This document shows, piece after piece, positions 1 through 64,000 of a DNA stretch of 64,000 bases (positions are counted from its first letter, which is position 1; each line of letters begins with the position of its first letter). Under the pieces are notes generated by a model. It did not search any database. It had not been told where the DNA came from and saw only the letters and a list, made by a program, of their open reading frames with translations. The translations under genes were made by a program, and so were the position numbers. The stretch comes from Catenulispora sp. MAP5-51 (GTDB taxonomy: Bacteria > Actinomycetota > Actinomycetes > Streptomycetales > Catenulisporaceae). The stretch is taken from contig NZ_JBGCCH010000005.1 in assembly GCF_041261205.1 (NCBI RefSeq), positions 248,001 through 312,000 of the forward strand. The letters are read 5' to 3'.

Positions 1-1
1 G

Positions 2-163
2 CCGGAGTTCATCACCATCCAGCTCACCCTGGCGCCGACCGTCCCGGCGATGGCCGACCTGATCCCGCTGGCCGAGCAGTCGCGGGCCGAGGCGCTGGAG
101 CAGGCCGACGCGAAGGCGCGTGAGCTGGCCGCGCGGCTGTCGGGGGACCCGGTCGCGGTCTGA
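2..163 (+). CDS. C-terminal fragment of an unrecognised protein
   Basis: The window opens inside an open frame whose last 53 residues are visible. It begins PEFITIQLTLAP, continues with an Ala/Glu-rich, probably helical tail (AEALEQADAKARELAARL) and ends at a TGA. It is followed 22 bases later by an intrinsic terminator, so it is the last gene of its transcript and separate from the fadAB operon downstream. Too little is present to assign a family. The reading frame is supported by strong third-position GC and by the terminator placed just after the stop. Confidence 0.6.
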   Translation, partial: PEFITIQLTLAPTVPAMADLIPLAEQSRAEALEQADAKARELAARLSGDPVAV

Positions 164-185
164 GGCGACTCTGCAAGAACGACGG

Positions 186-224
186 CGGGTGCGGCCCTGT
201 CCAAGCGGGCCGCACCCGTCTTTT
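186..224 (+). terminator. Intrinsic terminator
   Basis: A perfect 12-bp stem, CGGGTGCGGCCC (186-197) with GGGCCGCACCCG (207-218), has a 9-base loop and is followed by TCTTTT. It closes the partial upstream gene and insulates the fadAB operon. Confidence 0.85.
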
Positions 225-251
225 GCTCGCTCTGCCCCACTTTCATTCCCC

Positions 252-304
252 GTGACCGCAGTCACCTCCCCCCGCGCTCGCCGAACCTTGTTACTCGTGA
301 GTAG
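252..304. promoter_or_regulatory. Two short palindromes upstream of fadAB, probable operator region
   Basis: Two inverted repeats lie in the 118 bases between the terminator and fadA. They are GTGAC-N4-GTCAC at 252-265 and TACTC-N2-GAGTA at 292-303. The second has the size and symmetry of a TetR-family operator and, from memory, resembles sites in front of fatty-acid degradation genes in actinobacteria. No clear -10 box was found. Use as an operator is inference. Confidence 0.4.
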
Positions 305-342
305 CATGGTCGCAGAACCGTTCCGTGTGGAGGAGAGCCAAC

Positions 343-1557
343 GTGCCTCAGACCCAGAGGGCCGTGCGACAAGTCGTGTTCGTCGACGGCGTCCGTACCC
401 CGTTCGGCAAGGCGGGCCCCAAGGGCGTCTATGCCGAGACCAGGGCGGATGACCTGGTCATCCGCTGCATTCGCGAGCTGCTGCAGCGCAACCCGCAGCT
501 GCCGGCCGAGCGGGTGGACGACGTGGCCATCGCCGCCACCACCCAGATCGGCGACCAGGGCCTGACCATGGGCCGGGTCGCGGGGCTGCTCGCGGGCCTG
601 CCCAAGACCGTCCCCGGCTTCTCGATCGACCGCATGTGCGCCGGCGCCATGACCGCCGTGACCACCACCGCCGGCGGCATCGCCTTCGGCGCGTACGACG
701 TGGTCGTGGCCGGCGGCGTGGAGCACATGGGCCGCCACCCCATGGGCGAGGGCGTGGACCCCAACCCGCGCATCGTCGCCGAGAAGCTGGTCGACCCCTC
801 GGCGCTGGTCATGGGCTCCACCGCGGAGAACCTGCACGACCGCTACCCGGAGCTGACCAAGGAGCGCTGCGACGCCTTCGCCGCCGCGTCCCAGGAGAAG
901 TACGCCAAGGCGCTGGCCGCCGGCAAGTTCCAGGACGTCCTGGTCCCGATGTCGGCCCGGCACGCGGAGAAGGGCTACGCCCTGGTCACCGCGGACGAGC
1001 CGCCGCGCCCCGGCACCACCGTGGAGGACCTGGCCGCGCTCAAGACCCCGTTCCGGGTCCGCGGCCGCGTCACCGCGGGCAACGCCGCCGGCCTGAACGA
1101 CGGCGCCACCGCCTGCCTGCTGGCCGCCGAGGACGTCGCCGAGGAGCTGGGCCTGCCGGTCCGCATGCGCCTGGTGTCCTACGCCTACGTCGGCGTCGAG
1201 CCCGAGGTCATGGGCATCGGCCCGGTCCCGGCCACCGAGAAGGCCCTGGCCAAGGCCGGCCTGACCATCGAGGACATCGGCCTGTTCGAGCTGAACGAGG
1301 CCTTCGCGGTGCAGGTCGTGGCCTTCCTGGAGCACTTCGGCATCGCCGACGACGACGAGCGCGTGAACCCCTTCGGCGGCGCGATCGCCATGGGCCACCC
1401 GCTGGCCTCCTCCGGCGTGCGGCTGATGACCCAGCTGGCGCAGCACTTCGAGGAGCACCCCGAGGTCCGCTACGGCCTCACCTCGATGTGCGTGGGCATC
1501 GGCATGGGCGGAACGGTCATCTGGGAGAACCCGCACTGGACTGGAGAGAGCAAGTGA
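343..1557 (+). CDS. fadA: Acetyl-CoA C-acyltransferase (3-ketoacyl-CoA thiolase), FadA-like
   Basis: This enzyme cleaves 3-ketoacyl-CoA with CoA to give acetyl-CoA and a shortened acyl-CoA, the last step of beta-oxidation. The 404-residue length is normal for a thiolase. The active-site Cys lies in DRMCAGAMTA (about residue 99), the conserved His in AMGHPLASSG (about 352) and the second Cys in SMCVGIGMGG (about 383). The GTG at 343 was chosen because GGAGG sits at 329-333; a GTG at 325 has no ribosome binding site. The stop overlaps the GTG of the following hydratase/dehydrogenase gene (GTGA), so the two are translationally coupled as the trifunctional beta-oxidation pair. Confidence 0.93.
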   Translation: MPQTQRAVRQVVFVDGVRTPFGKAGPKGVYAETRADDLVIRCIRELLQRNPQLPAERVDDVAIAATTQIGDQGLTMGRVAGLLAGLPKTVPGFSIDRMCAGAMTAVTTTAGGIAFGAYDVVVAGGVEHMGRHPMGEGVDPNPRIVAEKLVDPSALVMGSTAENLHDRYPELTKERCDAFAAASQEKYAKALAAGKFQDVLVPMSARHAEKGYALVTADEPPRPGTTVEDLAALKTPFRVRGRVTAGNAAGLNDGATACLLAAEDVAEELGLPVRMRLVSYAYVGVEPEVMGIGPVPATEKALAKAGLTIEDIGLFELNEAFAVQVVAFLEHFGIADDDERVNPFGGAIAMGHPLASSGVRLMTQLAQHFEEHPEVRYGLTSMCVGIGMGGTVIWENPHWTGESK

Positions 1558-3671
1558 GCCAGGACCTTACAGCTCTGGCGACAGAGCTCTTCCCCGACGA
1601 GGTCGTCACCAAGGCCCCGGTCCAGTTCTTCGACCTGCCCGGGCACTCCGGCAAGTTCGCGCTGATCACGCTGGACAACGGCTTCGACCACACCAAGCCG
1701 AACACCTTCGGCCCCGGCGGTCTGGTGCAGCTGGGTCAGGCCATTGACACGGTCGAGGCGGCCGCGTCGCGCGGCGAGATCGTCGGCGTCGGCGTCACCG
1801 GCAAGCCGTTCATCTTCGCGGTCGGCGCCGACCTCAAGGGCGTCGAGGTCGTGAAGAACCGCGAGCAGGCCCTGGCCATCGCGCAGGCCGGCCACGACAC
1901 CTTCAAGCGCCTGAGCGCGCTGCCGGTGCCCTCCTTCGCGTTCGTCAACGGCGCGGCCATGGGCGGCGGCGTCGAGGTGGCGCTGGCGTGCACCTACCGC
2001 AGCATCTCCTCCGGCGTCCCGGCGCTGGCGTTCCCCGAGTGCTTCCTCGGTCTGGTCCCCGGCTGGGGCGGCTGCACGCTGCTGCCCAAGCTGATCGGCC
2101 CGGACGCCGCGGTCACCGTCATCATCGAGAACGCGCTGTCGCAGAACCGGATGCTCAAGGGCCCCAAGGCCTTCGAGCTCGGCATCGCCGACGTGATGTT
2201 CGAGCCGGTCTCCTTCCTCGAGGAGTCCCTCGCCTGGGCCGAGAAGGTCATCAACGGCTCGGTCACGGTGGAGCGCAAGGAGTTCTCGGCCGAGGACTAC
2301 GCCGCCGCCGTGGCCCGCGGACGTCAGGTCGCTGATTCCAAGGTGCACGGCGCCGCCCCGGCCCCGTACCGCGCCCTGGACATCATCGAGAAGATGGCCA
2401 CCGCCTCCAACGACGAGGGCTTCGCCCTCGAGGACGCGGCGCTCGCCGATCTGATCATGACGAACGAGCTGCGGTCCGGCCTGTACGCGTTCAACCTGAA
2501 CCAGAAGCGGGCCAAGAAGCCGTTCGGCGCGCCGGACAAGGCGCTGGCCCGGCCGGTGACGAAGGTCGGCGTGGTCGGCGCGGGCCTGATGGCCTCGCAG
2601 TTCGCGCTGCTGTTCGTGCAGCGGCTCCAGGTGCCGGTCGTGATGACCGACATCGACCAGGAGCGCGTGGACAAGGGCGTCGGCTACGTGCACGAGCAGA
2701 TCGGCCTGCTCCAGCTCAAGGGCCGCCTCAACCAGGACCAGGCGAACCGTCTCAAGGCTCTGGTGTCCGGCTCGCTGACCAAGGACGCGTTCGCCGACGC
2801 CGACCTGGTCATCGAGGCCGTCTTCGAGGAGATGTCGGTCAAGCAGCAGGTGTTCGCCGAGGTCGAGGCCGTGGTCCGCCCGGACTGCGTGCTGGCCACC
2901 AACACCTCCTCGCTGTCGGTCACCGAGATGGCCTCCAAGCTCCAGCACCCCGAGCGGGTCGTCGGCTTCCACTTCTTCAACCCGGTGGCCGTGCTGCCGC
3001 TGCTGGAGATCGTGCGCGCCGAGCAGACCGACGACGCCTCCCTGGCCACCGCCTTCGCGGTCGGCAAGACCCTGAAGAAGTCCTGCGTGCTGGTCAAGGA
3101 CGCCCCGGCGTTCGTCGTGAACCGGCTGCTGACCCGCTTCCTGGGCGAGGTCACCGCGGCGGTGGACGAGGGCACCCCGATCGAGGTCGCGGACCGCGCC
3201 CTGGAGCCGCTGGGCCTGCCGATGTCGCCGTTCGTCCTGCTGGAGCTGGTCGGCCCGGCGGTGGCCCTGCACGTCGCCGAGACGCTGCACACCGCCTTCC
3301 CGGACCGCTTCGCGGTCTCGCCGAACCTGGCCAAGCTGGTCGCGGCCGGCAAGAAGGCGATCTACAAGTGGGACACCGGCGTGCCGGTGATCGACCCGGA
3401 GATCCTGGAGCTGTTCCAGCCGGGCGACTCCCCCTCCACCGAGGAGCAGCTCCGCGACCGCGCGCTGAAGGCGATGGCGCAGGAAGTGGACCTGATGCTG
3501 ACCGAGGGCGTGGTCGGCGAGGCGCAGGACATCGACCTGTGCATGCTGCTCGGCGCCGGCTGGCCGTTCCACCTCGGCGGCATCACGCCGTACCTGGACC
3601 GCACCGGGGTCTCGGAGGTTGTCACCGGCCACCGATTCCTGGCCCCCGGAGTGGCTTCCCTCCCCGAATAA
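1554..3671 (+). CDS. fadB: Multifunctional enoyl-CoA hydratase/3-hydroxyacyl-CoA dehydrogenase, FadB-like
   Basis: The product catalyses hydration of trans-2-enoyl-CoA and NAD-dependent oxidation of the 3-hydroxyacyl-CoA in beta-oxidation. It has 705 residues. The N-terminal crotonase domain contains the oxyanion-hole stretches VGADLKG and NGAAMGGGVEVAL. The Rossmann NAD-binding domain begins near residue 336 with KVGVVGAGLMAS, followed by TNTSSLSVTEMA and GFHFFNPV, which are typical of 3-hydroxyacyl-CoA dehydrogenases. The start is the GTG overlapping the fadA stop, preceded by GGAGAG. A longer in-frame extension back to 636 lies inside fadA and is not real. A terminator follows directly. 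Confidence 0.93.
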   Translation: MSQDLTALATELFPDEVVTKAPVQFFDLPGHSGKFALITLDNGFDHTKPNTFGPGGLVQLGQAIDTVEAAASRGEIVGVGVTGKPFIFAVGADLKGVEVVKNREQALAIAQAGHDTFKRLSALPVPSFAFVNGAAMGGGVEVALACTYRSISSGVPALAFPECFLGLVPGWGGCTLLPKLIGPDAAVTVIIENALSQNRMLKGPKAFELGIADVMFEPVSFLEESLAWAEKVINGSVTVERKEFSAEDYAAAVARGRQVADSKVHGAAPAPYRALDIIEKMATASNDEGFALEDAALADLIMTNELRSGLYAFNLNQKRAKKPFGAPDKALARPVTKVGVVGAGLMASQFALLFVQRLQVPVVMTDIDQERVDKGVGYVHEQIGLLQLKGRLNQDQANRLKALVSGSLTKDAFADADLVIEAVFEEMSVKQQVFAEVEAVVRPDCVLATNTSSLSVTEMASKLQHPERVVGFHFFNPVAVLPLLEIVRAEQTDDASLATAFAVGKTLKKSCVLVKDAPAFVVNRLLTRFLGEVTAAVDEGTPIEVADRALEPLGLPMSPFVLLELVGPAVALHVAETLHTAFPDRFAVSPNLAKLVAAGKKAIYKWDTGVPVIDPEILELFQPGDSPSTEEQLRDRALKAMAQEVDLMLTEGVVGEAQDIDLCMLLGAGWPFHLGGITPYLDRTGVSEVVTGHRFLAPGVASLPE

Positions 3672-3688
3672 GGGTACTTAGAGTGAGG

Positions 3689-3726
3689 GTGCCCCTGTCC
3701 CCCGCCGGGCAGGGGCACGCTCTTTT
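3689..3726 (+). terminator. Intrinsic terminator after fadB
   Basis: A 9-bp stem, GTGCCCCTG (3689-3697) with CAGGGGCAC (3710-3718), is followed by GCTCTTTT. It sits between the convergent fadB and the minus-strand GTPase gene and ends the fadAB transcript. Confidence 0.8.
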
Positions 3727-3727
3727 C

Positions 3728-5401
3728 TCATGTCTTCCTGACAAGTCCCTGAGTCAGCGTCCAGGATCTGACATACCGTTCATGTTCGGCGACGAGCGGC
3801 GCGAACAGCAACTGCTCGGTCGCACCCCGCACACGTTCGGTCATACGGTCACCCACTTTCGACCGCAGCCGCCCGGCGGCCCGCCGCGCCGCCGGCCGGC
3901 ACGCGAGGTCCAGCAGCGCCCCGCCGAGCAGCGCGACGATCGCCACGAGCAGCGGAAACGAGACCGGACCGGTGTCGGGCAGACTGGAGTCCCTGCCGCC
4001 GCCGGAGGCCGCGTAGGCGATCGCGCCGCCGAGCCCGACGAGCGCCGCCGTCAGCAGCATCCAGTGCAGCACCTGCACGGCGGTCCACCAGCGGGGGATC
4101 AGCCGCGGCCCGACTTCCGTACCGGACAGCGTGGAGTCCAGAGTGTCGGACAGGCTCTTCACACAGCGATCGCCGATCCGGCGCATCTCCTTGGCCCACA
4201 GGGCGGGCAGCTCCTCGGCGGCGTGGGCCACGGCTTCGGAGACGGCGTGCTCGACGTCGCCGTGCTGGATCGGGGGCGGCGTCGGCTCGCCGGCCACCGC
4301 GCCGGCCCAGGGGGAGTAGCGCGCCTCGTCGCCCCCTCGGGCGCGATGTATCAGGGTCCTCACCGCATGGCGCACCGGCCAGCCGGTGACAAGCGAGGCT
4401 CGACGCCGGTAGACGGCGTCTATGAGGTCTGACAGGGCGTCCATGCTGGTGCTGTCGCCTATAGCTACGAACGCGGCGGATTTCGCTTGCGGCGTAAGGC
4501 TTTCCGGGATGCGGCCGGCGCGCGGCGTGAGCTCGGCGGCGATCAGGGTGGCGGCGCGGTCGACGTCCGCGTCACTGCGCAGGAGCGCGGCCTGCTTGCG
4601 GCGGACGCGCGTCGCTATCAGTTCCCTGAGCTGCTGAAGCCCTTCGCCGGTACGGGTCGAGGTCACCAGGATCGGCACATCGGCGAGCCCTGATTCGGTG
4701 AGGATCCTGCTCAGATCCGCGGCACAGGCCCGCGCGTCCACCGCCGCCAACTCGTCGCTTTTGTTGAGGACGACCACCAGGCTCTCCTGGTGGTGGTCCA
4801 GGTGGCGCAGGTACCGCTCGTGCCAGGAGGCGTCGGCGTACTTCTGCGGGTCGGTGACGAACAGCAGCAGGTCGGCGGCAGCGGTCGCGCGGTCGGTCTC
4901 GTCACGGTGCGCCCGCACGGCGGAGTCGTGGTCGGGCAGGTCGATCAGGACCAGCGGCGCCAGCTCGGGTTCGGCGGTGCGGGTGGCGCCGTCCAGAAGC
5001 GAGCCTCGCAGGATCCTGTTACCGCCCCCGACCCCGATCCGATCCAGCAGCGCCGAGGACGCCTCGGCGTTCGCCGGGTCCCAGATGCACGCCAGGCCGG
5101 TGGTCGTCGTCGGCCGGATCGCGCCCACCGGGGCGAGCTCGAAGCGAATCAGGGCATTGAACAGCGAGGATTTCCCGCTGCCGGTCGCCCCGGCGATGGC
5201 GGTGACGACATGCTCCGGCGACAATGCGATGCGCTCGTGCACCCTGCGCAGGATGCGGTCCGCCTCCCGGGCGGTGAAGTCCGACAGGCGGCCCTCGGTC
5301 TCCTTCAGCAACGCCTCCAGCGTCGCCAGCCTCCTGGTGAGCGCCTGCGCACCGCCGTCCTGCGCCGTCTCGACGCCCCTGCTCGCAATCTCGGCGCTCA
5401 T
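3728..5401 (-). CDS. Membrane-anchored dynamin-like GTPase
   Basis: This 557-residue GTPase of the bacterial dynamin-like type has a complete nucleotide site: P-loop GATGSGKS (71-78), Thr-rich G2 region RPTTTTG (about 97-103), G3 DLPDHDS (154-160) and G4 NKSD (213-216). The helical C-terminal half carries two hydrophobic segments (roughly residues 420-450 and 465-485), so it is probably membrane-anchored. Its ATG lies one base after the stop of the upstream 1069-residue GTPase, so the two form an operon. Streptomyces encodes a comparable tandem pair, DynA/DynB, which stabilises FtsZ rings at sporulation septa. Equivalence here is inferred from gene pairing, not shown. Confidence 0.8.
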   Translation of the reverse strand: MSAEIASRGVETAQDGGAQALTRRLATLEALLKETEGRLSDFTAREADRILRRVHERIALSPEHVVTAIAGATGSGKSSLFNALIRFELAPVGAIRPTTTTGLACIWDPANAEASSALLDRIGVGGGNRILRGSLLDGATRTAEPELAPLVLIDLPDHDSAVRAHRDETDRATAAADLLLFVTDPQKYADASWHERYLRHLDHHQESLVVVLNKSDELAAVDARACAADLSRILTESGLADVPILVTSTRTGEGLQQLRELIATRVRRKQAALLRSDADVDRAATLIAAELTPRAGRIPESLTPQAKSAAFVAIGDSTSMDALSDLIDAVYRRRASLVTGWPVRHAVRTLIHRARGGDEARYSPWAGAVAGEPTPPPIQHGDVEHAVSEAVAHAAEELPALWAKEMRRIGDRCVKSLSDTLDSTLSGTEVGPRLIPRWWTAVQVLHWMLLTAALVGLGGAIAYAASGGGRDSSLPDTGPVSFPLLVAIVALLGGALLDLACRPAARRAAGRLRSKVGDRMTERVRGATEQLLFAPLVAEHERYVRSWTLTQGLVRKT

Positions 5402-5402
5402 C

Positions 5403-8400
5403 TCAGCCTTCCTCGTTCCGGGCCCGGGCCACCGCCGCGCGGGCCTCGGCGAGTGCCTGGGCCTGGCGGGGGTCGAGGGCGTGGGCGGCCAACTGGGCGC
5501 GGTGGGACTCGGCGGCGCGGTCCAGGAGGCGCGCGTTGCCGTCTTTCAGGGAGGTGGTGGCGGTGGCCAGCAGACGTTCGGCGGCTTCGGAACCGACCAT
5601 GGTGTGCAGCAGGCCGAGCGCGGCCGAGGCGGCCGGGTCCTCTTCACGCGCGGCTTCGGTTTGCTCGTCGCCAACCCCGCCACCGGCAAGCGCCGCCACC
5701 CCCAACACCAACGCCGCACTCCGGATATGGGCACCGGCCGGCCCGATGGTGCGCGTGGTCCGCCGCGAATGCGCCTGATCGAGAATGACGGCCGGCAGAT
5801 GATCGAGCCACTCCGCAGCCGCCCGCGCCGGATCGGTACCCGATGCCGCACGCCCAGCCCGCCGCGCAGCGTCATCGCCACTGCCCGCCTCAGGCGCCCC
5901 CGGCTTCAGCTCCCACTGATCAGAGGTCTTGCGCGCAGCCCGCTCCAACGCCCCGCGATACCCCCGCGCAACGGCCTCGACAAGAGCCGCCCGCAACGGC
6001 GCGGTGGCGGCATCATGCGCCGTGGGGTTGTGAAAGCGCGCACTCCAATCCGCCTCAGCCCGCTTACGCCGCCGACTCTTCTTGCCTCCGTCATCCGCCC
6101 CGAACAGAGCACTGACACGCCCCGAACCCAACAACTCCTGCCACCGAATCCGCACCTCACCCCCCAACAACTCCCCGGCATCGACAGCCCCCCGGAACCT
6201 CACCCGTTCAGCGGTATGCACCCTCTCCAAGCCCTGATGCAATACCTGTAGAGCAAGCCACTGCCCCTCCCAGGCATCAGCAAGCTCCTGAACAAGCCTG
6301 TCAACGGAATCGAGCCGCCCGGCCACCCCGAGCATCCCGATCCGCACCCGCCCCGCGGTGTCCGCCCCCGCATCCCTGAGCCACCCGAGCAACCCCGCGA
6401 CCGCCGCCTCCGGCACGAGCGGGGGCGTGTTTCCGATGTCCCCGATCCCCATGCCAGACGCAGTAACAGATACGCCAGACGCAGTAACAGATGCAGTAGC
6501 AGATACAGAGACTTCAGCACCCGACGCAGGCCCGAGCCCACCGTTGACTCCGGCCCCTGACTCGACCGCGGGTAGAGCTTCGGACCCGACTTCGGGCGCG
6601 GCGCCTGACCCGGCTTCGGGCAGAGCTTCCGACCCGGCTTCGGGCGCGACCCCAGCCCCAGCCTGTCCCCCAGACTCAGCGGTTCCCCCAGACTCCGGCC
6701 CGGACTCAGCCTCCCCCTCAGGCCCCGTCCGACCCCGACCCGCCCCCTCAGACTCACCCCGAGCCGCTATGCCTCCCCCAGACCCGGGTGCGGACCCAAA
6801 GCCATCCCCGCCCCGACCCCCAACCTCAATCCCCGTCCCTCCGGCAGGCCCGCCCGCGCGCCCGAGCCCGCCGTTTCCATAGCCGCCCTCGCCCGGGGCG
6901 CCGCCCCCAACGTCAGCCGTGCTCTCGCCCTGCCCTCCGTCCAAGTAGAGAGCACCGCTGCCGCCAAGGAACGCGCCCCGGGCTGGGGCTCCCTCCCCGT
7001 CCGCCTGACCTCGGGCCTGCACTACGCCCGCCCCGCTGTCCCCAACCTCCTCCACCACGAAGAAGGGAACCGCCCCCAACCCATTCACCCGCAACAACTC
7101 GACGAAGGCCCCCGAAACCTCCTCCACAACCCCCGCCCCAACCCGCCCCAACACCACGACGACCGGAACCCCCAGCGCACCGACCCGCCGCAAAACCCGC
7201 CACACAGCAGCATCCGCATACCGCTCAGCACTGACGACCACCACAACGACGTCCGCGGCCCCCACGACCGCCACGTCACCATCCACGGTGTCCACCAGCG
7301 CAACACCACGAGGGAGGGAGGGGGAGGGGAGGGGGGAAGAAAGCAAAGCACCAAGCTCAACCCCGACCCGCGCACCCAACCCCGCCTCGCCGCCCACACG
7401 CGCCGCCCCGGCCTGCCCCGCCGCCACCTCGGCCAACGCCGCCGCTGGTTCGGCCATCTCCGCGGCCGGCTCGCCCTGTTCTGCCGCCGACCCGGGCTGC
7501 TGCTCTGCTGGTTCGGTCAGTCTTGCCGCTGGTTCGGACTGCTTCGCTGCCAGCTCGGCCTGTTCTGCCGCCGACTTGGTCTGCCTCTCCGCTGGTTCGG
7601 ACCGACCGGCCGCCGATCCGGCCTGCCCCTCCGCTGGTTTGGCCTGAGCTGCCGCCGACCGGGCCAGCTCCGCCGCCGATGGCGACTCATCCCCGGGCAC
7701 CGAATCCTCTGCACGCTCCGCCGCTTCGGCGCGCGCCGGCTCAGCGTCCGGCATCCCTTCCGCAGGTGCCGACGCCGATGTGTCTGCGGGCGCTGATGCT
7801 TCGGTCGGTGCCGCAGCCTCGGCGCGTACCGATGCCTCGGCTGGCGCCAACTCGCCGCCGGACGCCGCCTTGTCGCCAGAACTCGGCGCGTCGGCGGGCA
7901 CTGGCTTTTCAGCAGACCCCGACTTATCAGCAGCGATCGGCGCCTCAGCGATCGCCATTGCGTCGGAACGCCCCGACCCGCCGCCGGGCTCCGCCGCGTT
8001 GTCGGACATCGCTTCGCCCACGGCTCCCGGAGCTTCGGCGGGCACCGATTCCCCCGTGGCGATCGTTGCCTCAGGGCCTACTGGTGCGTCGGCGTGCTCC
8101 GGCTCGGCGCCCGGCAACGCTTCGCCATCAGGCGTCGGCGCCTCGTCCGGAGATCCGTCGGAGTCGACCGGCTCGTCGACCGTCTCGCCGGCCGCATCGC
8201 CATCCCCGCTCGCAGACTCCGGCGTCTCCGCCATCTCCGCCAAGTCCCCCGGGTGGCACACCAAAACCGCCGCGCGCGTCGTCGGCCGTAGTGGCCCCGT
8301 CGCCGACAGTGTTGCGCCGGCGAGGGCGTTCAGCAGGGTTGACTTGCCGACGCCGGTGGGGCCGGCCAGGGCGCACAGGAGGGGTGCGTCGGGGGTGCGG

Positions 8401-8612
8401 AGTCTGGGGAGGATTGCTGCTTGGAGGATGTGCTCGATCTCCGTGCGGGCTCGGCGTGCCGGCTCGGTGGTGGGGAGTTCGAGGGGGAGGGTGATGGCGG
8501 TGACCGCTGACAGGAGTGCCGTCGTCGCCTCTATGAGGGCGTTCGGCGGGTGCTCGATTTGGTCGGTGCCGCCGGTCGCCGTGTTGTCTGTGACCGCCAC
8601 AGCGCGAAGCAT
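5403..8612 (-). CDS. Dynamin-like GTPase with giant low-complexity insertions and degenerate G4
   Basis: This 1069-residue protein is the first gene of the GTPase pair. The P-loop GPTGVGKS is at 84-91 and the G2 threonines are at 111-112. The G3-like LVDTVDGD is not reached until about residue 441, because about 300 residues rich in Ala, Pro, Glu and Ser separate them. The expected NKxD appears as VVVVLGRVG (about 484-492), so the base-specificity motif is missing. A second Gly/Ser/Glu-rich insertion covers about 525-715 before a helical C-terminal domain. No membrane segment is evident. The partner's LIDLPDHDS and VVVLNKSD align with these places, which supports a shared ancestor. Several long plus-strand frames in the repeats are shadows. 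Confidence 0.75.
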   Translation of the reverse strand: MLRAVAVTDNTATGGTDQIEHPPNALIEATTALLSAVTAITLPLELPTTEPARRARTEIEHILQAAILPRLRTPDAPLLCALAGPTGVGKSTLLNALAGATLSATGPLRPTTRAAVLVCHPGDLAEMAETPESASGDGDAAGETVDEPVDSDGSPDEAPTPDGEALPGAEPEHADAPVGPEATIATGESVPAEAPGAVGEAMSDNAAEPGGGSGRSDAMAIAEAPIAADKSGSAEKPVPADAPSSGDKAASGGELAPAEASVRAEAAAPTEASAPADTSASAPAEGMPDAEPARAEAAERAEDSVPGDESPSAAELARSAAAQAKPAEGQAGSAAGRSEPAERQTKSAAEQAELAAKQSEPAARLTEPAEQQPGSAAEQGEPAAEMAEPAAALAEVAAGQAGAARVGGEAGLGARVGVELGALLSSPLPSPSLPRGVALVDTVDGDVAVVGAADVVVVVVSAERYADAAVWRVLRRVGALGVPVVVVLGRVGAGVVEEVSGAFVELLRVNGLGAVPFFVVEEVGDSGAGVVQARGQADGEGAPARGAFLGGSGALYLDGGQGESTADVGGGAPGEGGYGNGGLGRAGGPAGGTGIEVGGRGGDGFGSAPGSGGGIAARGESEGAGRGRTGPEGEAESGPESGGTAESGGQAGAGVAPEAGSEALPEAGSGAAPEVGSEALPAVESGAGVNGGLGPASGAEVSVSATASVTASGVSVTASGMGIGDIGNTPPLVPEAAVAGLLGWLRDAGADTAGRVRIGMLGVAGRLDSVDRLVQELADAWEGQWLALQVLHQGLERVHTAERVRFRGAVDAGELLGGEVRIRWQELLGSGRVSALFGADDGGKKSRRRKRAEADWSARFHNPTAHDAATAPLRAALVEAVARGYRGALERAARKTSDQWELKPGAPEAGSGDDAARRAGRAASGTDPARAAAEWLDHLPAVILDQAHSRRTTRTIGPAGAHIRSAALVLGVAALAGGGVGDEQTEAAREEDPAASAALGLLHTMVGSEAAERLLATATTSLKDGNARLLDRAAESHRAQLAAHALDPRQAQALAEARAAVARARNEEG

Positions 8613-8730
8613 GCCGGAAGTGGCGCGTGCGGGGAACCTGGTTGGTCAAATCGCGGTGGGGGTGTGTTGAGGGCACAAATTCACAAGGGTTGTTGATGGG
8701 GTTGTTGGTGGGCTTTTGGGTGGCTGCGGG

Positions 8731-9474
8731 TCAGGTGCGGGTGGCGCCCGGTTCGGGGTCGCGGGTCAGCGTTGCCAGTCTCAGCTCCAGGCCGTCGAGG
8801 ACTGCTGCGAGGCCGACTTCGAATGCGCGGTCGTCGATCTCGCGTTGGTGCTCGGCGAGGAGGTGCGCTTGGTCCAGGTGCGGGTAGACGCCTGCGTAGA
8901 CCGATGCGTCGGCGGGGAAGCTGGCCGCGAACGAGCCCAGGGCCGAGCCGATCACCAGTGAGCGCATCAGGGCGCCGATGCTCGTGGCCTCGCGGCGGGG
9001 CCAGCCGGCGGCGACCAGGCCGCCGAAGACCGCGTCGGCGATGTGGAGCTGTGCCGGGCGGCGGCCTGAGCCGCGGGCCAGGGCGGGGACCACGTTCGGG
9101 TGCGCTGCCAGCGCCTCACGATACGAACGCGCCCACGTCGCCACCGCGCCGCGCCAGGCAGGGCCGTCGCCGCGGGTGTCTGGGCCCCCAGCGCGGCCCG
9201 CGACCGCCCCCGCGCCCGCCCCAGCCTGAGCCTCAGCCCCAGCCCCCAAAGCAGCGAAAGCCGAGACATCCACCCCCGCCACCACGCTGTCGACCACCGC
9301 GTCGATCAGCTCATCCTTCGTCGCCACGTGGTTGTACAGGCTCGGCCCGCTCACCCCCAGCTCCGCCGCCAGCCGTCGCGTCGACAAAGCCTCCAGCCCC
9401 TCGGCGTCGACCAAGGCCAGCGCCGCGGCGACGATGCCGTCGCGGCTGAGCAGCGGCGTCCGTGGCCGAGCCAT
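8731..9474 (-). CDS. TetR-family transcriptional regulator
   Basis: This 247-residue repressor-type protein has an N-terminal helix-turn-helix (about 10-55: GIVAAALALVDAEGL, STRRLAAELGVSGPSLYNHV) and a TetR_C-type ligand-binding domain. A run rich in Ala, Gly and Glu (about 80-105) separates them. The ATG has a GAGGGAG ribosome site. It is divergent from the acyl-CoA dehydrogenase/acyl-CoA ligase genes with a 148-bp shared spacer containing repeats, so control of those genes, probably relieved by an acyl-CoA ligand, is the likely role. Confidence 0.85.
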   Translation of the reverse strand: MARPRTPLLSRDGIVAAALALVDAEGLEALSTRRLAAELGVSGPSLYNHVATKDELIDAVVDSVVAGVDVSAFAALGAGAEAQAGAGAGAVAGRAGGPDTRGDGPAWRGAVATWARSYREALAAHPNVVPALARGSGRRPAQLHIADAVFGGLVAAGWPRREATSIGALMRSLVIGSALGSFAASFPADASVYAGVYPHLDQAHLLAEHQREIDDRAFEVGLAAVLDGLELRLATLTRDPEPGATRT

Positions 9475-9502
9475 ACGCGTCTCCCTCTCCTCGCGGCGTG
9501 CG

Positions 9503-9595
9503 TGCGCGCTTGCGCACCCCAGTAAATCCCGCCGGCAAACCTTGCGCCGCTAGTTTCGCGCGACTACGTTCAAGAAAACTCCCGGCGCTAGTTTC
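9503..9595. promoter_or_regulatory. Repeat-rich operator region between TetR and acyl-CoA dehydrogenase
   Basis: The divergent spacer holds TGCGC-N4-GCGCA at 9503-9516 and the direct repeat GCTAGTTTC at 9549-9557 and 9587-9595. A nearby AAACT at 9576-9580 makes an inverted repeat with the AGTTT of the second copy. These are the best candidates for the TetR binding site. No well-formed promoter boxes were identified. Confidence 0.4.
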
Positions 9596-9622
9596 CGCAA
9601 CCCCGCAACCCCGAGGTGTCCG

Positions 9623-10795
9623 ATGGACCTGTCCCTCACCGACGAGCACGAGGCGATCCGCGCGCTGGCCGCCGATTTCGCCGACCGCGAGCTCATTCCG
9701 CACGCCGCGGAGTGGGACCGGGCCGAGGCGGTGGACCGGTCCGTCGTGAAGCGGCTCGGGGACCTGGGTTTCCTGGGGATGACCATTCCCGAGGAGTACG
9801 GCGGGTCCGAGGGCGACCATCTCTCGTACTGCCTGGTCATGGAGGAGCTCGGGCGCGGGGACACCGCTGTGCGGGGCATCGTCTCGGTCTCGCTCGGCCT
9901 GGTCACCAAGCCGCTGCTGGCCTATGGGACCGAGGAGCAGAAGCGGAAGTGGATCCCGCGGCTCACCGCCGGTGACGCGCTCGGCTGCTTCGGGCTCACC
10001 GAGCCCGGCAACGGCTCCGATGCCGGCCACCTGAAGACCAAGGCGGTGCGCGACGACCAGTCCGGCGACTGGCTGCTCAGCGGCTCGAAGCTCTTCATCA
10101 CCAACGGCACCTGGGCCGACGTCGCCCTCGTCTTCGCCCGCACCGGTGACAAGGACGGCCGGCCCGACGACGGCCCGCGCGGCATCACCGCCTTCCTCGT
10201 CGCCACCGACACCCCCGGCTTCCAGGCCCGCGAGATCAAGGGCAAGCTGGGCTTGCGCGGGCAGGCCACCGCCGAGCTGATCCTGGACGAGGTCCGGGTG
10301 CCGGACGCGGCCCGCCTCGGGGACGTCGGCCAGGGCTTCAAGATCGCGATGTCCACGCTCGACAAGGGCCGCATGTCGGTGGCCGCCGGCTGCGTCGGCC
10401 TGATCCAGGCCTGCCTGGACGCCTCCGTCGGCTACGCCGCCGAGCGCGACCAGTTCGGCAAGCCGATCGCGAACTACCAGCTCGTGCAGGAGATGCTCGC
10501 CGACATCTCCGTCGACCTGGACGCCGGCCGGCTGCTGGTCTGGCGCGTCGCCGACCTCATCGAACGCGGCCTGCCCTACGCCACCGCCGCCTCCACCGCC
10601 AAGCTCTTCTGTTCCGAGGCCGCGGTGCGCGCCGCCAACAACGCCATCCAGGTCTTCGGCGGCTACGGCTACATCGACGAGTACCCCGTGGGCAAGTACC
10701 TGCGCGACGCCAGGGTCCTGACCCTGTACGAAGGCACCTCCCAGATCCAGAAGCTGCTGCTGGGGCGGGCCCTGACCGGGGTCAGCGCCTTCTGA
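9623..10795 (+). CDS. Acyl-CoA dehydrogenase
   Basis: This flavoprotein oxidises acyl-CoA to trans-2-enoyl-CoA, passing electrons to an electron-transfer flavoprotein. Its 390 residues match the normal short-chain family length. It shows the family signature CFGLTEPGNGSDAG, the FAD/substrate stretches FITNGTWAD and DQFGKPIANYQLVQ, the C-terminal FGGYGYIDEYPV, and the likely catalytic Glu370 in YEGTSQIQ. It is the first gene after the divergent TetR and is followed 52 bases later by an acyl-CoA ligase, giving an activation-plus-first-oxidation unit for a fatty or other carboxylic acid. The exact chain length is not evident. Confidence 0.93.
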   Translation: MDLSLTDEHEAIRALAADFADRELIPHAAEWDRAEAVDRSVVKRLGDLGFLGMTIPEEYGGSEGDHLSYCLVMEELGRGDTAVRGIVSVSLGLVTKPLLAYGTEEQKRKWIPRLTAGDALGCFGLTEPGNGSDAGHLKTKAVRDDQSGDWLLSGSKLFITNGTWADVALVFARTGDKDGRPDDGPRGITAFLVATDTPGFQAREIKGKLGLRGQATAELILDEVRVPDAARLGDVGQGFKIAMSTLDKGRMSVAAGCVGLIQACLDASVGYAAERDQFGKPIANYQLVQEMLADISVDLDAGRLLVWRVADLIERGLPYATAASTAKLFCSEAAVRAANNAIQVFGGYGYIDEYPVGKYLRDARVLTLYEGTSQIQKLLLGRALTGVSAF

Positions 10796-10847
10796 GACCC
10801 GCGGCGCCTTCTGAGATCATGAGCACCCCGACAGGAAGCGAGCAGGC

Positions 10848-12425
10848 ATGACCTCCCTATCGCTGGCCAGCGTCCTCGCCGAACCGGCCTGGCGCCGGCC
10901 CGACCGGACCGCGCTGGTCGAGGGCGACCGCCGCTACACCTTCGCCGAGCTGTGGGGCCAGGTGCTCCACCAGGCCGGCGCGCTCGTCGAGCAGGGCGTC
11001 CGGCCCGGCGACAAGGTCGCCCTGATGTGCCCGAACACCGCCGAGTTCCCGCGCGCCTACTACGCGATCCTCGCCGCCGGCGGCGTCGTGGTCCCCGTGC
11101 ACCTGCTGCTCACCGCCGGCGAAGCCGAGACCGTGCTGCGCGACAGCGGCGCCACTGTCGTCATCGCGCACGCCATGTGTGCCCAGACCGCGGCCGAGGC
11201 CGCCGCGAAGACCGGCGCGCTGGTGCTCACCGCGGGACCCGGCGGCCGTCTGGAGGAGCTCACCGAGCAGGCCACGCCCCTGCCGACCTTCCTCACCCGG
11301 CGGCCCGAGGACCCGGCGGTGATCTTCTACACGTCCGGCACCACCGGCACGCCCAAGGGTGCCGTCCTGTCCCACCTCAACCTGGTGATGAACGCGACCA
11401 CCGACGCCTACGACGCCCGCGACGAGGTCCGCCGCGACGACGTCGTCCTGGCCTCGCTGCCGCTGTTCCACACCTTCGGCCAGACCGTCAGCATGAACGC
11501 CACCTGGCGCCTGGGGGCCACGGTCGTCCTGCTGCCCCGTTTCGACCCCGACGCCGCCATCGCGCTCATGGTCAAGGAGCAGGTCACCACCTTCCACGGC
11601 GTCCCGACGATGTACGTCACGCTCATCGAGGCGGCGGCGCGGGCCGAGCGGATGCCGACGCTGCGCCGCTGCGTCTCCGGCGGCGCCTCGCTCCCGGTGC
11701 CGGTGCTGGAGCGCTTCGAGGCGGCGTTCGGCGCGAAGGTGCTGGAGGGCTACGGCCTGTCCGAGACCTCGCCGGTGGCCTCGGTGAACCAGCTCTCGAT
11801 CGGCACCCGCGCCGGGACCGTCGGCCATCCGCTGTGGGGCGTGGACGTGGAGATCGCCGACGCGGACGTCCTGGACGCCGTCAAGCTGCTGCCGCGCGGG
11901 GAGCTCGGCGAGATCGTGATCCGCGGCCACAACGTCTTCACCGGCTACCTGGGCCGCCCCGAGGCCACCGCGGCCGCGGTCGTGGACGGCTGGTTCCGCA
12001 CCGGCGACCTGGGACGCCGCGACGACGACGGCTTCATCTCGATCGTCGACCGCACCAAGGACCTGATCATCCGCGGCGGGTTCAACGTCTACCCGCGGGA
12101 GGTCGAGGACGCGCTGCTGCGCATGCCGGGCCTCACCGAGGTCGCGGTCATCGGCGTGCCCGACGACGTCCACGGGGAGGAGATCGTGGCCGTCGTGGTG
12201 GCGGGGGAGGGCGTGCCCTCGGCCGAGGAGATCCTCGCCTACGGCGACGAGCACCTGGGGCGGCACAAGTATCCGCGCCGGGTCGAGTTCGTGGACGCGC
12301 TGCCGCTGGGCCCCAGCCACAAGGTGCTCAAGCGGGAGCTGCGCGAGCGTTTCGGGACGGCCGCGGGCTCAGGGACGGCTGACGGCTCCGAGACGGCTGC
12401 GGACTCAGGGACGGCTACGGGCTGA
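10848..12425 (+). CDS. AMP-dependent acyl-CoA ligase (FadD-like)
   Basis: This ATP-dependent acid:CoA ligase forms acyl-AMP and then acyl-CoA. It has 525 residues with the ANL-family motifs FYTSGTTGTPKGAVLSH (P-loop), GYGLSETSP, WFRTGDLG and DRTKDLIIRGGFNVYPREVE, ending in the catalytic-lysine region SHKVLKREL. The last 23 residues are a repetitive Gly/Ser/Thr/Ala tail made by a short tandem DNA repeat and lie outside the enzyme fold. Pairing with the preceding acyl-CoA dehydrogenase suggests it activates that enzyme's substrate. Its 3' end overlaps the convergent antiporter gene by 11 bases. Confidence 0.9.
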   Translation: MTSLSLASVLAEPAWRRPDRTALVEGDRRYTFAELWGQVLHQAGALVEQGVRPGDKVALMCPNTAEFPRAYYAILAAGGVVVPVHLLLTAGEAETVLRDSGATVVIAHAMCAQTAAEAAAKTGALVLTAGPGGRLEELTEQATPLPTFLTRRPEDPAVIFYTSGTTGTPKGAVLSHLNLVMNATTDAYDARDEVRRDDVVLASLPLFHTFGQTVSMNATWRLGATVVLLPRFDPDAAIALMVKEQVTTFHGVPTMYVTLIEAAARAERMPTLRRCVSGGASLPVPVLERFEAAFGAKVLEGYGLSETSPVASVNQLSIGTRAGTVGHPLWGVDVEIADADVLDAVKLLPRGELGEIVIRGHNVFTGYLGRPEATAAAVVDGWFRTGDLGRRDDDGFISIVDRTKDLIIRGGFNVYPREVEDALLRMPGLTEVAVIGVPDDVHGEEIVAVVVAGEGVPSAEEILAYGDEHLGRHKYPRRVEFVDALPLGPSHKVLKRELRERFGTAAGSGTADGSETAADSGTATG

Positions 12426-13617
12426 CCGCGAGGATCAGGTACCCGGCGCACAGCACCAGGTGCGCCCCGCCCTGGACCAGCGTCGCCCGGCCGCGGACGA
12501 AGGTCAGCGTGCCGACGGCGACGGTCATCGCCAGCAGCACCATGTGGCTGGCGTCCAGGCCCAGGAGCAGGGGCGTGGACAGCCAGATGGTGGCCACGGC
12601 GATGGCCGGGATGGTCAGCCCGATGCTGGCCATCGCCGATCCCAGCGCCAGGTTCAGGCTGGTCTGCACCTCGTCCCGCTGCGCCGCCCGGACCGCCGCG
12701 ATCGACTCCGGCAGCAGCACCATCAGCGCGATCACGACGCCGACCACCGAGGCCGGCAGCCCCGCGCGGTCCACGCCGCGCTCGATCGTCGGCGAGACGC
12801 CCTTGCCCAGGCCGACCACCGCGACCAGGGCCAGCAGGAGCAGGATCAGGCTGTTCAGGGCTTGGCGGTCGGTCGGGGGCTCGCCGCCGTAGTCCTCTCC
12901 GTCGTAGTCGGCCAGATCGAAGTCGTCCTCGCTCTCGGCCTGGCTGCGGGCATGGGCCGCGGCCGCGGCCGCGGCTTTGGCGCCGGCGGCCGCGCCGTCC
13001 TCGTCCTCGCTGTCGACCGGCAGGTAGTCGGGCCGGTGGCGCACCGTGAGCGCGCTGATGAACAGCCCGTACACCGCGATCGAGGCCAGCGCGGCGAAGC
13101 TCAGCTGGGTGTCGTTGAACTCCGGCCCGGGCTGCGAGGTGGTGAAGGTCGGCAGGACCAGGGTCAGCCCGGCCAGCGTGATGATCGCCCCGAACACGGT
13201 CGAGGTCCCGTCGGCGTTGAACAGCGCCAGCCCTCGCTTCAAGGCCCCCAGCAGCAGGCACAGGCCGGCGATGCCGTTGCAGGTGATCATCACGGCCGCG
13301 AACACCGTGTCCCGGGCGAGCCCGGCACCCTTGGCCCCCTTCGCCGACATCATGGTGATGATCAGCGCCACCTCGATGACGGTCACCGCGACCGCCAGCA
13401 CCAGCGATCCGAACGGCTCGCCGACCCGGTGCGCGACCACCTCCGCGTGGTGCACCGCGGCCAGGACCGCGCCGAACAGGAACACCGCGATGATCGCGAC
13501 CACCCACGACGGCATGTCGCGCCCCCACGTGAACGCCAGCAGCACGATGGCCAGCACCGGGAGGACGTTGGACCACACGGCCCACGCGGGCAGGCGCTGC
13601 TCGGCTGAGGTGCTCAT
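12415..13617 (-). CDS. Calcium/proton antiporter, ChaA-like (CaCA superfamily)
   Basis: This 400-residue integral membrane protein has about ten to eleven hydrophobic segments and the two cation-binding alpha repeats of CaCA exchangers. They are GEPFGSLVLAVAVTVIEVAL in the N-terminal half and LPESIAAVRAAQRDE followed by NLALGSAMASIGLTIP in the C-terminal half. Between them is a long charged cytoplasmic loop rich in Asp, Glu and Ala (about 195-245). The expected activity is export of Ca2+ (or Na+/K+) in exchange for protons. It stands alone on the minus strand; nothing nearby explains its regulation. Confidence 0.85.
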   Translation of the reverse strand: MSTSAEQRLPAWAVWSNVLPVLAIVLLAFTWGRDMPSWVVAIIAVFLFGAVLAAVHHAEVVAHRVGEPFGSLVLAVAVTVIEVALIITMMSAKGAKGAGLARDTVFAAVMITCNGIAGLCLLLGALKRGLALFNADGTSTVFGAIITLAGLTLVLPTFTTSQPGPEFNDTQLSFAALASIAVYGLFISALTVRHRPDYLPVDSEDEDGAAAGAKAAAAAAAHARSQAESEDDFDLADYDGEDYGGEPPTDRQALNSLILLLLALVAVVGLGKGVSPTIERGVDRAGLPASVVGVVIALMVLLPESIAAVRAAQRDEVQTSLNLALGSAMASIGLTIPAIAVATIWLSTPLLLGLDASHMVLLAMTVAVGTLTFVRGRATLVQGGAHLVLCAGYLILAVSP

Positions 13618-13696
13618 CGCAGGCCACGATCAGGCAGCGGCGCGGGCCGGGCCAAGTCGGTTCGTCCGAACGGGTAACGGCCTCGGGCGGACCGGC

Positions 13697-13813
13697 CCCG
13701 CGGCCGCGCTGAGAACGGCGGTGGCGGCGGCGCCCTCACAGGCACCGCCGCCACGTTCACAACAGCCGCAGCGCTCCTAAGAAGCCAAGGAGCCTAAGGA
13801 GCCTAAGGAGCCT
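13697..13813. repeat. GC hairpin and tandem 9-bp repeat at the ABC exporter 3' end
   Basis: In the spacer before the exporter stop there is a GC-rich inverted repeat (GGCGGTGGCGGC with GCCGCCAC, roughly 13720-13755). It is followed by three exact copies of AAGGAGCCT at 13787-13813. The exporter's stop codon lies at the end of the third copy. The repeat may have arisen by slippage; termination by the hairpin is possible but no T-tract follows it. Confidence 0.5.
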
Positions 13814-15581
13814 AAGAAGCCCGCACCCCGTGCAGCGCGGCATAAGCCCCGTCCCGCGCCACCAGTTCGTCGTGCGTCCCGGTCTCCACGATCCGTCCGC
13901 CCTCCATCACCACGATCTGGTCGGCGTTGCGCACCGTGGACAGCCGGTGCGCCACGACGAACGTGGTGCGCCCGCTGACCAGCCGGCCCAGGGCCTCCTG
14001 GATCAGCCGCTCGGACTGCGTGTCCAGCGCCGAGGTGGCCTCGTCCAGGATCAGCACCCTGGGGTCGCGGACCAGCGCGCGGGCGATCGCCAGGCGCTGC
14101 TTCTGCCCGCCGGACAGCCGGGCGCCCTTCTCTCCGACGCGGGTGTCCAGGCCGTCGGGCAGGCGCTCGACGAACTCCAGGGCGTTGGCGTCGCGCAGCG
14201 CCGTGCGCAGTTCGTCGTCGTCCACGCCGGTCAGGCCGTAGAGGACGTTGTCCCGGATCGTCCCGTCGAACAGCGTCGTCTCCTGCGGCACGATCGACAG
14301 GTGCTTGCGGTACGTCCGCAGGTCCAGGCCGGCCATGTCGCGGCCGTCGAGCAGGATGCGGCCGCCGGTCGGCCGGATGAAGCCGATGACCAGGTTCAGC
14401 ACCGTGGACTTGCCGGCTCCGGAGGCGCCGACGAAGGCGACCGTCTGGCCGGGGGCGACCACCAGGTCGAAGTCGGCGACCGAGGGGCGGTCGGCGTCGG
14501 GGTACTCGAAGCGGGTGCCCTCGAAGCGGAACTCGCCGCGGACCGACTCCACGAGCTCGCGGCCCTCGTTCTCCTCGATGTCCGGGGCCTGCAGGACCTC
14601 GCCGACCGAGCGCACCGAGGCCAGGCCGCGGGTGATGACCGGCGTCAGGTTCATCAGCGCGGTCACCGAGCCGACCAGCGTGGTGAAGAACGCGCTGAGC
14701 ATCACCACGTCGCCGGGCGAGGTGCCCAGCGCCCCGGTGTACGCCGCCCACGCCGCCCCGGTCAGGCAGGCCACGCCCATGAAGTTCAGGGCGATCCAGG
14801 CCATCGCGCCGAACGTGCCGTTGACGAGGTCCAGGCGCAGCCCGGCGGCCAGCACGCGGCGCAGCGTGCCGTCGACCCGGCGGTAGGCGTCCCGCTCCAG
14901 GCCGTGCGCCCGGGTGATCGGGATCAGATGGGTCATCTCCACGACCCGGGAGGACAATTGCTCCACTTCCGCCCGGAAAGACTCATTGTCCTGCTTCATC
15001 GGTTTGCGCAGCGCCATCGCCAGCACGACCGTGACCGGCACCAGGCCGGCGAACACCGGCAGCCAGATCGGAGCCCGGAAGGCGATGATGACCGTCGCGC
15101 CGACCATCGTCACCAGCGCGCCGATGCCGGTGTCGGAGGTCTGCTGCGCGGCCTGCTCGATGGCCTCGACGTCCCGGATCACCTTGGCCTGCAGCACCCC
15201 GGCGCTGACCCGCGAGTGATAGCCGATCGTGAGGTGCTGCAGCCGCCAGACCAGAGCCGACCGCAGCCGGACGCCCATGCGCCGGATGGAGTGGCTGAAA
15301 CAGCGGACGTACAACAGATGTCCGGGAAGGTTGAACAGGAGCAGTAGGAGGAGAATGCCCGAATCGATCCAGAGGCCGGATATCGGGCGGTGCTTCACCA
15401 CGATGTCGATGACGTCCGCGGTCACCAGGGGAAGCAGGAAAGTGGGGCTGTGCTTGACGAAATAGGCGAGCACACCCAGGGCCAGGCGGCCCCGGTCCTC
15501 CCGGAAGAGGTAGGCGAGCGTGCGGATCGGGTGCTCGCCGCGGTAGTGGTGGTCGAGGGGATCGGCGGATGGCAAAGCCAT
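13812..15581 (-). CDS. ABC transporter, fused permease/ATP-binding (exporter type)
   Basis: This 589-residue half-transporter has an N-terminal six-helix exporter domain (about 20-310) and a C-terminal ATPase. Walker A is GASGAGKST (about 384-392), the Q-loop is IVPQETTL, the signature is LSGGQKQR, Walker B is VLILDEATSALD and the H-loop is VVAHRLSTV. Such proteins act as homo- or heterodimeric exporters of lipids, peptides or drugs; the substrate is not evident. It is divergent from the NlpC/P60 hydrolase gene, with a 208-bp shared upstream region containing palindromes. The stop codon falls inside a 9-bp tandem repeat. Confidence 0.9.
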   Translation of the reverse strand: MALPSADPLDHHYRGEHPIRTLAYLFREDRGRLALGVLAYFVKHSPTFLLPLVTADVIDIVVKHRPISGLWIDSGILLLLLLFNLPGHLLYVRCFSHSIRRMGVRLRSALVWRLQHLTIGYHSRVSAGVLQAKVIRDVEAIEQAAQQTSDTGIGALVTMVGATVIIAFRAPIWLPVFAGLVPVTVVLAMALRKPMKQDNESFRAEVEQLSSRVVEMTHLIPITRAHGLERDAYRRVDGTLRRVLAAGLRLDLVNGTFGAMAWIALNFMGVACLTGAAWAAYTGALGTSPGDVVMLSAFFTTLVGSVTALMNLTPVITRGLASVRSVGEVLQAPDIEENEGRELVESVRGEFRFEGTRFEYPDADRPSVADFDLVVAPGQTVAFVGASGAGKSTVLNLVIGFIRPTGGRILLDGRDMAGLDLRTYRKHLSIVPQETTLFDGTIRDNVLYGLTGVDDDELRTALRDANALEFVERLPDGLDTRVGEKGARLSGGQKQRLAIARALVRDPRVLILDEATSALDTQSERLIQEALGRLVSGRTTFVVAHRLSTVRNADQIVVMEGGRIVETGTHDELVARDGAYAALHGVRAS

Positions 15582-15735
15582 GAACGCACTCCGCGAATAC
15601 TTGCAGGCCGACGGGATATACGGATCAAGTCTTCCAGAGCGCGTCGAGCCCTGTCAGCCGCGTTTCGAGCCGTGGTCCGGTGCTCGGGTGTTGTCTCATG
15701 TCCGCCGACTTTGCCGGGACTTTCTGGTCCGCCTC

Positions 15736-15764
15736 CCCCCTAGGGGGCTATGGTGGTCCGGACC
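15736..15764. promoter_or_regulatory. Palindromes in the leader of the NlpC/P60 gene
   Basis: Two perfect palindromes, CCCCCTAGGGGG (15736-15747) and GGTCCGGACC (15755-15764), lie 26-54 bases before the ATG, just upstream of the ribosome site. They could be a protein-binding site or RNA hairpins controlling the hydrolase. No c-di-AMP (ydaO-type) riboswitch, which controls some related hydrolase genes in actinomycetes, could be recognised. Confidence 0.35.
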
Positions 15765-15789
15765 TAACGGTGAAGCGGAGGCTACAAAC

Positions 15790-16851
15790 ATGGTGACGTC
15801 GCCCAAGGAAGCGGCCCATCGCGCGCCGAAGAAGTACGTTCCGGTTTCCCGGACGGCGATGACGGTGACGCTGGCGACGGCGGCCGCGGGATCGGTGGCT
15901 CTGCTGCCGACCGCAGAGGCTGACCCGAATGCGAACATCAACGACGTGAAGGCTCAGGTGGACAAGCTCCACCAGGAAGCCGAGCAGGCGTCGGAGGCCT
16001 ACAACGAGGCCAACACGAGCCTGTCGGATCTGCAGCACAAGGTGGACCAGCTGCAGGCCCGCATCACCGCCGAGCAGAGCTCGCTGAACTCCGCCCGCAG
16101 CGCGCTGGGCGGCCTGGCCGCCGCGCAGTACGAGTCGGCCGGCGTGGACAGCACTCTGCAGCTGATGCTCACGCAGTCTCCTGACCAGTACCTGCAGCAG
16201 GCCACGGCCATGGCCCAGGTGACCGACGGCAAGAAGGCCACCATGGCCAGCGCCGCGGAGATCCAGCGCCAGCTGAACCAGGACAAGGCCAGCGCCAGCG
16301 ACCAGCTGGCGATGCTGGCCAAGACCCGGACCGTGATGGCGCAGCAGAAGTCGGACATCGACACCAAGGAGCAGCAGGCGCAGAACCTGCTGGACCAGCT
16401 CACCGCCTCCCAGCGCCAGCAGTACAACCGGATGGTCGCCACCAGCAACAGCTCCAGCAGCGGCGTCTCCCAGTCGGTCATCAACAACCTGCCGGTCCCG
16501 AGCGACCCGCGCGCGGCGATAGCCGTGGCGTTCGCCAAGGCACAGGTGGGCAAGCCCTACATCTGGGCGGCCGCCGGCCCGAACGCCTATGACTGCTCCG
16601 GTCTGACGATGGCCGCCTGGGGCAAGGCCGGCGTGGGGATGGCGCACGGCTCGCGCGACCAGTACGCCGCGTTCCCGAAGGTCTCGGAGTCCCAGCTGGA
16701 GCCGGGCGACCTCGTCCTGTTCTACTCCGACATGCACCACATCGGCATATACGTCGGCAACGGCATGGTGGTCCACGCCGGCAGCCCCAGCTCCGGTGTG
16801 CAGTACATCCCGATGAACGAGATGCCCGCCACGGGCTTCGTGCGTCCGTAA
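15790..16851 (+). CDS. Secreted NlpC/P60 peptidoglycan hydrolase with coiled-coil domain (RipA-like)
   Basis: This 353-residue exported cell-wall endopeptidase probably cleaves D-Glu-mDAP bonds in stem peptides. It has an N-terminal signal sequence (about 1-45, hydrophobic TLATAAAGSVALLP), a long coiled coil (about 48-230), and a C-terminal NlpC/P60 domain with catalytic Cys268 in DCSGL, His317 in HHIGIYVGNG and a further His in VVHAGSP. GGAGG at 15777-15781 selects the ATG at 15790; an in-frame extension to 15580 lacks support. The coiled coil is typical of hydrolases held inactive or recruited by partners such as FtsEX, but no partner gene is next to it. Confidence 0.9.
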   Translation: MVTSPKEAAHRAPKKYVPVSRTAMTVTLATAAAGSVALLPTAEADPNANINDVKAQVDKLHQEAEQASEAYNEANTSLSDLQHKVDQLQARITAEQSSLNSARSALGGLAAAQYESAGVDSTLQLMLTQSPDQYLQQATAMAQVTDGKKATMASAAEIQRQLNQDKASASDQLAMLAKTRTVMAQQKSDIDTKEQQAQNLLDQLTASQRQQYNRMVATSNSSSSGVSQSVINNLPVPSDPRAAIAVAFAKAQVGKPYIWAAAGPNAYDCSGLTMAAWGKAGVGMAHGSRDQYAAFPKVSESQLEPGDLVLFYSDMHHIGIYVGNGMVVHAGSPSSGVQYIPMNEMPATGFVRP

Positions 16852-16875
16852 GGGTTTCGCGCCTTCCGCGATGAC

Positions 16876-16914
16876 GGGCCGGTCTCGGGTGACGAGCCGG
16901 CCCGCACTGTTTCG
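16876..16914. terminator. Terminator between convergent NlpC/P60 and GNAT genes
   Basis: The stem GGGCCGG-T-CTCG (16876-16887) pairs with CGAGCCGGCCC (16893-16903) with one bulged T and a 5-base loop, followed by ACTGTTT. The position between two convergent genes fits a shared terminator. Confidence 0.65.
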
Positions 16915-16926
16915 CAGAACCCTTAG

Positions 16927-17493
16927 CTACTTCCCTGTGCCCGTCTCGCGGATGCCGATCCACTCGTCCCGCAGGACCGCCCAGATCTGCATGTCCTGCC
17001 GCTCCCCGTTGTACGGGTAGGCCGACCGCAGGGTCCCCTCAAGCGTCATCCCCACCCGCTCGGCGACCGCCCAGCTGCGTGCGTTGCGTGGATCGCAGTG
17101 CCATTCGGCGCGGACCAGGCCGCGCTCGATGAGAGCGTGGTCGAGCAGCAGCCGGACGGCGGCGGTGACCAGGCCGCGGCCCTGCCCGGCCGGCTCGGTC
17201 CAGACGCCGATCTCGCAGGTGCCGTTCGCGGCGTCGAACTTCGGGTACATGCAGCCGCCGACCAGGGTGCCGCGGTCCCAGATGCCGAACAGGCGGCCGG
17301 TGTCGGCGGCCTGCTTGTCGGCGTAGCGCTGGAGCGTCGCGCGGGCGCCGGACAGGTCGGAGGAGACGGCGGCGAAGCCGATCCAGCGGTCCACCTGCTC
17401 GCGGGCGCGCTCGATGTGCGCGAAGAACTCCTCGGCCTGCCACACCTCCAGGGGGCGCAGCTCGGCGGCGTCGGTCAGCGGTAATGCGAACAC
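16927..17493 (-). CDS. GNAT-family N-acetyltransferase (RimJ/RimL type)
   Basis: This 188-residue acetyltransferase of the ribosomal-protein-acetylating RimJ/RimL type shows the acetyl-CoA loop EPAGQGRGLVTAAVRLL (about 121-138), the strand TCEIGVW before it, and the C-terminal NARSWAVAERVGMTLEGTLR typical of this branch. It would transfer an acetyl group to an alpha-amine; the substrate is unknown. It is a single gene convergent with the NlpC/P60 gene and not obviously coupled to the protease gene upstream. Confidence 0.85.
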   Translation of the reverse strand: MFALPLTDAAELRPLEVWQAEEFFAHIERAREQVDRWIGFAAVSSDLSGARATLQRYADKQAADTGRLFGIWDRGTLVGGCMYPKFDAANGTCEIGVWTEPAGQGRGLVTAAVRLLLDHALIERGLVRAEWHCDPRNARSWAVAERVGMTLEGTLRSAYPYNGERQDMQIWAVLRDEWIGIRETGTGK

Positions 17494-17550
17494 GGCAAGG
17501 AGCGTAGCGGCCCTGCTCCCATTACGCGGGCCCGGTGACCCCGGGTCCGG

Positions 17551-18774
17551 TCAAGATTTGGTGACGGTCACCACGTCCCCGGTCGAGGACGAGGCGTTCA
17601 CCGTGATCGTCACCCCGGCGGCCGAGTCGCGGAACGACTGCCCGGGCTCGTAGGCGCCCCAGTCCACCGCCTCGCCGCAGGCCTTCGTCAACGGCGCGTC
17701 CGGCGAGGAGTTCTGGACCCGGACCGGTCCGCTGCCGCTGACGGTCGAGGAGTCCACCTGGTAGATCACGACCCCGCTCTTGCAGATCCCCTTGTCGACG
17801 CCGTAGGGCCGGCGTGACTCCGCGACGTACGCCGTCGTGTCCCCGGTCCGGACCACCGCGATCTTCGTCCCGCCCAGCGACTCCACCTGCTTCAGCCGCA
17901 CCGAGAACGACCCGGGCGAATCAAGGCACGCCACCTGCGAGTCGGCCAGCCACCCGATCTGCCAGTCCTCCCACCCGAAGTGGTGCGGCGCGTCGCCGTT
18001 GATGTTCCCCATGACGTCGAACCCGCCGACCCAGTGGTGGACGTCCGGGTCCGTGAACGAGTACAGGTCAGGGAGCCCGAAGGTGTGCGAGGTCTCGTGG
18101 ATCAGCACCTTGGGTCCCCAGACGTACATGTCCTGCCCGAGGGTGACGCCCCACTTCATCTCCTTGCCGTCGACGACCAGGTTCGGCTGCTTCGGGTCGA
18201 AGACGTAGGCGGGGGAGAAGGTGATGGCCGTGGCGTTCTTCGGCGGCACGATGTAGATCATGTCGAACTTCGACAGGTCCACGTACGGCGCCGCCAACTC
18301 CCCGGCCTGCTTCACGTACAGCGCCTGCTGCGGCCAGCTGATCCCGCGTTGGAAGGCGTACGACGCCGAGTCCTGCGGCATCCGCAGCCAGTGCTTCACC
18401 GGGGTGATGCTCAGGTTCACCGCGCCCGCGGAGAACTGCGTCATCAGGTCGTGCGCCGGAGCCAGGAACCTGGAGTAGTAGTCGGTGGATTCCACGGCGG
18501 GCTCGTCGGGGAAGTCGACGAACAGCATCGCGGCCTTCAACGTGCCCTGCGGCCGCTGGAACTGGTTGTAGTCGGTGGCCCGGCCCTCGCTGGTCCAGCC
18601 GTCCGGGTTCGGCAGAGCGCACCGGCTGCTCGGATCACGGTCGACCCGATGATCGGCCCGGACCGGTCCGGCGCCGACCATCGGGACCAGCGCGGCTAAC
18701 AGCGCCACCGCACAGGCCAGACCGGTCAGGCGGACCGCTCGCCGGGAACCGGGCCGGCGGTAGAGCGTGCGCAT
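17551..18774 (-). CDS. Secreted M6-family metalloprotease domain protein
   Basis: This 407-residue exported zinc endopeptidase has an N-terminal signal sequence (RRAVRLTGLACAVALLAAL, about 12-38, cleavage near GPVRA-DH). The zinc site H226-E-T-S-H230 is followed by TFGLPD with Asp236 as a probable third ligand, and DVMG supplies a Met-turn-like element. This matches the M6 (immune inhibitor A-like) domain. The ATG at 18774 was chosen for the GGAAGGATC ribosome site in front; an upstream frame to 18837 has none. It is divergent from a LysR gene across a spacer with an inverted repeat, so that regulator may control it. Role: extracellular protein degradation. Confidence 0.87.
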   Translation of the reverse strand: MRTLYRRPGSRRAVRLTGLACAVALLAALVPMVGAGPVRADHRVDRDPSSRCALPNPDGWTSEGRATDYNQFQRPQGTLKAAMLFVDFPDEPAVESTDYYSRFLAPAHDLMTQFSAGAVNLSITPVKHWLRMPQDSASYAFQRGISWPQQALYVKQAGELAAPYVDLSKFDMIYIVPPKNATAITFSPAYVFDPKQPNLVVDGKEMKWGVTLGQDMYVWGPKVLIHETSHTFGLPDLYSFTDPDVHHWVGGFDVMGNINGDAPHHFGWEDWQIGWLADSQVACLDSPGSFSVRLKQVESLGGTKIAVVRTGDTTAYVAESRRPYGVDKGICKSGVVIYQVDSSTVSGSGPVRVQNSSPDAPLTKACGEAVDWGAYEPGQSFRDSAAGVTITVNASSSTGDVVTVTKS

Positions 18775-18868
18775 GCGGATCCTTCCGTCTGGGAGTTGGT
18801 GACGCGGAGCGGAACTGCCCGCCGGAGACGGATGCACACCTAACTTCGTCCTCCTGGCGACGGGTGAT

Positions 18869-18881
18869 CCTCCAAAGGAGG
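18869..18881. promoter_or_regulatory. Inverted repeat in the LysR/protease divergent spacer
   Basis: CCTCC-AAA-GGAGG (18869-18881) flanked by T and T/A bases lies about 95 bases before the protease start and 79 before lysR. Position and symmetry suit a LysR-type site. Alternatively the GGAGG is only fortuitously Shine-Dalgarno-like, since no start codon follows at a proper distance. Confidence 0.4.
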
Positions 18882-18959
18882 TAACAAAACGGAGCTGTGA
18901 TGTTGAAAGTAGGACTAGCTGCCCAGTGGACCCGGCCCGGTAAGGGGTAACCTGCCCGC

Positions 18960-19871
18960 ATGCTCAACACGCACCGCCTGCGCATCCTGGCCGAGATCCA
19001 CCGGTCCGGGAGCATCGCGGGGGCGGCGCGCGAGCTGCGGCTTTCCCCGTCGGCGGTGTCGCACCAGCTCTCGCAGCTGGAGAAGGAGGCCGGGGTCAGC
19101 CTGGTCGAGCGGGGGGCGCAGAGCCTGCGGCTCACCGCCGCCGGCCGCCGCCTGTCGCTGCGCGGCCAGGAGATCCTGGCCCTGCTCGACGCGGCCGAGA
19201 AGGACCTGATGGCGCACTCCCGCGCCGACACCGGCCATCTGTGCATCGGCTACTTCGCCTCGGCGGGCCGCCGCCTGGTGCCGCAGGCGCTGTCCCGGTT
19301 CGCGCACCGCTACCCGGCCGTCGAGCTGGACCTGGTCGAGGGGCAGCCGCACGAGCTGGCCCCGGCCGTGCAGCAGGGCGAGATCGACGTCCTGGTGATG
19401 TTCGAACACGCGCTGGACCCGTGGAGCCCGCCGGAGGGCGTCGAGGTCCGCGAGCTGTTCAACGACCCGCAGCTGCTGGTCGTCCCCACCGGCCACCCGG
19501 CCGGCCGCCGCGGCCAGGTCCGGCTGGACGAGCTCGCCGGTGAGCAGTGGATCACCAGCTTCGGCACCGGCTCACCGGTCCTGTCGGTGCTGGAACGGGC
19601 CTGCGCCCTGGAGGGCTTCGTCCCCAACATCCGCTGCCGCAGCGACCACTACGAGGTCATCACCGGCCTGGTGCGCGCCGGGCTCGGCATAGCCCTGATC
19701 CCGAGTCTGGGCATCAGCGACACCAGCGGGGTCGAGACCACGCGCATCTCCGGCCCGCGGCTGTACCGCAAGATAGGCGTCGCCTCCCGTCCCACGAACC
19801 CGAACCCGGTCCTGGCCTCGTTCCTGGCGTATCTGGCGTCCACGGCGGCGAACCTGCGCGCCGCGCACTGA
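18960..19871 (+). CDS. LysR-family transcriptional regulator
   Basis: This 303-residue LysR-type regulator has an N-terminal winged HTH (LRILAEIHRSGSIAGAARELRLSPSAVSHQLSQLEKE by segments, about 6-45), the linker helix, then a periplasmic-binding-protein-like effector domain from about residue 92 (LCIGYFASAG) including QWITSFGTGSPVL and GLGIALIPSLG. It is divergent from the secreted metalloprotease gene, as is common for a LysR regulator and its target; the effector is unknown. AAGGGG precedes the ATG. Confidence 0.9.
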   Translation: MLNTHRLRILAEIHRSGSIAGAARELRLSPSAVSHQLSQLEKEAGVSLVERGAQSLRLTAAGRRLSLRGQEILALLDAAEKDLMAHSRADTGHLCIGYFASAGRRLVPQALSRFAHRYPAVELDLVEGQPHELAPAVQQGEIDVLVMFEHALDPWSPPEGVEVRELFNDPQLLVVPTGHPAGRRGQVRLDELAGEQWITSFGTGSPVLSVLERACALEGFVPNIRCRSDHYEVITGLVRAGLGIALIPSLGISDTSGVETTRISGPRLYRKIGVASRPTNPNPVLASFLAYLASTAANLRAAH

Positions 19872-19969
19872 ATCTCCTCAGCATCTCGTCGGCGATCCCG
19901 TGCAACCGCCGGCCCCCTCCCGCACTTGAGATGGTGACGGACCTGCCGGACGAGGGGAGCGGACCCAGG

Positions 19970-20506
19970 GTGGCCCACGACACGACCGAACGGATGCGAG
20001 GCTTCGAGGACTTCGTCGCCGCGCGTTCCCAATCCCTGATGCGCACGGCCTTTCTTCTGGTCGGCACCAGGGAGGGCGCCGAGGACCTGGTCCAGTCGGC
20101 GCTGGAGAAGACCTTCCCGCGCTGGTCGCGGGTACGCCGCATGGACACGCCGGAGGCGTACGTCCGGCGGATCGTCGTCAACAACGCGCACGCCGCCTGG
20201 CGCACGGCCCAACGGCTGCCGACGGTGACCCTGCCGACCGGCCCCGACGGCTCCCCGCTGGCGCAGACCCGCGCCGCGGGCGACCACGCGGAGGACGTCA
20301 CCCTGCGCGACAGCCTGCTGCGGGCCCTCGACGAGCTGCCGCACGGGATGCGCACGATCGTCGTGCTCCGCTACTGGGAGGAGCTGAGCGTGCAGGAGGT
20401 GGCGGAGCTGCAACGGTGCTCGGTCGGGAACGTCAAATCCCAGGCCGCGCGCGGACTGGAGCGTCTTCGAGAACTGATGACCGCGGATGCGAGGAGCGAG
20501 GGATGA
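19970..20506 (+). CDS. SigE-family RNA polymerase sigma factor (ECF type)
   Basis: This small ECF sigma factor of the actinomycete SigE family (178 residues from GTG 19970, or 191 from ATG 19931) has only regions 2 and 4. Region 2 is FEDFVAARSQSLMRTAFLLVGTREGAEDLVQ by segments. Region 4 ends in LDELPHGMRTIVVLRYWEELS, QEVAELQRCSVGNVKSQAARG and LERLREL. GAGGGGAG at 19952-19959 favours the GTG; the ATG at 19931 has no clear ribosome site. It directs transcription of an unknown regulon. Its stop overlaps the ATG of the next gene (ATGA), whose product is presumably its partner. Confidence 0.88.
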   Translation: MAHDTTERMRGFEDFVAARSQSLMRTAFLLVGTREGAEDLVQSALEKTFPRWSRVRRMDTPEAYVRRIVVNNAHAAWRTAQRLPTVTLPTGPDGSPLAQTRAAGDHAEDVTLRDSLLRALDELPHGMRTIVVLRYWEELSVQEVAELQRCSVGNVKSQAARGLERLRELMTADARSEG

Positions 20507-21297
20507 GCGAGGGCTTTCCGGAAGCGGACCAGGACACCGAGTGGCTGCACGGCACGATGGCCACAGCCACCGCGCACATGGAAGCGGTGCGCATGGACCC
20601 GGCGCGGCTGCGGCGCGCGCAGCGCCGGCGCCGGTTGTCCGAGGGCGGCGTCGCGGCGGGGGTGCTGTCGGTGGCGCTGGTCGCCACGGGCATCGCGATG
20701 CAGGGGGGCGGGGGTGCGGCCAAGGCCCCGGCACTGACCGGTCCGACCAGGACGTCGCAGGCCCCGACGACGGCGCCCTCGACGGCGGCGGCCCTCATCA
20801 AGCCGGTCGCTGTCGGCGTCTACGACGAAGATGACGGCACCGAGGGCAAGCCGGGATCGGACGGGGTGCTGACGGGGACCAGCGCGTGGACGACCAACGA
20901 GTACTGCCAGCCCTTCGCGACCCACGCCGGCATCACGAAGTCCACCGGCTTGGTGTTCGACCTCGGTCGGGCCACCACTCTTGCCGACTCGACGGTGGAC
21001 ATCGGTATCCCCGGTGCCGGCCTTGAGATGTGGGTCGCCGACACCTCGATTCAAACGATGCCGGCCGTCCTCCCCGGGCAGCCGCCCGCCGGATTCACCA
21101 AGGTCGCGGATGCCGAGAACGCCGCGAAGCAGACAGTGCTCACGCCCAAGGTGCCGATCACGACCCGGTTCGTGCTGGTGTGGTTCACACACCCGCTCCC
21201 GAGCGTGCCGAACCCCGACAAGAGCATCCGCTGCGCGCACGATGATGGAAACCGTTACGGCGACTCCATCACGGCGGTTCAGTTCGCGCGCGGCTGA
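20503..21297 (+). CDS. Membrane-anchored protein coupled to the sigma factor, discoidin-like external domain
   Basis: This 264-residue protein overlaps the sigma gene by four bases. A cytoplasmic N-terminus of about 45 residues precedes one membrane helix (AAGVLSVALVATGIAM, about 50-65) and a Thr/Ala/Pro linker. The external domain has the pattern VFDLG, LEMWVAD, TTRFVLVWFTHPLP and YGDSITAVQFA, which resembles the F5/8-type (discoidin-like) tail seen in actinobacterial MurJ/kinase proteins. No zinc-binding anti-sigma motif (HxxxCxxC) is seen. It may nevertheless regulate the sigma factor through its N-terminus. Its 3' end overlaps the convergent beta-lactamase-like gene by 19 bases. Confidence 0.7.
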   Translation: MSEGFPEADQDTEWLHGTMATATAHMEAVRMDPARLRRAQRRRRLSEGGVAAGVLSVALVATGIAMQGGGGAAKAPALTGPTRTSQAPTTAPSTAAALIKPVAVGVYDEDDGTEGKPGSDGVLTGTSAWTTNEYCQPFATHAGITKSTGLVFDLGRATTLADSTVDIGIPGAGLEMWVADTSIQTMPAVLPGQPPAGFTKVADAENAAKQTVLTPKVPITTRFVLVWFTHPLPSVPNPDKSIRCAHDDGNRYGDSITAVQFARG

Positions 21298-22136
21298 GAA
21301 CGCAGCACCTGATCCTCACCTCGCGCCAGTCGGCCCACGACAGCCCCGACCTCGCGCATCCCCCGCACCATCGCGAACTCGTCTCCCGGGGCGCATTGCG
21401 TCAGCACCGCGTAGCAAACCTGCCGTGCGCCCCGCACCACGCCCACGTCGCACCGAGTCCCGGCATCCGTGCCGGTCTTGTTCGCGACCCACAAGGTGGT
21501 GGCGGGCACCTCGCGCAGCGCCGAGTCCTCGGGGTCGTGGGGGATCGCGGCGGGCACCATGCTCCGGTCCAGGCAGCCCGCCATCCACTCCAGCAGCAGC
21601 GGGCCCCAGCTCCGGTCCTCGGCGGCGGTGCCCGCCAGGTCCGCCAGTTCGCGCGCCGTGCCCACCGCGAACGTCGGCGGGTGCTGGGGGAGGCGGGGTT
21701 CGCGGATGCGGTCCAGGATCCGGGTCTGCTTCAGGCCCAGGGCCGCGGCGTCCGCCGCGACGCGGTGCAGCCCGACCCGGCGCAGCAGTGCGTTGGTCGC
21801 GGTGTTGTCGCTGACCGCGGCTGTCAGGCGAGCCAGGTCGGCGAGGGTCCAGCGGCGGACGGACAGCTTGCGCAGCAGGCCCGATCCGGCGCTGTAGTCC
21901 TCGTCGTCCAGTTTCAGCGGCTCGTCGGGATCCAGCTCGCCGGATGTGAAGCCCTGCGCCACCGAAGCGAGCAGCAGCAGCTTGCCGACGCTCGCCAACG
22001 GCAGCACCTCGTCCGCCGAGCGCTCGCCCCAGCCCGGGACCGCGTACGCCAGCGTTCCCGGCAGGGTCGCCAGGGCCGGGAACCTTGCGCTTTCCTGGAA
22101 CTCAGCGCTTTCCAAAAACTCAGCGCCGTCCAACAC
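21279..22136 (-). CDS. Class A beta-lactamase-like serine hydrolase without signal peptide
   Basis: This 285-residue member of the serine beta-lactamase/DD-peptidase fold has the three active-site motifs: S49-V-G-K52, S109-D-N111 and K220-T-G222. Glu146 in EPRLP aligns with the omega-loop ExxLN of class A enzymes, with the usual Asn replaced by Pro150. No signal peptide or lipobox is present, so it appears cytoplasmic. The start is a GTG preceded by AGGTGGTGG and overlaps the D-aminoacylase gene by 17 bases. A role on D-amino-acid peptides or peptidoglycan fragments fits the context better than antibiotic resistance; this is inference. Confidence 0.8.
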   Translation of the reverse strand: MLDGAEFLESAEFQESARFPALATLPGTLAYAVPGWGERSADEVLPLASVGKLLLLASVAQGFTSGELDPDEPLKLDDEDYSAGSGLLRKLSVRRWTLADLARLTAAVSDNTATNALLRRVGLHRVAADAAALGLKQTRILDRIREPRLPQHPPTFAVGTARELADLAGTAAEDRSWGPLLLEWMAGCLDRSMVPAAIPHDPEDSALREVPATTLWVANKTGTDAGTRCDVGVVRGARQVCYAVLTQCAPGDEFAMVRGMREVGAVVGRLARGEDQVLRSQPRAN

Positions 22137-23697
22137 CCACCACCTGTCCCGGCCGCGCCCCGGTCAGCTCCCCGTCCCGGACCACGACCGTGCCGCCGAC
22201 CGCGACCAGCCGCACGCCCTCCGGCCCGGCCAGCGGCGAGGCGAACGTCGCCCGGTCCGCCACCCGCGCCGGGTCGAACACCACGACGTCCGCGTGCGCC
22301 CCGTCCCGAAGCACCCCGCGGTCCGCGAGCCCGAACCGGGCGGCCGTCGCGCCGGTCATCTTCCGCACCGCCTCCGGCACGTCGAACAGTCCGGCCTCCC
22401 GCGCGTAGCACCCCAGCACCCGCGCGAAGGTCCCGGCCCAGCGCGGATGCGGCAGCCCGGCTGTGGGAACCCCGTCCGAGCCGATCATCGCGAAGGGGGC
22501 GGCGAGCACCCGGCGCACGTCGTCCTCCCGCATCGAGTGGCTGATGATCGTCACCTCGCCATCCTCGCCCAACAGCAGTTCCGCGACCAGGTCGACGGCG
22601 TCCATGCCCGCGTCCCCGGGGCCCCCGGCCTCCCGCGCGAGATCGGCGACAGCGCGGCCCTGATAGGCCGGGTGACGCGGCGCCCCGGCCACCACGATCC
22701 GGTCCCAGCCGCCGTTGCCGACCGTGTTCTCCCAGCCGGGGACGCCCTCGGCGATCGCCTTGCGGATCAGCTCACGCTGCCCGGGATCGCGCAGCCGCTC
22801 CAGCAGCCGCTCCTTGCCACCGTCGTGGGCCCACGGAGGCAGCATCGCGCTAAGCGCTGTACTGCCGGCCGTATAGGGATAGACGTCGCAGGTGACATCC
22901 ATCCTCGACTCCCTGAGTTCGGCCAGCCGGGCCAGCGTCACCTCGGTCAGTCCCCACGCGTACTTCCCGGCCGTCTTGTGGTGCGACACGTGCAGCGCCG
23001 CTCCGCTGTCCCGCGCTATTGCGACAGCCTCTTCCAGCGCGTCCTGTACACCCGACATCTCGTCGCGCAGGTGTGTTACATACGGCTTCCCATGCTGTGC
23101 GGCGACACGCGCCAAAGCAGTGATCTCCGCGGTGTCCGCATAGGAGCCCGGCGTATAGATGAGCCCTGTAGAGAACCCGACTGCTCCCGCAGCCAGAGCT
23201 TCGTCTAGCGCATCCGCCATCCGAGCGACCTCCGTGGCACTGGCGGCGCGCGCCTGTTGGCCGACTATCGCGCTGCGCAGCGTTCCATGCCCTACTAAGG
23301 ACGCGAGGTGGTTCGCCCGACCGACGGCACTGTGAGCGTCGCTTAAGGCCGCCAACCCCGGATACTTCCCAGGGAACGCACTATGGCCGCAGTTCCCTGC
23401 GATCTCCGTCGTCACCCCTTGGAGCACCGAGGCGAAGACCTGTGCCTCATCGAGTCGGCCTTCCGCGCCGTCGATACAGGAGGTGTCCGAGTGCGTGTGC
23501 GCGTCGATGAATCCCGGCGCGACCACCAGACCCGAGACGTCCACGACCTCGTCGGCGTCCTCAGAGCCGACTTCCCCCGGCGCCAGTAGCCTGACCCGCC
23601 CGCCGACCACCGCCACATCCCGCGCGACCAACGGCGCGCCGGTCCCGTCGGCGACCGACCCGCCGCGCAGGAGAAGCGGGAACGAGGTCCCCCTCAC
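22120..23697 (-). CDS. N-acyl-D-amino-acid deacylase (D-aminoacylase family amidohydrolase)
   Basis: This 525-residue amidohydrolase releases D-amino acids from N-acyl-D-amino acids. It shows LLLRGGSVADGTG at the N-terminus, the metal motif PGFIDAHTHSDT (about 65-76), EIAGNCGHSAFP, FSTGLIYTPG, THLRDEM, HVSHHKTAGK, TIISHSMRED, IGSDG and the C-terminal GDRGVLRDGAHADVVVF-like segment (LADRGVLRDGAHADVVVF). It starts at the GTG overlapping the upstream stop (GTGA); an apparent extension to 24429 lies inside the neighbouring gene. It forms an operon with the PLP decarboxylase-like and beta-lactamase-like genes. Confidence 0.9.
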   Translation of the reverse strand: MRGTSFPLLLRGGSVADGTGAPLVARDVAVVGGRVRLLAPGEVGSEDADEVVDVSGLVVAPGFIDAHTHSDTSCIDGAEGRLDEAQVFASVLQGVTTEIAGNCGHSAFPGKYPGLAALSDAHSAVGRANHLASLVGHGTLRSAIVGQQARAASATEVARMADALDEALAAGAVGFSTGLIYTPGSYADTAEITALARVAAQHGKPYVTHLRDEMSGVQDALEEAVAIARDSGAALHVSHHKTAGKYAWGLTEVTLARLAELRESRMDVTCDVYPYTAGSTALSAMLPPWAHDGGKERLLERLRDPGQRELIRKAIAEGVPGWENTVGNGGWDRIVVAGAPRHPAYQGRAVADLAREAGGPGDAGMDAVDLVAELLLGEDGEVTIISHSMREDDVRRVLAAPFAMIGSDGVPTAGLPHPRWAGTFARVLGCYAREAGLFDVPEAVRKMTGATAARFGLADRGVLRDGAHADVVVFDPARVADRATFASPLAGPEGVRLVAVGGTVVVRDGELTGARPGQVVGVGRR

Positions 23698-25013
23698 CGC
23701 AGACTCGCCGGCAGCACACCGCTTCGGGCCACCAACTGCTCGATGCTCTCCGCGGCGCGCAACACATGGAAGCGCACGACATCCCCCTCCGACACCTCGA
23801 ACCCGAACACCGGGGGCATCGGCAGGCTGTTGTAGTGGAACGGCGAGGAGAAGTAGTACGCGCCGGTGTCCGGGGTCACCACGATGTCCTCCGTGGCGAG
23901 CCTGGGCAGTTTGCGCTCCCGCGCCAGCAGGTCGCCCGCGAAGCAGCACGGCCCCGCGACGTCCTGCACCTCCAGCTCGGCGGTGCTCGGCAGCCCGTGC
24001 CGGTCGTAGGCCAGCACCCGCAGGGGCCAGGACTTGGGGGCGAACACAGTGCGCGCCGCCACCTGAGCCCCTGTGTGCGTCAACGCTATAGCGCGCCCGC
24101 CTGTGCTCTTCGTGTACTCCACCCGGGAGGCGATGAAGCCGTTCTTCGCCATCACCGAGCGGCCGTACTCCGTGACCACCTTCAGCTCCCCGGTGAACAA
24201 CTCCGGCGCGACGTCCCGCAGGACCGCCACGTGATCGGCGAAGGTGGGGCTGTCCTCGTCCCTGGTGAAGTCGACCGGCAGCCCGCCCCCGATGTCGATG
24301 CCCTCGATCTGCCCGGTCCGCCGCGCGTTCACCTCCTGCGCGAAGCGCACCGCCTCGGCCACGCCCGCCGCGTTCAGCTCCAGCGGGATGCCCTGCGAGC
24401 CGACGTGGACGTGGACCCAGCGCAGCCACGGACGCGCCGCGTACGCGGCCAGCAGGCGCTCCCGGTTCCCCGGGTCGGCCATCGCGATCCCGAACTTCGT
24501 GGTCCGGCCGGCCGTGGACATCGCCTCGATCGACCCGATCCCGACCTGCGGGTTGATCCGCACCCCGACGCGCACCGCCTCGGCGCCGTCGGCGACCAGC
24601 CGGTCCACCCGCTCCAGTTCCTCGAAGTTGTCGATGTTCAGCGCGATGCCCTCGCGCAGCGCCTCGGACAGCTCGGCCTGCGTCTTGGCCGGCGAGTCCA
24701 GCACGATCCGCGCCGCCGGGAACCCCGCGGCGCGCGCCTGGGCCAGCTCCCCGGGGCTGCTGACCTCGCAGCCCAGGCCGTGCCGCAGCAGCAGCGCCAG
24801 GACCGGCACCATCGGGTTCGCCTTGGCCGCGAACGCGTGCAGCGCGTCCGTCTCGCGCGGCCAGGCCGCCAGCAGCTCCCGCGCGGTCTGCGCGATCCCC
24901 TCGAGGTCGACGAACGCGGCGGCCGGGCTGCGGCGCGGATCGAGCAGGCCCTGGGCGACGGCGGCGTGGACGGCGCGGTCGCGGCGGATGCGGCGGGCAT
25001 GATGGTCAGGCAT
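23694..25013 (-). CDS. Fold-type III PLP-dependent decarboxylase-like enzyme (divergent DAP/ornithine decarboxylase family)
   Basis: This 439-residue enzyme has an alanine-racemase-type barrel with the PLP lysine K64 in FAAKANP, GGGLPVDF for the phosphate loop, and a C-terminal decarboxylase-type beta domain. It departs from true diaminopimelate decarboxylases: EYGRS replaces EPGRS, GPCCFAGD replaces the GxxCESGD motif, and YFSSPFHYNSLP occupies the substrate tyrosine region. A different D- or L-amino acid is therefore likely. It is the first gene of the operon with D-aminoacylase and the beta-lactamase-like protein, and is divergent from the S9/M20/S66 peptidase operon. Confidence 0.82.
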   Translation of the reverse strand: MPDHHARRIRRDRAVHAAVAQGLLDPRRSPAAAFVDLEGIAQTARELLAAWPRETDALHAFAAKANPMVPVLALLLRHGLGCEVSSPGELAQARAAGFPAARIVLDSPAKTQAELSEALREGIALNIDNFEELERVDRLVADGAEAVRVGVRINPQVGIGSIEAMSTAGRTTKFGIAMADPGNRERLLAAYAARPWLRWVHVHVGSQGIPLELNAAGVAEAVRFAQEVNARRTGQIEGIDIGGGLPVDFTRDEDSPTFADHVAVLRDVAPELFTGELKVVTEYGRSVMAKNGFIASRVEYTKSTGGRAIALTHTGAQVAARTVFAPKSWPLRVLAYDRHGLPSTAELEVQDVAGPCCFAGDLLARERKLPRLATEDIVVTPDTGAYYFSSPFHYNSLPMPPVFGFEVSEGDVVRFHVLRAAESIEQLVARSGVLPASLR

Positions 25014-25229
25014 ACGACCAGCCTGGGACCTCGGGAGCCGCCGTACCGCGAGCCTCGAAAACCTCGCCGCTCACACTCCAAATCCTGGCAGACGCCTTGC
25101 TGATCCGCCTCCGGCGGCAAGGCTGACGCCTCAGCCGCCCCACTGGATCGGCGAACACCGCACAGCGAACACCGCACCACGCACCACGCACCGCGTACTC
25201 CGTACCGCCGGCCGAGCCAAGGAGATCCC

Positions 25230-27197
25230 ATGACAAAGGTCGAAGAGCCCTACGGCGCCTGGCCCTCGCCGATCACCGCCGAGGACGTCGCCGCGCTTCC
25301 CGGCGCGCCGCAGTGGCCCTCGATCGTGGGCGACCAGACCTGGTGGTGCGCGCCGGACCCGGCGACGGCCACGGTCGGCCTGGTGCGACGGGACGCCGCC
25401 GGAGGCGTGGGTCCGGTCCTGGGGCCGGAGTGGCCGGTGGGCAACAAGGCCATCGGGTACGGCGGCCGTCCCTACCTCGCGACGCCGGATGCGGCGGTCT
25501 TCTCCTGCTCCCGCGATCAGCGGCTGTACCTGATCGCCGAAGAGGGGCAGCAGCCGGTGCCGCTGACCCCCGCCGACCCGGAGGGCGTCACCCGCACCAA
25601 CTATTCCGACATGATCCTGGGCCCGGCCGGCACCGAGGTCTGGGCGATCCGGGAGGCGACGCGCCTCACCGAGGAGCTGACCGACCCCGCGCCCCGCACC
25701 ACGCGCGACATCGTCGCGATCCCGCTGTCCGGCGCCGCGGCCGACGACCCCGGCGCGCTGCGCGTCGTGGCCCGCTCCCACCACTTCCTGTCCACCATCC
25801 GCCTGAGCCCCGACGGCACCCGGCTGTCCTGGCTCGGCTGGGACCACCCGGTGATGCCGTGGGAGACCACCGACCTGATGGTCGCCTCGATCCTCGACGG
25901 TGTCGCGGTCGCGCCGGCCCGCGTCCTGGGCGGTGATGCCGGCGGCGACGAGGTGGCGGTCGCGCAGGCCGAGTGGGCTGACGTCGACACCCTCTACGCG
26001 CTCGCCGACCCGGACGGCTGGTGGAACCTGTTCCGGATCGACCTCGCCGGGGAGGAGACGGCCGCGACCAACGTCTTCCCGACCGAGACCGAGTTCGGCC
26101 ATCCGATCTGGCGCGTCGGCTCCACTTCCTTCGCGGTCACCGACGCCGGCGTGGTCCTGCGCCGCATCGCCGGGGACGAGGCGCTGATCCTGTGGGACCC
26201 CGAGACCGGCCAGACCACCGACCTGGCCCCGGAGTGGACCGAGTTCGCCACCTCCGTTTCCGGCGGGACCGGTATCGCCTCTTCGATCGCGGTCGTCGCG
26301 GCCAACGCCACCGAGCCCTCGACGCCGCTGCGGATCGACGTCGCACGCCGTCACACCGTCCGCTGCACCGAGCGCACCGAGTACCCGCACGAAGCCTGGG
26401 TCTCCGTCCCGGAACGCCGCCATGTCCAGGTCGAGGGCGGCTGGCAGGTCCCGTACATCTACCACCCGCCGACCAACCCCGAACACCGCGGCCCCTCCGA
26501 CACCCCGCCGCCGCTGCTGATCGACGTCCACGGCGGGCCGACCAGCAGCACCGTGGCCACGCGCTACCTGAACTTCTCGCTGTTCACCTCCCGCGGCTAC
26601 GCGGTCGCCTCCGTCGACTACGGCGGCTCCACCGGCTACGGCCGCGCCTACCGCGACCGCCTGCGCCACACCTGGGGCATCACCGACGTCGAGGACTCGG
26701 TCGCGGTGGCGCGCGCCCTGGCCGCCGCCGGGCTGGCGGATCCGGAGCGCACCGGCATCCGCGGCGGCTCGGCCGGCGGCTGGGCCACACTGGCGGCGCT
26801 CGCGCACAGCGACTACTTCGCCTGCGGGACCGTCTACTTCCCGATCAGCGACCCCGCGACCTGGTTCGACGAGCAGACCCACGACTTCGAGAGCCGCTAC
26901 ATCCACTACCTGATCGGCGACCCCGACAAGGACGCCGAGCGCTTCGCGCGGGTCTCGCCGCTGGCGCACGCCGCCGAGATCACCGCGCCGTTCATCATGC
27001 TGCAGGGCGACGACGACGTGATCTGCCGTCCGGACCAGGCCGACCGGCTGGTCAAGGCCGTCGAGGCGGTCAATCCGGGGCTGTGCCGGGCCTACCATCG
27101 GTTCCCCGGCGAGGGACACGGGTTCCGGAAGGACGAGACCATGGCCGTGTGCCTGCAAGCCGAGCTCGACCTGTACGCAAGCGTCCTCGGAGCCTGA
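25230..27197 (+). CDS. S9-family peptidase (prolyl oligopeptidase/acylaminoacyl-peptidase type)
   Basis: This 655-residue serine peptidase has an N-terminal beta-propeller (about 1-380) that admits only oligopeptides and a C-terminal alpha/beta-hydrolase domain. The probable triad is Ser514 in RGGSAGGW, Asp596 in QGDDDVI and His630 in GEGHGF; LIDVHGGPTSS gives the oxyanion region. No signal peptide is seen, so it acts in the cytoplasm on peptides. AAGGAG precedes the ATG. The next gene starts one base after its stop, placing it in a peptide-breakdown operon with M20 and LD-carboxypeptidase genes. Confidence 0.9.
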   Translation: MTKVEEPYGAWPSPITAEDVAALPGAPQWPSIVGDQTWWCAPDPATATVGLVRRDAAGGVGPVLGPEWPVGNKAIGYGGRPYLATPDAAVFSCSRDQRLYLIAEEGQQPVPLTPADPEGVTRTNYSDMILGPAGTEVWAIREATRLTEELTDPAPRTTRDIVAIPLSGAAADDPGALRVVARSHHFLSTIRLSPDGTRLSWLGWDHPVMPWETTDLMVASILDGVAVAPARVLGGDAGGDEVAVAQAEWADVDTLYALADPDGWWNLFRIDLAGEETAATNVFPTETEFGHPIWRVGSTSFAVTDAGVVLRRIAGDEALILWDPETGQTTDLAPEWTEFATSVSGGTGIASSIAVVAANATEPSTPLRIDVARRHTVRCTERTEYPHEAWVSVPERRHVQVEGGWQVPYIYHPPTNPEHRGPSDTPPPLLIDVHGGPTSSTVATRYLNFSLFTSRGYAVASVDYGGSTGYGRAYRDRLRHTWGITDVEDSVAVARALAAAGLADPERTGIRGGSAGGWATLAALAHSDYFACGTVYFPISDPATWFDEQTHDFESRYIHYLIGDPDKDAERFARVSPLAHAAEITAPFIMLQGDDDVICRPDQADRLVKAVEAVNPGLCRAYHRFPGEGHGFRKDETMAVCLQAELDLYASVLGA

Positions 27198-27198
27198 C

Positions 27199-28578
27199 AT
27201 GACTGCGAACACCGCGAACACCGCGAACACCGCGAAGACAGCCGACATCCCCGCGCCCCGGTCGAGCGACGCCGACTTGGAGCAGCTCGCCGCCGACACC
27301 GTCGCGGCCTGCTCGCGCCTGATCCGCTTCGACACCAGCAACTTCGGCGCCGGCGAGAGCCGCGGCGAGCGCGCCTGCGCCGAATGGGTCGCCGAGCAGA
27401 TCACCGACGCCGGCTTCGACCCGATCGTCCTGGAGTCGGCGCCGCGCCGGGCCAACACCGTGGTCCGCATCCCCGGCGCCGACCCCGGCGCGCCGGCCCT
27501 GCTGGTGCACGGCCACCTCGACGTCGTCCCGGCCGAGCCCGCCGACTGGCAGTCCTACCCCTTCTCCGGCGACGTCCGCGACGGCGCCGTCTGGGGCCGC
27601 GGCGCCCTGGACATGAAGGACATGGACGCGATGATGCTCGCGTTCCTGCAGCACCTGGCGCGCACCGGGCAGCGGCCGCCGCGCGACATCGTCATGGCCT
27701 TCGTGGCCGACGAGGAGGACACCGGCGACTTCGGCGCGGGCTTCCTGTGCCGCGAGCACCCGGACCTGTTCGAGGGCGTGAACGCGGCCATCAGCGAGTC
27801 CGGCGGCCACTCGGTGCACCTGTCCGACGGCGCGCGCCTGTACCCGATCGCGGCGGGGGAGCGCGGCAGCTCCTGGATGACCGTCACCGCGCGCGGCACG
27901 GCCGGCCACGGCTCGCGCCGCAACGACGACAACGCCATCGCCAAGCTCGCGGCGCTGATCACCCGCTTCGCCGAGTACGAATGGCCGGTGCGGGTGGTGC
28001 CGGTGGTCAGGGCCCTGCTGGACGGCCTGTCCGAGCACTTCGGCCGCGAGATCTCCCCGGAGGACCTGTCGGGCCTGGGCGCCGCGGCGCCGCTGCTGGC
28101 CGACACGCTGCGCAACTCGGTCAACCCCACGATGCTGCGCGCCGGCTACAAGCACAACGTCATCCCCTCCGAGGCCAGCGTCGCCCTGGACGGCCGCCTG
28201 CTGCCGGGCACCGAGGCCGAGTTCTTCGCGACCGTCGACGCCCTCCTGGGCCCGGACGCCGTCCGCGTCGGCGACCACAGCTCCCCGGTCAGCGCCGACT
28301 TCACCGCCCCGGACTTCGCCGCGATGGCCGCCGCCCTGCGCGCCTTCGACCCCGAGGCGATCGTGCTGCCGTTCTGCATGACCGGTGGCACCGACGCCAA
28401 GGCCTTCGCCAAGATCGGCATCCCCGGCTTCGGCTTCGTCCCCGGCCGCACCCCCGCGGGCTTCGACGCCTGGCAGTACGTCCACGGCGTCGACGAACAC
28501 GTCCTCACAGACAGCCTGGCCTTCGGCTCCGGCGTCCTGGCCGCCTACCTGATGACCGACCCCAGGACGCACGCATGA
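27199..28578 (+). CDS. M20-family metallopeptidase (dipeptidase/deacylase type)
   Basis: This 459-residue dizinc hydrolase of the M20 (ArgE/DapE/CPG2) family has the zinc motifs HGHLDVVPA, GRGALDMK (bridging Asp), VADEEDTG (catalytic Glu pair) and the later ISESGG. A dimerisation domain and the C-terminal TGGTDAKAF and VHGVDEH follow. The N-terminus reads T-A-N-T-A-N-T-A and is encoded by a tandem GAACACCGC repeat, so the first 15 residues are probably disordered. Its stop overlaps the ATG of the LD-carboxypeptidase gene. It likely hydrolyses short peptides or N-acyl amino acids produced by the S9 peptidase. Confidence 0.9.
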   Translation: MTANTANTANTAKTADIPAPRSSDADLEQLAADTVAACSRLIRFDTSNFGAGESRGERACAEWVAEQITDAGFDPIVLESAPRRANTVVRIPGADPGAPALLVHGHLDVVPAEPADWQSYPFSGDVRDGAVWGRGALDMKDMDAMMLAFLQHLARTGQRPPRDIVMAFVADEEDTGDFGAGFLCREHPDLFEGVNAAISESGGHSVHLSDGARLYPIAAGERGSSWMTVTARGTAGHGSRRNDDNAIAKLAALITRFAEYEWPVRVVPVVRALLDGLSEHFGREISPEDLSGLGAAAPLLADTLRNSVNPTMLRAGYKHNVIPSEASVALDGRLLPGTEAEFFATVDALLGPDAVRVGDHSSPVSADFTAPDFAAMAAALRAFDPEAIVLPFCMTGGTDAKAFAKIGIPGFGFVPGRTPAGFDAWQYVHGVDEHVLTDSLAFGSGVLAAYLMTDPRTHA

Positions 28579-29528
28579 CCCTGCTCCGCCCGCCGGCCCT
28601 GAAGCCCGGCGACACCGTCGCGGTGCTCTGCGCCTCCTCGCCGGTGCAGAGCCAGCAGCACCTGGAGCAGGGCCTGCGCGCGATGAAGTCGGTGGGCCTC
28701 ATCCCGGAGGTGTTCGCCACCACCCGCGACACCGGCAGCGTCTACGACTACCTGGCCGGTACCGATGCCGAGCGAGCCGCCGCCCTGACGCGCGCCCTGA
28801 GCGACCCGGCTTACTCCGGCGTGTTCCTGGCCTGCGGCGGCTACGGCATGCAGCGCACCCTGGAGCTGATGGACTGGGACCGCATCGACGCCTCGGCGCC
28901 GAAGGTGGTCGTCGGGTACTCCGACGTCACGGCGCTGCTGGAGGCCATAGCGGTCAAGCTCGGCTGGGTGTCGCTGTTCGGCCCGATGGTGGCCTGCAGC
29001 GGCTTCTGGCAGGGCCCCGACGAGTACGACTTCAAAGAGCTGATGAAGCTCCTCTACACACCTTCAGCGGTCAAGCGGCTCACCTTCCCCGGCTCCCGCG
29101 CACTGGTACCCGGCACCGCCGAAGGGCTGACCCTCGGCGGCACCGCGACGCTGATCGCGGCGAACTTCGGGACGGACACGTCATACCCGGCCAGAGACGG
29201 CATCCTGTTCCTGGAGGACGTGGACGAACTCCCGTTCCGCTTGGACCGCGTCTTCACGCAGTTCCGCCGCGCCACGTCCTACCTGGAGGGCGTCCGCGGC
29301 ATCGTCCTCGGCACCTTCACCGAATGCGGCGAGCCCGAACACGTCGGCGCGCTGCTGGCCGAGCGCTTCGGCGATCTCGGTGTGCCGGTGCTGGCCGGGG
29401 TGAACATCGGGCACAACTGCCAGATGCAGACGTATCCGGTGGGGGTGCGGGCTCGGCTGGACGCCGATGCCGGTAGCCTCACCTTTCTGGACCAGGTGCT
29501 CGCTGATCCTCCAGACGATCAGGGGTAG
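28575..29528 (+). CDS. LD-carboxypeptidase, S66 family (LdcA-like)
   Basis: This 317-residue cytoplasmic peptidase cleaves the L,D-bond between mDAP and terminal D-Ala in tetrapeptides during murein recycling, or is an S66 relative acting on modified peptides. The probable triad is Ser116 in VGYSDVTA, Glu214 in FLEDVDE and His280 in NIGHNC, at the spacing of known LdcA enzymes. ACGGYGMQRTLELMDW is also family-typical. It is translated in overlap (ATGA) with the M20 gene and overlaps the convergent decarboxylase gene by 10 bases. Its presence suggests the operon handles peptidoglycan-type peptides. Confidence 0.9.
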   Translation: MTLLRPPALKPGDTVAVLCASSPVQSQQHLEQGLRAMKSVGLIPEVFATTRDTGSVYDYLAGTDAERAAALTRALSDPAYSGVFLACGGYGMQRTLELMDWDRIDASAPKVVVGYSDVTALLEAIAVKLGWVSLFGPMVACSGFWQGPDEYDFKELMKLLYTPSAVKRLTFPGSRALVPGTAEGLTLGGTATLIAANFGTDTSYPARDGILFLEDVDELPFRLDRVFTQFRRATSYLEGVRGIVLGTFTECGEPEHVGALLAERFGDLGVPVLAGVNIGHNCQMQTYPVGVRARLDADAGSLTFLDQVLADPPDDQG

Positions 29529-30790
29529 AGCCGCAGCAAGTCCTCCTCAGTCTCGCGGCGCACAATGACGTGCGCCGCGTTCTCTTCCACCGCGACCACC
29601 GCCGGCCGCGTGACCAGGTTGTAGTTGCTGGCCGCGGAGCGCTGATAGGCGCCGGAGCACGGCATCGCGATCAGGTCGCCGGGGGCGATGTCCGCGGGCA
29701 GGGCGATGTCCTCGATGAGGACGTCGCCGCTCTCGCAGTGCTTGCCGACGATCGCCATGGGCTCGGTCGGTGCGTCGCTGTGGCGGGAGGCGAGTGCCGC
29801 GGTGTACACCGCGCCGTAGGTCGCCGGGCGCGGGTTGTCGCTCATGCCGCCGTCGACCGCGACGAAGCGCTCCTTGACCGTGCCGACCTCGTAGAGGGCG
29901 ACGGTGCCGGGGCCGGCGATCGAGCGGCCGGGTTCCACCGCGACGCGGATGTCGGCCGGGACCACGGTGCGCAGGGCGTCGGCGAGGTCGGCCGGGGTCG
30001 GGGCGGGCCGGTCGCCGGGGAGGTAGGGGATGCCGAGGCCGCCGCCGAGGTCCAGGCGGCCGATGACGGTGCGGTGCTCCTGTTCGAGCGTGCGCAGGAA
30101 CGCGACCATGCGGCGGGCCGCCTCGGCGAACTGGTCGAGGCCGAAGATCTGCGAGCCGATGTGCGAGTGCAGCCCGATTAGTTCCAGGCTCGGCTCCGCC
30201 AGCACCCCGCGGACCGTCTCCGCCGCCTCGCCGGAGGCCATGGACAGGCCGAACTTGGTGCGCTCGCCGCCGGTGGCCCACGAGGCGTGGGTGTCGGCGT
30301 CCACGCCGGGCTTCACCCGGACCATCACCGGCTGCCGGGTGCCCGCCTCGGCGGCCGCGCGCGCCACGCGCTCCAGCTCGTGCCGCGAGTCGAGCACGAT
30401 GCACCCGACGCCCCACGTCACCGCCTGCCGGATCTCCGCCGCCGACTTGTTGTTGCCGTGGAACACCACGCGCTCCGGCGGCATCCCGCCGACCCGGGCC
30501 ACCGCCAACTCCCCGCCGCTGCACACGTCCAGGCACAAGCCCAGCTCCGCCAGCCATCCCACCACGGCTGGAGCCAGGAAAGCCTTGCCGCCGTAGTGCA
30601 CGTCCCCGTCGGGGAAGGCCTCCACCCACGCCGCGCAGCGGGCCCGGAAGTCGGCCGCGTCGAGCACGTAGAGCGGAGTGCCGAACTCCGCGGCCAGTCC
30701 CCGCACTCCGAGCCCTGCGATGGTCAGCTCGCCATCGGCCCACGCCGCGCACGCCGGCCAGATCTGGTCCCGCACCGAGATGCTGTTCAT
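29519..30790 (-). CDS. Diaminopimelate decarboxylase-family enzyme (LysA-like)
   Basis: This 423-residue fold-III PLP enzyme keeps the hallmark DAP decarboxylase motifs: PLP lysine K69 in YGGKAFLAP, HSHIGSQI, DLGGGLGIPY, VEPGRSIAG, the cross-subunit KHCESGDVL and the substrate-site SAYQRSAASNYN-like stretch near the C-terminus (GAYQRSAASNYN). Decarboxylation of meso-diaminopimelate to lysine is the family reaction. It is placed next to peptidases rather than argS/thrA/hom, where actinobacterial lysA usually lies, so it may be a catabolic paralogue. The internal ATG at 30790 was preferred over the extended frame to 30919, whose extra residues are unlike the family. Confidence 0.85.
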   Translation of the reverse strand: MNSISVRDQIWPACAAWADGELTIAGLGVRGLAAEFGTPLYVLDAADFRARCAAWVEAFPDGDVHYGGKAFLAPAVVGWLAELGLCLDVCSGGELAVARVGGMPPERVVFHGNNKSAAEIRQAVTWGVGCIVLDSRHELERVARAAAEAGTRQPVMVRVKPGVDADTHASWATGGERTKFGLSMASGEAAETVRGVLAEPSLELIGLHSHIGSQIFGLDQFAEAARRMVAFLRTLEQEHRTVIGRLDLGGGLGIPYLPGDRPAPTPADLADALRTVVPADIRVAVEPGRSIAGPGTVALYEVGTVKERFVAVDGGMSDNPRPATYGAVYTAALASRHSDAPTEPMAIVGKHCESGDVLIEDIALPADIAPGDLIAMPCSGAYQRSAASNYNLVTRPAVVAVEENAAHVIVRRETEEDLLRLYP

Positions 30791-31141
30791 GGCCGCGACG
30801 CTAAGGAACGCCGGGGTGCGGCAGGTGCGAGCGTCAAGGAACTGGACGCTTAGGCTCGGTTCTGTCGCACGGCCGCTCGGCGTGGATTCGCCACCCCCGC
30901 GCCCCCTCGCCGGCCGCAACTTCCGAGCTCACGGGCGTGTCAGCGTTGTGTCCCCGGACGTGGTGTCCCCCTGGACCAACAGGCTCCCAGGTTTTAGATT
31001 CGAGCACGGAAGGCTGAACAACTACAGCGCTTAAGTGCAAGGCCTGATCCACAGCGACAACGATCGCCCGCTTCACCCGATTCACAGCGACACCCGGCTC
31101 CGCCACCTCTCGTCCCTGCCACCGTAGGAAGGACACCCGCC
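30791..31141. other. 351-base divergent spacer between the lysA-like gene and multicopper oxidase
   Basis: No gene is seen. The only notable pattern is an exact 10-base direct repeat, CACAGCGACA, at 31050-31059 and 31083-31092 (33 bases apart, about three helical turns), 50-90 bases before the oxidase start. This could be a paired binding site. AGGAAGGA near 31125-31132 is the oxidase ribosome site. No terminator or convincing promoter boxes were found. Confidence 0.4.
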
Positions 31142-32758
31142 GTGGCCGCTGCTCACCGATGGCGCTCGCCCGCGCCCGAAAACAGAAGCGGAAATCATGA
31201 CACATCGTTAAGAACCCTGGTGACCGGCCGCGCCGTACTCATGATCACAGTCCTGGCCATCCTGTCCGCCGCCACCGGGGCGGTCGCGTTGGCGTCCTCG
31301 ACAGGGACGCTGAACGTGGCGCCGGCGGCGGCCGGCCAGGAGCAGGACGAACAGGACATGGTCGCCGGCGCGCCGTTCCAGGATCCGCCCGACGCGGTCG
31401 TGACCGCCGGGGCCGACGGCGTCCCGACCATCACCCTCGACGCCCGCGACACCCAGTTCGACCTGGCCGGCCGGACCGTCCAGGGCCAGTCCTACAACGG
31501 CTCCTACGTCGCGCCGACGATCCGCTTCAACCCCGGCGCGCACGTGGACGTGCGGCTGGTCAACCACCTGCCGGTGGCGACCAACGTGCACTTCCACGGC
31601 CTGCACATCGATCCGTCGAGCCACTCCGACGACGACTTCCTGTGCGTCGCCCCGGGAGACACGTACACCTACCGGCTCGTGATCCCGGCGGACCATCCGC
31701 AGGGCACGTACTGGTACCACTCGCACGCCATAGGGGCGACGTGCCCGAACGGCCGCACCGGCCCCACGGCCGGCGATGTCGAGAACCAGATCTACGCCGG
31801 CCTGTCCGGCGCTCTGATCGTCGGCGACGACCGCACCCTGCTGCCTCCGGCCTACCAGCACGTCACCGCGCACACCCTGGTCCTGAAAGACGTCCAGACC
31901 GACCAGGCCGGCGACATCGTCCAGAACAGCGCGAGCACCAGGATCGACTCCGACGCCCCGGCCGTCCGCCTGGTCAACGGCGAGCTGCGCCCGGTGCTCA
32001 CGATGCGCCCGAACGAGACGCAGCTGTGGCGCCTCATCAACGCCGGAGCCGACATCTTCTACCGGCTCCGCCTGGACGGCTACCGGTTCACCATCGTCGG
32101 CGAGGACGGCGTCCCGGTCGCGGGCGTCACCACCGCCGACACCCTGCTCCTGCCGCCGGCCAAACGCTACGACGTCCTGGTCACCGCGAACGCCGCCCCT
32201 GGCGAGAGCTGGCTGCGCACCACTTCCTACAGCAACGGACCCCAAGGAGATCAGTACCCCGACACCGCCCTCGCCCAGCTGAGCGTCACCGGCGACGCCG
32301 TCAGCCGCCTGCCGGTCCTCACCGGCGCGGTCCGGACCGCCCCGGCGGGCCTGGACACCGCGCCGATCGCGAAACAGCGGACCCTCGACCTCAGCGAGAG
32401 TCCCGACGGCCTCACCTTCTTCATCAACGGCAAGCAGTTCGACCCGGACACCTCGGTCTTCCCGACCCCGGCGCGCCTGGGGACCGTCGAGGAGTGGACG
32501 ATCCTCAACGAGAGCGGCGAGGACCATCCGTTCCACCTGCACACCACCGCCTTCCAGGAGATGTCGGTGAACGGCACGACGGTGCCCTACACGCACATGC
32601 AGGACATCGCCGTGGTGCCCCACGAGTCCAGCGGAGTCCCGGGCAAGGTCGTGATCCGCGTCCCGATCGAGGACTTCCCGGGCCGGTGGCTGTTCCACTG
32701 CCACATCGCGGCGCACGAGGACAACGGCATGATGAGTTTCTTGAACGTGGAGTCCTAG
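31142..32758 (+). CDS. Exported multicopper oxidase
   Basis: This 538-residue three-cupredoxin-domain oxidase oxidises phenols or metal ions and reduces O2 to water. Copper ligands appear in the four canonical stretches NVHFHGLHID, YWYHSHAIG, HPFHLHTTAF and HCHIAAHEDNGMM, giving the type 1 site and trinuclear cluster. A positively charged N-region of about 30 residues precedes one hydrophobic helix (VLMITVLAILSAATGAVAL), a signal peptide or anchor. The GTG start has AGGAAGGA in front. It is a single gene; its neighbours give no metal-resistance context, so the substrate is open. Confidence 0.92.
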   Translation: MAAAHRWRSPAPENRSGNHDTSLRTLVTGRAVLMITVLAILSAATGAVALASSTGTLNVAPAAAGQEQDEQDMVAGAPFQDPPDAVVTAGADGVPTITLDARDTQFDLAGRTVQGQSYNGSYVAPTIRFNPGAHVDVRLVNHLPVATNVHFHGLHIDPSSHSDDDFLCVAPGDTYTYRLVIPADHPQGTYWYHSHAIGATCPNGRTGPTAGDVENQIYAGLSGALIVGDDRTLLPPAYQHVTAHTLVLKDVQTDQAGDIVQNSASTRIDSDAPAVRLVNGELRPVLTMRPNETQLWRLINAGADIFYRLRLDGYRFTIVGEDGVPVAGVTTADTLLLPPAKRYDVLVTANAAPGESWLRTTSYSNGPQGDQYPDTALAQLSVTGDAVSRLPVLTGAVRTAPAGLDTAPIAKQRTLDLSESPDGLTFFINGKQFDPDTSVFPTPARLGTVEEWTILNESGEDHPFHLHTTAFQEMSVNGTTVPYTHMQDIAVVPHESSGVPGKVVIRVPIEDFPGRWLFHCHIAAHEDNGMMSFLNVES

Positions 32759-32796
32759 TACGGGCCATGTACAGGCCATCGTGGCCCGCCACAGGG

Positions 32797-32834
32797 CCCG
32801 GGATCGGCGCTCGCCCCGCCGGTCCCGGGTTCAT
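32797..32834 (+). terminator. Weak hairpin after multicopper oxidase
   Basis: CCCGGGA (32797-32803) pairs with TCCCGGG (32823-32829) across a 19-base GC-rich loop, followed by TTCATT. It may end the oxidase transcript before the GNAT gene; the short T-run makes this uncertain. Confidence 0.4.
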
Positions 32835-32852
32835 TCCTGTCAAGATCTCTTC

Positions 32853-33296
32853 ATGACCGAGACCATGCGCCCCATGACCGTCGCGGACCTGAACCAGATT
32901 CTCGAGGACATGCCCCGCTACTGGGGCGAGCGCGACATGCGCGCAGGCCACCACTACCCGCTGGTCCACGAGTTCGGCGCCACCTGCCTGGTCGCCGACT
33001 CCCCGGACGGCATCCGCGGCTACCTGATGGGCTGGGTGAACCCCGACCGCGTCGGCTACGTCCACTTCATCGCCACCCGCGACGACGCCCGCGGGACGGG
33101 CCTCGGCCGCCGATTGCATGCCGAGTTCGCCCGGTTGGCCGCGGAGCTCGGCGCCACCCGGCTCAAGGCGATCACCTCCGTGGCGAACACCGGCAGCGTC
33201 GCGTTCCACACCAGCATCGGATTCATCTCAGAGGTCGTCGAGGACTACGCCGGGCCCGGCCAGGCGCGCGTGGTGTTCACCCGCGCGCTACATTGA
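32853..33296 (+). CDS. GNAT-family N-acetyltransferase
   Basis: This 147-residue acetyltransferase has the acetyl-CoA motif [17 protein letters not shown] (about 75-91) preceded by YVHFIAT, and the C-terminal [13 protein letters not shown] that closes the GNAT fold. The substrate is unknown. The ATG at 32853 begins the typical N-terminus ([14 protein letters not shown]), and an upstream frame to 32781 is arginine-rich noise. It is followed by the SAH riboswitch and S-adenosylhomocysteinase gene but is not part of that regulated unit. Confidence 0.85.
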
Positions 33297-33321
33297 ACCT
33301 GCGCCGCACATCAGGCGCCGT

Positions 33322-33410
33322 CGGAGCTGAGAGGCGCTGCAACGGATCCGAAGGATCCGCCACGCTCGGTCCCGGCGACTTTCCCAAGGGCGCCTCCCTC
33401 GTGGAGGCGC
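33322..33410 (+). ncRNA. S-adenosylhomocysteine (SAH) riboswitch with expression-platform hairpin
   Basis: The leader of the adenosylhomocysteinase gene folds as an SAH riboswitch. P1 pairs 33322-33331 with 33364-33373 (one A-C mismatch). It encloses the conserved core AGGCGCTGCAAC (33332-33343), a perfect hairpin CGGATCC-GAA-GGATCCG (33343-33359) and CCACGCTCGG. A perfect 6-bp pseudoknot joins AGGCGC (33332-33337) to GCGCCT (33390-33395). The latter strand also forms an 8-bp hairpin with GGAGGCGC (33403-33410), so the two structures exclude each other. Known SAH riboswitches sit before ahcY and switch expression on when SAH accumulates, which this layout fits. Confidence 0.85.
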
Positions 33411-33463
33411 ACTTCGTGCTTTCCCGAGGTTCCACCACCTCATGCGAAGACGGGAAAGCGAGC

Positions 33464-34930
33464 ATGAAGCACCACATCCACGAGCAGGAGATCGACATCC
33501 TGCGGTTCGCCGTCGCCGATCTGGACCTGGCCGCCTCCGGCCGCCTCCAGATCGAGCTGGCCGAGCACGAGATGCCCGGCCTGATGGCGCTGCGCGCCGA
33601 GCACGCGGCGGCGCAGCCGCTGCGCGGCGCCCGGATCGCCGGCTCCCTGCACATGACCGTGCAGACCGCGGTCCTCATCGAGACCCTCGTCGCGCTCGGC
33701 GCCGAGGTCCGCTGGGTGTCCTGCAACATCTTCTCCACCCAGGACGAGGCGGCGGCCGCGGTCGTCGTCGGGCCCGGCGGCACCCCCGAGAAGCCCATCG
33801 GCACCGCGGTGTTCGCCTGGAAGGGCGAGACGCTCGAGGAGTACTGGTGGTGCACCCGCCAGCTCTTCGACTTCGGCGACGGCCGCGGCCCGGATCTGCT
33901 CGTCGACGGCGGCGGCGACGCCACCCTGCTGGTCCACCTCGGCGCCGAGTACGAGACCGCCGGCCGCGTCCCGGCCCCGGAGCCCGGCGCGCACGAGGAG
34001 CGCCGCCTGATCCTGGGCCTGCTGGCCGACAGCCTCGCCGAGGACGGCCGCCGCTTCACCGGCATCGCCGCGGGCCTGCGCGGAGTCTCGGAGGAGACCA
34101 CCAACGGCGTCGCGCGGCTGTACAAGCTGGCCCGCGAGGGCCGCCTGCTGTTCCCGGCGATCAACGTCAACGACTCGGTCACCAAGTCGAAGTTCGACAA
34201 CAAGTACGGCATCCGCCACTCCCTGCCCGACGGCCTGAACCGCGCCACCGACGTCATGCTCGGCGGCAAGCTGGCCGTGGTGTGCGGCTACGGCGACGTC
34301 GGCAAGGGCGCGGCCGAGGCACTGCGCGGCCAGGGCGCCCGCGTCGCGGTGACCGAGATCGACCCCATCAACGCCCTGCAGGCCGCGATGGACGGCTTCC
34401 AGGTCGCCCGCCTGGAGGAACTCGTCGCGGACGCGCACATCTTCGTCACGGCCACCGGCGGCACCGGTGCCATCCGCGCCGAGCACCTGGCCCGCATGCG
34501 CTACAACGCGATCGTCGGCAACGTCGGCCACTTCGACACCGAGATCGACCTGGCCGCCCTGGCCGCGTACCCGGGCGTGACGAAGATTGAGATCAAGCCC
34601 CAGGTCCACCAGTGGACGTTCCCCGACGGCCACGCGGTCCTGGTGCTCTCCGAAGGCCGCCTGTTCAACCTCGGCAACGCCACCGGCCACCCGAGCTTCG
34701 TGATGTCGGCCTCCTTCGCCAACCAGGTACTGGCCCAGATCGAACTGTTCACGAATCAGGGCCAGTACGAAGACGCGGTGTACCGGCTGCCGAAGCACCT
34801 CGACGAGAAGGTCGCGCGGCTGCACCTCGACGCGCTCGGCGTGCAGCTCACCGAGCTGAGCGCGGAGCAGGCCGAGTACCTCGGCGTGGAGATTGAGGGT
34901 CCTTATAAGGCCGAGCACTACCGTTACTGA
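33464..34930 (+). CDS. ahcY: S-adenosylhomocysteinase
   Basis: This NAD-dependent enzyme hydrolyses SAH to adenosine and homocysteine, removing the product inhibitor of methyltransferases. It has 488 residues. Motifs are [13 protein letters not shown], the substrate region [17 protein letters not shown], the Rossmann loop [36 protein letters not shown] and the C-terminal KAEHYRY that reaches the neighbouring subunit. The ATG at 33464 follows GGGAAAGCGA; upstream in-frame codons lie in the riboswitch leader and are not translated. Regulation by the SAH riboswitch immediately upstream is strongly indicated. Confidence 0.95.
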
Positions 34931-34946
34931 GGGCTGGTAACGGGAT

Positions 34947-34987
34947 CCGGCCGCGTCACTTCGGGGTTCCCGGCGTGGCGCGGCCGG
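34947..34987 (+). terminator. Hairpin after ahcY
   Basis: CCGGCCGCG (34947-34955) pairs perfectly with CGCGGCCGG (34979-34987) over a 23-base loop, 17 bases after the ahcY stop. The following bases (CGTGGCTTGT) contain few Ts, so this may be a weak or factor-assisted terminator. Confidence 0.5.
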
Positions 34988-35036
34988 CGTGGCTTGTCTG
35001 GACAATTTCGGCAGGATTTTGACACGGTGTGCAGCC

Positions 35037-35984
35037 ATGACCGCAGACATCGCACCGGACGTCGCCGCTTACTACGGGACCCACAGCGACTACTCAGATC
35101 CCGGCTCGCTCGCCGCCCGATTTGCCGACCTCCCGACAGACCTGGCGCTGCTCGCCCGGGTAGTTCGCAATCTGCTGATACATCGAGCGGAGGGTGCGAT
35201 GTTCGGGCGTGCCATCGCCGTCGACCGCCTTCACCACGATGCCGAGACACGGTACGTCGACGGGATCGTCCGGCTGCTCGTCGAGCGCGACGGCCGGTCG
35301 CTGACCCTGCCCCGCGAAGTCGGCGACCGGTTCGTCGGCGTGTGCCGCGACTTCGCGCTCCTACACTGCTCGTTCCTTCGCAGCGCGGGCGTTCCGGCCC
35401 GCATCCGCTGTGGCTTCGCCACGTATCTCGACGCCGACTTGCACAGCGACCATGTGGTCACCGAGTACTGGGACGCGCTACGCGGATGGCGGCTGGCCGA
35501 TCCGCAGATGGCTGATCCCCGGAGCGCAGCCGCGTTCGGCCTCGACTTCGATCCGATGGACGTCCCGCGCGAGCGCTTCCTCGTCGCCGGAACTGCGTGG
35601 CGGGCCATCCGCGAGGGTCATGCGGACCCCCTGACCTTCGGACACTGGCGACCCGAGGATCCGTTGGCGGGCGAATGGTTCGTCGCGCAGAGCGTCCGCC
35701 TCGACGTCGCGGCGGTCAACAAGGCCGAGATGTTGCTGTGGGACATCTGGGGAACGGCGGAGGACGGCTATCGCGCCGTGAGCGACGCGCAGCGCGACCT
35801 CTACGACCGCGTGACGGAAGCCGTGGCAGACGAGGTGGACTTCGACGCGGCACGCGCCCTGTACTCGCGCGACGACCGCCTGCGGGTACCCCGCAGGGTG
35901 TGGTCGCTCGCGCCCTTCAGCGGGCCGGCCCACGTCGATCTGCGCGCCGCCCCGTCCGCCACGGACGCGCTGGTCACCCCCTGA
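35037..35984 (+). CDS. Transglutaminase-like domain protein
   Basis: This 315-residue cytoplasmic protein has a papain-fold transglutaminase-like core. The Cys lies in VCRDFALLHCSFLRSAGVPAR (the family pattern CRDxAxLxxxxLRxxGIPAR), His in SDHVVTEYWD and Asp in WRLADPQM, consistent with a Cys-His-Asp triad. Such single-domain proteins may be proteases, amidases or cross-linking enzymes; the specific reaction is unknown. The ATG at 35037 begins the conserved part. The ribosome site is weak, and a GTG at 34989 is an alternative. It overlaps the convergent isochorismatase-family gene by 11 bases. Confidence 0.82.
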   Translation: MTADIAPDVAAYYGTHSDYSDPGSLAARFADLPTDLALLARVVRNLLIHRAEGAMFGRAIAVDRLHHDAETRYVDGIVRLLVERDGRSLTLPREVGDRFVGVCRDFALLHCSFLRSAGVPARIRCGFATYLDADLHSDHVVTEYWDALRGWRLADPQMADPRSAAAFGLDFDPMDVPRERFLVAGTAWRAIREGHADPLTFGHWRPEDPLAGEWFVAQSVRLDVAAVNKAEMLLWDIWGTAEDGYRAVSDAQRDLYDRVTEAVADEVDFDAARALYSRDDRLRVPRRVWSLAPFSGPAHVDLRAAPSATDALVTP

Positions 35985-36588
35985 CCAGCGCCTCCACGTC
36001 CGGCACCACGACCCCGAACAAGTCCCCGATCGTCGTCAGCGCCGCGGCCTGCAGCGTCTCAGCAGGCTGCGGTGTCCCGTCGGGACCGGCGAGCGAACGG
36101 GTCGCGGTGGCGTCGGCGACGACCGTCGGGCGGTAGCCGAGGTTGAAGGCTCCCTGCGCGGTGAAGGTCACGCACATGTGGGTCATGAAGCCGGCGATCA
36201 CCAGCTCCGGTCCGGCGCCGAGCTCGCGCAGCGTCTTCTCCAAGTCGGTCGCGTGGAAGGAGTTCGGGAAGGTCTTCACCACCACCGGCTCGCCTTCCAC
36301 CGGTGCCACCTCCGGGCTGATCGAGCCGATCTCGGCCCGGATGTCGTAGGGCGTGCCCTCGCCGCCGTCGTTGATGACGTGCACGACCTTCGTGCCCGCC
36401 GCCCGGGCCGCCGCGAGCAGACGCGCGGCGGCCGCCAGGGCGGGCTCGGCGCCGTCGAGGGCCATCACTCCGGTCCGGTAGGTGTTCTGGAAGTCGACCA
36501 GGACGAGCGTGGCGTCGGCCAGCTTCGGCGGGGTGTCGTCGAGGCCGATGACCGAGCGAAGCGTCTGGGAAACGGGCGAAATGGGCAT
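35974..36588 (-). CDS. Isochorismatase-family cysteine hydrolase
   Basis: This 204-residue hydrolase has the catalytic triad of the family: Asp32 in VDFQNTY, Lys105 in VVKTFPNSF and Cys139 in GFMTHMCV. Relatives hydrolyse isochorismate, nicotinamide, ureidoacrylate or similar amides. The ATG at 36588 was chosen for AGGAGAG just upstream rather than the in-frame ATG at 36600. It is 40 bases downstream of a GlxA-type regulator on the same strand, a very common pairing in actinobacteria, and is probably its target or operon partner. The substrate cannot be told from sequence. Confidence 0.87.
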   Translation of the reverse strand: MPISPVSQTLRSVIGLDDTPPKLADATLVLVDFQNTYRTGVMALDGAEPALAAAARLLAAARAAGTKVVHVINDGGEGTPYDIRAEIGSISPEVAPVEGEPVVVKTFPNSFHATDLEKTLRELGAGPELVIAGFMTHMCVTFTAQGAFNLGYRPTVVADATATRSLAGPDGTPQPAETLQAAALTTIGDLFGVVVPDVEALVRG

Positions 36589-36628
36589 GACTCTCCTCAT
36601 AATTGTGCTTTCGTTGTGTTCTGCCTGA

Positions 36629-37609
36629 TCAGGCGGTGACGCGGAACCGGCGCCGGTAGGCGGCCGGTGTCGTGCCGATCTGCCGGCGCAGCGCGCGGTG
36701 CAGCGTCTCGACGGAGCCCAGGCCGCTGCCCGCCGCCACTTCGTCCAGCGGCTGGTCGGTGCTCTCCAGCAGCCGCCGTGCCGCCTCCACGCGCGCGGCC
36801 TCCACGTAGGCGGCCGGCGTCGTGCCGGTCTCCTGGCGGAAGACGCGCGCGAAGTGCCGCTCGCTCAAGCACATGCGCTCGGCCAGCGCCGGGGCCGACA
36901 GGTCGGCGCCGAGGTGCTCGGTGATGTACATCCGCAGCGTGTCGATGTCGCGGCGGCCGGCCGGCGGCGTGCTGAGCGGCACCGAGAACTGGCTCTGGCC
37001 GCCCTGGCGTTTCAGGTAGACCACCAGTTGCCGGGCCACCGCCAGGGCAAGTTCTTCCCCCAGGTCCTCGGCGACCAGTGCGAGCGCGAGGTCCATACAG
37101 GCGCTGATCCCCGCGCCGGTCCACACTTTTCCGGACCGGACGAAGATCGGGTCGGGGTCCACCCGCACGGCCGGGTGCTCCGCCGCCAGTTGTGCGGCGG
37201 TGGACCAGTGCGTCGTGGCGGTCTTGCCGTCGAGCAGGCCGGCGGCGGCCAGCACGTGCGCGCCGACGCACACCGAGGCCACCCGCCGGGCCGAGGGCGC
37301 CACCGCGGCCACCCACGCCACCACGTCCGGGTCCACGCGCGCCACCGGCCCCGCGGCGCCGAGGTCCACGGCGCCGGGCACCACCAGCGTGTCGATCGCC
37401 CCGGTGACCTCGCCGAAGGCCAGGTCGGTGAGCAGCCGGACGCCCGCCGAGGTGGCGACCGGCCCGGCCTGGCGTCCCGCGAGGTCGACCCGGTACGCGG
37501 TCCGTCCGCATTCCCGGTTCGCCAGCGCGAACACCTCCGCCGGCCCCGTGACGTCGAGCAGGTCGACGTCGGGGAAGACCGCGATCACCACTCGCCGAGC
37601 TCCAGCCAT
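36629..37609 (-). CDS. GlxA-family transcriptional regulator (DJ-1/PfpI domain plus AraC-type HTH)
   Basis: This 326-residue regulator has an N-terminal DJ-1/PfpI-like domain (VVIAVFPDVDLLDVTGPAEVF at the start, VASVCVGAHVLAAAGLLDG at the nucleophile elbow) and a C-terminal AraC-type pair of helix-turn-helices from about residue 225 (LAERMCLSERHFARVFRQETG, AYVEAARVEAARRLLE). Members usually sense a small metabolite and activate neighbouring catabolic genes. The adjacent isochorismatase-family hydrolase is the obvious candidate target. Confidence 0.9.
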   Translation of the reverse strand: MAGARRVVIAVFPDVDLLDVTGPAEVFALANRECGRTAYRVDLAGRQAGPVATSAGVRLLTDLAFGEVTGAIDTLVVPGAVDLGAAGPVARVDPDVVAWVAAVAPSARRVASVCVGAHVLAAAGLLDGKTATTHWSTAAQLAAEHPAVRVDPDPIFVRSGKVWTGAGISACMDLALALVAEDLGEELALAVARQLVVYLKRQGGQSQFSVPLSTPPAGRRDIDTLRMYITEHLGADLSAPALAERMCLSERHFARVFRQETGTTPAAYVEAARVEAARRLLESTDQPLDEVAAGSGLGSVETLHRALRRQIGTTPAAYRRRFRVTA

Positions 37610-37761
37610 GGCTCCATCCTCACCCGGCGCGGCGATGGCGGCAATGACGGTGTTCTGTCAGTTTCGGACATGGCGGAGAGCGGAACCGACTGCGCGTAGT
37701 GGTCGGACGGACACCCTGGGCAGTGTTCTGTCGGGGTTGCGTCACAGGGCGAATCAGACCC

Positions 37762-37791
37762 TTACCGACCAGGCGCCGCCTTTGCTAGCAT
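37762..37791 (+). promoter_or_regulatory. Possible promoter for the small membrane protein gene
   Basis: TTACCG (37762-37767) and TAGCAT (37786-37791) are separated by 18 bases, a plausible housekeeping-type promoter about 60 bases upstream of the 64-residue ORF. The -10 box is good for an actinomycete; the -35 is weak. Confidence 0.45.
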
Positions 37792-37852
37792 CCGCAACTG
37801 ATCACCCTTTAGCGCCGGTCCCCTCGGCCGCGGTGCTCGGCAAGGAGAGCGC

Positions 37853-38047
37853 ATGTCCCTTTCGTCCGTGTTGGCCACGCTCGTCGCCGTGTTGGTTCTG
37901 GCGAACATCGTGCTGGTCCTGCGACTGACGGACCGTTGCGCGGAGGATCGTCAGGAGCCCGGGCTGGAGGGCGCGAACGCCGCGGCCGCACAACCGTCGG
38001 CCGCCCTCGGCGAGCCCGGCGCCGTAGCGCCGGAACGGCGAACCTGA
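37853..38047 (+). CDS. Small single-pass membrane protein, unknown function
   Basis: This 64-residue protein begins with a hydrophobic helix (VLATLVAVLVLANIVLVLRL, residues 5-24), followed by a Cys and a charged, Ala/Pro-rich tail of about 38 residues. It is not recognisable by family. It is supported as a real gene by a strong AAGGAG ribosome site (37842-37847) six bases before the ATG, a plausible promoter upstream and a GC-rich hairpin immediately after the stop. It is probably inserted in the membrane with a cytoplasmic or external disordered tail. Confidence 0.6.
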   Translation: MSLSSVLATLVAVLVLANIVLVLRLTDRCAEDRQEPGLEGANAAAAQPSAALGEPGAVAPERRT

Positions 38048-38064
38048 TAAACAAGGCGTAGACG

Positions 38065-38110
38065 GCCGCCCGGGAGACCTCCCAGTTCCCGGGCGGCTGT
38101 CACCATTTCC
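38065..38110. terminator. Bidirectional terminator hairpin
   Basis: An 11-bp perfect stem, GCCGCCCGGGA (38065-38075) with TCCCGGGCGGC (38087-38097), lies between the small plus-strand gene and the convergent large exoprotein gene. The T-run is weak (TGTCACCATTTCC). Confidence 0.65.
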
Positions 38111-38131
38111 ACGCCTAGGTGACCTGCGGGA

Positions 38132-40804
38132 TCACCCCGCGGGCTGGCTGAGCTTGTGCTGGCTCTGGGCCGGCTGCGTCGCCGGCACAGCGGTGACGTC
38201 CGGCTGGAACGCAGCACCCTGAGCCGGCCGGTCGGGGTGGGCCAGGGACAGGATCCAGGTCTGGCCGTCGGCCCCGGTGACCAGGACCTCCGTGTCCTTC
38301 CCGGCGAACGTGCCGGCCACCGGGGTGCCGACCGGGGCCGGCAGCCGCACGGCGGCCGCGCCGGGCACGACCGTCACCGGCACGAATCCCTGCGTTCCGT
38401 TGAACGTGGAGGCGGTCACCGCGCCGGTGCCGTCCACGGACAGCAGCTGGTCGATCCCGTCCGTGCCCGGAACGGCCTCGATGGTCACCGCGGCGGCGAG
38501 CACAGGGTTCTGCGACAGTCCCTGCACCGCGGCGGTGATGGCGGGCTTCACCGGGACCGCGGCGGGCTGCGCGACGGCGGGGTTGACGCCGGACCCCGGA
38601 AGGGACGTGGCGCCGGAGCCGGGCAGGGCGCCTGCCGGGGCGCCCGCAGCGGCCGGGGCGACCGGGGCGACTACAGCGGCCGGGGCCGCCGCAGCGCCGG
38701 GTGCGGCCGCGGCAGGAGCAGCGGGCGCATTGGCAGCAGGAGCAGCGGGAGCACCGGCGGCAGGAGCAGCCGGCGCACCGGCGGGAGACGCGGGTGCGCC
38801 AGCTATTGCTGCCGCGGCGGTCGGCGGAACCGAGAGCGTGATCAGCTGCGCGTGCCCGGCGGCGTCGATCCCGACCACCGACTCGTGACCGTCCTTGGAG
38901 AACACCCCGGCGGTCAGCCGGGTGAAGGTGTTCCACGGCGCGCCGCCGACAGCACCCAGATCCACCAGCTTGCCGGTCGGGTCGAAGCCGTAGAGGTGCG
39001 CGCTGCCGTCCTTGCGGACCGCGAGCAGCTGCACCGCGTTGGCGGCGCCGGTGAAGTGCCCGGCGGTCAGCGAGGTGACGTCGGCGAAGCCGTCCGCGAC
39101 GGGCTGCGGCACGCCGAACGTCCCGTCGGAGACCCACGGGTAGCGGAGCAGGCGCCCGGTGGCGTCGACCGCGACCAGGTCGGCGTGCCCGGCGGTGGCC
39201 GAGGGCAGCACGGCCCGCGGTCCGGTGGCCGCGCCGGTGACGGTCACGATCACCGGTCCCCACGTCACGGTCTGGCCCTCGCGGTTCGTCACCGCGACGC
39301 TGATCTGGTGCGGACCCGCGACCAGCGTGGAGGTGTCCAGGTTCACCAGGTTGCTGGTGGTCATCGGCTGCGGCTGGACGACGCCGTCCACGCTCAGCGT
39401 CTCGGTGGCCAGGTCGGCGGCCGGGGCCGCGCCGATGCCCAGCGGCACCGTGCCCGACAGCAGCGGCGCGTTGGGCGCCGCGACGGCGACCGTCAGCTGG
39501 TGGTTGGTGACGCTGATTGTGGTCGGGGCCGACAGCTGCGAGATGGCGCCGTCGTCGGCCATCGCCTGCGAGGTGATGACGTGCGGGCCGTCGGGCAGCT
39601 TCGTGGTGTCCAGCGCCAGCAGCGCGCCGCCGGGGGCGTTGTCGATGGCCTGGGCGGACTTGCCGTCGATCCAGTACTGCATGCGGACCGCCGGGTGCGT
39701 CGGGTCGGCGTCCACCGACCGCACCGTGATGGTGCCGGAGGCCAGGCCGTTCACGGTGTTCGTGCTCACCGTCGGGGCCGGCGGCGCCGGGTTGATCGCC
39801 GTGTCCGGGGCCTGGTTCGAGCCCGGGGTGTACCCGCCGAGGATGCCGTTCTTGGGCATCTTCCAGCCGGGGTTGTTCGGGTTGACCGCGCCCAGGCGCC
39901 AGAACTGCGCGGCGGCCGGCGGGGTCCAGTCGTGGACGCCGACCAGTTCCTTGACGAGCGGCTCGCCGACCCAGTTGGAGTCCACGACCGTGTACGACCC
40001 GTCGCCGTGGTTGGTCAGCACGATCGCGGTGTGCAGCGGGTTGGAGTCGTCGTGGTCGCCGATCTGGATGATGTCGCCCTCGACGGCGTCGGCCGGGGCC
40101 ACCGGCACCGCGCCGACCGAGCTGAACCCGACCTGGTAGTTCCCGCCCGGGTCGACCGGCCAGATCTTGTCGCCGCTGGCCAGGGACACGACGCAGTCCA
40201 CGAACTCGCGGCACTGGCCGGAGCGGAACCGGTTGGCGTCCACGCAGGCCTGGCCGCCCCAGCGGCCGACGTAGGCCAGCGCGGTGGTGGCGATCAGCGA
40301 GTTGTCGAACTGGCCCGCGCCGGCCGCCGGGTGCTTGGGCACCGGGACCGGGTCCGGCGGCGGGATGTAGGGCGCCGGGTTCGCGGCCGGGGGAGCCGGC
40401 TTGGCCTTGGTGGGAGTCGGCGCCGGCGGCTTCACCGTGGGCGGCGCGGACGGCAGCGGCTGGGTCGTCGGCGGCTGCGGGGGCGTGGTCGGAGGCTGGG
40501 CCGGGCTCGACGACGAGGGCGGCGCCGACGACGAGGGCGGGGTCGGCGTGGGAGTCGGCGTCGGGGTCGGAGTCGGGGTGGGCGTCGGCGTGGGGGTCGG
40601 CGTCTGGCCCGAGGGGTCGGACGTCGGATCCGTCTGGCTCGACGACGTTGAGGGAGCGGCCACCGGCGACTGACCTCCGGAGGGGGTCGTGTCAGCCTGT
40701 GCGCTGACGGATGTCGCCACCGAGGCCGCGCTGACCATGGTGGTCACCGCCATCCCGGCTATGAGGCGGCGGCGGACACGTCGGGCCCTGGCATTCTTCG
40801 ACAT
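38132..40804 (-). CDS. Large secreted protein: CHAP-like amidase domain, Ig-like and propeller-like repeats
   Basis: This 890-residue exported protein has a signal sequence (RRLIAGMAVTTMVSAASVA, about 12-35) and a Pro/Thr/Ser-rich wall-spanning linker containing about ten Pro-Thr dipeptides (65-86). A CHAP/NlpC-like amidase domain follows (about 160-290; Cys198 in SGQCREFV, His258 in PLHTAIVL, then VVDSNW). Next come two Ig-like segments (WIDG, LSVDG, GPHQISVAVTN) and FG-GAP-like repeats (DLVAVDATGRLLRY, LLAVRKDGSAHLYGFD), interrupted by an Ala/Pro/Gly-rich stretch (about 660-725). It probably binds or cuts peptidoglycan. The internal ATG at 40804 precedes the signal peptide; the frame to 40948 is too long. 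Confidence 0.78.
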   Translation of the reverse strand: MSKNARARRVRRRLIAGMAVTTMVSAASVATSVSAQADTTPSGGQSPVAAPSTSSSQTDPTSDPSGQTPTPTPTPTPTPTPTPTPTPTPPSSSAPPSSSSPAQPPTTPPQPPTTQPLPSAPPTVKPPAPTPTKAKPAPPAANPAPYIPPPDPVPVPKHPAAGAGQFDNSLIATTALAYVGRWGGQACVDANRFRSGQCREFVDCVVSLASGDKIWPVDPGGNYQVGFSSVGAVPVAPADAVEGDIIQIGDHDDSNPLHTAIVLTNHGDGSYTVVDSNWVGEPLVKELVGVHDWTPPAAAQFWRLGAVNPNNPGWKMPKNGILGGYTPGSNQAPDTAINPAPPAPTVSTNTVNGLASGTITVRSVDADPTHPAVRMQYWIDGKSAQAIDNAPGGALLALDTTKLPDGPHVITSQAMADDGAISQLSAPTTISVTNHQLTVAVAAPNAPLLSGTVPLGIGAAPAADLATETLSVDGVVQPQPMTTSNLVNLDTSTLVAGPHQISVAVTNREGQTVTWGPVIVTVTGAATGPRAVLPSATAGHADLVAVDATGRLLRYPWVSDGTFGVPQPVADGFADVTSLTAGHFTGAANAVQLLAVRKDGSAHLYGFDPTGKLVDLGAVGGAPWNTFTRLTAGVFSKDGHESVVGIDAAGHAQLITLSVPPTAAAAIAGAPASPAGAPAAPAAGAPAAPAANAPAAPAAAAPGAAAAPAAVVAPVAPAAAGAPAGALPGSGATSLPGSGVNPAVAQPAAVPVKPAITAAVQGLSQNPVLAAAVTIEAVPGTDGIDQLLSVDGTGAVTASTFNGTQGFVPVTVVPGAAAVRLPAPVGTPVAGTFAGKDTEVLVTGADGQTWILSLAHPDRPAQGAAFQPDVTAVPATQPAQSQHKLSQPAG

Positions 40805-40837
40805 GACCAAAATTTCTACCAGCTGTGGGGCGACATT

Positions 40838-40912
40838 ACGACGTACAAAAGGGCACCACGACGTATCGGGACAATGACATGCGACCCAAGCCGAAAAGGC
40901 GACGGCTGTCAA
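40838..40912 (-). promoter_or_regulatory. Promoter and direct repeats upstream of the CHAP-like exoprotein
   Basis: On the minus strand TTGACA (40912-40907) and TTGGGT (40889-40884) are 17 bases apart. The -35 is perfect and the -10 poor. Downstream, the 8-mer TACGTCGT occurs twice, at 40865-40858 and 40845-40838, exactly 20 bases apart (two helical turns), which suggests a regulator binding as a tandem dimer in the leader. Confidence 0.45.
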
Positions 40913-41072
40913 GCCCGATCGTGCCGCCCGGAGCCTGAGCCGGTTCACAGGGATGTCCGCTAGGCTCTCCCGGGTGGTTGACGAACATCAGGCCTCGAAG
41001 ACCGGCGGGCCGCCCGAACCGCCCGCGACCTCGGCGGACAGTGCGCACTCAACGGCCGGCAACGGGGGGACC

Positions 41073-41906
41073 ATGGACGCCGTCGACACCATCGACAACC
41101 CCCTGATACCCGGCTGGCTCCCCCCGGAACTGGACACCACCCGGGCCCACACCGCGCGCATCTACGAGTACCTGCTGGGCGGCATGCACTACTTCGACGT
41201 GGACCGCGAGGCCGCCGAGACGGCCCTGCGCCACGTCCCCCAGGCCCGCGAGATCCTCCAGGAGAACCGCGCCTTCCTCAACCGGGCGACCAGATTCCTC
41301 GCCGCCTCCGGCATCACCCAGTTCCTGGACCTCGGCAGCGGCCTGCCCGGCACCGACAACATCGGCGACGTGGCCCGCAAGACGCACCCCGAGGCGCGCA
41401 CCGTGTTCGTCGACTACGACCCGATGGTCGCCGTCCACGGCCGCGCCCTGGTCGCCGCCGCGGACCCGGCCCACACCGCGGTCGTCGAAGCCGACATCCG
41501 CCGCCCCGCCGAGGTCATGGCCGACCCCGAACTACGCCGCATCCTGGACCTGAACCGCCCGGTGGCCCTGGTGCTGAACTCCCTGCTGCACTTCATATCG
41601 CCCGACGAGGACCCCCACGCCATCGTCGCGCAGTTCCTGGCAGCGGTCCCCACCGGCAGCGCCCTGGTGGTCTCGCACATCACCGACGGCGGCCGCCCGG
41701 TCCAGGCCGAGGCCGCAGTCCGCGCCTGGGACCAGGCGACCTCGCCGATGTTCATGCGCACCGAGGACGAGATCAGGAACCTGTTCGCGGGGACCGAGAT
41801 CATCGAGCCCGGGATCGTGCCCCGGCCGCTGTGGCGGCCTGATGGCGAGGTGCGCGAGGACTGGGAGGAGATCTGGGGGCTGGTGGGGGTCGGGATCAAG
41901 CGGTGA
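41073..41906 (+). CDS. SAM-dependent methyltransferase, DUF574/Methyltransf_19 type
   Basis: This 277-residue protein belongs to a family very abundant in actinomycetes. Conserved signatures are ARIYEYLLGGMHYFDVDREAAE, QFLDLGSGLPGTDN (SAM-binding loop), RTVFVDYDPMVAVHGRALV and LVLNSLLHFI. The substrate is unknown in this family. The ATG at 41073 was chosen because GGGGGGA lies 6-12 bases upstream and the resulting length matches family members; the longer frame from 40953 adds a low-complexity tail. It is divergent from the CHAP-like exoprotein and convergent with an ArsR-type regulator. Confidence 0.87.
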   Translation: MDAVDTIDNPLIPGWLPPELDTTRAHTARIYEYLLGGMHYFDVDREAAETALRHVPQAREILQENRAFLNRATRFLAASGITQFLDLGSGLPGTDNIGDVARKTHPEARTVFVDYDPMVAVHGRALVAAADPAHTAVVEADIRRPAEVMADPELRRILDLNRPVALVLNSLLHFISPDEDPHAIVAQFLAAVPTGSALVVSHITDGGRPVQAEAAVRAWDQATSPMFMRTEDEIRNLFAGTEIIEPGIVPRPLWRPDGEVREDWEEIWGLVGVGIKR

Positions 41907-41998
41907 GGCGGTGCGGTCGTGGGGTGGCGGGCGACGTTGCGTCGGCGTGAGCGCCCCCGCCCCGCCGCGCCCCGCTCCTCAACTCCGCCCCTCACCCA

Positions 41999-42952
41999 TC
42001 ACCCATCCCCGGGATTCAGCTCCACCAACTGCCGCCCCACCGCCGTCAGCTCGTGCCGCACGCTCTTCCCGTCCCGCGCCGTCGTCACCAGCCCCGCGTT
42101 CCGCAGCAGCGCCGTGTGCGTGGAGGCCATCGGTGCCGAGATCCCCAGCCGCACCGCCAGTCCCGACGTCGAGGCCGGCGACCGCAGGCTGCGCAGTACC
42201 GCCGCGCGTCCAGCGCCCAACAGGGCCGCTAGGTGGTCCTCGGGGTCGGGGTGTGCCTCGTCGAGGTCGGCGGTCGGGTAGATCACGACCTGCGTGCCGT
42301 CGGCGCCGGGGCCGCCGTGGGCGCGCTGCTGGCCGAACAGGCACGGGGCCAGGATCAGGCCGCGGGGCGGGTCGGCGGGGTCCGTGTGCGGGCGCCAGGT
42401 GATGTCAGGGTGCAGGTTCGTCAGCATCGGGAGGGTGCCGTGGCGCTGGAGCTGGCGGCGGCGCATCGATATGTCGCGCTGGAGGTGTTCGGCGACGGTC
42501 GGCCAGTCCGGCATCAGGGTGGCGCGGTACAGGGCCAGCAGGCCGTCGACGACGGCGCGTAGCGAGGCGTCCTCCTGGTTGCGCAGGCCGCGGATCAGGC
42601 GGTCGGACTCGTCGGTGCGGACCGGGGTGGTGGCCAGGCGGTAGCCCAGCAGGTGCGGGGGTGTGGCGCGCAGCTGGTCCAGTTCCTGCTCGAAGGTCGG
42701 GGACGCGGCGCCGTCGCCGGCGATGGCCAGCGGGAGGAAGGCCGGGGCGTCGGGGTGCGCGCGGTTGATCAGGGGGACGAGTTTCGCCGAGCCGAGGCTC
42801 ACCTGGCGGCGGGCTTTGGGCCACCATCGCTGGCGCCACGGGGACTGCCGGCTGCACGGGCCGTCGTGCACGCCGTGGATCAGGTGGCCCAGCGGCGACG
42901 CCACGAAGCGGACCCGTCCCAGGTCCCCGGGGCCGTAGTCGATGGTCTCCAT
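41999..42952 (-). CDS. ArsR-like winged-helix transcriptional regulator (DUF5937-type N-terminal domain)
   Basis: In this 317-residue protein the first about 220 residues form a domain typical of actinobacterial regulators (FVASPLGHLIHGVHD at the N-terminus, then ISMRRRQLQRHGTLPML and LAPCLFG). The C-terminal about 80 residues are an ArsR-type winged helix (GAGRAAVLRSLRSPASTSGLAVRLGISAPMAS by segments). No metal-binding cysteines are seen in the recognition helix. The ATG has GGAGGCGAGG in front and a near-consensus promoter upstream. The target is unknown. Confidence 0.83.
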   Translation of the reverse strand: METIDYGPGDLGRVRFVASPLGHLIHGVHDGPCSRQSPWRQRWWPKARRQVSLGSAKLVPLINRAHPDAPAFLPLAIAGDGAASPTFEQELDQLRATPPHLLGYRLATTPVRTDESDRLIRGLRNQEDASLRAVVDGLLALYRATLMPDWPTVAEHLQRDISMRRRQLQRHGTLPMLTNLHPDITWRPHTDPADPPRGLILAPCLFGQQRAHGGPGADGTQVVIYPTADLDEAHPDPEDHLAALLGAGRAAVLRSLRSPASTSGLAVRLGISAPMASTHTALLRNAGLVTTARDGKSVRHELTAVGRQLVELNPGDG

Positions 42953-42984
42953 CTCGTCGTACCTCGCCTCCGCCGGTCGCGTTC

Positions 42985-43013
42985 AGTCCTGCACAGCGCC
43001 CTGCCCGTGTCAA
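42985..43013 (-). promoter_or_regulatory. Promoter of the ArsR-like regulator
   Basis: On the minus strand TTGACA (43013-43008) is followed after exactly 17 bases by AGGACT (42990-42985). Transcription would start near 42978 and give a leader of about 25 bases containing the GGAGG ribosome site. Confidence 0.65.
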
Positions 43014-43017
43014 TGGT

Positions 43018-43225
43018 TTGTGTGTGGGGCGCAATCCAGTGACAGTACCGGGCCGACGCGGGATGATCTGGACTTCCGGGATGTCGGCTGCCGCCGCCCC
43101 GGAAGTGGGGGAGCGGTGAGAAGCGGGGGGCGGCGTCCACCGGTCGCGGACGAGGACGGACGCCGCGCTCACCGCGCACCGCGCGCGAGTGAGCGGCCCG
43201 CCAGGGGTCGGCGGGCCGCGTTTTT
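43018..43225 (+). ncRNA. Candidate structured non-coding RNA with intrinsic terminator
   Basis: In the 342-base gap between two minus-strand genes the plus strand carries three consecutive hairpins. They are a 9-bp perfect stem (43072-43080 with 43098-43106); a nested stem (GCGGTGAG 43113-43120 with CTCACCGC 43168-43175, enclosing GCGGCGTCC 43130-43138 with GGACGCCGC 43158-43166); and a 10-bp stem GCGGCCCGCC/GGCGGGCCGC (43193-43219) followed by G and five Ts. A weak promoter, TTGTGT-17-GACAGT, at 43018-43046 would start it near 43053, giving about 170 nt. No coding frame is convincing. The terminator has its T-run only on this strand, although no plus-strand gene precedes it. Confidence 0.5.
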
Positions 43226-43294
43226 CATCCGGATGGCTGCCGTCTTTCGGGTCGCTGGCGCCCTCGATCGCAGCGGCCGCCGAGGCGGCGACGG

Positions 43295-43786
43295 TCAGTT
43301 GCTGTGGGTCTGCATATGGCGTGCTCCGCGGACGAAGTCCCCGTCGATGGCGGTCTTGACGGTGTACCGCAACGTCTGCGGTGCCGTGGCCTCCAGCGTG
43401 TCGGCAACGTGCCCGGCGGCTCGGGCCTCCAGGACCGCGGCCACCATCGTCGCGCTCTCGACCCGGCTCAGGGCCTCCTGTTCGCGGCACAGCAGGGCGG
43501 CGGCGTAGAACACCATCGCTCCGGGGTGGGTGATCGGGTGCTCAAGGCGGTAGGCGATCTGCTCGGCGAGCCGGGCCAGGGGTTCGCCGGGATAGCGCTC
43601 GGCCAGGTGCCGGCACAGTTTGGCGGCGCTGACCAGGTCTTCGGCGGTGACCGCCGCGGCCGGGCGCAGACGCTCGTCGTCGTCGGCCGGCAGCATGACC
43701 GCCAGCTGGTGGGCGAAGTCGTCGCGGTGGATGCGCCGGTCGGCGTAGCCGTAGCGGCCCGCGGTGAGGACTTCGATACCGGTCAT
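43295..43786 (-). CDS. Conserved-looking protein of unknown function
   Basis: This 163-residue, mainly helical soluble protein has no recognised motif. It begins MTGIEVLTAGRYGYADRRIHRDDF and contains ALLCREQEALSRVESATM; the only cysteines are in the helices (LCRHLAER, LLCREQ). GGGAGAT precedes the ATG by a proper distance, and codon use is normal for the region. It lies 22 bases after the zinc-ribbon gene on the same strand, so the two may be co-transcribed under the MarR-type operator. The function is not known. Confidence 0.65.
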   Translation of the reverse strand: MTGIEVLTAGRYGYADRRIHRDDFAHQLAVMLPADDDERLRPAAAVTAEDLVSAAKLCRHLAERYPGEPLARLAEQIAYRLEHPITHPGAMVFYAAALLCREQEALSRVESATMVAAVLEARAAGHVADTLEATAPQTLRYTVKTAIDGDFVRGARHMQTHSN

Positions 43787-43808
43787 CTCGATCTCCCATT
43801 CCTCGTGC

Positions 43809-44078
43809 TTACGGAGATACCTCCATCATCGCGCCGCCACGCGGGCGGCGCCCCCGAGTCCGATGCGTGACCAGCACCCGTGCGCTCCCGCAGCCGCCGC
43901 AGCGGCCCTGGGTCAGGGGCGAGGGGGTGCGCCGGCCGTCCAGGAAGAACGCAGACTGGATGAGCCCGCGGCTGTCGTGCACGCGCCGGATCTCATAGAC
44001 CTCCTGCCACGCGTGGTCACAGGCCTGGCACAAGAAGGAATACGACTCCCGGATGGCTGTGTCCTCCACGTCCTCCAC
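43809..44078 (-). CDS. Small zinc-ribbon protein
   Basis: This 89-residue protein has two CxxC pairs, CQACDHAW and CGGCGSARV, spaced about 50 residues apart, consistent with one zinc ribbon. Between them is a beta-rich stretch (YEIRRVHDSRGLIQSAFFLDG). The GTG at 44078 was chosen because GGGAGGG lies 7 bases upstream. An earlier ATG at 44120 would put the start inside the 23-bp palindrome shared with marR. It is divergent from the MarR gene and probably repressed by it. Nucleic-acid or protein binding is possible; the function is not known. Confidence 0.65.
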   Translation of the reverse strand: MEDVEDTAIRESYSFLCQACDHAWQEVYEIRRVHDSRGLIQSAFFLDGRRTPSPLTQGRCGGCGSARVLVTHRTRGRRPRGGAMMEVSP

Positions 44079-44109
44079 GGTGTCGCCCTCCCCACAGCGC
44101 TGTTCCGCC

Positions 44110-44132
44110 AACCATTGCATTATGCAATGGTT
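44110..44132. promoter_or_regulatory. 23-bp perfect palindrome, probable MarR operator
   Basis: The half-site AACCATTGCAT (44110-44120), a central T, and ATGCAATGGTT (44122-44132) form an 11+1+11 perfect inverted repeat. It contains a TTGCAT-type core as in many MarR-family sites. It lies between the zinc-ribbon gene (start 44078) and marR (start 44166) and abuts the putative marR -35 box, so it could repress both directions. Confidence 0.75.
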
Positions 44133-44159
44133 CAGTCTGCGGCGGCAATGCGGTAGCTT
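44131..44159 (+). promoter_or_regulatory. Putative marR promoter, possibly leaderless transcript
   Basis: TTCAGT (44131-44136) and TAGCTT (44154-44159) are separated by 17 bases. The -10 ends six bases before the GTG start at 44166, so transcription may begin at the start codon itself. The -35 abuts the palindromic operator, which suits autorepression. The -35 match to consensus is only three of six. Confidence 0.45.
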
Positions 44160-44165
44160 CGGAGG

Positions 44166-44696
44166 GTGCAGCCGGACACCCATCCCGTCACACACGAAGC
44201 CGACGCGGAAGCAGCAGACGCCGAAGCCGCCGACACCGCGGAAGTCGTCGCGGCGGTCCTGGCCGCCTCACGCCTGATCGTCGGCATGTCCGCCCGCGCC
44301 CTGGCCGACGTCGACGACTCCCTGACCCTCCCGCAGCTGCGCACGCTGGTCGTCCTGGCCGACCGCCCGCCGATGAAGCAGGCCGAGCTGGCCTCCGAAC
44401 TCGGCGTGAACCCCTCCACCGTGCTGCGCATGGCCGATCGCCTGGCCGCCGCCGGCCTGATGGAGCGCCAGCCCAACCCCGACAGCCGGCGCGAACAGCT
44501 CGTCGTCCTCACCCGGGCCGGCAGCGATCTGGTCCACCGGGTCATGGACCGGCGCTCCGAGGAGGTCGAGGCCCTGGTCGGCAGGCTGACGCCGGCCGAC
44601 CGCGCGGGCCTGGTGCACGGTCTGCGGGCGCTGACCGAGGCGGTGCCGGACACCTATCCGGACTCGCCGGACCACCCGGGACTCCGACTCGGGTAG
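44166..44696 (+). CDS. MarR-family transcriptional regulator
   Basis: This 176-residue winged-helix regulator shows LPQLRTLVVLADRPPMKQAELASELGVNPSTVLRMADRLAAAGLMERQ by segments (recognition helix about 80-100) and the wing NPDSRREQLVVLTRAGSDLV. An Ala/Glu/Asp-rich N-terminal extension of about 25 residues precedes the dimerisation helix. The GTG at 44166 has GGAGG almost touching it, too close for normal use, which together with the promoter position suggests leaderless translation. It probably autoregulates and controls the divergent zinc-ribbon gene via the palindrome at 44110-44132. Confidence 0.88.
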   Translation: MQPDTHPVTHEADAEAADAEAADTAEVVAAVLAASRLIVGMSARALADVDDSLTLPQLRTLVVLADRPPMKQAELASELGVNPSTVLRMADRLAAAGLMERQPNPDSRREQLVVLTRAGSDLVHRVMDRRSEEVEALVGRLTPADRAGLVHGLRALTEAVPDTYPDSPDHPGLRLG

Positions 44697-44723
44697 CGGA
44701 CTCGGGTAACGGACTCGGGTAGC
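44684..44723. repeat. Tandem repeat at the marR 3' end
   Basis: Three consecutive copies of GACTCGGGTA separated by G/A-CG (13-base period) span the last codons of marR, its TAG and the following spacer. They fit a slippage-type short tandem repeat like others near gene ends in this window. Confidence 0.6.
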
Positions 44724-44830
44724 GCCCCAACACCCCTCGCCACATTCCTCAACACTCCTCGCCGCGACGCCCACAACCTTTCGCTTGACGCTCACGCCCG
44801 GTTCACCGGCGTCACGGATCGTCGGAACCC

Positions 44831-46459
44831 ATGTGCACTGATGGCTATTGCGAGCACAACGTCGCCCCGCTGCCCGAGCCGGCCGACTCCGCCGCCTCCG
44901 GCCTGTCCCGCCGAGGCGTCCTGACCGTCGGCGCCGCGACCGCGGCGCTCACTCTGGGCCCGATGACCTTCGCCCACGCCGCCGAGGGCAGCCAGGGCGC
45001 GTCCGGCGGCACCCCGGCCGACGGCACCCAGGTCACCCAGACCATCACCGGCCACCTCGACACCGGCGCCGCCGACTTCGTCTACCTGCCGGTCCAGATC
45101 CCGGCCGGGGTGAAGCAGATCGACGTCTCCTACTCCTACGACCACCCCACCGTGGCCGCCGGCGACAAGACGAACTCCTGCGACATCGGCGTCTTCGACG
45201 AGCGCGGCACCGCCTTGGGCGGTCCGGGCTTCCGCGGCTGGTCCGGCGGCTTCCGGACCGCCTTCTCCATCAACGCCACCGAGGCGACCCCCGGCTACCT
45301 GCCCGGCCCGGTCAACAAGGGCACCTGGCACATCGCCCTGGGCCCCTACCAGGTCGCGCAGGTCGGCATGAACTACCAGGTCCAGGTCACCCTGACCTAC
45401 GGCAAGCCCGGCGCCCCGTTCGTCCCGAACTACCCGCCGACCCGCGCCAAGGGCCGCGGCCAGGCTTGGTACCGCGGGGACTGCCACCTGCACACCGTCT
45501 ACTCCGACGGCAAGCGGCTGCCCAGCGAGGTCGCCGCCGGCGCCCGCGCGGCGAACCTGGACTTCATGGTCTCCACCGACCACAACACCAACTCCTCGCA
45601 CGGCGTCTGGGGCCAGTACGCCGGACCGGACCTGCTGATCATCACCGGCGAGGAGATCACCACCCGCAACGGGCACTGGGTCGCCATGGGCCTGCCGGCC
45701 GGGGAGTGGATCGACTGGCGCTACCGCAGCCGCGACGACGCCTTCCCGCGCTTCGCCCGCGAGGTGCGCAAGCACGGCGGCATCGTCGCGCCGGCGCACA
45801 TGTACTGCGCCTACGTCGCCTGCCAGTGGAAGTTCGGGTTCGACGACGCCGACGTCACCGAGGTGTGGACCGGCCCCTGGACCTACGACGACGAGCACGC
45901 CGTGAGCACCTGGGACCAGAAGCTCGGCGAGGCGGTCCGCTCCGGCACCCGCTGGCTCCCGGCCGTGGGCAACAGCGACGCGCACAGTGTCCCGCAGGTG
46001 ATCGGCCTGCCGCACAACGTCGTGTACGCCGACGACCTGCGCACCGACGCGGTCATGGACGGATTCCGCGCCGGCCGCAACTGGATCGCCGAGTCCAGCG
46101 CGGTGACCCTGGACCTCACCGTCACCGGCGCCGGCAAGCAGGCCGGCATCGGCCAGACCCTGAAGGCGCCCGCGCAGGCCCCGGTGGACGTCCGGCTGGA
46201 GGTGCACGGCGTCCCGAACGGCACCGTCCGCCTCATCACCGACGAGGGGCAGATGTTCCAGCAGTCGCTGGACGCCGCCGGCGACGGTGTCGTCGTCTGG
46301 CGCACCACGCCCTCGCTGGCCGCCTACGTCCGCGCCGAGGTCCGCCACCCGATGGCCGACGGCACCCCGGGCCAGGGCAACACGATGGGCGACGCCCTGA
46401 TGTTCGGCCCGATGGCGGCCCTGACCAACCCGGTGTTCCTGAAGGAGACCCGCGGCTAG
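44831..46459 (+). CDS. Tat-exported PHP-domain metallohydrolase (CehA/McbA-like)
   Basis: In this 542-residue protein a twin-arginine signal (LSRRGVLTVGAATAALTLG, about 24-43, cleavage after FAHA) is followed by a beta-sandwich domain (about 65-195). A PHP phosphoesterase domain then carries the metal motifs GDCHLHTVYSDG (about 217-228), STDHNTNSS, GEEITT, APAHMYC and GNSDAH. This arrangement is that of CehA/McbA family hydrolases, some of which act on carbamate esters; the substrate here is unknown. Residues after the PHP domain form another beta-sandwich (LEVHGVPNGTVRLIT). It is a single gene. Confidence 0.85.
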   Translation: MCTDGYCEHNVAPLPEPADSAASGLSRRGVLTVGAATAALTLGPMTFAHAAEGSQGASGGTPADGTQVTQTITGHLDTGAADFVYLPVQIPAGVKQIDVSYSYDHPTVAAGDKTNSCDIGVFDERGTALGGPGFRGWSGGFRTAFSINATEATPGYLPGPVNKGTWHIALGPYQVAQVGMNYQVQVTLTYGKPGAPFVPNYPPTRAKGRGQAWYRGDCHLHTVYSDGKRLPSEVAAGARAANLDFMVSTDHNTNSSHGVWGQYAGPDLLIITGEEITTRNGHWVAMGLPAGEWIDWRYRSRDDAFPRFAREVRKHGGIVAPAHMYCAYVACQWKFGFDDADVTEVWTGPWTYDDEHAVSTWDQKLGEAVRSGTRWLPAVGNSDAHSVPQVIGLPHNVVYADDLRTDAVMDGFRAGRNWIAESSAVTLDLTVTGAGKQAGIGQTLKAPAQAPVDVRLEVHGVPNGTVRLITDEGQMFQQSLDAAGDGVVVWRTTPSLAAYVRAEVRHPMADGTPGQGNTMGDALMFGPMAALTNPVFLKETRG

Positions 46460-46507
46460 GACCGTATGGGCCGTATTGGGGTCGCGCGCTCCGGTTGTGA
46501 TGTCACC

Positions 46508-46559
46508 GCCGGTGTCGTCGTCTCGTCTTGGTGATGAGAGACGACACCGGCACATCACC
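46508..46559 (+). promoter_or_regulatory. Alternative hairpins in the leader of the ester cyclase gene
   Basis: A 12-bp perfect inverted repeat, GCCGGTGTCGTC (46508-46519) with GACGACACCGGC (46540-46551), lies 25 bases before the ester cyclase start. A second pairing, GGTGAT (46530-46535) with ATCACC (46554-46559), overlaps its loop and right arm, so the two cannot coexist. This may be an operator or an RNA switch close to the ribosome site AAAAGGAG. Confidence 0.45.
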
Positions 46560-46575
46560 GCAAAAGGAGCGAACC

Positions 46576-47028
46576 ATGAACACCGAGCACCGCTCTGCCC
46601 AGGACAAAATCTCCGCCCTCGAACGCGTCCAGGCCGCCGCGAACGCCGGCGACCTCGACCTCGTCCTGGAGCTGATCGACGAGGTCTGCGCGCCGGACAT
46701 GATCGTGAGCACCCCGCTGAAGCTCCCGATCAGCGGCGTCGAACTCCAGAAGACCGTGTTCCGGATGCTGCTGGCGGCCTTCCCCGACCTGCACATCCAC
46801 ACCGAGGACCGGCTCGTCGACGGCGACAAGGTCGTCTACCGCAATGTGGTCACCGGCACGCATCAGGGGACGTACCTGGGTGTCGAGCCGACCGGCAAGA
46901 AGATCACGTACGACGAGATCTTCATCGTGCGCCTGGATTCCTCCGGCCGCATCGCGCAGACCTGGGGCGTCGTCGACACCGCCGCGCAGATGCGGCAGCT
47001 CGGGATCATCTCCGACATCAAGCATTAG
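46576..47028 (+). CDS. SnoaL-like ester cyclase/NTF2-fold protein
   Basis: This 150-residue NTF2-fold protein resembles SnoaL-type polyketide cyclases and 'ester cyclases': an N-terminal helix pair (LERVQAAANAGDLDLVLELIDEV), then FRMLLAAFPDLHIHTEDRLVDGDKV and GTHQGTYLGVEPTGKKITYDEIFIVRLDSSGRIAQTWGVVD by segments, all typical of the family. Many members have no known reaction. The ATG at 46576 has AAAAGGAG in front. No polyketide genes are nearby, so a general role in small-molecule binding or isomerisation is as likely as cyclisation. Confidence 0.83.
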   Translation: MNTEHRSAQDKISALERVQAAANAGDLDLVLELIDEVCAPDMIVSTPLKLPISGVELQKTVFRMLLAAFPDLHIHTEDRLVDGDKVVYRNVVTGTHQGTYLGVEPTGKKITYDEIFIVRLDSSGRIAQTWGVVDTAAQMRQLGIISDIKH

Positions 47029-47271
47029 ACGCTTTTTGCCATTCGGAGGGAACCTGTACGGCGATCAAGGCGTCGATACCGATATGCGGCCCGCGAAGGA
47101 GAAGGGGTAAGTGGTGCGCAACTCCGAGTGATCTTGGGGTGTAGACGGGGTGAACTGTGTCGCACTCGTAGGGAAAGCGACAGGTCGGTGCCCGCAAAGC
47201 AGCGTCCGCCCCAACGCGGGTGGGGGCGCTTGTGTCAAGCTGTAGGCAGCGATACGGGTTGATGGGACGGT
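47029..47271. other. 243-base spacer before the TPR gene
   Basis: It contains a good ribosome-site-like AAGGAGAAGGGG (about 47096-47107) before a 6-codon frame starting at GTG, a GC-rich hairpin (GTCCGCCCC with GGGGGCGC, about 47206-47231), and a possible promoter TTGTGT-17-TACGGG just after it. No recognised regulatory RNA or gene. The T-run at 47033-47037 lacks a hairpin. Confidence 0.35.
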
Positions 47272-50200
47272 GTGGCCTTGCTGGGGCGTGGACGAGGGAC
47301 GGACCCGCAGTGGATCACCCAGGAGTTCGCGAAGGCGGAGGACCTGGCTGCGGTGGGTCAGCAGGAGCGGGCTCGCGATCGCTATGCGCGCCTGGCCCGA
47401 CGCCTGGCCTCCGCGCCTGAGGATTTGCAGCATTATCGGGGTCTTGCCCTACTCGGCGAAGCCGAGACCATCCTGGCGATGGGCATCTTCACGGACGCCA
47501 TGGTCCGCTTCCGCGAGGCCTACCCGCTGCTGCCCGAGCCCTTCCGGCAGCTGCCGCGCTGGCTGGTGCGGCAGTTCGCCGAGGAGCGGCTGCGCGCCGA
47601 GGACGGCGACCTCAAGCCGATCATCGACTTCCTGAAAGCGATCACCTACGGCCTGGAGCCGGGCGACGAGGACACTGCGATCCGCACTGTCATGTGGCTC
47701 CAGAAGGCCTGCACCACCGGGCCCACCGCGCAGCGCGAGGCCACGGCCCGGGCCGCGCTGGCCGCGCTGCCCGGCGTCGACTGGCCGGTGCTGGCGCTGA
47801 CCACCATGATGCGCCGCGACGGCCGGGTGAAGGAGGCCGAGGACCTGCTGGCCGCCGCGGTGCCCGGCGGCAGCGGCGAGCTGTGGTTCCGCTGGGGCAT
47901 CCAGCTCAGCACCCTGCTGCGCTACGACGACGCCATCTCCGCCTACGACGAGGCCTTCCGCCGCGGCACCGGCCCGGCCTCGCCGTGGTCGCGCGGGGCG
48001 TGGCTGCGCCCCGAGGCGCTGCTGTTCCGGGGCCTGGCGCACCAGCAGATGGGCCGCACCGGCCAGGCCGAGACCGACCTGCGCACCGCGTCCCAGTACG
48101 CGCCGCAGGATCCGCGCGTCCACTACTCGCTGGGCCGGCTGGCCGTGCAGCTCGGCGACGACGATTTGGCGTGGAACCACTTCAGCAACTCCCTGGCCGT
48201 CGAGGCGGCCTTCGCCCCGGCCCGGCTGGGCCTGGCGCTGCTGCGCGAGCAGGCCGGCCGTCCGGCCGAGGCGATCGCGCACTACCAGGCCGCGCTGCGG
48301 CACGACGCGCATTCGCGCGCCGCGAGAATTCGGCTGGGTGCCGTACTGCTGGCCGCCGGCCGCCGCAAGGAGGCCCAGGGCCTGCTGGAACCGGAGTCCG
48401 GGCAGTCGTCCTATTGGGGCGGCATGGCCACCTTCCACTACGGCCTGGCGCAGCTGCGGGCCAACAACCCGGCCGCCGCCATCGACACCTGGGACCGGCT
48501 GGGCACCACCGAACTGCGGGACTGGACCGCCGTGGCCCGCGACCGGGAAGCGCGCAAGCGCCTCGGCAGCGACCCGACGGCCGCGCGGCTCCAGTGGCAG
48601 ATCGCGTACTTGGACTCCCCGGAGGTCGTCGAGCACCGGATAGCCCTGCGGGAGGCCGCGCTGCGCGAGGCGGCCTTCATGCTGTTGGCCGGACGGGAGA
48701 TTCCCGACAACCGGGAGAAAGCGGCCGTGGCGCTCGATCTGGCCGCCTCGCTCCCGGCCGGCGAGCGCGCGGACGGCCTGCGCGGCCGGCAGAACCGGCT
48801 GCGGGCCCTGGTCGACCTGGCCGGCGGCGCCACGACGGACCTGGGGACCTTCCTCGACGTCGAGGGCCGCATGCGCGACCGCTGCCACCTGGCCGTGGCC
48901 GCGCTGCTGGACGACCGCGTCGAGGACGCCGAGACCCTGCTGGCCGAACTGCCCGACGACCCGGACTGCGATCCGGCGGTCGCCCGGGCCCGAGGCCTGT
49001 ACGCCGAGCGCACCGGCCACTGGTACGACGCCGTGCGGTGGTACCAGCGCTTCCTGGGCAACGACGTCGCCAGCGGATCCGGCCCTTCGCAGGTCATCGG
49101 CGCCGGCGCCGACGCGGGTGCCGACGCCGAGCCCGAACCCAGGCTCCGGGACGACGACACCCAGAGCCTGGACATCCAGGAGATCGCCAACGCCGGACCG
49201 CTGGTCGCCGCCCAGCGCCTGGCCGCGGAGGCCGAGCCGGACGATGCGGAGCCGCCGCTGCCGTGCGTGGCCATCGCGGACGTCGAGTGCGGCAAGGACG
49301 CCGTCGGAGCCTGTGCCGGATGCGGCCGCGAAGGCTGCCGGACGCACCTGTTCCGCCCCGCCGGGACCACCTCCTACCGCTGTGAGAAGTGCGCCGGACC
49401 GGCCCTGCAGTCGCTGCTGTACGCGGCCCGCAAGGCCGGGGTCCCCGACGAGGCCGAGCTCACCCTGACCTCCTGGGCCGACGCCCTGGGCAGCAGCGCC
49501 CTGACCCGGCCGCTGCGCCGCCAGCTGGCCCTGCTGCGGGCCGAGGCCGGCGACCTGGACGGCGCGCTGGCCCGCCTGCCCGAGGACGCCCAGGCCGAGG
49601 GCGTAGAGCTGCTCATCCGGCGTGCGGCCTCGGCGATCGAGCGCGGCGAGCCGTACCGGGCGCTCGGCGATCTGCGGCAGGCACTGGAGATCCAGCCCGA
49701 CCAGCCCGAGGCGCTGGCGGCGCTGGAGGCGCTGTCGGAGTACTCCGCGCGGCAGCACGCCGAAGAGGGACGTCATGAAGCCGCCTTCTCCGGGTATCTC
49801 GCGTTGGTGCGCGAGGACCCGACGAACGCCCGGCTGCTGCACGCCCTCGGGCTGTCTTCGTACCAGCTGGCCCGGGTCTCGAACCGGGACGAGCACTGGA
49901 TGTGGACCATCGGCTGCCTGGTGACGGCGCTGTACGCGCCGGACTTCTGGGCGCGGGTGGTCGGGGTCGGCGACGTCGAGGCCGACCGCGAGCAGATCGC
50001 GCGGAACCGCCGCACCCTGATCGACGAGCTGCGGAACGACCTGCGGTTCGCCGACCTGGCGGCCTACCGGGGCGGCGACGAGGTGGACGCCTGGAGCGTC
50101 CGGATCGGGATGGACGTCTTCGCCTGCGAGGCGGACCCGCAGGTCAGCCCGACGCTGGACGCGCTGCTGCGTCAGCAGCCGGACACCCCGGCGCTGGCCG

Positions 50201-51741
50201 AGTGGCGCGACCTCGCCGACGCGATGCACGCGGTGGACCCCGACGCGGCCGAGGACGACGAGGCGGCGCGCGTCGCGGTGCTGTACGGGCCGTTCGGTCC
50301 GCAGCACTTCCTGTACGAGGACGGCAAGTTCGAGCCGGCGATAGCGGCCCTGGACACGGTCGCCGAGGCCGACCGCGACGAGGTGTGGACCGCGCTGCTG
50401 CGCAAGACACTCGTCATGCGCGGTATGGAACTGCACCTGGACGAGCAGTGGGCGCCGGCGCTGGAGTGCATAGCCCGGGCGGCCACGCTGGATCCGGATC
50501 AGAAGCCCGACGCGGTCTGGGTGGAGATCGCCGCCGAGTCCGGGATGAACGCGGCGCGGGAGCTGCTGCGGATCGCCGAGGAAGGCGAGCGGCCGGTCTC
50601 CGTGGACGCTACGGCGACGGTGAACATGGCGGCCACGAGCGCGCCGTTCATAGCGGACGCGACCAAGACGGTGAACATCGCGGCGGCCGGCTTGTCCGGT
50701 CCGTCTGGTCTGTCCGGTCCATCTGGTCTATCCGGTCCGTCCGGGCGGGCTGCGGATGCTGCTGTGGCCGGTGCTGACGGCAGTGGTGCCGGTGGTGCCG
50801 GCGACGGCGAGACTCCTGCGCCGGTCAGCGTTCTGCAGAGCGTGGTCGACGTGCTGGAGCGCGCGCTGTCCGTGGCGCCCGACGTCACCGCCCTGCGGAA
50901 CGAACTGGGTGTCGCGCATATGCGGCGGACCAGGGAACTGCGCTCGGAAGTGCGGGACTATGTGCTGGCGCTGTCGCACGCGCGGCGTGCGGTCGAATTG
51001 CGGCCCCACGACAAGGAAGCCGCGGCGCTGCTGGAAGTGGTGCTCGCCGAGCGGGCCGGCTCGCTGACCCGGCCCGGCCCCGACGGCGACCTGCTGGAGG
51101 CCGTGCAGTGGTGGCAGGAACTCAGTGAGATCGACGCCTCGAAGCCCGAGTACCACGCCGGCCTGTCGCAGGCGCTGAAGCTGCTGGCGTGCTCAGCCGC
51201 CCTGGCCGACCGGCGCGCCTTGGCGCTGGACCGGATGGCCTGGGGCCTGCTGGCCGACAAGAACTGGACCGGCGACGCCGACACCGAGGCCCCGCGCGAG
51301 ATAGCGACCCTGCTCATCGCCGACGCGATGAACACGCACAACCCGCGCCCCTTCCACGACCGCGCGCACCGCCTGCGCACCGCGCTGGCGTACCGCGACA
51401 CGAAGGAACTCCGGGACCTGATGGCCGCGTTGTGGAGGAACGAAGCCACTTTCCAGTACGAGACCCGGCACTACGGCCTGTGCGCCGCGCTCCTGGAGGA
51501 GGCGCTCCAGGTCGAACAGGGCGGCGCCCCCGCCGGCGACCCGGACGCCACCACGATCCTGAACCTGCGCATCCCCCGCCCCGACGAACCCCGCGCCGGA
51601 GGCATGCAACCCTTCCACTGGCACCGCTACCCGCGGGCCCGAGCCCTGCTGAAGCGCACCGTGGACCACTTCCCCGACGAAGACGAGCTCCGAGAACTCC
51701 ACGCCCGGAGCACCGCCCCCGAAGACCCCGCGAGCACCTGA
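47272..51741 (+). CDS. Very large TPR-repeat protein with internal zinc cluster
   Basis: In this 1489-residue soluble protein, tetratricopeptide-type helix pairs run through most of the length (for example PRVHYSLGRLAVQLGDDDLAWNHFSNSLAVEA and GEPYRALGDLRQALEIQPDQPEALAALEAL, by segments). A Cys/His-rich segment at about 664-705 (DVECGKDAVGACAGCGREGC, then RTHLF, YRCEKCAGP) looks like a B-box- or ribbon-type zinc site in the middle. Near 1112-1135 two copies of a DATxTVN motif occur, followed by three GLSGPS repeats encoded by an 18-bp tandem repeat. The C-terminal part returns to TPRs. It is probably a scaffold. It overlaps the next gene at its stop, and the partner shares the motif. Confidence 0.75.
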   Translation: MALLGRGRGTDPQWITQEFAKAEDLAAVGQQERARDRYARLARRLASAPEDLQHYRGLALLGEAETILAMGIFTDAMVRFREAYPLLPEPFRQLPRWLVRQFAEERLRAEDGDLKPIIDFLKAITYGLEPGDEDTAIRTVMWLQKACTTGPTAQREATARAALAALPGVDWPVLALTTMMRRDGRVKEAEDLLAAAVPGGSGELWFRWGIQLSTLLRYDDAISAYDEAFRRGTGPASPWSRGAWLRPEALLFRGLAHQQMGRTGQAETDLRTASQYAPQDPRVHYSLGRLAVQLGDDDLAWNHFSNSLAVEAAFAPARLGLALLREQAGRPAEAIAHYQAALRHDAHSRAARIRLGAVLLAAGRRKEAQGLLEPESGQSSYWGGMATFHYGLAQLRANNPAAAIDTWDRLGTTELRDWTAVARDREARKRLGSDPTAARLQWQIAYLDSPEVVEHRIALREAALREAAFMLLAGREIPDNREKAAVALDLAASLPAGERADGLRGRQNRLRALVDLAGGATTDLGTFLDVEGRMRDRCHLAVAALLDDRVEDAETLLAELPDDPDCDPAVARARGLYAERTGHWYDAVRWYQRFLGNDVASGSGPSQVIGAGADAGADAEPEPRLRDDDTQSLDIQEIANAGPLVAAQRLAAEAEPDDAEPPLPCVAIADVECGKDAVGACAGCGREGCRTHLFRPAGTTSYRCEKCAGPALQSLLYAARKAGVPDEAELTLTSWADALGSSALTRPLRRQLALLRAEAGDLDGALARLPEDAQAEGVELLIRRAASAIERGEPYRALGDLRQALEIQPDQPEALAALEALSEYSARQHAEEGRHEAAFSGYLALVREDPTNARLLHALGLSSYQLARVSNRDEHWMWTIGCLVTALYAPDFWARVVGVGDVEADREQIARNRRTLIDELRNDLRFADLAAYRGGDEVDAWSVRIGMDVFACEADPQVSPTLDALLRQQPDTPALAEWRDLADAMHAVDPDAAEDDEAARVAVLYGPFGPQHFLYEDGKFEPAIAALDTVAEADRDEVWTALLRKTLVMRGMELHLDEQWAPALECIARAATLDPDQKPDAVWVEIAAESGMNAARELLRIAEEGERPVSVDATATVNMAATSAPFIADATKTVNIAAAGLSGPSGLSGPSGLSGPSGRAADAAVAGADGSGAGGAGDGETPAPVSVLQSVVDVLERALSVAPDVTALRNELGVAHMRRTRELRSEVRDYVLALSHARRAVELRPHDKEAAALLEVVLAERAGSLTRPGPDGDLLEAVQWWQELSEIDASKPEYHAGLSQALKLLACSAALADRRALALDRMAWGLLADKNWTGDADTEAPREIATLLIADAMNTHNPRPFHDRAHRLRTALAYRDTKELRDLMAALWRNEATFQYETRHYGLCAALLEEALQVEQGGAPAGDPDATTILNLRIPRPDEPRAGGMQPFHWHRYPRARALLKRTVDHFPDEDELRELHARSTAPEDPAST

Positions 51742-53174
51742 TGCTGTTGAACGAGCCGACGCCCCATCACCAGATGCGCCCCGCCGCGGCCGGCGCCGCC
51801 GCGAGCACGCGCCGACTGCCCCCCGTCGAGGTCGACGGCGCGCCCGCGCAGCCACCGCGCGCACGCGGCGGCGACGGCGACAGCGACTTGGAGCGGACGG
51901 CCGAAACCCGCTCGACCGCGAACGACCCGACGGTCGGGATCGAGCTCGTCGACGGAACCGACGCGGTCAAGACGGTCGCCCTGGACGTCGAAGCGGTGAA
52001 GCGCGCGGTCGCGGAAGGCATATCCCTGCCGGACGCGACGGCCACGGTCTCGCTGAACGTGGAGGCGGTCAGGAAGGCGATGGCCGAGAGCGCGGGCGGC
52101 GCCTCCGGATCGGCTGTCGGCGATGAGGATTCAGGCGCTCCCGCCGCCGAGCGTGACGGTGAGGACGAGGCCGAGGTCGAGGCCTCCAGCTTGGAGAGCT
52201 CCAGCGCCGCAGCCGCTGATTCGGCTGGTGAGCTCGAGACCGACGCCGCGCCCGAAGGTGATGCTGATGCTGAGCGCGATTACGATGCCGCGCCCGATGC
52301 TGATGCTGCTGCCGAGCGCGATTCCGATGCCGCAGCCGGGTCTGCTTCCGGCTCCGCCGCCGCTTCTGACTCGGGCTTGGGTACTGCTTCCGGCTCTGAT
52401 GCCATTCCCGGCTCTGCTGCCGCGGGCGGTTCCGATGCCGAGCCTGACTTCGATGCCGAGCCCGGCTCTGATGCTCCGCGCGACTCCGACTCCGACTCTG
52501 GTTCCGATGCCGATGCCGATTCCGGTTCCGGTTCCGGTTCCGACCCTGAGCTCGCTGCCGCGTCGGACTCTGCTGCTGCGCGCGATCTCGATGCGGCTTC
52601 TGATTTCGACACCGAGCCCACCAGCTCCGAGAGCACCGCCGCGCCGGACACCGTCGAAGCCCCCGTAGAAGCCCCCGAAGCCGCGACCTCCGCCGACCTC
52701 GTACCCGCCACCGGCGACGCCGTGGACCGTGCGGACCTGCCCACCGCCACCTACCTGGTCTCGACCGACCTCTCCACCCCCACCTCGACCCTCGTCGCGG
52801 TGCCCGAGACCGCCGACGACGTCATCGCCACCATCCACGCGGCCGCGACCGCCGTGGCGGCGGCGGATCGGCGTGCGCGGCAGGCGGCGGTGGTGAAGGA
52901 GGATCCGTGGACCGGGCTGGATCTGCACCGGCCGGCCGTGCCCGCGCCGGTCGACAACGTGCTGGATCTGCTCTCGCCGGTGCTGGAGCGGCCTTTGCTG
53001 GTGGTGGAGCAGCCCGGGCTGCCCGCGGCCGCCGATGTCGTGGCCCTGCACCGGTCGGAGCTGGAGGTCGACTTCGTCGAGCCGCCGGTGGTGGCCGCCG
53101 GAGCCGAGCCGCCGATACCGCCGCGCTACGGTCCGGGGCTGTCGGTGCTGCCGCACATCGAGTTCCCGGTCTAG
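51741..53174 (+). CDS. Acidic Ser/Asp/Ala-repeat protein partnered with the TPR protein
   Basis: This 477-residue protein has no known family. The ATG overlaps the TPR stop (TGATG), so the two are coupled. The N-terminal 115 residues contain two similar blocks, AVKTVALDVEAVKRAVAEG and ATATVSLNVEAVRKAMAES, echoing the DATxTV motif in the TPR protein. Residues about 117-300 are an extremely acidic Ser/Asp/Ala/Glu low-complexity region with DNA-level repeats and more T-ending codons (GAT, GCT, TCT) than neighbouring genes. The C-terminal about 150 residues are Pro/Val-rich and end in LSVLPHIEFPV. No signal peptide or membrane helix. Confidence 0.65.
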   Translation: MLLNEPTPHHQMRPAAAGAAASTRRLPPVEVDGAPAQPPRARGGDGDSDLERTAETRSTANDPTVGIELVDGTDAVKTVALDVEAVKRAVAEGISLPDATATVSLNVEAVRKAMAESAGGASGSAVGDEDSGAPAAERDGEDEAEVEASSLESSSAAAADSAGELETDAAPEGDADAERDYDAAPDADAAAERDSDAAAGSASGSAAASDSGLGTASGSDAIPGSAAAGGSDAEPDFDAEPGSDAPRDSDSDSGSDADADSGSGSGSDPELAAASDSAAARDLDAASDFDTEPTSSESTAAPDTVEAPVEAPEAATSADLVPATGDAVDRADLPTATYLVSTDLSTPTSTLVAVPETADDVIATIHAAATAVAAADRRARQAAVVKEDPWTGLDLHRPAVPAPVDNVLDLLSPVLERPLLVVEQPGLPAAADVVALHRSELEVDFVEPPVVAAGAEPPIPPRYGPGLSVLPHIEFPV

Positions 53175-53228
53175 GCCGAGTTTCCGGTCTGACTCAAGCC
53201 TCCGGTCCGGTCCGGCCCGAGCCCCGGT

Positions 53229-53675
53229 CTAGCCCGGGTCGGCGCTCCGGATATCGGGCAGCATCGGCCGGTCCTCGCTGCCGGGCTGCAGGATCACCGC
53301 CGCGAGTCCCCAGTGGTGCTTCATCCGCTCCAGCGGGTCGGTCGGGAGGGTGCTCTTCTTCCGGGAGAACCGGCGCGGCTCCGGGGTCTTCTCGCGGGTC
53401 TTGACCTTCAGCGTCTCGCGTTCGGTGCCGCCGTCCACCACGACCTTGTCGAAGCGCCCCGCGACCTCGGCGGCCCAGTGCCGGCCCAGGACGCCCACGC
53501 GGGCCGCCGGTGCCGCGACCCGGCCGTTGCGGAAGAGTACGCGCACCGTCTCGACGCCCGGCGGGAGCAGGCCCCAGGCCACCGACCAGGGGGCCGCGTC
53601 CTCGTCCCGGCTGCGGAGGGCGCCGCCGATCAGCGCGGTGTCCGCCGCCTCGGGTGGGGGGTCTTCGACGCTCAT
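53229..53675 (-). CDS. Hypothetical protein
   Basis: This 148-residue protein has no recognised family. The N-terminal half looks beta-rich (WSVAWGLLPPGVETVRVLFRNG, AAEVAGRFDKVVVDGG) and the C-terminal half basic (LKVKTREKTPEPRRFSRKKS). The motif GGALRSRDEDAAPWSVAWG may form a conserved core. Codon use is normal. It is convergent with the acidic-repeat gene with 54 bases between, and has a weak ribosome site. It could belong functionally with the TPR pair, but nothing in the sequence proves this. Confidence 0.55.
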   Translation of the reverse strand: MSVEDPPPEAADTALIGGALRSRDEDAAPWSVAWGLLPPGVETVRVLFRNGRVAAPAARVGVLGRHWAAEVAGRFDKVVVDGGTERETLKVKTREKTPEPRRFSRKKSTLPTDPLERMKHHWGLAAVILQPGSEDRPMLPDIRSADPG

Positions 53676-53699
53676 GTGCGCAGCATAAACGGTTGAATT

Positions 53700-53739
53700 G
53701 ATTGAGGCCCCTGACGCCCGCCACGCCGGGGCCCCAATC
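53700..53739 (-). terminator. Terminator after the C39-like peptidase gene
   Basis: GATTG-A-GGCCCC (53700-53711) pairs with GGGGCC-C-CAATC (53728-53739), an 11-bp stem with one A-C mismatch. On the minus strand it lies 18 bases after the C39-like gene and is followed by AATTCAACCGTTTATG, fitting a terminator for that gene. Confidence 0.65.
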
Positions 53740-53756
53740 GGTCTCGGCCCGCGGTC

Positions 53757-55184
53757 TCAGCCCCAGTGGTCGGACGGCCAGGTGGGGTTCCGCGGGTCCA
53801 CGACCGGCGGCAGCGCCTTGTCGTGCGGTTTGATCAGGTACGCGACGCCGCCGGAGCCGTACCCCGGGGTGCCGTCGGCCTTGGTGTAGTTGGTGCGCAG
53901 CCACACCGTCTCGAACATCCGGCGCGGGTAGACCGTGTACACGTCCGAGTCGCTGTTGCTGGCCGGGTCGTTCACGATCACGTCGCCGGTGTCCGTGAAC
54001 CCGATGACGCACCACAGGTGGCCGTCGCTGGCGTAGTAGCCGTTCTCGGCCAGAGTGAAGGACTGCGACGTCACCACCGGGAACCCGGCGGCGACCAGCA
54101 CCTCCAGCTCGGTTAGCGAGTTCAGGCGCACGACCATCGCGTCCAGTCCGTAGGACGCGGCGTAGGCGCACGTGAACGGCCAGTTCCCGGTGCCCTGGTA
54201 GCCGTAGTCGTAGCTGTAGCGCGCGGCCTCGTCCACCGAGGGGTCGGCGTAGCTCGGGTCGACCCACGCCAGCTGCTCCGCGGTCGGCCCCTTGCCCCAG
54301 AACTCGACCACCATCTCCGTCGACGTCGGGCTGCACCATGCCTCACCGCCGCCGCCGTACTGCACGTACTGGCCCTTGTGGACGTTCTGCGCGTACGGCT
54401 TGACCGCCAGCGTGACGCCGGTGGCCGGGCCGGGGGTGCTGGCCGGCACGGTGGTGCGGTCCGGGACCGCCGACGCCGTGGCGCCGATCTGCCAGAGCCG
54501 CGGCGTGGCGTGGGTTCCGGGGCGGCGCAACACGGTCAGGCGCAGTTGGTAGGACCGCATGGAGTGGCCGGTCTCGGCGCTCCAGGTGTCCGTGTCGATC
54601 TCGCCGTAGGCGTTGCTCTGGCCGTTGACCGAGGTGCGGTCGATCTCGCTGTCGTCGGAGGCCCAGATGCCCATGATCCAGGTGTCGCGGTGGCCGTCCT
54701 CCATCGTGGCGAGCAGCTCCACCTTCAGGAACGTGCCCTTCGGGGTGTCGGCGTTCCAGTGCGCGGTCAGCTGCGTCGCGCCGAAGTCCAGCCGCCGGGC
54801 CGGGGAGGTCCAGGTCGCGTATTCGTACTCGGCGGTGGTGTTCAGGTAGGGGTCGGTGTAGGACGTGGTCCCCACCGGCTCGGCTATCACCACGCCCAGC
54901 CGCGGCCCGGGAAGCGCCAGGACGCCGTGCGACTCGCCGCACCGGAAGTCGGCCCAGGTGGTCCACCGGTCGAACCGGACGCGGGCCTGGTCCGTGTTCT
55001 TCGTAGCCGTGGCCCCGCCGGCCATCGCGGCCTCCGTGTCTGTGCTGTTCGTGGCTGCGGACGCCGTCCCCGCCTCCGCGACCCCGACCATAGCGGCGCC
55101 CACGGCCGCCCCGCCGGCGAGCACCACCCGCCGGCTCACCGCACCGCCCGAACCCCGCCGATCTGATTGAGAGCTCGCCGACAT
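53757..55184 (-). CDS. Tat-exported C39-like cysteine peptidase
   Basis: In this 475-residue protein the twin-arginine signal (SRRVVLAGGAAVGAAMVG, about 17-34) leads to a beta-sandwich domain (about 65-250). A C-terminal peptidase_C39_2-type domain follows, with the probable nucleophile Cys284 in EAWCSPTSTEM, His389 in DGHLWCVIGF and Asp/Asn in VNDPAS. Family members are papain-fold peptidases of unclear substrate. The ATG at 55184 has TTGGAGGA at a proper distance; the extension to 55442 runs through the promoter region. A 16-bp palindrome lies 34 bases upstream, so it is probably regulated. Confidence 0.87.
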   Translation of the reverse strand: MSASSQSDRRGSGGAVSRRVVLAGGAAVGAAMVGVAEAGTASAATNSTDTEAAMAGGATATKNTDQARVRFDRWTTWADFRCGESHGVLALPGPRLGVVIAEPVGTTSYTDPYLNTTAEYEYATWTSPARRLDFGATQLTAHWNADTPKGTFLKVELLATMEDGHRDTWIMGIWASDDSEIDRTSVNGQSNAYGEIDTDTWSAETGHSMRSYQLRLTVLRRPGTHATPRLWQIGATASAVPDRTTVPASTPGPATGVTLAVKPYAQNVHKGQYVQYGGGGEAWCSPTSTEMVVEFWGKGPTAEQLAWVDPSYADPSVDEAARYSYDYGYQGTGNWPFTCAYAASYGLDAMVVRLNSLTELEVLVAAGFPVVTSQSFTLAENGYYASDGHLWCVIGFTDTGDVIVNDPASNSDSDVYTVYPRRMFETVWLRTNYTKADGTPGYGSGGVAYLIKPHDKALPPVVDPRNPTWPSDHWG

Positions 55185-55217
55185 CAGTCCTCCAAGACCG
55201 CGCGCCAGATGCCACCG

Positions 55218-55233
55218 GTGCTGTGCACAGCAC
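55218..55233. promoter_or_regulatory. 16-bp perfect palindrome upstream of the C39-like peptidase
   Basis: GTGCTGTGCACAGCAC reads the same on both strands and lies 34-49 bases before the peptidase start in the spacer shared with the divergent esterase. It is a likely operator or an mRNA hairpin of the leader. Confidence 0.55.
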
Positions 55234-55298
55234 AGTGTTGAATGCTGTTGAAGATTAGCCGGACAACTCCATGATCGGAAGCAAGTCAATGCCGGGTT

Positions 55299-55327
55299 TT
55301 GACTGTTGTTTGCGGGGGATCTTGGAT
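55299..55327 (+). promoter_or_regulatory. Promoter for the esterase gene
   Basis: TTGACT (55299-55304) and TTGGAT (55322-55327) with a 17-base spacer form a good actinomycete housekeeping-type promoter about 80 bases before the esterase ATG. Confidence 0.5.
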
Positions 55328-55405
55328 TCCGGATCAGACCGGGCGGGCAGGCGTAGGCTCGACACGCGCCGGACTCGCACTCCCTCACCCCCGAGCAGAA
55401 AGCCA

Positions 55406-56068
55406 ATGCCGATGTCGCCCGCAGCCGGAGGGTTCGCCACACAGCGGTTCGAATACGACGGTGGCCGCCAGGCCACCGTTTACGTACCGCCGGATCCGGC
55501 AGAATCCGTCGTCTTCGCGGCCGACGGCGCGTGGCACATCGCCCCGCTGAGCAAGGCCCTGACCCGGGCCGGCGCCACGTCCACGATGATCGTCGGCGTC
55601 CACGGGCTGACCGACGACCAGGCGCGGCTTGAGGAATACTCGCCGCCGTTCAACGCGGAGCGCTTCGCCGCGCACGAGAAGTTCTTCGTCGAGGACGTCC
55701 GCAGAAGGGTCGGGTCCGAGTACGGACTCGTACTGGACGCCGAGCACACCGCGGTCTGGGGCGCTTCCATCGGAGGCGAACTCGCGCTCGCATTGGGGAT
55801 TCGCCATCCGGACGTCTACGGCGCGGTCCTGTGCGCCTCGCCCGGTGCCGGCTATCGGCCCCCTGAGGCGATGCCGCCGCGGCTCCCGCGTGCCTACCTC
55901 GTGGCGGGCACGCAGGAGCCGTTCTTCCTGAAGAACGCGACGCGGTGGGCGCTCGCATTGCGCGGCGCGGGCGCGGACGTGGCCCTGGCCGAGCGCGCGG
56001 GGTCGCATGGCGGCGCCTTCTGGGCCGAAGAGTTCCCGCTCATGGCGAAGTGGGCTTTCGGCCGCTGA
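55406..56068 (+). CDS. Alpha/beta-hydrolase, esterase type
   Basis: This 220-residue cytoplasmic esterase-family protein has the nucleophile elbow GASIGGELAL (Gly-x-Ser-x-Gly), an N-terminal beta-sandwich-like strand (FEYDGGRQATVYVPP), SVVFAADGAWHI, and a C-terminal His in AGSHGGAFWAEEFP. This resembles enterobactin/ferric-siderophore esterase and esterase D type hydrolases, but no siderophore genes are near. The ATG at 55406 (or 55412) begins the conserved region; the frame extends to 55271 through the promoter. The substrate is open. Confidence 0.82.
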   Translation: MPMSPAAGGFATQRFEYDGGRQATVYVPPDPAESVVFAADGAWHIAPLSKALTRAGATSTMIVGVHGLTDDQARLEEYSPPFNAERFAAHEKFFVEDVRRRVGSEYGLVLDAEHTAVWGASIGGELALALGIRHPDVYGAVLCASPGAGYRPPEAMPPRLPRAYLVAGTQEPFFLKNATRWALALRGAGADVALAERAGSHGGAFWAEEFPLMAKWAFGR

Positions 56069-56072
56069 GCTG

Positions 56073-57035
56073 CTACACGAAGTTCTTGTCGATCAACATC
56101 TCCAGCACGTTCACGTGGAAGTCGGGGAAGTCCATCGGCACGATCCCGAACCGCGCCCGCTGCCCGGTCCGCGCGCGCAGGTACGGGTAGATGGAGTTGT
56201 CCATCAGCGTCTGCTCGAGGTCCTTCGGGAACTCCAGCCCGTCCTGGATGGAGGGCGCCAGGCTGAGGAAGTTCACGTACATCGTGGTCGGCGCCGGGTT
56301 GCTGTAGGCGGCGTCGAACTGCTGCGTGATCAGCCCGCCCTTGCTGCCCGTCGAGACACCGGTGTACGTGTCCTGCACGTTGAACTGCCAGTTCGCGCTG
56401 TCGGCCCAGCCGATCAGGTTCCACGACGCCGGGAACGCGAAGTCGGCCAGCAGGACCACCTTGCCGGCCGCCTGGCCCAGCGTCGGCCAGCCGTACATGT
56501 GGAACATCCCGCGGTACCCGAGGGTGTCCATGTAGTAGTTGAAGCGGCGCTGGAACTCCGCGTCGCTGAGTGCCTGGCCGCCGGCGTTCTCGTTCTTCAG
56601 CCGCATGACGATCGTCTCGGTCGGCTGCGCCGCCAGGAACGCCTTGCACTGGTCGAGCACGTCCTGCAGTCGGATGCCCTGGTAGTAGCTGGAGTGGTAG
56701 ATCCCCATCTCGCTGGCGGTCCCCTGCAGACCGTTGCAGCGGATGTCGACGAAGCGCACGCCCTCGTTCAGCTGCTGCGGGATCCCCCAGTTCTGGGTGT
56801 GCGACCACTCCGTGCCGTCGGCGGGGTTGGTGCAGCAGGTGTCGTGCGTCCCGGGGATCGTCATCCCGAGCAGCGACAGGTTCGGGTCGAGGAAGCTCAT
56901 CCAGCTGTCCGTGGGCTTGCCGCCGGGCGTCACGGGGGAGTCGGCCCGGGCCGCGGCGGGCAGGCCGATCGAGGCGGCGGCGAGCACGGTGCCGCCGACT
57001 CCCCACTTCAGGACATTGCGACGGGTGGGATTCAT
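56073..57035 (-). CDS. Secreted phosphatidylinositol-specific phospholipase C domain protein
   Basis: This 320-residue protein has a twin-arginine-type signal (TRRNVLKWGVGGTVLAAASIG, RR at 5-6) and a PI-PLC X domain. Catalytic His64 lies in IPGTHDT and His114 in GIYHSSYY, with FVDIRCN and TIVMRLKNE typical of the family. It would cleave phosphatidylinositol or GPI-type lipids outside the cell without needing calcium. CTGGAGCG precedes the ATG. The single gene lies four bases after the convergent esterase stop and among other exported proteins. Confidence 0.92.
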   Translation of the reverse strand: MNPTRRNVLKWGVGGTVLAAASIGLPAAARADSPVTPGGKPTDSWMSFLDPNLSLLGMTIPGTHDTCCTNPADGTEWSHTQNWGIPQQLNEGVRFVDIRCNGLQGTASEMGIYHSSYYQGIRLQDVLDQCKAFLAAQPTETIVMRLKNENAGGQALSDAEFQRRFNYYMDTLGYRGMFHMYGWPTLGQAAGKVVLLADFAFPASWNLIGWADSANWQFNVQDTYTGVSTGSKGGLITQQFDAAYSNPAPTTMYVNFLSLAPSIQDGLEFPKDLEQTLMDNSIYPYLRARTGQRARFGIVPMDFPDFHVNVLEMLIDKNFV

Positions 57036-57155
57036 GGACGCTCCAGGGGTCTCGAAGCCGGCTGCGGGTCGCCGCCGGTGTATCCGGGCACTGCGACGGC
57101 GCTCACGGTAAGCGGAGTGTCAGCAAGTGGCCATGGCCGGTGCGCGGAACATTGA

Positions 57156-57194
57156 GGGTCGGCCGCCATAACGGCGGCCGACCCGGGGATCCCC
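57156..57194 (-). terminator. Strong hairpin downstream of the small secreted protein gene
   Basis: A 12-bp perfect stem, GGGTCGGCCGCC (57156-57167) with GGCGGCCGACCC (57173-57184), has a 5-base loop, next to the palindrome GGGGATCCCC (57185-57194). It lies 59 bases downstream of the minus-strand gene ending at 57253 and is probably its terminator, though the T-run is weak. Confidence 0.55.
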
Positions 57195-57252
57195 ATCCCT
57201 GACTCGCGGCGACTGTCGACTTCGCCGCGCGCGTGGCGCGTGCTAGTAGCTG

Positions 57253-57786
57253 CTAGTAGGTGTCCACGGTGCAGGTCCCGTTGCTGAACATCGGATTCGT
57301 GTCGACCGGCTGGTTCGCGTCCGGGTTCACGATGATGTCGAAGGCGCCGGTGATCGAGCCCTCACAGTCGTCCAGCGCCGGCTCCGGCTGCATCGCGTCG
57401 TTCGGACCCATCCACAGATCGACGTGGTAGATCCCGTTGTTCCAGTCGCTGGAGCACTCCACGCACCCGTCCTCCATGATGAAGTACTTCTCCAGGTGGG
57501 GGACGTAGATGATCGTGCCCGGGGCGAACTCGTTCTCGTCCGTGGCGAAGGTCACCGGCTGGCTGTAGGTGCCCAGGTCCTCGGTGGCGATGCTGTGGAT
57601 CTGCGGGTACGCGATCTGCGCGGTGCCGTAGTGGCCGTTGCCGTCGTCGTTGTCGTTGTAGCCGTAGGACGTGATGTTGACGTTGATCGTCTGCGGGTCT
57701 GCGTGCGCGGCGGCCAGCGGGCCGGCCGAGGACATCAGCAGCGTCGCGGCCAGCGCGGCCAGTGCTGCCAGGGTTCTGCGGACCAT
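57253..57786 (-). CDS. Small secreted protein with a 3D/double-psi-barrel-like core
   Basis: This 177-residue protein has a Sec signal peptide (RRTLAALAALAATLLMSSAGPLAAAHA). The mature part has ITSYGYNDN, GTIIYVPHLEKYFIMEDGCVEC and YHVDLWMGP. The Asp-containing ED...VDLWMG pattern recalls 3D-type/double-psi beta-barrel proteins of the resuscitation or RlpA kind, but homology is only suggestive. Cysteine pairs (CVEC, and two near the C-terminus) probably form disulphides. GGGAAGGAG gives a strong ribosome site. Expression is likely controlled by the 25-bp palindrome just upstream. Confidence 0.8.
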   Translation of the reverse strand: MVRRTLAALAALAATLLMSSAGPLAAAHADPQTINVNITSYGYNDNDDGNGHYGTAQIAYPQIHSIATEDLGTYSQPVTFATDENEFAPGTIIYVPHLEKYFIMEDGCVECSSDWNNGIYHVDLWMGPNDAMQPEPALDDCEGSITGAFDIIVNPDANQPVDTNPMFSNGTCTVDTY

Positions 57787-57805
57787 GGCGGAACTCCTTC
57801 CCGAT

Positions 57806-57830
57806 CAAGTTAGGAAACCTTCCTAACTTG
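57806..57830. promoter_or_regulatory. 25-bp near-perfect palindrome upstream of the small secreted protein
   Basis: CAAGTTAGGAA (57806-57816), ACC, and TTCCTAACTTG (57820-57830) form an 11+3+11 perfect inverted repeat, 20-44 bases before the gene start. From memory, TTAGGAA/TTCCTAA palindromes recur upstream of secreted carbohydrate-active enzymes in actinomycetes, so this may be a shared exoprotein operator; that link is not proven here. Confidence 0.65.
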
Positions 57831-57955
57831 GCCGGGAAGCTAGCGCCGAAACAGGTGCCTGACAATCCCCTCTGATCGCAGACCGAGACGTGAGGGCCGG
57901 CTCCGGCGTCCAGAACCCGGACAACCGGATCGCCGGCCGAGACACGGCGCCCGGG

Positions 57956-60115
57956 TCAGGAGCCCAGAACCCGGACATCCCCGCTCTCCACCCGCACGTC
58001 CACGGCCTGCGCGCCGACCCGGAAGCCGTGCGCCGTCAGCCCGTCCCAGACCCCGCCGGGCAGCGGCTGGAACGCCACCGCGTCTCCCGGCACGTCCGGC
58101 CGGATCCCTACCAGCGTCGAGACCACCGCCACCGAGGCCGCCGCGGCCCACGCCTGCGGCCGGCACGAAGCCGGGTACGGCGTCGGCCGCCCGCCGGGCC
58201 GCGCCGGGCTGCCCGCGTACAGCTCCGGCATCCGGTACTCGAACCCCGCGGCCGCCTCCAGCAGACCGTCGATCAGCGCATGCGCCGACTCGGCCGCCCC
58301 CGGGACGCCGTCGGACGCCGCCCGCGCCAGCCCCAGCACGGCCATCGCGGTGTCGTGCGTCCACACCGAACCGCCGTGGTAGCTCAGCGGGCTGTATCCG
58401 CCGGCCGAGGTCGCCATCGTCCGCAGGCCGTAGCCCGAGGCCATCGCCGCCGACCCCAGCCGGGCGGCGACCAGCGCCGACTCCTCGTGGTTCAACATCC
58501 CCGTGCCCAGCAGGTGCCCCATGTTCGAGGCCACCGTGTCCACCGGCTTGCCGTCCCGGTCCAGCGCGACCGCCGGGAACGGCCCGTCCGCGTCGCTGAT
58601 CCAGAACCGGGCGCGGAACCGCGCGGCCAACTGCGCCGCCCACGTCCGCCACTCCTCGGCGCCGGGCCGGCCGAACGCGTCCAGCAGCGCCGCGCCGCCC
58701 ATCGCCGCCTCGTAGGCGTAGCCCTGCACCTCGCTCAGCGCCAGCGGCGCCGACGCGATCCGGCCGTCCACGAACTGGATCGAGTCGTGCGAGTCCTTCC
58801 AGCCCTGGTTCGCCAGGCCGTGGCCCGACTCGTCCACGTAGCTCAGGAACCCGGCGTCGTCCATGCCGTGGTCGCGCATCCACACCAGAGCCGCTTCCAG
58901 CGGATCCAGCAGCTTGCCCACCTCGTCGGCGGGCATGCCCCAGCGCCAGGCGTCGTGCAGCAGCATGATCCACAGCGGAGTGGCGTCCACGGTGCCGTAG
59001 TACGTCGAGGGCAGCAGCAGCAAACGCTCGTCGCCGCCGAAGGCGTCGTGGCCGGCCGGCGCGCGCCGGATCTCGTGCAGGATCTTGCCGGGCTGCTCGG
59101 CGGTCTCCGGATCGGTCTTCGTACCCTGACGCCGGGCCAGCGTGCGCAGCGTGCCGGCCGCGAGCCGGGTGCCCAGCGGCAGCAGCATGCGCGCGGCGAT
59201 GAGCGAGTCGCGGCCGAACAGCGTGAGGAACCACGGCGCGCCGGCTCCCAGGAAGTGGTCCTCGGGAGCAGAGGGGTCGCGAAGTTCCAGGCCGCGCAGG
59301 TCGGCCAGCGAGCGCTCGACGAAGCGGCCGATCCGGATGTCGCCGCTGTCCACGCGCAGGTCGCCGAGCGCTGATTCACCCGCGGTGCCCGTCACCACCG
59401 ACGTCCCGGTGGCGGTGGCGCGCACCTCGATGCTGAAGCGGGCGACCTCGCCCGGCTCCAGGTCCACCGGCCAGCTGATCCGGCCGGTGGCGGCGTCGAC
59501 GGCGGTGGGCGCCGGTTCGGCGATCGCCCGCACGATGTCCCGGTTCTTCGAGTTCTCTGAGTGATCCGAGTTCTCTGAGTTCTCTGAGTTCTCCGAACCG
59601 TGCCCGATCCATTGCAGACCGTGGCGAATCGCTTCAGCCGGCAGCGCACCGGGGGAGTGGCCGGACTTCACGGTCGAGATCTCGGCGAGGTCGCAGCCCA
59701 AGGTGATGCTCAGTGTGGTCTGCACGCGACGCCGCGAGGCGGAGCGGATCTCCAGGATCTCCCGCACCACGGTCTGCGATCCGGAATCGTTGCCGGTGTC
59801 GTCGACCAGAACTCGCCGCCGCTCGACCGACACCGCCGGATCCGCGCCGTCTTCACCGAGTCCGCGCGCCACGAGCACGCTGCGTGTGGCGTCGGCTCCG
59901 TCGAGTTCGTCGGCGATCGGGACGAGCTGCGCGCCGGCGAGTGCGATCTCCGAAACGCTCAGGACACGGCGGTCGTCGGCGAAAACCCCCGCCACGCCCC
60001 GGCCGTTCAGTGCTCCTCCGGTTGCGGACAACCCGAAGACAGGGGCCTTCACGGTGGTCGCCAGGTCGTGCAGATAGGGTTGCTGGACTGGGATTTCGGC
60101 CGGACCGTCGGTCAT
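57956..60115 (-). CDS. Amylo-alpha-1,6-glucosidase/glycogen-debranching-type protein
   Basis: This 719-residue enzyme has an N-terminal beta-sandwich (GDE N_bis type, about 25-290) and a six-hairpin (alpha/alpha)6 catalytic domain like trehalase and glucoamylase. Motifs are FLTLFGRDSLIAARMLLP, HEIRRAP, TPLWIMLLHDAWRWG, GWKDSHDSIQF, GYAYEAAMGG and SVWTHDTAMAVLGLARA. It would release glucose from alpha-glucans or related glycosides. A short SENSENSENS-type linker (about 170-190) is encoded by a tandem repeat. The ATG at 60115 has GAGGGG; it is divergent from lacI with an operator inside its promoter, so it is regulated with the sugar ABC system. Confidence 0.87.
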   Translation of the reverse strand: MTDGPAEIPVQQPYLHDLATTVKAPVFGLSATGGALNGRGVAGVFADDRRVLSVSEIALAGAQLVPIADELDGADATRSVLVARGLGEDGADPAVSVERRRVLVDDTGNDSGSQTVVREILEIRSASRRRVQTTLSITLGCDLAEISTVKSGHSPGALPAEAIRHGLQWIGHGSENSENSENSDHSENSKNRDIVRAIAEPAPTAVDAATGRISWPVDLEPGEVARFSIEVRATATGTSVVTGTAGESALGDLRVDSGDIRIGRFVERSLADLRGLELRDPSAPEDHFLGAGAPWFLTLFGRDSLIAARMLLPLGTRLAAGTLRTLARRQGTKTDPETAEQPGKILHEIRRAPAGHDAFGGDERLLLLPSTYYGTVDATPLWIMLLHDAWRWGMPADEVGKLLDPLEAALVWMRDHGMDDAGFLSYVDESGHGLANQGWKDSHDSIQFVDGRIASAPLALSEVQGYAYEAAMGGAALLDAFGRPGAEEWRTWAAQLAARFRARFWISDADGPFPAVALDRDGKPVDTVASNMGHLLGTGMLNHEESALVAARLGSAAMASGYGLRTMATSAGGYSPLSYHGGSVWTHDTAMAVLGLARAASDGVPGAAESAHALIDGLLEAAAGFEYRMPELYAGSPARPGGRPTPYPASCRPQAWAAAASVAVVSTLVGIRPDVPGDAVAFQPLPGGVWDGLTAHGFRVGAQAVDVRVESGDVRVLGS

Positions 60116-60149
60116 GGATGCCCCTCGTGTCGCGTGGTCGTTCACCGGC

Positions 60150-60177
60150 ACTCTATCCATTTGAACGTTCATATGAA
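60150..60177 (-). promoter_or_regulatory. Promoter of the debranching-type glucosidase with LacI site in the spacer
   Basis: On the minus strand TTCATA (60177-60172) and TAGAGT (60155-60150) lie 16 bases apart. The spacer contains one of the two LacI operators, so repressor binding would block polymerase directly. Confidence 0.55.
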
Positions 60178-60208
60178 ACACTCCAACCCAACGACTTTGA
60201 ACGTTCAA
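60161..60208. promoter_or_regulatory. Two LacI-family operators
   Basis: TTGAACGTTCA(T) at 60161-60172 and the perfect palindrome TTGAACGTTCAA at 60197-60208 have their centres 36 bases apart. Their central CG and 12-14 bp length are typical of LacI-family sites. They serve both the debranching-type gene and lacI. Confidence 0.8.
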
Positions 60209-60230
60209 CTCGTCGAAGGGAGGAAACGCC

Positions 60231-61295
60231 ATGTCGCAGCCCGAACAGCCCTCGGCCCGCCCGACCATCAAGGCGGTGGCCAAACACGCGCAGGTCTCGT
60301 ATCAGACAGTATCGAACGCGCTGAACGCGCCGGAGCGCCTGCGGCCGGACACCCTGGCCCGGGTGCTCCGCGCGGTCGAGGAACTCGGCTACCGGCCCAC
60401 CCAGGCCGCGCGCAATCTGCGCCTGCAGACCACGCGGCTGATCGGCTTCCGGTCCACCCGCTCGGGCGGCCGGGGTATCGGTGCCATCGAGGACCGGTTC
60501 CTCTATGCGCTCACCTCCGCCGCGCGGGACCGCGGGTACGGCGTGATCCTGTTCGCCGCCGACGGCGACGACGACGAGATCGCCATGTTCGAGGACCTGG
60601 TCAGCCGGGGCGCGGTGGACGGCTTCGTGCTGTTCGGCTCGCACCGGCACGACGCGCGCACCGCCTGGCTCGCCGAGCGCGACGTGCCGTTCGTCAGCTT
60701 CGGCCGGCCCTGGGAGAAGACCCCGTTCGAGTACTCCTGGCTCGACGTCGACGGCCACGCCGGCACCCTGGCCGCGACCCGGCACCTGGCCGAGGCCGGC
60801 CACCGCCGCGTCGCCTTCATCGGCTGGCCCGAGGGCAGCGAGGTCGGCGACGACCGGTACGCCGGCTATCTGGACGCCGCCGCCGAACTCGGCCTGCCCA
60901 CCCGCGGACTGACCGTGCGCGGCCTGGACGGCATCGGCGCCGGCACGCAGCTGGCGGCCGGGCTGCTGGGCAAGGCCCACCCGCCGACAGCGTTCGTCTG
61001 CGTCAGCGACGCCATGGCCGTCGGCGTGATGCACGCGGTCGAGCACCGCGGGCTGAGCGTGGGCAAGGACGTCGCGGTCATCGGCTTCGACGACAGCCCG
61101 CTGGCCACCGTCGTGCAGCCCGCCCTGAGCAGTGTGCGCCAGCCCCTGGAGTCCATCGCGCGCCGGTGCGTGGACCTGGTGCTGGAGCGCATCGACGACC
61201 CCCGCAGCGCGGTGACCACCTCCGTCGTGGAGCCCACGGTCATAGCGCGCGGCAGCAGTAATCCCTCTCACTCCTCATCACCAGAAGGGGCCTGA
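60231..61295 (+). CDS. LacI-family transcriptional regulator
   Basis: In this 354-residue repressor the N-terminal HTH (IKAVAKHAQVSYQTVSNALN, about 13-32) and hinge helix (YRPTQAARNLR) recognise CG-centred palindromes. The sugar-binding core includes GAVDGFVLFGS, DVDGHAGTLAATRHLAEAGHRRVAFIG by segments, CVSDAMAVGVMHAV and VIGFDDSPLATVVQP. GAAGGGAGG precedes the ATG. It is the first of a plus-strand sugar-uptake operon and shares two operators with the divergent glucosidase. The inducer is probably a glucoside or maltodextrin-type sugar. Confidence 0.93.
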   Translation: MSQPEQPSARPTIKAVAKHAQVSYQTVSNALNAPERLRPDTLARVLRAVEELGYRPTQAARNLRLQTTRLIGFRSTRSGGRGIGAIEDRFLYALTSAARDRGYGVILFAADGDDDEIAMFEDLVSRGAVDGFVLFGSHRHDARTAWLAERDVPFVSFGRPWEKTPFEYSWLDVDGHAGTLAATRHLAEAGHRRVAFIGWPEGSEVGDDRYAGYLDAAAELGLPTRGLTVRGLDGIGAGTQLAAGLLGKAHPPTAFVCVSDAMAVGVMHAVEHRGLSVGKDVAVIGFDDSPLATVVQPALSSVRQPLESIARRCVDLVLERIDDPRSAVTTSVVEPTVIARGSSNPSHSSSPEGA

Positions 61296-61370
61296 CGCCT
61301 CCGCCACCACGTCAGTGCCCTGATCCCGAAGTGCCCTGAGCCCGATCCGGGCGGATCGAAAGGAACGACA

Positions 61371-62651
61371 ATGAAGTCAGTTCGTGCCAGGCGGATCGCC
61401 GGTGTCGCCGGCGCCGCGGCCGTGCTCGTGACGGCGGCCGCCTGCGGCAGCAGCGGCCCGAGCAAGGCCTCCGGTTCCTCCTCGGGCGGCACCGGCGGCA
61501 CCGGCGGCGCCACCTCCGGCGTCACCCTGCAGGTGCTGATCGGGTCCTCCGGCGACGCCGAGACCAACGCGGTGGTGGCCGCGGGCAACGCCTGGGCCGC
61601 CAAGACCGGCAACAAGGTCGTCGTCACCCCGGCCAAGGATCTCACCCAGCAGCTGACGCAGTCGCTGGCCGGCGGGACCCCGCCGGACATCTTCTACGTC
61701 GACGCCTCCAAGTTCCAGAGCCTGGTCAAGGGCAACGCCCTGGCCGACGTCGGCGAGAAGATCACCGACTCCGCGGACATGTACCCGAACCTGCAGAAGG
61801 CGTTCACCGCCAGCGGGCAGTACTACTGCGTCCCGAAGGACTTCTCCACGCTGGCGCTGGAGATCAACACCGACCTGTGGACCAAGGCCGGCCTGACCGA
61901 CGCCGACTACCCCAAGACCTGGGACCAGCTGGAGACCGTCGCCAAGAAGCTCACCGGCAACGGCGTCACCGGCCTGGTGATGAGCGACACCCTGGACCGC
62001 ATCGGTGCCTTCATGCGCCAGGCTGGCGGCTCGGTGGTCTCCGCCGACGGCAAGACCGTCACCGCCGACTCCCCGCAGAACCTGCAGGCCCTGGACTACC
62101 TGCAGAAGCTGGGCAAGGAGGGCGCGCTGAAGTTCCCCAAGCAGGTCGACACCGGCTGGGGCGGCGAGGCCCTGGGCAAGGGCAAGGCCGCGATGACGAT
62201 CGAGGGCAACTGGATCGTCGGCTCGATGCAGAAGGACTACCCGAACGTGCACTACAAGGTCGTCCCGCTGCCCGCGGGCCCGGCCGGGAACGCCACGCTG
62301 TCCTTCACCAACTGCTGGGGCGTCGCGCAGAAGAGCGCGCACCAGGCCGCCGCGGTCGACTTCGTCGACTACCTGACGACCGTCGACCAGCAGATGAGCT
62401 TCGCCAAGGCCTTCGGTGTGATGCCCTCGCGGCAGGCCGCCAAGACCCAGTTCACCACGCAGTTCCCGGACCAGGCGGCGTTCGTGACCGGGGCGGACAA
62501 CGCCTTCGGCCCGGTCGGCTTCCCCGGCTTCGACGCGGTGCAGAAGGACTTCGACGCCAAGATCCAGGGTCTGTCCGACGGTTCCTCGGACCCGAAGAGC
62601 ATGCTGTCCAGCCTGCAGAAGAACGCCTCTGACGCGCTGAGCAACAACTAG
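61371..62651 (+). CDS. Sugar ABC transporter substrate-binding lipoprotein
   Basis: This 426-residue family-1 extracellular solute-binding protein has a lipoprotein signal with lipobox VTAAAC (lipidated Cys25) and a Gly/Ser/Thr-rich tether (about 26-50). Binding-fold motifs include LTQSLAGGTPPDIFYVDASKF by segments, YCVPKDFSTLALEINTDLW by segments, and GKGKAAMTIEGNWIVG. It captures a carbohydrate outside the cell for the two permeases downstream. AAAGGAAC precedes the ATG. It lies 75 bases after lacI. Confidence 0.93.
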   Translation: MKSVRARRIAGVAGAAAVLVTAAACGSSGPSKASGSSSGGTGGTGGATSGVTLQVLIGSSGDAETNAVVAAGNAWAAKTGNKVVVTPAKDLTQQLTQSLAGGTPPDIFYVDASKFQSLVKGNALADVGEKITDSADMYPNLQKAFTASGQYYCVPKDFSTLALEINTDLWTKAGLTDADYPKTWDQLETVAKKLTGNGVTGLVMSDTLDRIGAFMRQAGGSVVSADGKTVTADSPQNLQALDYLQKLGKEGALKFPKQVDTGWGGEALGKGKAAMTIEGNWIVGSMQKDYPNVHYKVVPLPAGPAGNATLSFTNCWGVAQKSAHQAAAVDFVDYLTTVDQQMSFAKAFGVMPSRQAAKTQFTTQFPDQAAFVTGADNAFGPVGFPGFDAVQKDFDAKIQGLSDGSSDPKSMLSSLQKNASDALSNN

Positions 62652-62671
62652 GCGAAAGGACTTCCGGGAAG

Positions 62672-63685
62672 ATGAGCAGAACAAGATCGCAGGAGGACCG
62701 GCGTCAAGCCCTCGCCGGATGGCTCTTCGTCTCGCCGGCGTTGCTCGGCCTGATCGTCTTCCTGGTGGTCCCGATCGTGCTGGCGCTCTACGTCAGCTTC
62801 ACGAACTGGGACGGCCTGTCCAACCCGCTCGGCGGCGACGTCAAGTGGGTTGGACTGCACAACTACCAGCAGCTGCTCACCCACGACGGCCTGACCCGGA
62901 CCACTTTCGCCGGGGCGCTGCGCAACAACTTCTGGTTCGTGCTGTTCGTGGTGCCGACCCAGACCGCGCTCGCGCTGTGGCTGGCCGTCTTGGTCAACAA
63001 CAAGTTCCTGCGCGGTCGCGGCTTCTTCCGGACCGCGTTCTACTTCCCGTCGATCACCTCCAGCATCGCGATCACCCTGGTCTTCCTGTTCCTGTTCCAG
63101 GGCGGCGGCGCGGTGAACGGGATCCTGAACTGGTTCGGTATCAAGGGCCCCAACTGGCTGGCCGACAGCCGCGGGGTCGTGCACGTCTGGCTCAGCGGCA
63201 TCGGAGTGACCAAACCGCCGGGCTGGACCCAGCACACGGTGATGGGCCAGTCATTGTGGGACTGGTTCAGCGGGCCGTCGATCGCGATGATGGTGATCAT
63301 CATCCTGGTGATCTGGACGACCTCCGGCACCTTCATGCTGATGTTCCTCGCGGCGCTGCAGAACGTGAACGACGACCTGTACGAGGCCGGCGAGCTCGAC
63401 GGCGCCGGCGCCTGGCAGCGCTTCCGCTACATAACCCTGCCGAGCCTGCGGCCCACGCTGCTGCTGGTGCTCACCCTCGGACTGATCGGCACCTGGCAGG
63501 TCTTCGACCAGATCTACCTGACCGGCAACAACCCGGCGACCCGCACCCCGGCGTACATGTCCTTCGACCAGAGCTTCCAGAACAACCACTTCGGCATCGG
63601 ATCGGCGATCGCGTTCCTGCTGTTCGCGCTGATCATGGGCCTGACGTTGCTGCAGCGGCGCGTCCTCCCGGAGGAGATCGACTGA
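62672..63685 (+). CDS. Sugar ABC transporter permease (MalF-like)
   Basis: This 337-residue inner-membrane permease has about six helices (first LFVSPALLGLIVFLVVPIVLALYV, by segments) and the cytoplasmic EAA loop EAGELDGAGAWQRFRYITLPSLRPTLLL, by segments, that docks to the ATPase. It forms a heterodimer with the next permease. Its stop overlaps the ATG of that gene (TGATG). No ATPase is seen in the window; carbohydrate importers of actinomycetes often share a distant MsiK-type ATPase. Confidence 0.93.
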   Translation: MSRTRSQEDRRQALAGWLFVSPALLGLIVFLVVPIVLALYVSFTNWDGLSNPLGGDVKWVGLHNYQQLLTHDGLTRTTFAGALRNNFWFVLFVVPTQTALALWLAVLVNNKFLRGRGFFRTAFYFPSITSSIAITLVFLFLFQGGGAVNGILNWFGIKGPNWLADSRGVVHVWLSGIGVTKPPGWTQHTVMGQSLWDWFSGPSIAMMVIIILVIWTTSGTFMLMFLAALQNVNDDLYEAGELDGAGAWQRFRYITLPSLRPTLLLVLTLGLIGTWQVFDQIYLTGNNPATRTPAYMSFDQSFQNNHFGIGSAIAFLLFALIMGLTLLQRRVLPEEID

Positions 63686-64000
63686 TGGCCGAAGTCCGCG
63701 AGCGCCGCTCCCCGTCCCGGCGCGCCCTGATGTACGGCGCGCTGGTCCTGTTCGCGCTGCTGTTCCTCGGGCCGTTCGTGATCCAGATCGCGACCTCGTT
63801 CAAGACCGACCCGGACGCCACCAACCATCCGCTGAACGTGGTCCCGCACCCGGTGACCATGGAGGCGTGGAAGCGGATCTTCGGCTACAGCTCCGACCAG
63901 CCGGTGCCCTTCGGCACCTGGCTGCGCAACAGCATCATCGTGGCCACCTCGATCACCCTGCTGCGGGTCCTGCTGGACAGCCTGGCCGGCTACGCCCTGG
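63685..64000 (+). CDS. Sugar ABC transporter permease (MalG-like), 3' end outside the window
   Basis: This is the N-terminal 105 residues of the second permease, starting at the ATG that overlaps the stop of the first. It shows the first helix ALVLFALLFLGPFVIQIATS, the characteristic FKTDPDATNHPLNVVP and TMEAWKRIF, and the start of the second helix with NSIIVATSITLLRVLLDSLAGYAL. The end lies beyond the window. The order lacI, binding protein, permease, permease is standard for carbohydrate uptake operons. Confidence 0.9.
   Translation, partial: MAEVRERRSPSRRALMYGALVLFALLFLGPFVIQIATSFKTDPDATNHPLNVVPHPVTMEAWKRIFGYSSDQPVPFGTWLRNSIIVATSITLLRVLLDSLAGYAL

What the first reader, a model, noticed from the sequence alone, without database searches (positions are those of the whole stretch)
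43018..43225. Orphan structured RNA with its own intrinsic terminator
Three successive strong hairpins end in a 10-bp stem followed by GTTTTT on the plus strand, yet no plus-strand gene precedes it and both neighbours are on the minus strand. A weak promoter faces the right way, back to back with the near-consensus ArsR-gene promoter. The most economical explanation is an about 170-nt non-coding RNA of unknown class.
Basis: partly seen in the sequence, partly recalled or inferred. Interest (0 to 1): 0.72.

Follow-up and report, generated by a model that had tools for sequence, protein, structure and literature searches.

The report
Candidate small RNA beside ArsR-like gene
A short stretch between two genes of a soil bacterium (Catenulispora) is kept nearly unchanged in sister species and looks like a small regulatory RNA read away from a neighbouring regulator gene; it is a plausible but unproven new example of a familiar arrangement.

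Summary
The window lies in Catenulispora. In 6 of 10 held genus genomes the spacer between an ArsR-like gene and a 163-aa gene (both minus strand) holds one block: back-to-back -35 boxes, a plus-strand promoter and about 105 nt of non-coding sequence. The core is 81-92% identical; ArsR four-fold sites are 60-65% in four relatives, but 86% in the nearest, where the core is 87%. Single-base indels exclude a conserved frame. A 17-bp hairpin pairs in 99.1% of cells in 7 species; its three pair-keeping one-sided changes are G-U on the plus strand. The U-tailed terminator was found in 2 of 7 species. Stem 1 is partly conserved and competes with an invariant alternative. Covariance searches found only the 7 syntenic copies above noise; Rfam gave nothing. 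Best reading (0.6): a genus-restricted small RNA transcribed divergently from, and probably controlled by, the ArsR-like regulator, laid out like OxyR-OxyS. Transcription, regulation and target are inferred; minus-strand folding statistics are stronger in 6 of 7 species.

The parts
43008..43044 (.). Back-to-back half-sites (43008-43022 and 43030-43044, 7 nt apart) covering both -35 boxes; putative operator
   Evidence: 12-13 of 15 positions mirror each other in 6 species; zero-mismatch half-site only at these two places in the own genome; symmetry alone not rare and listed by the repeat finder in only 2 of 6 species
43008..43013 (-). -35 box TTGACA of the ArsR-like gene; no clear -10
   Evidence: sequence; not listed by the promoter scan
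43039..43067 (+). Promoter GTGACA-17-GATGAT of the proposed RNA
   Evidence: GATGAT in 4 of 6 species, CAGGAT in G002 and G009, spacing 17 in 6 of 6
43074..43178 (+). Conserved non-coding core of the proposed RNA (start near 43074 inferred from the -10)
   Evidence: 81-92% identity in 5 relatives; frame-breaking indels in 5 of 5 relatives
43072..43106 (+).
   Evidence: 7 of 9 pairs hold in 6 of 6 species, 2 fail in some
43092..43118 (+). Competing stem (43092-43100 with 43109-43118, bulged A43112)
   Evidence: RNAalifold consensus; 8 pairs invariant in 6 of 6, the ninth has a gap in 4 of 6
43113..43175 (+). Main hairpin, 17 bp: 43113-43120 with 43168-43175 and 43130-43138 with 43158-43166
   Evidence: 99.1% of 117 cells paired in 7 species
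43193..43225 (+). Terminator hairpin and T-tract
   Evidence: also in G008; not found in G006, G001, G002, G009, G004
41999..42952 (-). ArsR-like winged-helix gene, 317 aa, HTH at the C-terminal end
   Evidence: HTH_5 20.8 bits, cut-off 22; NF033788 37.2 bits, cut-off 55
43295..43786 (-). Convergent neighbour, 163-aa protein of unknown family
   Evidence: no Pfam or NCBIfam match; present in 10 of 10 genus genomes

Best explanation
The spacer encodes a small non-coding RNA of about 105-150 nt on the plus strand. RNA polymerase starts near 43074 from GTGACA-17-GATGAT. The transcript folds into a 5' hairpin and a long, nearly invariant 17-bp hairpin, and in this species ends at a U-tailed terminator near 43225. 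The ArsR-like protein read the other way probably binds the half-sites over both -35 boxes and so controls itself and the RNA together. The RNA then acts in trans, most likely by pairing with mRNAs through conserved unpaired segments (for example GTCGCGnACG or the G-rich stretch before the hairpin) or by binding a protein. Shown: conservation, synteny, lack of a frame, conserved pairing. Inferred: transcription, its start and end, ArsR binding, trans action and target.
For: Core 81-92% identical while ArsR four-fold sites are 60-65% in four relatives. Frame-breaking indels in 5 of 5 relatives. Main hairpin kept in 7 species with one compensated pair, three of three one-sided pair-keeping changes G-U on plus. 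Plus consensus fold more stable than minus (-47.3 against -44.1 kcal/mol; without G004 -55.0 against -49.4). Promoter spacing kept in 6 of 6. Same neighbours in the 6 species with the block (in G001 the contig ends inside or just after the ArsR-like gene). No plus-strand gene follows before 44166. Regulator-adjacent divergent sRNAs are a known layout (PMC4423775, passages).
Against: No transcript data. Minus-strand z-scores are more negative in 6 of 7 species, clearly so in 4. The terminator was found in 2 of 7. The -10 is weak in G002 and G009. Covariation is thin: 71 of 500 shuffles reach the observed score. The mirror symmetry alone is not rare, and the repeat finder lists it in 2 of 6 species. 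G004 keeps the hairpin without promoter or operator.
Confidence: 0.6

Rival explanations
1. The structured RNA is on the minus strand: a 3' UTR end, terminator or 3'-UTR-derived RNA of the 163-aa gene, or a long leader running into the ArsR-like gene.
For: Minus-strand z-scores more negative in 6 of 7 species. In G004 the hairpin stays beside the 163-aa gene although the ArsR-like gene, promoter and operator are gone. A further conserved stretch, 43223-43257, lies between that gene and the hairpin.
Against: Three of three one-sided changes in the main hairpin keep pairing on plus only, though one cell in the alternative outer stem favours minus. No U-tract after the hairpin on minus. In G007, where the ArsR-like gene is absent, the 163-aa gene has no such hairpin (no model hit, apart from a 26.6-bit stray on another contig).
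Confidence: 0.15
2. The block acts as DNA: an extended operator or binding region for the ArsR-like protein or another factor; the inverted repeats are binding sites.
For: Half-sites over both -35 boxes; block and ArsR-like gene occur together in 6 species and are both absent from G007.
Against: A 17-bp arm kept by compensation and G-U changes, and conservation more than 100 bp downstream of the promoter, fit RNA better.
Confidence: 0.12
3. The plus transcript runs on into the 3' end of the convergent 163-aa gene and works mainly as an overlapping antisense RNA.
For: Convergent layout; no U-tailed terminator found in four of the six species with the full block. Convergent-overlap RNAs are called ubiquitous in Streptomyces (PMC3765725, abstract and passages).
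Against: This would not need a nearly invariant folded core, and in the window and G008 a terminator lies before the gene's 3' end.
Confidence: 0.1

Closest known systems
Divergent regulator-sRNA pairs of enterobacteria: OxyR-OxyS, GcvA-GcvB, SgrR-SgrS (named in PMC4423775, passages)
   Same: Short non-coding RNA gene read away from a transcription regulator with shared spacer and near back-to-back promoters.
   Different: The regulator is ArsR-like (that of the named pairs is of other families, recalled); restricted to one genus; transcription and regulation untested; terminator not conserved.
Streptomyces intergenic sRNAs (PMC3765725, abstract and passages)
   Same: Spacer-encoded candidate RNA in a high-GC actinobacterium, shared only by close species.
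   Different: Those were seen by RNA-seq; this one is predicted only. No model hit above noise in the sampled same-order genomes.
Ms1/6S-type RNA of actinobacteria (PMC9130861, passages)
   Same: Structured spacer RNA in actinobacteria.
   Different: Ms1 is found beside a HAD hydrolase gene in most species and the paper treats RNAs under 150 nt as too short; neither fits here.

Membership tests
Divergent regulator-sRNA pair (OxyS type, by layout) | RNA gene divergent from a regulator gene, kept together across species | tested here: met
   6 of 6 species with the full block; G004 has lost the promoter side and most of the regulator
Divergent regulator-sRNA pair (OxyS type, by layout) | Non-coding | tested here: met
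   frame-breaking indels in 5 of 5 relatives
Divergent regulator-sRNA pair (OxyS type, by layout) | RNA is transcribed from its own promoter | not testable with these tools
   promoter-like site kept in position in 6 of 6, consensus match in 4 of 6; no RNA data
Divergent regulator-sRNA pair (OxyS type, by layout) | The adjacent regulator controls the RNA | not testable with these tools
   half-sites over both -35 boxes are suggestive only
Divergent regulator-sRNA pair (OxyS type, by layout) | Intrinsic terminator with U-tail | tested here: inconclusive
   found in window and G008, not in 5 others
Ms1/6S RNA | Ms1 gene neighbourhood (HAD hydrolase) | tested here: not met
   neighbours are an ArsR-like and a 163-aa gene of unknown family
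Any Rfam 15 family | Score at or above the gathering cut-off | tested here: not met
   0 matches in the window and in 6 relative loci; best at relaxed threshold is a chance-level viral frameshift model, 16.6 bits against 40

The most novel reading that the evidence does not exclude
The RNA is a two-state regulator that forms one control unit with a large ArsR-like sensor: an invariant stem (43092-43100/43109-43118) and the fold with stem 1 plus the outer hairpin arm exclude each other, differ by only 0.2-5.1 kcal/mol in six species, and could be switched by a ligand, protein or target. It would be a new, genus-specific RNA class.
Probability: 0.12. Interest if true: 0.6.

Novelty: new member of a known kind. 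Interest (0 to 1): 0.38.

Why it matters
If transcribed, it would be a new RNA family in a little-studied actinobacterial genus and a case of the regulator-plus-divergent-sRNA layout with an ArsR-like regulator; two library searches listed no actinobacterial example by title or abstract start. It would give a handle on two proteins of unknown role. It remains a candidate, restricted to one genus.

Tried and rejected
Small ORF: a plus-strand frame of 26 codons looked open in the window, but single-base indels break it in relatives. Known RNA class: Rfam at gathering score and at E 10, nothing. Plasmid or phage origin: no similar DNA at E 1e-5 in 72,556 plasmid and 50,697 phage records. Wider family: outside the 7 orthologues, models R1 and R2 gave only scores of 32 bits or less, taken as noise and not followed; the searches of more than 40 genomes used stricter filters and sampled genomes. 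ArsR-like orthologue elsewhere: none at 1e-60 in 393 other sampled genomes of the class. Regulon of the half-site: beyond the two places here, four one-mismatch sites, 6 in all against 10 for the reversed control; not followed. One search used a wrong spacer length and found nothing; disregard it. Hairpin retention in G004 as proof of another function: set aside as inconclusive, because the ArsR remnant is itself still 101 of 134 identical, so the deletion may be recent. In alignment A2, and so in model R1, the 5' part of G004 is ArsR remnant and its columns are spurious there; pair counts quoted here use A3 (hairpin) or A4 (without G004). In one search the stretches printed for L043, L044 and L045 were misplaced or cut by contig ends; only L042/L081 were used. 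Spacer comparison: several neighbour genes are absent from some relatives, so only the methyltransferase-ArsR spacer (30-39% in G008, G006, G002, G009) is a fair control; the 22-nt spacer upstream of the 163-aa gene is 91-100% and counts against the idea that conserved spacers are rare here.

Full report
What is there. The finding lies in the spacer between an ArsR-like gene (41999-42952, minus; weak HTH_5 match of 20.8 bits against a cut-off of 22; NF033788 37.2 bits against 55) and a 163-aa gene of unknown family (43295-43786, minus). The window is part of a 10.9-Mb genome in 87 contigs.

Check of the observation. The plus strand has the promoter-like site GTGACA-17-GATGAT (43039-43067) and the terminator-like hairpin 43193-43219 with GTTTTT. 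The two other hairpins exist. But the plus strand of 43018-43235 folds only slightly better than its shuffles (z -1.57, 7 of 200), and the minus strand stands out more (z -3.55, 0 of 200). Over the core alone, minus z-scores are more negative in 6 of 7 species, clearly in 4; in G004 plus is stronger. The consensus fold, by contrast, is more stable on plus (-47.3 against -44.1 kcal/mol). Folding energy therefore does not settle the strand. The ArsR -35 is perfect but the scan listed no promoter there.

Comparative evidence. In 60 genomes including the own one, searched with the spacer DNA, five of the same genus gave long matches (174-382 bits) and a sixth, G004, a partial one of 51 bits; other matches were short and at most 50 bits. 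The syntenic copies were fetched and aligned. The block 43008-43178 is conserved. The terminator region is not: 77% in G008 and 20-38% in the others (another alignment gives 82% and 7-52%). The core 43074-43178 is 87, 92, 91, 81 and 81% identical in G008, G006, G001, G002 and G009, against ArsR four-fold sites of 86, 62, 60, 64 and 65%. Against G008 there is thus no excess; against the other four it is large. In the one fair control spacer (methyltransferase-ArsR) identity is 30-39% in four relatives; the 22-nt spacer upstream of the 163-aa gene is 91-100%. Single-base indels at 43092, 43102 and 43139 rule out a conserved reading frame.

Structure. The main hairpin (43113-43120 with 43168-43175, 43130-43138 with 43158-43166) pairs in 99.1% of 117 cells in 7 species. 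Pair 43130-43166 is G-C in four species, A-U in G002 and G009 and G-U in G004. Pair 43113-43175 is G-U in G002 and G009, pair 43119-43169 is G-U in G008. The three one-sided events keep pairing on plus and would break it on minus. One G004 cell is unpaired on either strand. In an alternative outer stem (43123-43129 with 43168-43175) G004 has an A-C and a U-C cell, and the A-C would pair on minus only. Covariation is thin: 71 of 500 column shuffles reach the observed score, though sliding the partners destroys pairing. Stem 1 is partly kept. The alternative stem 43092-43100/43109-43118 is invariant apart from a gap in its first pair and is chosen by RNAalifold.

Promoter, operator, end. The promoter spacing is 17 nt in 6 of 6 species; four share GATGAT, two have CAGGAT. 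A 15-nt half-site faces its mirror image across 7 nt (43008-43022, 43030-43044), covering both -35 boxes, with 12-13 of 15 matching. The zero-mismatch half-site occurs in the own genome only at these two places. As a symmetry it is not rare: 8 of 300 shuffles and 16 of 160 pieces of the window reach 12, and the repeat finder lists it in 2 of 6 species. Its weight rests on conservation and position. A U-tailed terminator was found in the window and G008 and not in G006, G001, G002, G009 or G004.

Distribution. Model R1 matched 7 of 60 genomes (own included), all in the genus and syntenic, and 3 of 296 in a class sample including the own genome, the other two at 30-32 bits. Hairpin model R2 gave 7 strong matches (75-92 bits) among 14 family genomes and otherwise at most 31.5 bits, and 4 of 396 in a phylum sample including the own genome, the rest 27-28 bits. 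The ArsR-like orthologue was not found at 1e-60 in 393 other sampled genomes of the class. Three of ten genus genomes (G003, G005, G007; 77-90% complete) have the 163-aa gene but no model hit above noise and no ArsR homologue above 39% identity. In G007 the methyltransferase and the 163-aa gene face each other directly; I did not read that spacer in G003 and G005.

A natural deletion. In G004 a piece of the ArsR-like gene (101 of 134 positions identical to the window) abuts the main hairpin (51 of 62 identical); operator, promoter and 5' half are missing. The hairpin may have a function of its own, or the deletion may be recent: intact ArsR orthologues are 81-93% identical over the same segment. 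I call this inconclusive.

Interpretation. The best-supported reading is a plus-strand small RNA, divergent from and linked to an ArsR-like regulator. The layout is a known kind: PMC4423775 (passages) names SgrS-SgrR, OxyS-OxyR and GcvB-GcvA. Membership can be claimed for layout only. Rfam has no match. Library searches for Catenulispora with small RNA (4 papers), Streptomyces with small RNA, divergent transcription and ArsR (1 paper), ArsR family with sRNA and 'divergently' (3 papers) and Catenulispora with transcriptome (24 papers, 8 listed) listed nothing that, by title and start of abstract, describes this element. Apart from passages of three papers I read none of them, and most subscription papers are not in that library.

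Noticed in passing
window 43223-43257: A second conserved stretch (TTCATCCGGATGGmyGCCGTCTTTC) just downstream of the 163-aa gene, also kept in G004; it holds the palindrome CATCCGGATG and may belong to that gene's 3' UTR.
   Followed up: partly
window 44110-44132: Perfect palindrome AACCATTGCA-TTA-TGCAATGGTT upstream of the MarR-family gene at 44166, a likely MarR operator; similar TTGCATnnTGCAA sites appear near paralogous loci L045 and L046.
   Followed up: no
L034 2908-3110 (G004): A deletion leaves a decayed piece of the ArsR-like gene joined to the main hairpin, without promoter or operator.
   Followed up: yes
window 41999-42952: The ArsR-like protein belongs to a large paralogous family in this genus (15 matches in the own genome at E 1e-3, 6-21 per genus genome); the best non-orthologous matches are 37-39% identical.
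   Followed up: partly
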